DNA of 64,000 nucleotides from Protonemura montana (lineage: Eukaryota > Arthropoda > Insecta > Plecoptera > Nemouridae), in NCBI GenBank assembly GCA_947568835.1, contig OX387612.1:8246001-8310000 (forward strand). The letters are read 5' to 3'. Below the pieces are notes generated by a model that saw nothing but the letters and a program-made list of their open reading frames with translations, was not told the DNA's origin and did not search any database. Numbering within the stretch: the first letter of the stretch is position 1; each line of letters opens with the position of its first letter. This document shows, piece after piece, positions 1-64,000 of the stretch. Position numbers and translations under genes: made by a program.

Positions 1-450
1 CAAGGATCAGCCCCTAAGTCTTCTTCGGAAGACCGCGTAGGTCGTTTAGGTGATCGGCTAGATCAGCAGACTCATCGAGAATCTATATAGAAAGACGTTT
101 TTATGCCATTTATCGTGTAAAACTTTGGTATACCTTGTAACTTTCAAGAATTATACATAATTACTTTGCATTCGATCAATTTTTTATTTATTTTGCGAGT
201 GTTCTTCTTTCTTTAATCAGATTTATCATCGAAAAATCCCTGCCTAAGTCCAGTAGCCATGTGACAATTTTATAGTCAAGTCTGTGAAAGGAAATACCTG
301 TGCTCTTGCAGCAAACATGAATCTATGAGGGCTGTGATTAGATATATTCTTTAACAGAAAATTGTACAAAAATTCTGATTGAAAACAAACCCAATAGCGA
401 TAGCTGATTCCCAAATGTATGCCAATCATGTTCTTGTCTCCCTATTGCAG
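1..450. other. 5' flank, no confident gene
   Basis: AT-rich sequence ending in a strong pyrimidine tract and AG at 449-450. The first 87 bases are open in frame 1 and end with TAG at 88-90, so the tail of an upstream coding exon is possible, but codon choice is not biased and there is nothing to identify. Bases 91-430 show no coding signal. Confidence 0.4.
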
Positions 451-595
451 CTTCCTGCACGGGGACTTCGCGACGGCGACGGCGACGCTCTTGGCGGGCG
501 CCGAGGCCTCAACTCCCGTCATCGACGTCGACCGCAGGCACGCACTACTCGAAAGCGTTTGGCCTCTAGTGAAGAGATTGACGGGCAAACAGTGA
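451..595 (+). CDS. GC-rich exon-like open frame, partial, unidentified
   Basis: A pyrimidine-rich tract followed by TTGCAG at 445-450 is an excellent 3' splice site, and base composition jumps from AT-rich to GC-rich exactly at 451. From 452 the frame is open for 47 codons to TGA at 593-595, and most codons end in G or C, as expected of real coding sequence. The peptide starts FLHGDFATATAT and ends WPLVKRLTGKQ; I do not recognise it. An ATG at 428 lies in the same frame but sits inside the pyrimidine tract, so 451 is more likely an internal exon edge. Two readings fit. It may be the last coding exon of an upstream gene. Or it may be the start of the Pitx 5' leader exon, in which case this is an upstream open frame lying 425 bases before the Pitx start. 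The sequence alone does not decide. Confidence 0.4.
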
Positions 596-1019
596 AAATA
601 TTGTGATATCTTGTGGCGACTTCGACGTTTTGAGAAGGCGATTTGTGAAGGGGAAGAAAGATTGCAGGAAAAGTAGAAGAAGTCAGTCAGTCGAGAAAAA
701 TCGGATACTCAGCAGTGAAATCTGTTTTATTGTGAAAATATCGCTTGAAAGCAGAGAACAATCAGCGAAAAACGAGCCAAAAAGACGTTTCGTCAACATT
801 TCCAGAAAATATTTCGACGGTTACGAAGAAATTAGCCGTGATTTTTTGTAATTAAATTTCTATATCAATCGCCGCTGGTTTTATTTACAAATCCTAACAA
901 ACATTTACGGTATTTTGGAAAATAGCCAAAAAAAAGACAACTGGAATAACGCAGTGCTTATTTGAAAACAGACACAGCCAGTTGGAAACTTTTGTGCCAT
1001 TTGAAGTAAAACCATCTCA
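596..1019 (+). promoter_or_regulatory. Probable Pitx 5' untranslated leader
   Basis: The sequence between the 451-595 open frame and the Pitx start is A-rich with repeated short GTGAAAA-type words, no long open frame and no clear TATA box. It looks like a 5' leader transcribed as part of exon 1, possibly continuous from 451. The transcription start site cannot be placed from sequence. Confidence 0.35.
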
Positions 1020-39996
<38,977 letters not shown>

Positions 39997-40114
39997 GATG
40001 AGAGCACGCCCGGCGGACATTTTGGGAAGCTCGCCACTGCAGGTAAGAATTTTATTTTGTTTACGATATGAGAACCTCTTCTTAAAATACCTGAACACAT
40101 AGCTGAATTATAAC

Positions 40115-40385
40115 ATAAACCCAGAAGAGCAAAGGTGAAGTCTACTAGTTAGAATGGCCGACCACACGGCTGTCTTGCAACATTACCCATAAGAGCAATG
40201 GTGAAGTCCACCAGCTAGAATGGCCGACCACACAGCTGTCTTGCAACATTAACCCATAAGATCAATGGTGAAGTCCACCAGTTAGAATGGCCGACCACAC
40301 AGCTGTCTTGCAACATTACCCATAAGAGCAATGGTGAAGTCCACCAGCTAGAATGGCCGACCACACAGCTGCTTTACAACATATA
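40115..40385. repeat. 66-bp minisatellite, intron 5 (4 units)
   Basis: AGAATGGCCGACCACAC recurs at 40151, 40217, 40284 and 40350 (period 66-67), with GCAATGGTGAAGTCCACCAG between. It lies about 75 bases after the exon 5 donor. Confidence 0.9.
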
Positions 40386-40629
40386 CACGAAATTACATCT
40401 ATTTCAAACGTTCAATTGTAGCAATCTTACCTAGTTGTGATAGTCTATCGTATTTTAAACTAGTAAAGTTTTTTTTAACTATGAATTTACTGGTTACATC
40501 AAAAGTTTCCCGTCGAATAGGGTCAACTGCTGAGCTTAATAAGCTAAGCAAGCAAATCTAGAGCCATATTACCTGAAATGCGGTATCCACTGCAACTTTT
40601 CCAAAATAGTTACACACTTTGCTTCCTAG

Positions 40630-40985
40630 GTGACTTGTTGCTGGAATACGGCTTCGGCAACATGGCCGCCACAAACAAAGATGGCGTCGGCTGTTTCAAC
40701 ATGGCCGCTTCCACGTCGCCGGGCAACAGCTATTTCAATGTCGGCAAAGAAAGTGTCAACTATTTCAACCTTTCGGCGAAAGACGGCAACTACTTCAAAG
40801 ATGCCGCCAACCTCGGTTGCCATGCCGACGGCAACAACAAAGACGGTGTCGGTTGTTTCAACATGGCAGCTTCCAATAATAAAGATGGCGGCACCGAAGA
40901 GACGAGAGATAGTGGAAACGACGACCGCGACTCGAAATGTAGCGCTAGTAGTAGTGTCGTCACCAACGTACAAGACGTGCAATAG
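40630..40985 (+). CDS. Candidate Pitx exon 6: alternative or readthrough C-terminus
   Basis: The acceptor CTTCCTAG ends at 40629. A phase-1 junction from exon 5 or exon 4 reads G-DLLLEYGFGNMAATNKDG and stays open for 118 codons, ending DVQ and TAG at 40983-40985. The peptide is rich in Asn, Phe, Gly and Asp, with recurring YFN/CFN and NMAAS motifs, and has an acidic Ser-rich tail. It matches no family I know. Coding is supported by codon choice and by a 13-codon duplication (40674-40712 and 40836-40874) in which all four differences are synonymous. Linked to exon 5 it needs readthrough of TGA (133 added residues). Linked directly to exon 4 it gives a 366-residue form without OAR. The other possibility is that it is merely 3' UTR; both other + and - frames here are also open because of base composition. 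Confidence 0.5.
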
Positions 40986-41867
40986 TAGTTTTTAAATTCG
41001 GCCGCTCTGGAGACTGTGTTTTTTTAAATTATTTATTTCATCTCGGGTCTAGGTTAGGTCAGGTCAAATCGTTTGATTTGAGCTTTGGGTATTTTTAGGT
41101 TAGGTCAGAGAACCAGCGTTAATTTTAAACTGCATTTGCAGAAAATATTTAACGATGAACTAAACTATACCTACCAAAATCTAAGTTGCTATCAGGTGGA
41201 GTTACGATTCAGTTTAGTAGTAAGAAATGTAATTTTGCTATTTCTTGCAGATCATTTTATGTTTAAATGATCTGTATTGAGCTAACCCAAACGACTTATT
41301 AATGCATTTTTAGTTATTTTGAGCAGCTAGCTTTTAATATTACTAGAGTTTTGTTAAGAAGGATGGTCACAAATGCCATTTGGTGGTCACAACCGTTACC
41401 ACTTTATGTCGCCTCTTTTGCTCAACATAACGCTTCATATTGGCACTGGGACTCTTACTTAACCTATAAATCCAATGATTTAGGCTATCGGATATCAAAC
41501 TTCACGATTAACTTGTGTATTTGTAGGATATGCCACTAGTAATATCGGCCATTATTTCAACAAAGATGTTTGATCGGCCATTTCAACTTACGGTTTTCGT
41601 CCTGAACGCACTGCATTTGTAGATCTCTCGCATATTTGAGATCTAATCGTTTTCAAAATGAGATATAAAAACACGCTCTATCAGTGAAACCCCTACTTTT
41701 AGCTACATAATCTTAGCTAAATAATAGTACAGTTGATAATAAAAATAAATAAGTACTATTACTAACTTACTGAATAATAATACCTAATCGATGTCAAATC
41801 ACGTACTACGTAGTCGACTACAGCTGAAACATTTAGGGTTAAGATTTTCTAGAAAACAGTCTTAATA

Positions 41868-41901
<34 letters not shown>

Positions 41902-42375
41902 ATGTCGCTAATTATTCAAAAGTTTGTATGTATCGGTGATTGTTATATGAATACTTGATGTTCTTAAGTTCCTACCGTAGCATGGACAGTCATAGAACTT
42001 AGCGTCGTGAAGCTAGTCACTTGTTTAGCTAATCTTTCCAGTGCCACGTGGACTATCAAAGTCCCGCCAAAACAAACATTTCAAGTCAAAAATCGAGCAG
42101 TGACGCATGCTGTACCAAAGCTTATTTCAAATAACCTGGATAGCGGTTGCCGTACAGAAACTTTGAAGCCAAGTCCGCCATCTTGAGAGTCTCTGATTTC
42201 GAGTTCTCTCAAAGTGCCGTGCTACTTGCAATGTTTTCATCGGTAGTTGTCAATGTTTTCATAGTTTTCATCACCCTAATGGTCAAAATTAGTTGAAAAT
42301 GTGTTTAAAAAATTAAAAAATGTGCATTATCATAGTGACACCTTGCATTTAGGGACTGCTACCTGTTGCCAACAA
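40986..42375 (+). other. Pitx 3' UTR and downstream flank
   Basis: After the exon 6 stop the sequence becomes AT-rich. A repeat of the GCCATC family (see 10555-10800) lies at about 41335-41530. Overlapping AATAAA hexamers at 41738-41749 are the nearest polyadenylation signals I see, although a repeat lies between them and the stop. An (ATT)n run is at 41868-41901. A single direct-orientation unit of the 41-bp minisatellite lies near 42120-42145. Confidence 0.35.
41738..41749 (+). terminator. Candidate polyadenylation signal
   Basis: Two overlapping AATAAA hexamers, about 750 bases after the exon 6 stop. They lie beyond an inserted repeat, so they may not be the site used. Confidence 0.2.
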
Positions 42376-42757
42376 TGGATTTTCAATTTTAACTGGCTGG
42401 GTCCTATGCTCTATCCTGGTTATTTGAGATCAGCTGGCTGGGTTCTATGCTCTATCCTGGTTATTTGAGATCAGCTGGCTGGATCCTATGCTCTATCCAG
42501 GTTATTTGAAATCAGCTGGCTGGATCCTATACTCTATCCAGGTTATTTGAGATCAGCTGACTGGATCCTATGCTCTATCCAGGTTATTTGAGATCAGCTG
42601 GCTGGATCCTATGCTCTATCCAGGTTATTTGAAATCAGCTGGCTGGATCCTATACTCTATCCAGGTTATTTGAGATCAGCTGACTGGATCCTATGCTCTA
42701 TCCAGGTTATTTGAGATCAGCTGACTGGATCCTATGCTCTATCCAGGTTATTCGAGA
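42376..42757. repeat. 41-bp minisatellite, inverted partner (about 9 units)
   Basis: Units such as CTGGCTGGATCCTATGCTCT and ATCCAGGTTATTTGAGATCA are the reverse complement of the intron 4 unit. The flank CTACCTGTTGCCAACAATGG just before it is also the reverse complement of the flank just after the intron 4 array (38490-38510). Confidence 0.95.
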
Positions 42758-43324
42758 TCAGTGTGTACCAACCGACTTTTTAGTGTGATATTTTGTTTTA
42801 TATTGGCAGCACCGTAAGCTGCCACAGTGATCGTTTTGAAAAGCAAACGTCAGATGTCTCTGAAATCGCTTTCGAACATGTGCTTTCGAACATTTCAAAC
42901 AGTGTAAAAGATTTTACAACGAAACGCTATAAGCTAATTCTTTTCACATGAACACCAAACTTTCTTAAGCGTTTTTATTGTTTGCAACCAGCTGTTGACG
43001 TCATGTTTGTCACAATTTCGCTTTGTCTTACACAGTTGGTATCGCCGTGCCCGGAATCCAATGAATTATTCTTCGGTAGATAATTACGAGAAATAAAGTT
43101 TTTTTTTTGGAGAACTCATCACCACGGCCTGCCGGATGATTTGTTTTTATTTAAAATTTCATCTCCTACTACCAACTATTTTTAGATTATATATACATCA
43201 TAGATTGAAACGAGATCCCTTGGGAACATAGACAGCCGTGACTGCCAAAGAGGTCTCTTGACTTGTCAACCACTTCGAGTTGCTCGGCACTTCCTCATGT
43301 TTGAGTCACTTTAGCATTATTTCC
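42758..43324. other. Unassigned downstream sequence
   Basis: Moderately unique sequence, no gene or repeat recognised. Confidence 0.3.
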
Positions 43325-43455
43325 TCCCCGAGATCCTTTATCCCACACTGCGAGGCAGGAATCTTGTGTGCCCGAAAAGCTGAGTTGGTAGAGCACTCCG
43401 CCGAAAATCGTAAAGACCCAGGTTCGTATCCCGGTTCGGTCGCACTCTCATACGA
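43325..43455 (+). mobile_element. tRNA-like SINE head
   Basis: AAAGCTGAGTTGGTAGAGCA and CAGGTTCGTATCCCGGTTCG at 43376-43440, with the upstream shared CCTTTATCCCACACTGCGAG. Confidence 0.7.
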
Positions 43456-43544
43456 CCTTTGTTCCCTCACCGTTCATCGTTAGCTTTCAGCTCCAATGAG
43501 AGAAGACTCCAGACGAACCAAAAGATCCTCCATGTTTTAGGATG

Positions 43545-43770
43545 AAATCTTATTTAAATTTCAAACGCTTGCAATGCGCGGGGTATTTCATTATTAACAA
43601 CACTATAACCGTCTCAAAAATTGATGCCCAAAATCGTCTCAAAAAGCCAGTGTCCAGATAGCTCAATGGATCAGAGCAACACCCGCGATAGGTGGAGATC
43701 GGGGTTTGATATCCGCGTTTGGACATCAATTTTTGAGACGGTTATAGTGTTGTTAATAATAAAATATCCT
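43545..43770 (+). mobile_element. tRNA-cored foldback element, most complete copy
   Basis: The outer end CAAACGCTTGCAATGCGCGG is followed by the left arm CACTATAACCGTCTCAAAAA, TTGATGCCCAAA. The tRNA-like core has CAGATAGCTCAATGGATCAG and GGAGATCGGGGTTTGATATC. The right arm is GGACATCAATTTTTGAGACG, GTTATAGTGTTGTTAATAAT. The arms pair outward from the acceptor stem. Confidence 0.85.
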
Positions 43771-44879
43771 ACATGTTTATTTAAATTAACAAAATTACCT
43801 CTAAAGTTGCAAAGATATCCCTAAGTTCGAATTGTTGACAAAATTTGCAAAGCTAATGCAACCATCTCTTAAGTCCTTAAGTCCTTTGAGGGCTGCAAAA
43901 GGTAATAAGTTTGGGGGAAAAAAATCGCCTGATTTGCCTGCTAGTTAGACTTTTTTCTGTTCGGTAATGCATCACACGCTGCCAACCAATTAGGTAAAAT
44001 AGCTAAAACTTAAAATTGAATTAATTGAATGCAAGCCATTACTTGCTCCCATGGCTGCTTATTACTATTTTTCAAACATTGAAAATGCATTTCTTAATTC
44101 CTTAAATCCGTTGCTGATAAGATTTTAGCTAAGACCAGCTTTGTGCAATCTATCAAATGCTTTATAAAATTTTAATGACACCAAACAATCTTGCTTAACC
44201 TCGATCATCTTTAAATTCTAAGCTTTTCTCAGCTTTTGCCGTCACTTTTTTAAGTGTATTACACAAAATTCAGCCAATAATGATTTGCAGTAGGTACAAT
44301 AGCTACAATAGCTACAATAGCTACAATAGCTACATTATTGTAACAGAGTGTACTCCAGTGCATTCAAGGGGGCTTTGCTTGTCTGTGTGCTATTGAAATG
44401 CACGGCTTCGAGATCGCTTCGAAAACGATCTTCTTTTGTTCGTCTGACATCCGCCATTTTCCCTGCGTGCCACGCGGAGAAAACCAAACCAGAATTATGT
44501 TGATTTTATTCACGTTTGTTTCCTTGGAGAACTTCCTTAAAGTTCGGGAGAAGGGGATGGGGGATGGAAGAAGAGAATTGAGGTGTGGGAAGGTAATATT
44601 TTATAGTTTCTGTCCGATCATATTCTTGTGAATATCATACGGTAAACGCTGGGGACAGTCGAGTTTAAAATTTTGACAGCTATTAAAGTATGACTTACGA
44701 AAATATGACTGTGACTAAAACTGCACCAAAGCATCATTCTTCATTTCATTGTTGAAAGTGCACGCAATTTTTTCTTAAATTGTGTTAAATATTTCAGTCA
44801 TTCTTTCATGTCAATTAGAAATATAATTACCATCTTCTGCGAAATTTGAAATGAAATAGCTTTATATATTCTCTCGCTG
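43771..44879. other. Unassigned downstream sequence
   Basis: AT-rich. A 9-bp microsatellite (AGCTACAAT, about 4.5 units) lies at 44294-44335. GC-richer sequence at 44395-44620 lacks coding signal. Confidence 0.35.
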
Positions 44880-45412
44880 ATTGATTAATATGTGGTGTTT
44901 AACGACGCACTGTTTTGACATCTGGCCATGCGGTACTGGTCTAATGGCGTCGGTGAATAAGTGGATGATGACGAGGATGATGATGATGAACCTAAACTAG
45001 CCTAGAAGGGAACAGGGGAACCCCGTTGCTGGCATGTAGCATACTTCTGTCGAAAAGCACCTACAGAGCGACCGGCTTAACGTCCCTTCCGAATGACGGT
45101 ACAACGCGAACAACAGGATTCCTCCACAAATCCATGCTGTCGAGAGGTTGATAAGCAAGGCGAGTGAAGTTGCTGTACTAACTTTCATCCTTCCAACCTC
45201 TCTCCCGAACAGAACTGGTCATGTGTATGATGGTCACCCATCCAATACCTGACTCAGCGCAGTGTTGCTTAACTTTCATCCCTCCAACCTCTCTCCCGAA
45301 CAGAACTGGTCATGTGTATTATGGTCACCCAACCAATGCCTGACCCAGCGCAGTGTTGCTTAACGTCTGTGTTCGCACGAGGATCATTGTTTCCAACACG
45401 CTAAACCGTTTT
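44880..45412 (-). mobile_element. 5S-derived SINE, full-length reverse copy with doubled head segment
   Basis: The tail GTTTAACGACGCACTGTTTT is at the left. The body holds GACGGTACAACGCGAACAAC. The segment CCTCTCTCCCGAACAGAACT through CAGTGTTGCTTAAC then occurs twice (45195-45360) before the terminal head. Confidence 0.85.
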
Positions 45413-46407
45413 GCCCACGCTAGCCAAACTGTTCAGGGACAGGGCAAAGAATTAATCAATTGCTCCAAAAAGGGTCATTGCTCTTAAAAGCACTCTTTCT
45501 ATTTTTGTTCCCTATCTAGATTAATTTAGAGACAACTTTAAGAAATTCCTACTTAGCGACGACAACGAGCAAAAATAAATAAAGCATCGGCTAATTTATT
45601 TCGACCCTTAGCACCTAGTACATGGGACTTTGTGAAGCAATTTTAATTTTAAGTATGAAATTCGTTGATAATCCAGGGAAGATACGTTACCCAATGCAAT
45701 GCGTCAGTGTTTGAGCAAATTCCTACGCCATTTTCCCGTCGATTTTTACTATTTTCTTCAGAATTTGTATACACTTTTGATGGAAGGCCATGACTTTCTT
45801 TGTGGGTATCCTTCAATGAGTACACGACAATAATAAAGAAATATATTTAAATTTAACAGAATTTAAATAGAGTAGTTTTAAGATGAGATTGAAGTCAATT
45901 TAGCATGACGAACAAATAAAGCATCGTGTAATGGAACAAAGCATGCTCCCCTATTTTCAAGTTGATTCAAGCCCCCCTTTTGTTTCCAAACGGACTGTAC
46001 CGCCCCCCGAAGAACGCGTCGGAACGCAAGATGGATGTATCCCGGTCGCTTAGCAACAAGCCCCCTACCCCCTTCTACCCTAGCCGCCCCATTTCGGGGG
46101 CTAAAGACGCCCCCCACCGCGTCCTAAGCTCTGGCCTCTTTGAGTTACTTTGTTTCCCGGGTGAGTCTCGGGTTCGATCTCGGTCGGTGGCTTTTTCGGG
46201 ACTTATCAAAAGGGGAAGGGCGAAAAGTAACACAATTGATATTATCTGTTTCTATAGCTAAAATTCTTTGGGATGATTTTAATTGAAATTATTGCGTAGT
46301 AGAAATAAGACTTAGGAATGGATTAGAGTTTTTACTTTTTACCAATTAAAATTTTGTCAAATCTTCTGAATTTTTTAAATTATCTCAACTTGCAAAGATA
46401 GAACAAC
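45413..46407. other. Unassigned; GC-rich block 45940-46210
   Basis: A C-rich unique block, open on both strands for short stretches, no family recognised; TTGCTAAGC and other single motifs only. No gene called. Confidence 0.3.
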
Positions 46408-46650
46408 CGAACGGTTTGGCGTGTTGGAAACACCGGTTCTCCTGAGATCATCGAAGTTAAGCAAAACTGCGCTGAGTCAGGTATTGGATGAGTGACCATC
46501 ATACACATGACCAGTTCTGTTCGGGAGAGAGGTTGGAGGGATGAAAGTTAGTACAGTAACTTCATTCGCCTTGCTTATCAACATCTCGACAGCATGGATT
46601 TGTGGAAGAATCCTGCTATTCGCGGTGTACCGTCCTTCGGAAGGGATGTT
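46408..46650 (+). mobile_element. 5S-derived SINE, 5' part interrupted by minisatellite
   Basis: Head GAACGGTTTGGCGTGTTGGA through body CATGGATTTGTGGAAGAATC to CCTTCGGAAGGGATGTTA, where SINE sequence stops and the 43-bp array begins. Confidence 0.85.
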
Positions 46651-47592
46651 ACTCTGCCCCAGTGAAACTTTCACGTGATCGACTGAGCATGTGACTCTGC
46701 CCAGTGCAACTTTCACGTGTTCGACTGGGCATGTGACTCTGTCCCAGTGCAACTTTCACGTGTTTGACTGGGCATGTGACTCTGTCCCAGTGCAACTTTC
46801 ACGTGTTCGACTGGGCATTTGACTCTGTCCCAGTGCAACTTTCACGTGTTCGACTGGGCATGTGACTCTGTCCCAGTGCAACTATCACGTGTTCGACTGG
46901 GCATGTGACTCTGTCCCAGTGCAACTTTCACGTGTTCAACTGGGCATGTGACTCTGTCCCAGTGCAACTTTCACGTGTTCGACTGGGCATGTGACTTTGC
47001 TCCAGTACAACTTTCACGTGTTCGACTGGGCATGTGACTCTGCCCCAGTGCAACTTTCACGTGTTCGACTGGGCATGCGACTCTGTCCCAGTGCAACTTT
47101 CACGTGTTCGACTGGGCATTTGACTCTGTCCCAGTGCAACTTTCACGTGTTCGACTGGGCATGTGACTCTGTCCCAGTGCAACTATCACGTGTTCGACTG
47201 GGCATGTGACTTTGCTCCAGTACAACTTTCACGTGTTCGACTGGGCATGTGACTCTGCCCCAGTGCAACTTTCACGTGTTCGACTGGGCATGCGACTCTG
47301 TCCCAGTGCAACTTTCACGTGTTCGACTGGGCATGTGACTCTGTCCCAGTGCAACTTTCACGTGTTCGACTGGGCATGCGACTCTGTCCCAGTGCAACTT
47401 TCACGTGTTCGACTGGGCATGTGACTCTGCCCCAGTGCAACTTTCACGTGTTCGACTTGGCATGTGACTCTGTCCCAGTGCAACTTTCACGTGTTCGACT
47501 GGGCATGTGACTCGGCCCCAGTGCAACTTTCACGTGTTCGACTGGGCATGTGACTCTGTCCCAGTGCAACTTTCACGTGTTCGACTGGCAGA
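46651..47592. repeat. 43-bp minisatellite with a CACGTG in every unit (about 22 units)
   Basis: Unit: CGACTGGGCATGTGACTCTG, TCCCAGTGCAACTTTCACGT, GTT. Each unit has the palindromic E-box CACGTG and a second E-box-like CATGTG. CCCAGT and ACTGGG form inverted arms around the CACGTG. Variation between units is low. Confidence 0.95.
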
Positions 47593-49929
47593 GTTGCTCG
47601 CTCTCGGGTCACTCCCGGTGCACTTTTCTTGCTCCGAGAATTTCGGCGGTTGAATTGGAAATCAAACTATCAGCTAGTGATCACGTGTTCGGGTGGGAGC
47701 GCTCTCGCTCGGAGCTGGTGCACACCAGGCAATCATCATGACGCCATCGAGCATGTTTTAAGCCCGCAGTCAACAACGCCCCTATACTCCAAAAATGTAA
47801 TTGTCAATCTTCCATCACACCATCGATAATCCCATGTTATTGGATAGAATTGAGCAAAGCCACTTAGCTACCTGCAGTAACACGCCAACAGGTACATTTC
47901 AAAAGGTTGCAATATATTTCTAACCTAAATCGAACTGAAACATACTGTGATTGTATTTTCCGTGCAAATACGAGATAAACTCTTGAGGGTAAAACTGATA
48001 AAATCACGTGCTGCAAATTGTTTCAAGTTACAAAACAAGTGTTTGTTTTGATTTACTTTTGTATTCAGCAGATATTTTGTCAAAACGCCAGATGTCCAAT
48101 TTATTGTCGATGTTAATGTAATTATTCGCAAGCGTTACTCCCTTATTTCATGTCAGGTGGAATGGGCAGCATGGAACTTGATTTTTTACTGTAATATTTT
48201 ATTTCTTCCTTTACACTTAAAAAATATCAACTAAATTTGTAATTAATAATTCAAATTAACATTTAATTTTAACCAAACAAAATTTAAAGAATTCCATTCA
48301 TTGTTGTACGTTGGTTAGTGTTCGGTTTCTGAACCACTGCGTTTTTTAGTAAAATCGATTTTTCCCAATACAAGTTTCCCGAAAATATGCACCATACCTT
48401 AAAAGAGATGCTATGGCCCGACGATACGAGTGCAGACGCTTGCTTAAAATGGCTTAAGACAAGACGTCGAGTGTCTGTAGGGGTTTTATTTGTGAACAGA
48501 AAATACTTTAATACTAGCGATGAGGGCGATGAGAGGCGCTCCACCCAAATATCAAGAAAAAAAAAATAAGCTGTGTACATATTCAACGCATCTTGGACAG
48601 CGTTCCTAAAATTTCTGAAAATTTAGATTGAAATGGTAACTCCTGGATGTTTAAAAATGTTATTGGAGACTCAAAGTGAACCACTTATTTTAATTTTGGT
48701 TGCGTAACAGTTTTTCAAGTATTGAAAAATAATTTAGTTTAATTTAGTCTTTGGTGGGAAGGCCCTGACTTAATATTGTAACAAATTTGTTGATTTGACA
48801 AAGACTCGGACAAAATCTCTTGACGAAGATGAAAGTCGTGGAAAACTACACTAATTAAGTTATGACTGGTTGTTGAAAGTCGTGATTAGAGCAAATCTGT
48901 GTGCATGGCTTCCTTCTCACGTGTTTCTGGGTCAATAATAAAATTCTAAAAAATAGTTCTTTAGGAAATTTGTGGAAAACTCGGAAAAACTAACTTTTTG
49001 TTGTCGCCTTCGGTTTTCCGAGAAGTAGGTAATAGAGTTGAGTAATTGGCAATTTTTTCGCAGGAAAATTGTAGAAACATTCAGTTTTTTCGACTGATGA
49101 TTTCTATTTGAAGCCAAAAATATAAAATCAATTTGCTAAAAAAAAAAACAGTCGTACGAATTCGAAGCCAAACAAATGACAACAAAACGACAGTTCACAC
49201 TGACAGCTGGCATTCGCATTTCGTGACAGACTGCAGAAATAAAATGCTGGATTGCTTGTCAAATAACCTCATTCACACTGCAATTAGATACCGAGCCTAA
49301 TTGAAACAATGTCAACGTGTTCTTGTCAGCAATTAATAAAGCCTACTTGATACGTATTTACATTTAGAATTAGCAAAACTTCCACCTCCAAAACGTAAGC
49401 AAACAGAAGAGATTGTAAGTTTATTTGCTCGTCTGATTACTATTTTAATCTCGTTCTGTTAAACTGTCGACATTACCGGACGTGTCCGATTCTCGCCGGC
49501 CGCACCCGAGTGGTGATTCGCGATGACGACACGTGCTGCCACCTGTAAGCGACTTTTTCAAACTAAAGGTCGGATAGAAGACTGTAGTTCGAGTTTTCGT
49601 TCGCGGTATTCAATACAGGTGGCGCTAGTAAAAACATTACTGTCTTTAAACCTACAGTACAATCTGAAAAAGTTGTTGGTGTTTTAAATGTTCGTTTCTT
49701 CGCGATAAAAGGTCATAAGATTTAAATTTGGAAGATTCTATGGTCAGTTTTACCGACATTTTCAACTATAAGTTGCCTGTGATTGGAAGTCGCCATGGCA
49801 ATAGTTTCAAATAACACACTAACCAAGAGTTAAGATTAAAACAAAAAAAAAGTAGACTCAAGGGAGCTTACTAGCTATCAATTTATTGCAACATGCATAT
49901 TGTTTCAGTATATATCAATAAGTGGTTTA
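47593..49929. other. Unassigned downstream sequence
   Basis: A GC-richer edge (47593-47760) holds one more CACGTG. The remainder is AT-rich except for a unique block at 49440-49640. No gene or repeat recognised. Confidence 0.3.
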
Positions 49930-49931
49930 TT

Positions 49932-50870
49932 GATTTGTTGTGTTTAACGACGAACTATCTTGGAAACAGGCCATCTAGCAGTGGTCTAATGGCGTCGGTG
50001 AATGATTTGATGATTATGAATCTAACCTAACCTAGAACGCAAGAGGGGAAACCCGGTGCCGGCACGTAGCCTACTCCTGTCGAAGAGCACCAAGGGGACC
50101 ACCGGCTTAACGTCCCTTCCGAAGGACGGTACAACGTGAACAGCAGGATTCCTCCACAAATCCATGCTGTCGAGAGGTTGATAAGCAAGGAAAATGCCTC
50201 TAACCTCTCTCCCGTACGTATTTGTGATGTTTAACGACGCACTTTTTTGACATCTTGCCATGCGGCACTGGTCTAATGGCGTTGGTGAATGATGATGAGG
50301 ATGATGATAAACCTAACCCAGCCTAGAAGGGAGGAGGGGAAACTCGGTGCCGGCACGTAGCCTACTCCTGTCGAAGAGCACCAAGGGGACCACCGGCTTA
50401 ACATACCTTCCGAAGGACGGTACAACACAAACAGCAGGATTCCTCCACAAATCCATGCTGTCGAGAGGTTGATAAGCAAGGCGAGTGAAGTTGCTGTACT
50501 AACTTTCATCCCTCTAACCTCTCTCCCGAACAGAACTGGTCATGTGTATGATGGTCACCCATCCAATACCTGACTCAGTGCAGTGTTGCTTCACTTTCAT
50601 CCCTCCAACATCTCTCCCGAACAGAACTGGTCATGTGTATGACGGTCACCCATCCAATACCTGACTCAGTGCAGTGTTGCTTAACTACGGTGATCTAACG
50701 ACAAGCGGTGTTTCCAACACGCCAAACCGTTCGGTCGTACAGAAATGGTCATGAGTATGATTAACTATAACTGTGGTATGATGGTCATCCCATTCAATAC
50801 CTGACCCAGCTCAGTTTTTGTTTCACTTCGGTAATCTCAGGAGGACCGGTGTTTCCAACTCACCAAAAAT
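49932..50870 (-). mobile_element. Nested or tandem 5S-derived SINEs, reverse orientation
   Basis: One SINE (tail at 49940, body to about 50215, head missing) is followed by a second with its own tail at 50225. The second has a body, two head segments (50515-50690) and an end CCAACACGCCAAACCGTTCG. A third degenerate head extends to about 50870. Confidence 0.85.
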
Positions 50871-51139
50871 TGTAACTCGACAAATTGTTGGAAAAGTTTT
50901 ACACTACGATTCCTCCTGTGCCTTGGCTATCAAATGAGCATCGAAACTGAGCCACCCAAAAATTCTACACATTCCAAAATATTTTAACCCTAAAAGTCGC
51001 TCCAAGCTACAAGGAAAAAACAACTTAAAATCCAGAACATTCTTATTTAATAACAATATAAGATATCATTTTGATCACTAGCAATCTGATCAAAATCTAT
51101 TCTCATTTCTAAAAGAAAAAAAAAACAACCGACCAAAAT

Positions 51140-51420
51140 CCCGAAATGGGAGTGACCCAAAATGACAGCGACCGATTCAAGCAAGCTGTAGGCGCTCTCC
51201 ATCTTGTCTCGGGTCCGCCCCCCAAAATGGCGGTCTTAATGACAGCAGCAAGGCACGTAGCAATTAGCAGTCTTATTAATTACTGGCTTAATACCTGTTC
51301 AAGGTCACTATCTGTCATTGCCATGGCTACGGACCTGTTATTATCGAGTCTTACCTACGTCTGGGAGGCACTGGGGTGGAAACAAAGAAACGATTGTCGG
51401 AGTTTGCATTCCTAGGAAAG
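51140..51420. promoter_or_regulatory. Candidate conserved non-coding element
   Basis: A unique GC-balanced block between SINE clusters. It contains TTCAAGGTCA (51298-51307, exact Ftz-F1/SF-1 type site), homeodomain words CAATTAGC and TTAATTACTGG, and CTGTCATTGCC. The + strand is open for 89 codons here without splice sites or family match. Called on motif density only. Confidence 0.25.
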
Positions 51421-51654
51421 GTGTGCGGACTGCGGAGGGATTTTAAGACGTTGTGTAATTAAAAGTGAATCAGGATTAAGACGCCTTTTTTGGTGTTTGG
51501 TGAGAAATTAGTTGATCCTAGTTGGTTTTTCGAAATTAGAAACGAAAACTTGAGATGAACTTGTTTTGTTGCTGTGATATTGACTTGGGTGATGGATCAC
51601 ATGTTTATTTAAGTTTTTATTTTGGCTCTAAAGCTAATATAACTAGATTATGTT

Positions 51655-51806
51655 ATATTGATTTGTTGCGTTTAACGACGCACTGTTTTTACGACTGGCG
51701 CTGCGGCACTGATCTAATGGCGTCGATGAGTGAGTGAATGATTATTAGACCAGTGCCACAGGACCAGTCGTCAAAACAGTGCGTCGTTAAACCCCACAAA
51801 TCAATA
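51655..51806. mobile_element. Two SINE tails joined tail-to-tail (inverted)
   Basis: 51655-51735 is a reverse SINE tail (TTTAACGACGCACTG, CTAATGGCGTCGATGAGTGA). 51745-51806 is a forward tail (ATTAGACCAGTGCCACAGG, AACAGTGCGTCGTTAAACCC), so the two form an inverted repeat. Confidence 0.8.
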
Positions 51807-51849
51807 GATTTTAAATTTCTTTTTCAATATCATTTCTATAACATAATCA

Positions 51850-52278
51850 CCGAACGGTTTGTTGTGTTGGAAACACCGGTTCTTGTTAGATCTCCGAAGT
51901 TAAGCAACACTGCGCTGAGTCAGGTATTGGATGGGTGACTATTATAAACATGATCAGTTCTGTTCGGGAGAGAGGTTGGAGGGATAAAAGTTAGTACAGC
52001 AACTTCATTCGCCTTGCTTATCAACCTCTCGACAGCATGCATTTGTGGAGGAATCCTGCTGTTTGAGTTGTACCGTCATTGGGAAGGGATGTTAAGCCGG
52101 TGGTCTTTTTGGTGCTCTTCGACAGGAGTAGGCTATGTGCCGTCACCGGGTTTCTCCTACTCCCTTTTAAGCTAGGTTAGATTCATCATCATCCTCATCA
52201 TCATCCTCTCATTCACCGACCAGTGCCGCAGGGTCGGTTGTCAAAACAGTGCGTCGTTAAACACCACAAATCAATCAA
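51850..52278 (+). mobile_element. 5S-derived SINE, full-length
   Basis: Head CCGAACGGTTTGTTGTGTTG, C-box region TATTGGATGGGTGACTAT, body CATTTGTGGAGGAATCCTGC, TCATCATCC run and tail AACAGTGCGTCGTTAAACAC. Confidence 0.88.
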
Positions 52279-52734
52279 AACAATATGAATAATTGTTTGT
52301 TGTTATCGAGAAAGTAATGGTCATCGTATTGATTTCAGTTCACTGCATTTCCACAATAATTCACTTTCGAACAACCGAGTGGTGTAGACATGGGGTATAT
52401 TTTTCTGTATGTTTTCAATTACTAACATAACATCATTTAAATTATTGGTATACCTTGAAATGGAATGCCAGTGGGTAATGTCATGCTAATTAATCAACAA
52501 TAACCCTTCAGTCAGCTGCTAATGCCATTAAACTCAGTCCGTTGGCCATTGGTAGAAGCAAATATTCACTCTAAAATCTAGTAGTACTCAGCCAGCTAGT
52601 CTCATCAGTTGCAATAATCAACCATTAATGTCACAGTAACTTCCATACGAGTCTTATTTCCTATTCTAAAACTCATTTTTTTCTGATTTAAATTGTGTCA
52701 ATATTTTTGCTTGTTTCGAGAAGTCCTACAAAGT

Positions 52735-52950
52735 GTATGATGGTTTTTAGACTCATGTCTATTTAATTTATCCTTAGCACTAGTTTTAACAAAAACAATT
52801 TGAACTGGGTGTTGAATGCTAAGTAAAGGGCTACTAAATTTCCCGACGTTTCGTAACATGTACTAGTTACTTCTTCAGAGGTTTGAGCAGTCGGAAAATT
52901 TAGTAGCCCTTTACTTAGCATTCAAAACCCAGTTCAAATAGTTTTTCCTA
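52735..52950. mobile_element. CTAAG-family foldback element, clearest arms
   Basis: The arms are GAATGCTAAGTAAAGGGCTA, CTAAATTT near 52815-52840 and AAATTTAGTAGCCCTTTACT, TAGCATTCAAAACCC near 52898-52932. CGTTTCGTAACATGTACTAG, TTACTTCTTCAGAGG lies between. The left extension ATGGTTTTTAGACTCATGTC is typical of the family. Confidence 0.75.
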
Positions 52951-53759
52951 CAAAGTGTCATTGTGGATGCTGCAATGGACCAAGCAAGAAGACAGTGAAA
53001 TAGTTAGTGATTACCAAGCAAATCGTGGAATATTTTTTGTACATCTCTTGGCCGGTTCACAGAACGCAGATAAATCAGTTACGAGCGATCATCAGTTTTA
53101 CCTGCATTTCAAAGGTAGGTAATTTAAATCAACTTTAGTCCCAGTATTTTATGTCTCTAATCGCTCGGGTTGTTTTGAATATTTTTAAGCAGTTTTAGCT
53201 TTGCAAAGAAATTGGTATTTAGTAAGTGATAGGATATTGAAGATTCTGGTTTTTCACTAAAAATACCCCGCGCATTGCAAGCGTTTGAAATTTAAATCAG
53301 ATTTCACAAATTTTAACGCATCCAACGTCAAATAGGGAAATCTCTTTAAATTTGAAACTATTTCTTCATTTTTTTTTGTGAGAAAATAATAAACACGTAT
53401 TTTTTTATTTTCTTCTAAATCCAATTTTGAATAAAATATACCTGTTTAAAATGTTTGCGTTTGAATCTCGTACGAAAACGAGGGTCGTCATTTCTTATGA
53501 CATGAAGTGAAATCTGACGTCAGTATGACGTCAAAAAACAGAAGCGAACGCAAAGGATACACAAAATGACGTCAGAACTACCTGAAGTTAATCACGGCCC
53601 GTTTTCATCCCGCCACGAGAATTCATATTTTAGCCATTCTTAAAAAAAATATAAACAGAAAAGTTATGAACGGAATATAAAAAGAAAAAATACCTCAGAT
53701 TTTATTTTTAAATGCGTATTTGAACACAATGATAATAATTAAATAATAATCTAAATGAG
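52951..53759. other. Unassigned; one foldback end at 53260-53310
   Basis: ATACCCCGCGCATTGCAAGC at 53266-53285 is a solitary end of the tRNA-cored element. A GC-richer block at 53465-53640 has three TGACGTCA-like words. No gene. Confidence 0.35.
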
Positions 53760-53764
53760 ATTTC

Positions 53765-54015
53765 CCTATTGGAGTTACTCGAGTTTGACAGGTTGTGACG
53801 TGATATAGCGTCACTAGAATCAGAGTGACTGTGAGTATTCACAGCCTCATGGTTCTACTCCTTGGAGAACTGTCATTCTCATCAAATACACTAAAATCGT
53901 CTCAAAAATTATGGGTCCAAGTAGCTCAATTAAGACAGGTAAGAGATCGGGGTTCGATTCCCCGTTTGGTCAACGATTTTTGAGAGGTTATTTGTGTTTC
54001 TAATAATAAAATATT
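53765..54015 (+). mobile_element. tRNA-cored foldback element copy
   Basis: Flank TTGACAGGTTGTGACGTGAT, left arm ACTAAAATCGTCTCAAAAAT, core GTCCAAGTAGCTCAATTAAG and GGGGTTCGATTCCCC, right arm GATTTTTGAGAGGTTATTTG. Confidence 0.75.
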
Positions 54016-55669
54016 TGAAGTGTCCTGTCACTAATTGTAGATTGTAATTTTTACAACAATTGACTTTGTACCGCATGTGACAAATGTATATTACGACTAA
54101 AATAAAATAAATGCGAAGAAATACGATGTAGCGCCTTACGGTTGATAGGCAGCCCACGCTTCATTTATGCAATGCAGGCTGCGGTGCGGCAAGGGGCCCC
54201 TAAAACTCGGATCCCCCCGTTTAGATGCTTCTTATACCAAACGGATAGGAAGTTTATTCAGTGAAATAGTTCTCTTGAGTTGCCATGACAGCTGGTGAAA
54301 ACATATCCAAATAAAGAATTTATATATGTATTTTTTTTTAATACCCCGGCCATTGCAAGAGTTTGCAATTTAAATTTTAAATCAGATTTCAAATCAAATA
54401 AAGTACTTTAAAGTTGCTTCTTCTAGGCTATAGACGCTTGCTTTGTTGGCTTTTTCTCTGCTTTCTTGCTTATTTTAGAAGAAATCTAGTGCTCAAAATA
54501 TCTCGGGAAATCAGTTTTTTGTTTTTGCTACATTTTTTTGGCAAGATATGATAGTCGTTGTTAACCACATAAGTCTACACATAAACACAAGTACACAAAT
54601 ATAAAAAATATATATTTTTATTATTTTTATAAAATAAACATCTTAATAACCTTATCTTATATAGATGTTTGGTTAGCAACAGCTTTTAATAAAATATATG
54701 CAAGGTACCTATATGTTTAGTCGCAATTTTGAGCCATTTTTCTATCTCAAAAAGATTAGCAAATATATCTGTGAACTGAATTGAACCATTGCCTATGTAA
54801 CCTCCATTTGGTTGTCATGGAAACACCGACCACTAGAGTTTAAACGTTTGATTTCTAACTAACGTACGCATTTTTGCGTTCACATTTTGTAAATGGCTTC
54901 GAGCTGTCCCGGGCGGATCTAACCCGCTGTGACCTGTCGACGGAACGTAGAAGATCGGCTGCTCACGATTGCCTGAGGAAGGCGGTGGGGGTCCATGACA
55001 GTTGAACATTTGCTTGATGGGTAACTTCCCATCACTGCCCCACGGATAACAAGTTGTGGTGCTTAAAAAACGAAATACTTCATCTTGAGAACTCCTTTGA
55101 AACAAAAGTCAACGGAAATGTTGGTCAATACCAAAAGTGAAGTTTTGAGTAATTGTCTGAAACGTTTTGGGAGTTTCTTGGCTAATTAATAGTTATGCTT
55201 CGGGGTTAAGTTATTCACTAACTACTAATTAAATTTAACTTAGCAATCAGTTAAGTTTAACTTAACGACGAAACAGATAAATCTCACAAACACTTTCTAC
55301 AGTTTTTTCTACTTAATTTGAAATTTGGCAGAAATTTTGTTTTAATTTGATGATTTCTACAAGAAATGTTCTTGAAAAATGAGAATTTGAGAGAACTTTC
55401 TTTTAGATTTGTTTGAAAAGTGTCAATAAAAAAAAAACTAGAAAACATTTGTAAATTAAAAAATCATGCGTGCTGAGCATTTGAATTCCTCTGCGTTTTT
55501 ACGGCGTAGGCTCAAAGATAACATTTTATTGTGCTCATAAAATCTACGCATAATGCGTGGAGGCAATTCGGGAGGTGCCGGGTTCGAAACCTTGGTCGGC
55601 AATTAGAGAGTCATATTGATGTGGAAGAGAGGCAAAGTCTAGTCTTAGACTAGTCTAGTCACTCTAACA
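54016..55669. other. Unassigned downstream sequence
   Basis: A solitary foldback end lies at 54345-54395. A GC-richer block at 54800-55080 has an X-box-like GTTGTCATGGAAAC near 54815. A fragment resembling the T-arm of the tRNA-like SINE lies at 55570-55610. No gene. Confidence 0.3.
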
Positions 55670-56395
55670 TGGCGTCCACGCTTGGAGTCGGCCACTCTCT
55701 GGCTATCAAGGCTTCATGGCTTGACAGTCAGTCTTGGGGCAAACATGGCGTCCACGCTTGGAGTCGGCCACTCTCTGGTTATCAAGGCTTCATGGCTTGA
55801 CAGTCAGTCTTTGGGCAAACATGGCGTCCACGCTTGGAGTCGGCCACTCTCTGTCTATCAAGGCTTCATGGCTTGACAGTCAGTCTTTGGGCAAACATGG
55901 CGTCCAAGCTTGGAGTCGGCCACTCTCTGGCTATCAAGGCTTCATGGCTTGACAGTCAGTCTTGTGGCAAACATGGCGTCCAAGCTTGGAGTCGGCCACT
56001 CTCTGGCTATCAAGGCTTCATGGCTTGACAGTCAGTCTTGGGGCAAACATGGCGCCCACGCTTGGAGTCGGCCACTCTCTAGCTATCAAAGCTTCATGGC
56101 TTGACAGTCAGTCTTGGGGCAAACATGGCGTCCACGCTTGGAGTCGGCCACTCTCTGGCTATCAAGGCTCAATGGCTTGACAGTCAGTCTTGGGGCAAAC
56201 ATGGCGTCCACGCTTGGAGTCGGCTACTCTCTGGCTATCAAGGCTTCATGGCTTGACTGTCTTGGGACAAACATGGCGTCCACGCTTGGAGTCGGCCACT
56301 CTCTGGCTATCAAGGCTTCATGGCTTGACAGTCAGTCTTGGGGCAAACATGGCGTCCACGCTTGGAGTCGGCCACTCTCTGGCTATCAAGGCTGT
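55670..56395. repeat. 76-bp minisatellite (about 9.5 units)
   Basis: Unit: ATGGCTTGACAGTCAGTCTT, GGGGCAAACATGGCGTCCAC, GCTTGGAGTCGGCCACTCTC and TGGCTATCAAGGCTTC. One unit near 56250 lacks several bases of the CAGTCAGT part. Confidence 0.95.
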
Positions 56396-57019
56396 CGCCC
56401 TGTGGTTGCATGGTTCCCAATGATTTATGTGATTGAGTTGGTCTCCGCGGGGGGCACAACGGGCACCTACCGAGTCGACTAATAGGTTCACACTGATTGG
56501 TCAGCTGCCGACCACGTGGCCCGAACCCTAGCAGTGTCTGCCGAGAAGTAATTGGAATTTTAGACCGAGTTTCGTGCATTGTTTTTTTTTTTTATGTTCA
56601 ATTGTATTTATTTTTTCTTTTGTTTGATTGTTTTGGGTTGGATTTTTGAAGCGCGCGGTTTTGTTGGGCAGGATCACATTTTGTGGCCGATTTTTTTTGG
56701 TTTTAAATAATGATGTCAGTGCTGGTCGTGATTTCGTTAAATTTTGAGCCATTTTATTAGAGGGAAGATAGCTTAGAATAAGTAGCCTTGTGTAGCCCTG
56801 GTCAGTAGCCCTGGTCAGTAGCCACTAGCACTGTAGGTATATTACTCCACGCACAACGCTCGCTTCTTATTTCTCCCCTCGTTTCGTTAGCGTTTTCTGT
56901 TTATTCCTATTTTTTCGTCATTATTTTTTTACTCTACGAGGAAATTAATAAACCAAAATAAAAATAAATTAATGAGCACTTCTGTAAGGGAATTGGGGTC
57001 CTTAATGTTAACTCAAATT
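56396..57019. other. Unassigned downstream sequence
   Basis: GC-richer to 56560, then T- and A-rich. No gene or repeat recognised. Confidence 0.3.
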
Positions 57020-57020
57020 T

Positions 57021-57190
57021 GTTGACAGGTGTAGGCTACGTGCCGGCATCGGATTTACTCCCTTCTAGGCTGAGTTAGGTTCATCATCATCCTCATCATC
57101 ATCCACTTATTCACCGACGCCATTAGATCAGTGCCACAGAGCCCGTTGTTAAAACATTGCGTCGTTAAACACAACAAATGAATCAATCGA
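57021..57190 (+). mobile_element. 5S-derived SINE, 3' tail
   Basis: GTTGACAGGTGTAGGCTACG, TCATCATCCTCATC run, ATTCACCGACGCCATTAG and the tail TTGCGTCGTTAAACAC. Confidence 0.85.
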
Positions 57191-58229
57191 CACTTGCTTT
57201 TTGGCAATAAATTACAAGAGTCAAAATACTACCCTCTGGGGATATAAAAAAAAATACAGGAAACAATTCTAGCTTCCTTCAAAATGCGCCCCAAAGTTGG
57301 TAGTAACTTTAACCATCTCAAAAAACAGGGAGTCGTTGACTTTGTTGAACAAAAGCTTAACAAAAGACAACCGCCAAAAACAACGATCCCACGTTTTCTA
57401 CTAAAAATCCCGCAATTTTTCTCAAAACAAGCATCCGTTGCCCATAGAAAACCACGCGATAGAAAAGTCAAATTTTCCGGTCACCAAGCGGCCATTTCCC
57501 GGACAAGCTGATTATTCACACCGCCCATTGGAAAGCATTTACTGATTCGTCTCGGCCGATTACTGCGTACTTCACTGCCATCGAATTTCGACAAAAGAAC
57601 GCACAAAGATTTTTATTTCATTTCATTTCACGCTGGGGCCTCCTTTTTTTTTCTTTCTTCTCGTCGCCTCACTTTTATTTTCGTTCGTCACCTTTTCACG
57701 ATCTCGAAAACCACAGCCCGCGTTAGTCACGTACTGAGGCGGTACGATTCGGATCTAGCTGGCGGTGGAATTCGGTACGGGGTAACATCACCAAAGTGTT
57801 AAAACGTTTTTCGTTGTAGAGATAAAAAAAAAAAAGGACAACCTAATTATTTCGGGTCCTTTCCTTTCTTGCGAGGACCTCACTTTTGTATGTAGTTCTC
57901 ATGGCTATCTGAGATGTTGATGTTCATCTTTATAGTGAATTGTGTAAAGGATGTCTAAAGATTGAGATTTCAAATGTTAAGATAGGAGATTTGAAAATGC
58001 CAGTTCAGATTTCTTCTTTTGAATTTAAGACCACTTATGGATTTGTTTGTTTTTAGGAATGTTCCTGTCCCTGCATACTTATTTGTGATTAAGACATATA
58101 TTTCTAACCACTTGTATTTCTTTGTTAACTTCAGTTAGAAGTTTGATTACATCTTACTTACCCCTACGTTTTATACTTATTAGTAACCATATGATCCTAG
58201 TTAATGCGCCAACAAAACACGAAAAAAAA
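57191..58229. other. Unassigned downstream sequence
   Basis: Includes a GC-richer unique block at 57460-57790. No gene recognised. Confidence 0.3.
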
Positions 58230-58405
58230 ACATTTAACGTTTGCAATGCGTGGAGTATTTTATTATTATGTACACTAAAATCCTCTCATAAATCATGTGT
58301 CCAAGTAGCTCAATTGGTTAGAGCAACACCCGCGACAGGTGGAGATCGGGGTTCAAGTCCATCGTCTTTTGAGAGGATATTAGTGTTAATAATAATAAAA
58401 TATGC
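58230..58405 (+). mobile_element. tRNA-cored foldback element copy
   Basis: End GTTTGCAATGCGTGGAGTAT, left arm ACACTAAAATCCTCTCATAA, core CCAAGTAGCTCAATTGGTTA and GATCGGGGTTCAAGTCC, right arm CTTTTGAGAGGATATTAGTG. The core keeps both pol III boxes nearly intact. Confidence 0.8.
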
Positions 58406-59489
58406 CTTAAGATGTTTTTAATATTAAAAGTTATCAATGGTCCCTATTTCTGAATTAATTGTGCACTGAAAATATTCTTTTTTTTGCCACAATTCCGATT
58501 AGAAATGACAAAAGTTTTTCGGTTTGCTTAGAAAAAGCTTGGCCCATCAGAATAAATCCGATCAGTTTTTCGACCCAAACAAGTCGTACATTGGAATGCT
58601 TAAAAAAAGATCATTCTCGGAAAGAAGTTCACCCAAGTGAGCAAAACTAAACTCATCTCGTAAGTGTCGTTAGTAAATGTCGTTATGGCAAAAACCTTTT
58701 TTTCGATTTTGAGCAAAATCCGATGCTTTTTTTTTGCATTGATAGAGTTGCCATGACTGCTGCACCCACTTTCGAACGTAGACGAAGACATGCTCTGTCC
58801 ATCGAAATCGACATGAAAAACAATCGTCTTCTTCAGACTTAATAAAGAAACACATTCGAAATGACAATTCGAGTGTCCACCCCTAATTTCAAGGAATCTT
58901 TGTAGCAAATGCCACTCTAGTTTGTCACGTGATTGAAACCACCTCGAAAACGGCCACTTAGACGTCGTCTCCCATCTGTCGCGACTGACCCTTAATCCAA
59001 TTCCCCCGTTCGCTGTGTGGTCAAAACAAGGTGGGCAATGAAAAGGCCCAACCTGCCCCAAAGTTAAAACCAAGCAGACGACAAAAAAAAAACACCAGCC
59101 CTACTTTTTGGCGACAAACTTCTGTCTACGACATCTTCAACAAAAGAACACACCTTACAAAATCAGGGCACACTGAAAAGATTTCAAACAAATAAACTTC
59201 AAAAATCACGGTCCAGTTGATTGTAATTCAGGTGAACTTTTTTGGCGCCACCTTGATGGATCGTGGGGACAGTGTCTAAAAGCATTCGCTTGTCAATTTC
59301 GTATGTTTATGACGTCTGTCCCTTATTGCGGTCTGTGAGTCTAGACGAGCCAACAGGTAAGGGTGTACCTTTGGGTGAGGTTTGCTAGTTGGCCGATTTC
59401 ACACCACACTGAATAAACCACACCCCCGCGAAGAATTCTCCGAGAAACGGACAGGTATGAAGACTATTTTTGTATTTAGGACGAAAATC
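58406..59489. other. Unassigned downstream sequence
   Basis: A 157-codon frame on the - strand (58600-59073) has no codon bias or recognised domain. No gene called. Confidence 0.3.
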
Positions 59490-59955
59490 AGACGTAATAG
59501 CACCAAGCAGTAACCCCGACCTAGAGCGGGGATTTGTAATCCTGGTATTACTGTCAGTAGCACCGTGCTAACTAGCACCACCATAGCACCAAGCAGTAAC
59601 CCCGACCTAGAGCGGTGATTCGTAACCCTGGTATTACTGTCAGTAGCACCGTGCTAACTAGCACCACCATAGCACCAAGCTGTAACCCCGACCTCGAGCG
59701 GTGATTCGTAACCCTGGTATTACTGTCAGTAGCACCGTGCTAACTAGCACCACCATAGCACCAAGCAGTAACCCTGGTATTACTGTCAGTAGCACCGTGC
59801 TAACTAGCACCACCATAGCACCAAGCAGTAACCCCGACCTAGAGTGGTGATTCGTAACCCTGGTATTACTGTCAGCAGCACCGTGCTAACTAGCACCACC
59901 ATAGCACCAAGCAGTAACCCCGACCTAGAGCGGCGATTCGTTACCCTGGTATTAC
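59490..59955. repeat. 86-bp minisatellite (about 5.5 units)
   Basis: Unit: TGGTATTACTGTCAGTAGCA, CCGTGCTAACTAGCACCACC, ATAGCACCAAGCAGTAACCC, CGACCTAGAGCGGTGATTCG. CCATAGCA recurs at 59581, 59667, 59753, 59813 and 59899: one unit carries a 26-bp deletion. Confidence 0.92.
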
Positions 59956-60129
59956 TGTCAATGACAACAATACACGGACCAAACTGTTTTTTAGCAAACA
60001 GATTAACCTCCATGAGACCATTGCAGAATGTAACAATATTTTTTATTTTATTACCTCCTTTTGTAGAAAAACTAAGGAAATATTTGGAACTACAACCAAA
60101 TCCAGACCTAACGAATTAAAAAACTATCA

Positions 60130-60490
60130 AAACGATTTGATATCTGATTTAAACTGCAAAAGCTTGCAAAGCGCAAAGTATTTTATCATTCAAAACACAT
60201 ACTAACCTCTGAATATTTAGTTTTGCTGTAAATTGGAGTTATTCGAGTTTGACAGATTGTGACCTGATATAGCGTCACTAGAATCAGAGCGACTGTGAGT
60301 ATTCACAGTCTCTTGGTTCTACTCCTTGGAGAACTGTCATTCTCATCAAATACACTAAAATCCTCTCAAAAATTACGTGTCCAAGTAGCTCAATTGATAA
60401 AAGCTACACCCGGCACAGATGGAGGTAGGGCGTCGAGTCCATGATTGGGCATCACAATTTAAGAGAATATTAGTATTCCTAATAGAAAAA
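60130..60490 (+). mobile_element. tRNA-cored foldback element, long copy
   Basis: End GCAAAAGCTTGCAAAGCGCA, flank TTTGACAGATTGTGACCTGA as in 53765, left arm ACACTAAAATCCTCTCAAAA, core CCAAGTAGCTCAATTGATAA with a degraded B box, right arm CACAATTTAAGAGAATATTA. Confidence 0.7.
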
Positions 60491-60899
60491 GAAAACCATT
60501 ACGATAAATCGGAAATAAATCTCTTACCAATTTTAGAAATTACCGATAAACTAATCACCAATAAAGCCGCACTTTACAATTTCAGTCGAAATTATAGAGT
60601 GCCAGCTAAGTACAAACCGAAAATGTGGACGCGAAAAGCCGCGATATGGGCGTTTCACCATTATTGCTAACCTCGGTAACCTTATTCAGCAGTTGGCGAA
60701 ATGACTATCACTTCCATATCGATCTCTTGAAAACAGTTTACGGTGCGAATTCACTAACATTGATTTGCTAAAACAAAACGAGTCAGAAACCGCAAGACCA
60801 TGTCAAGCAAAACGCTAACACCTCCGACAAGAGTCATTTTATACCGCGTTTTATTCTGAGAATTTCTTATGTTCAGGGCTTGGCTTGTCAAGGATTTCA
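60491..60899. other. Unassigned downstream sequence
   Basis: No gene or repeat recognised; leads directly into the 50-bp array. Confidence 0.3.
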
Positions 60900-62290
60900 A
60901 AACTTGCAGTCCATGCTATTGTCCAGCTCAAGACATGGCTTGCCAAACAAAGCTTGCAGCCCATGCTGCTGTCCAGCTCAAGACATGGCTTGCCAGACAA
61001 AGCTTGCAGTCCATGCTGTTGTCCAGCTCAAGACATGGCTTGCCAGACAAAGCTTGCAGTCCATGCTGTTGTCCAGCTCAAGACATGGCTTGCCAAACAA
61101 AGCTTGCAGCCCATGCTGTTGTCCAGCTCAAGACATGGCTTGCCAGACAAAGCTTGCAGTCCATGCTGTTGTCCAGCTCAAGACATGGCTTGCCAGACAA
61201 AGCTTGCAGTCCATGCTGTTGTCCAGCTCAAGACATGGCTTGCCAAACAAAGCTTGCAGCCCATGCTGTTGTCCAGCTCAAGACATGGCTTGCCAGACAA
61301 AGCTTGCAGTTCATGCTGTTGTCCAGCTCAAGACATAGCTTGCCAAACAAAGCTTGCAGTCCATGCTGTTGTCCAGCTCAAGACATGGCTTGCCAAACAA
61401 AGCTTGCAGTCTATGCTGTTGTCCAGCTCAAGACATAGCTTGCCAAACAAAGCTTGCAATCTATGCTGTTGTCCAGCTCAAGACATAGCTTGCCAAACAA
61501 AGCTTGCAGCCCATGCTGTTGTCCAGCTCAAGACATAGCTTGCCAAACAAAGCTTGCAGTCCATGCTGTTGTCCAGCTCAAGACATAGCTTGCCAAACAA
61601 AGCTTGTAGTCCATGCTGTTGTCCAGCTCAAGACATGGCTTGCCAAACAAAGCTTGCAGCCCATGCTGTTTTCCAGCTCAAGACATAGCTTGCCAAACAA
61701 AGCTTGCAGTCCATGCTGTTGTCCAGCTCAAGACATAGCTTGCCAAACAAAGCTTGCAGTCCATGCTGTTGTCCAGCTCAAGACATGGCTTGCCAAACAA
61801 AGCTTGCAGCTCATGCTGTTGTCCAGCTCAAGACATGGCTTGCCAAACAAAGCTTGCAGTCCATGCTGTTGTCCAACTCAAGACATGGCTTGCCAATCAA
61901 AGCTTGCAGCTCATGCTGTTGACCAGCTCAAGGCATGGCTTGCCAAACAATGCTTGCAGCCCATGCTGTTGTCCAGCTCAAGACATGGCTTGCCAAACAA
62001 AGCTTGCAGTCCATGCTGTTGTCCAGCTCAAGACATGGCTTGCCAAACAAAGCTTGCAGTCCATGCTGTTGTCCAACTCAAGACATGGCTTGCCAATCAA
62101 AGCTTGCAGCTCATGCTGTTGACCAGCTCAAGGCATGGCTTGCTAAACAAAGCTTGCAGCTCATGCTGTTGTCCAGCTCAAGACATAGCTTGCCAAACAA
62201 AGCTTGCAGCTCATGCTGTTGTCCAGCTCAAGGCATGGCTTGCCAAACAAAGCTTGCAGTCAATGCTGTTGTCCAGCTCAAGGAAGGCGT
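60900..62290. repeat. 50-bp minisatellite (about 28 units)
   Basis: An invariant 50-bp period: AGCTTGCAGTCCATGCTGTT, GTCCAGCTCAAGACATGGCT, TGCCAAACAA. Variants form higher-order patterns: a three-unit pattern in 60950-61320 and a two-unit block at 61855-61945 repeated 200 bp later. All three + frames are open over most of the array because no unit contains a stop in any frame. Confidence 0.95.
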
Positions 62291-62314
62291 GAGCAAATTT
62301 GGAATGCAAATTTC

Positions 62315-62612
62315 GAACGTAGCCTACTTCTGTCTAAGAGCACCAAGGAGATCACTGACTTTACGTCCCTTCCAAAGGGCGGTACAACGCGAACAACAGG
62401 ATTCCTCCAAAAATGCATGCTGTCATGAGGTTGATAAGCAAGGCAAGTGAAGTTGTAATAACTTCACTCCCTCGAACTATTCACCTAACCATAAAAGATC
62501 ATCGTGAATGTGATGGTAACCCATACAATACCTAACTCAGCGCAGTGTTGCTTAACTTCGGTGATCTCACGAGGACCGGTGTTTCCAACACACCGTACCG
62601 TTCGGATTGAAA
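62315..62612 (-). mobile_element. 5S-derived SINE, 5' part, reverse, abutting the minisatellite
   Basis: CGTAGCCTACTTCTGTCTAA, GAGCACCAAGG, then GGTACAACGCGAACAACAGG and the 5S-like head to CAACACACCGTACCGTTCGG. The tail half is missing, and the 50-bp array lies about 25 bp to its left. Confidence 0.85.
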
Positions 62613-64000
62613 CTCGTATTAAATCATCTCTTCTCAAGTTTAATCGAGTCTAGGTCAAATAATTCCTTCAATAAAATGCCGTACCTAAAAACGCGGTGCC
62701 CGAAATTCGATCCCATTAAATAATAAGAATTTCAATCTGGCCGTGGACGCGGCCGATGTCCACAGGTGGTTGCCGAGGTGGGGTCACGTGGTCGACAATC
62801 CAATATGTTTCGCCACGTGAGATGAAGAAGATCGCTCCCCCCTCCCCTCTGTCTAGGGCATGACGTAAACAGCATCCAAGAGAGGATCCGCCTTGCATTG
62901 AAATCGTCTATTGTTCCTATTGTTAGGAGCGCTTAGACGTTGTCAAGGTAATGTTGCCTTATTGTTAGAGTTGCCATGGTTTTTAAGTAGGTTTTTGACG
63001 AGCTTATACGTGTACCCACCCTGAATTGAACTGTCAGTGTATGAGGCTGGTATTTTAGTGTCATAATTTTGAGTCAGTTGAATTGATCTTATGGATAAAT
63101 TGATTTGAATCATTGAAATCATTACAACCATTGGGTTTATATAAATATAGTCAGAGAACCAGTGCTAATGTTAAACGTACTGCTGAGCAGACGAGCCGGT
63201 AACGCGTGGTAACGGTAGTTGCCACTCGTGAGCGCTTGCGGCCGTCTTTTTTCACAAACTTCAAATATTAAACTAATTATGACTCGAACTATCGATATAT
63301 GAATATCAATCATTTAGGTTATCATTAATGAAGAACTTTTAAACAAATAATTTAAATAATTAAATTGTTACTCATACAATGTAATGCATTTAAAATGAGT
63401 AAATTAAATTATGATCAATTAAGCAAAAATTTGTTTAAACTGTTAAAATGTATAATTAATTGGTTATATCATGATTTTAAGGGTAGAATAGAATAGTATA
63501 TGGGAAGAAAGAAATTGATTCTGTGAGTTGGATCAAAACTTCGGGAACAGAGTGTACCTGAGAATAGAATAGTAGGTATAGTAGGTAGATAGGTACTCTC
63601 GATGAGTGGGTGGCGAAGCCATGCACTACAAGAAACGGACGACAAAAAAAAATGCGCGCTAGCACGACCAGCGAGAGAAGAGAGAGATGGGGGTCTGTGG
63701 CTTTCCGAGGTAATTACATGCTTGCAGGTTGGTGCCCGTGAGCCGAGTTACCTGGGGCCGAGATTCTGTGTCTGTAGTATCCACCCCGCTGTGGACGTCG
63801 ATCTACGCCCTCTCAAAGCTCCGTTCCCAGGGCCTTCTAAATTCAGTTCGTCCCACCGGAGCTTGCAGAGATAAGGGAGGTTTCGATCGATTCCTCACCT
63901 GTTATTTTTTTTTAATGATTTTGATGTGAATCGTTTATTGTGTGTTTTTTTAGGATTTTCGATTCTGATCGGAAGATTGATTCTGAGAATTTTCTGGTGT
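62613..64000. other. Unassigned end of window
   Basis: A GC-richer block lies at 62730-62900. A reverse GCCATC-family copy lies at 63155-63300 (GAGAACCAGTGCTAATGTTA, GGTAACGGTAGTTGCCACTC). A GC-richer segment at 63600-63890 is preceded by TTGCAG, but I cannot support an exon. Confidence 0.35.

Follow-up and report, generated by a model that had tools for sequence, protein, structure and literature searches.

A candidate sixth coding exon behind the canonical stop codon of Pitx in Protonemura montana

The Pitx (Ptx1) gene of Protonemura montana appears to own a sixth exon, which lies behind the codon at which its protein would be expected to end. The gene is located on the + strand of a 64,000-nt stretch of contig OX387612.1, which is here called the window; positions are counted within this window, and all features of the gene lie on its + strand. 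From 40630 to 40985 a frame of 118 residues bears a coding signature, observed in this one genome. The first-pass annotation had taken the frame for a sixth Pitx exon that gives the protein a new C-terminus. A coding-looking, phase-matched terminal exon is indeed there. It is, however, no simple lengthening, as an in-frame TGA in exon 5 (39994-39996), which had been overlooked, intervenes ahead of the exon 5 donor. Translation of a normally spliced 4-5-6 mRNA stops at this TGA, and the tail can therefore be made only if ribosomes read through it, if exon 5 is skipped and the OAR motif lost with it, or if exon 6 has a start of its own. We slightly favour readthrough over the other routes. That exon 6 is a real coding terminal exon of Pitx, reached by UGA readthrough in a 4-5-6 mRNA, is a tentative reading, to which we give not quite even credence.

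By sequence comparison, the paired-like homeodomain of the gene is closest to PITX among solved structures. The joined 61-residue domain from exons 2 and 3 finds PITX2 chains as its best solved relatives (2l7f, E 7.2e-34), the next being aristaless with an E of 4.5e-22. Its K50 is what we take to be the Pitx hallmark, and the end of the gene product, ...SACQYA..., presumably matches the Pitx ending. Exon 2 (25997-26259) encodes an N-terminal linker and the first part of the homeodomain and closes with the donor GTTCGG/GTGAGT (the slash marks the junction; score 6.79); its 5' boundary was placed by eye rather than by score, and the mapping begins with this exon. A homeobox match at 26125-26262 of the window (8272125-8272262 of the contig) overlaps it. 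Exon 3 (36765-36947; acceptor 8.03, donor 6.86) supplies the remaining homeodomain and ends with ...NNWASK and a donor of phase 0. Exon 4 (37692-37815; acceptor 6.68, donor 6.53) has a donor of phase 1. Exon 5 (39746-40042) is 297 nt long and has phase 1 at both ends. It contains the OAR motif (PF03826, E 1.6e-8, 34.5 bits against a Pfam cut-off of 20.1), the canonical C-terminus, the TGA, 15 further open codons plus one base, and the donor CAG/GTAAGA. All splice-site scores use generic weights and not weights trained on P. montana. Ordinary Pitx proteins terminate just past the OAR region, and the exon 5 TGA presumably sits where they normally end.

The candidate readthrough stop stands in the context GCC-TGA-GAT, and the Pitx frame ends with it at 39996. 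Only 46 nt separate its end from the exon 5 donor at 40042. This donor scores 7.06, which places it in the top 0.14% of the 3622 GTs of the window. The 15 open codons in between (DESTPGGHFGKLATA, 39997-40041) are followed by base 40042 as the first base of a split Gly codon. Intron 5 (40043-40629, 587 nt) has neither AATAAA nor ATTAAA over its whole length; it holds one variant AGTAAA at 40462 and a tandem repeat. Since the intron lacks these signals, exon 6 probably ends the transcript; and since, in addition, the exon 5 donor is the sole donor scoring at least 4 within 39746-41000, the expected mRNA would join exons 4, 5 and 6. The 3' end of such a transcript is likely marked by a pair of AATAAA at 41738 and 41744 (41738-41749). 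A further AATAAA is found at 40878, within the exon 6 frame.

The coding part of exon 6 starts, as the first-pass annotation had it, exactly at a 3' splice site, ...CACTTTGCTTCCTAG/GTGAC, with 40630 as the first exon base. Its frame begins GDLLLEYGFGNMAAT and ends NVQDVQ before the TAG at 40983-40985, directly behind which stands a second TAG. The first of the 118 residues, Gly, is split with the upstream exon, and with the split codon the frame is written G/DLLLEYGFGNMAAT...NVQDVQ. The phase is 1 (G/GT GAC TTG...), the same as that of the donors at 37815 and 40042; the earlier statement on phase was correct, too. Within 39700-40985 only this acceptor and that of exon 5 score at least 3. From its sequence the site is usable, though 1.7% of all AGs in the window (3438) reach its score or better, and all three other scored acceptors of the gene are stronger. 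No donor of at least 4 follows between the acceptor and 41000, and exon 6 would therefore be terminal.

That the frame is open is weak evidence for coding, because the stretch is free of stops in three of its six frames: the exon 6 frame, the +1 frame and one antisense frame. Judged by its codons, the exon 6 frame looks translated. Its period-3 signal amounts to 14.5, and none of 1211 overlapping non-exon control windows reaches this value (maximum 6.7). The coding score is 27.8 bits in frame, and none of the other five frames exceeds 6.2; again, 0 of the 1211 overlapping control windows come up to it, the highest having 19.6 bits. Synonymous codon preference alone makes up 21.2 bits, as opposed to 10.5 or less in other frames. 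The gap between the best and the second-best frame is less special, as 12 of the 1211 control windows show one as large. The codon score was trained within the same genome on 34 stop-to-stop homeobox/OAR frames (7216 codons, some flanking intron included), to the exclusion of L018 with its internal stop, the Pitx loci L009, L010 and L046, the tRNA loci L033-L040 and the loci after L046; with training and test taken from one genome, it is no stand-in for comparative evidence.

Internal repeats add to the picture. In 19 of 19 self-alignments of exon 6 scoring at least 7 the offset is divisible by 3, and the same holds for 14/14 and 26/30 when the top ones are counted. Among 242 control windows, none had 14/14 in frame, one had 13/14 (start 11001) and one 12/14 (start 1001). 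Because of the former, in-frame offsets alone are not unique to exon 6. No tandem repeat is called in the control window at 11001, the own best self-alignment of which scores 34, and it counts as a plain control result against exon 6.

More specific is what happens between close copies. A 40-nt repeat occurs at 40674-40713 (NKDGVGCFNMAAS) and again at 40836-40875, 162 nt or 54 codons apart. The copies differ at four sites, and all four are synonymous third positions in the exon 6 frame, about 0.003 being expected for random changes. Among the three stop-free frames, the differences are synonymous in the exon 6 frame only; an antisense frame with 8 stops likewise leaves the sites that differ between the close copies synonymous. 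In a second short repeat pair, 3/3 differing sites are synonymous. The pattern is limited to close copies: more distant self-alignments differ at first and second positions as well, and in a looser pairing of 40655-40690 at offset 39 no fewer than 16 of 17 differences are non-synonymous.

The exon 6 peptide had been called rich in Asn and Phe. For Asn (13.6%) this is true; Phe, with 5.1%, ranks below Gly (12.7%), Asp (10.2%) and Ser (10.2%). The other features that had been described are there: NMAAS/NMAAT and CFN/YFN/YFK recur, the (C/Y)F(N/K) motif being present five times, and the end is rich in Asp, Glu and Ser, the last 38 residues including 8 acidic and 4 basic ones. Nor could the peptide be placed in a known family, since it has no Pfam match at E <= 1; its best PDB match has an E of only 0.93. 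Single-sequence AlphaFold yields a mean pLDDT of 34, with 118 of 118 residues under 50; this agrees with disorder, although a prediction made without an alignment proves little. The tail is probably disordered, with a composition rich in Asn, Gly, Asp and Ser and with recurring (C/Y)FN motifs.

A motif CFNxAxSTS of exon 6 (GCFNMAASTS) resembles the end of exon 4, with an E of 0.002 in a single BLASTP comparison, and 3 of 2000 shuffles were as good. This likeness suggests that both exons belong to one polypeptide. At the DNA level 1 of 600 shuffles did equally well; the DNA likeness is not unique, as out of 511 window segments it is reached by two, exon 4 itself and, with a higher score, the segment at 7317. 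Exon 6 was found once in the 258-Mb genome of 34 contigs, by a search that passes over very common words and scores its best candidates only; no tandem array is called there. An origin from a transposon or repeat is therefore unsupported. Scans of viral and prokaryote contigs revealed no relative either.

Tandem repeats are found in the vicinity of the exon. Intron 5 contains a 66-nt repeat in about 4 copies (40096-40383). An array of 49-nt units, about 20 copies long, occupies 38716-39696 and ends 50 nt before exon 5. Another one, with 41-nt units, runs from 42393 to 42700, where the stretch scanned ends. At 46800-47588 about 18 copies of a 43-nt unit yield overlapping open frames (LCPSATFTCSTGHVTL...); by its sequence this array is a minisatellite and not a gene, and it may extend beyond 46800-48000, the range scanned. 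Elsewhere in the genome, a tRNA-Sec gene is located at 1500-1585 of locus L033, unlike in several insect orders, which are said to have lost selenoproteins. Two homeoboxes (L013 and L014), presumably of the engrailed/invected type, are oppositely oriented on contig C11, with about 14 kb between them, and the Hox homeodomains we take to be of the arthropod type.

Of course, the coding signature and the route to exon 6 can be read in other ways. The exon might be untranslated, as part of a 3' UTR or a decayed repeat, and its open frame and periodicity might be by-products of GC-rich repeats. Two further frames over the stretch are open, after all, and growth of repeats in units of 3 nt can mimic in-frame offsets, as the control windows at 11001 and 1001 illustrate. 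The synonymous differences between the close copies, the codon preference, by far the highest in the exon 6 frame, the single match in the genomic DNA search and the absence of a called tandem array all argue against this explanation, which we regard as improbable. Quite improbable, too, is that exon 6 is an open reading frame of its own, translated from the ATG at 40662 into 107 residues, by reinitiation or from another transcript, and never fused to Pitx. The in-frame ATGs at 40662, 40701 and 40863 all stand in the context CAAC-ATG-G, which resembles the insect start consensus, but this context is repeated because it is inside the NMAA repeat. Moreover, the exon 6 frame agrees with the phases of Pitx, the CFN motif is common to exons 4 and 6, and an out-of-frame ATG is found at 39998, just behind the Pitx stop. 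A special decoding of the TGA, as selenocysteine or after A-to-I editing of UGA to UGG, seems very improbable indeed. The tRNA-Sec gene (74.6 bits, above the cut-off; identified by ARAGORN as tRNA-SeC with the anticodon tca) implies that selenoprotein synthesis is possible. Against selenocysteine, no SECIS family is detected in 39700-42600 (Rfam, E <= 10), where the sole match is a sub-threshold snoRNA, and we know of no redox centre at this position of a homeodomain protein.

The serious competitor is exon skipping. Exon 4 might be spliced straight to exon 6, which would produce a Pitx without the OAR motif and the canonical end but with the 118-residue tail, and no recoding would be required. 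This is possible, if somewhat doubtful. Exon 5 with its 297 nt and phase 1 at both ends can be left out without loss of frame, the acceptor of exon 6 is usable, and a leaky stop becomes unnecessary. As to the context, the stop is a UGA, but the following base is G, not the favoured C, and no unusually stable RNA fold is seen after the stop (z 0.25 for the genomic and -0.59 for the spliced sequence). The 15 post-stop codons are uninformative; that they show no preference for their frame (3.9 bits in frame versus 5.5 in +1) also counts against readthrough. Skipping, in turn, has left no direct trace in the genomic sequence. As no donor of the region other than that of exon 5 scores at least 4, the 4-5-6 mRNA is likely common as well, and the phase by which the exon 5 donor keeps exon 6 in frame would then be due to chance (1 in 3). 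By phase, skipping accounts for exon 6 equally well. Exon 5 being 297 nt long, phase cannot separate the two, and each makes the phase match of the other a 1-in-3 coincidence. In favour of readthrough, the strong donor lies just past the stop, and its phase allows the frame to run on through the TGA into exon 6. Insects read through many stops. PMC5100048 reports that candidate readthrough stops of Drosophila and mosquito are preferentially TGA, gives 353 candidates for Anopheles and puts the share of such stops followed by C, the favoured base, at 49-63%, depending on the candidate group. A stable RNA structure behind the stop is, according to published work, predicted in 9% of candidates and is not required of the class. 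Among fly transcription factors, about 10% (75/703) are predicted readthrough cases in a part of PMC8417969. On the other side, Jungreis et al. state in a section of PMC5100048 that a splice junction inside a second ORF, with a noncoding part before the junction, is generally assigned to alternative splicing.

If readthrough is the correct explanation, the main mRNA would be spliced 4-5-6, so that exon 6 would follow the canonical TGA in frame, with 46 nt between the end of this stop and the 5-6 junction. The majority of ribosomes would terminate at the TGA and release ordinary Pitx. In some, a near-cognate tRNA would decode the UGA, and the protein would grow by 134 residues, of which one stands for the stop, 15 come from exon 5 and 118 from exon 6. 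Behind the OAR motif, this tail might influence partner binding or transcriptional activity; the disordered extension of Vvl/Drifter offers an analogy for a possible tuning of the latter. That the UGA at the conserved Pitx end is regulated, and that readthrough across the splice junction retains the OAR motif and appends a disordered tail of (C/Y)FN repeats, 134 residues long and in part related to the end of exon 4, we propose more guardedly still.

Pitx factors take part in patterning the animal body; of the OAR region it is said that it restrains activity in relatives. If expressed, exon 6 would provide Pitx with a second product, a longer Pitx if the stop is leaky or one that lacks OAR if exon 5 is skipped. 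Readthrough, if true, would amount to a translational switch on a developmental regulator, the C-terminus of which was thought to be fixed. The case also shows where annotation could lose exons, namely behind a stop codon.

The gene resembles Pitx/Ptx1 proteins in its Pitx-like K50 homeodomain, its OAR motif and its ...SACQYA... end. It differs in that known Pitx proteins end just after the OAR region, whereas here another exon that looks coding follows, 118 residues long. In the literature searched, no paper was found that joins Ptx1 to stop codon readthrough, nor one that treats Ptx1, readthrough and Drosophila together; those that contain both Pitx and stop codon readthrough are off topic, judging from their titles. 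The main text of PMC5100048 does not mention Ptx or Pitx. Ptx1 and Pitx are absent from the main text of PMC3840789, Ptx1 from that of PMC4528330, and Ptx from those of PMC8417969 and PMC13170385; outside these main texts, a fly Ptx1 case may be listed. With the readthrough candidates of Drosophila and Anopheles, as described in sections of PMC5100048, Pitx shares an in-frame coding signature behind UGA. Those candidates, however, rest on alignments of 20-21 species, whereas the Pitx case comes from one genome, with a G after the stop and a second ORF split by a junction. Drosophila Vvl/Drifter, as portrayed in parts of PMC8417969 and PMC13170385, provides the other comparison. The dfr gene is intronless and its stop is UAG, whereas Pitx, a candidate for readthrough, has an intron 46 nt past its UGA. 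The likeness lies in the kind of protein: Vvl/Drifter, too, is a developmental factor, of the POU/Oct type, that acquires a long, disordered and repeat-rich C-terminal extension behind its normal stop.
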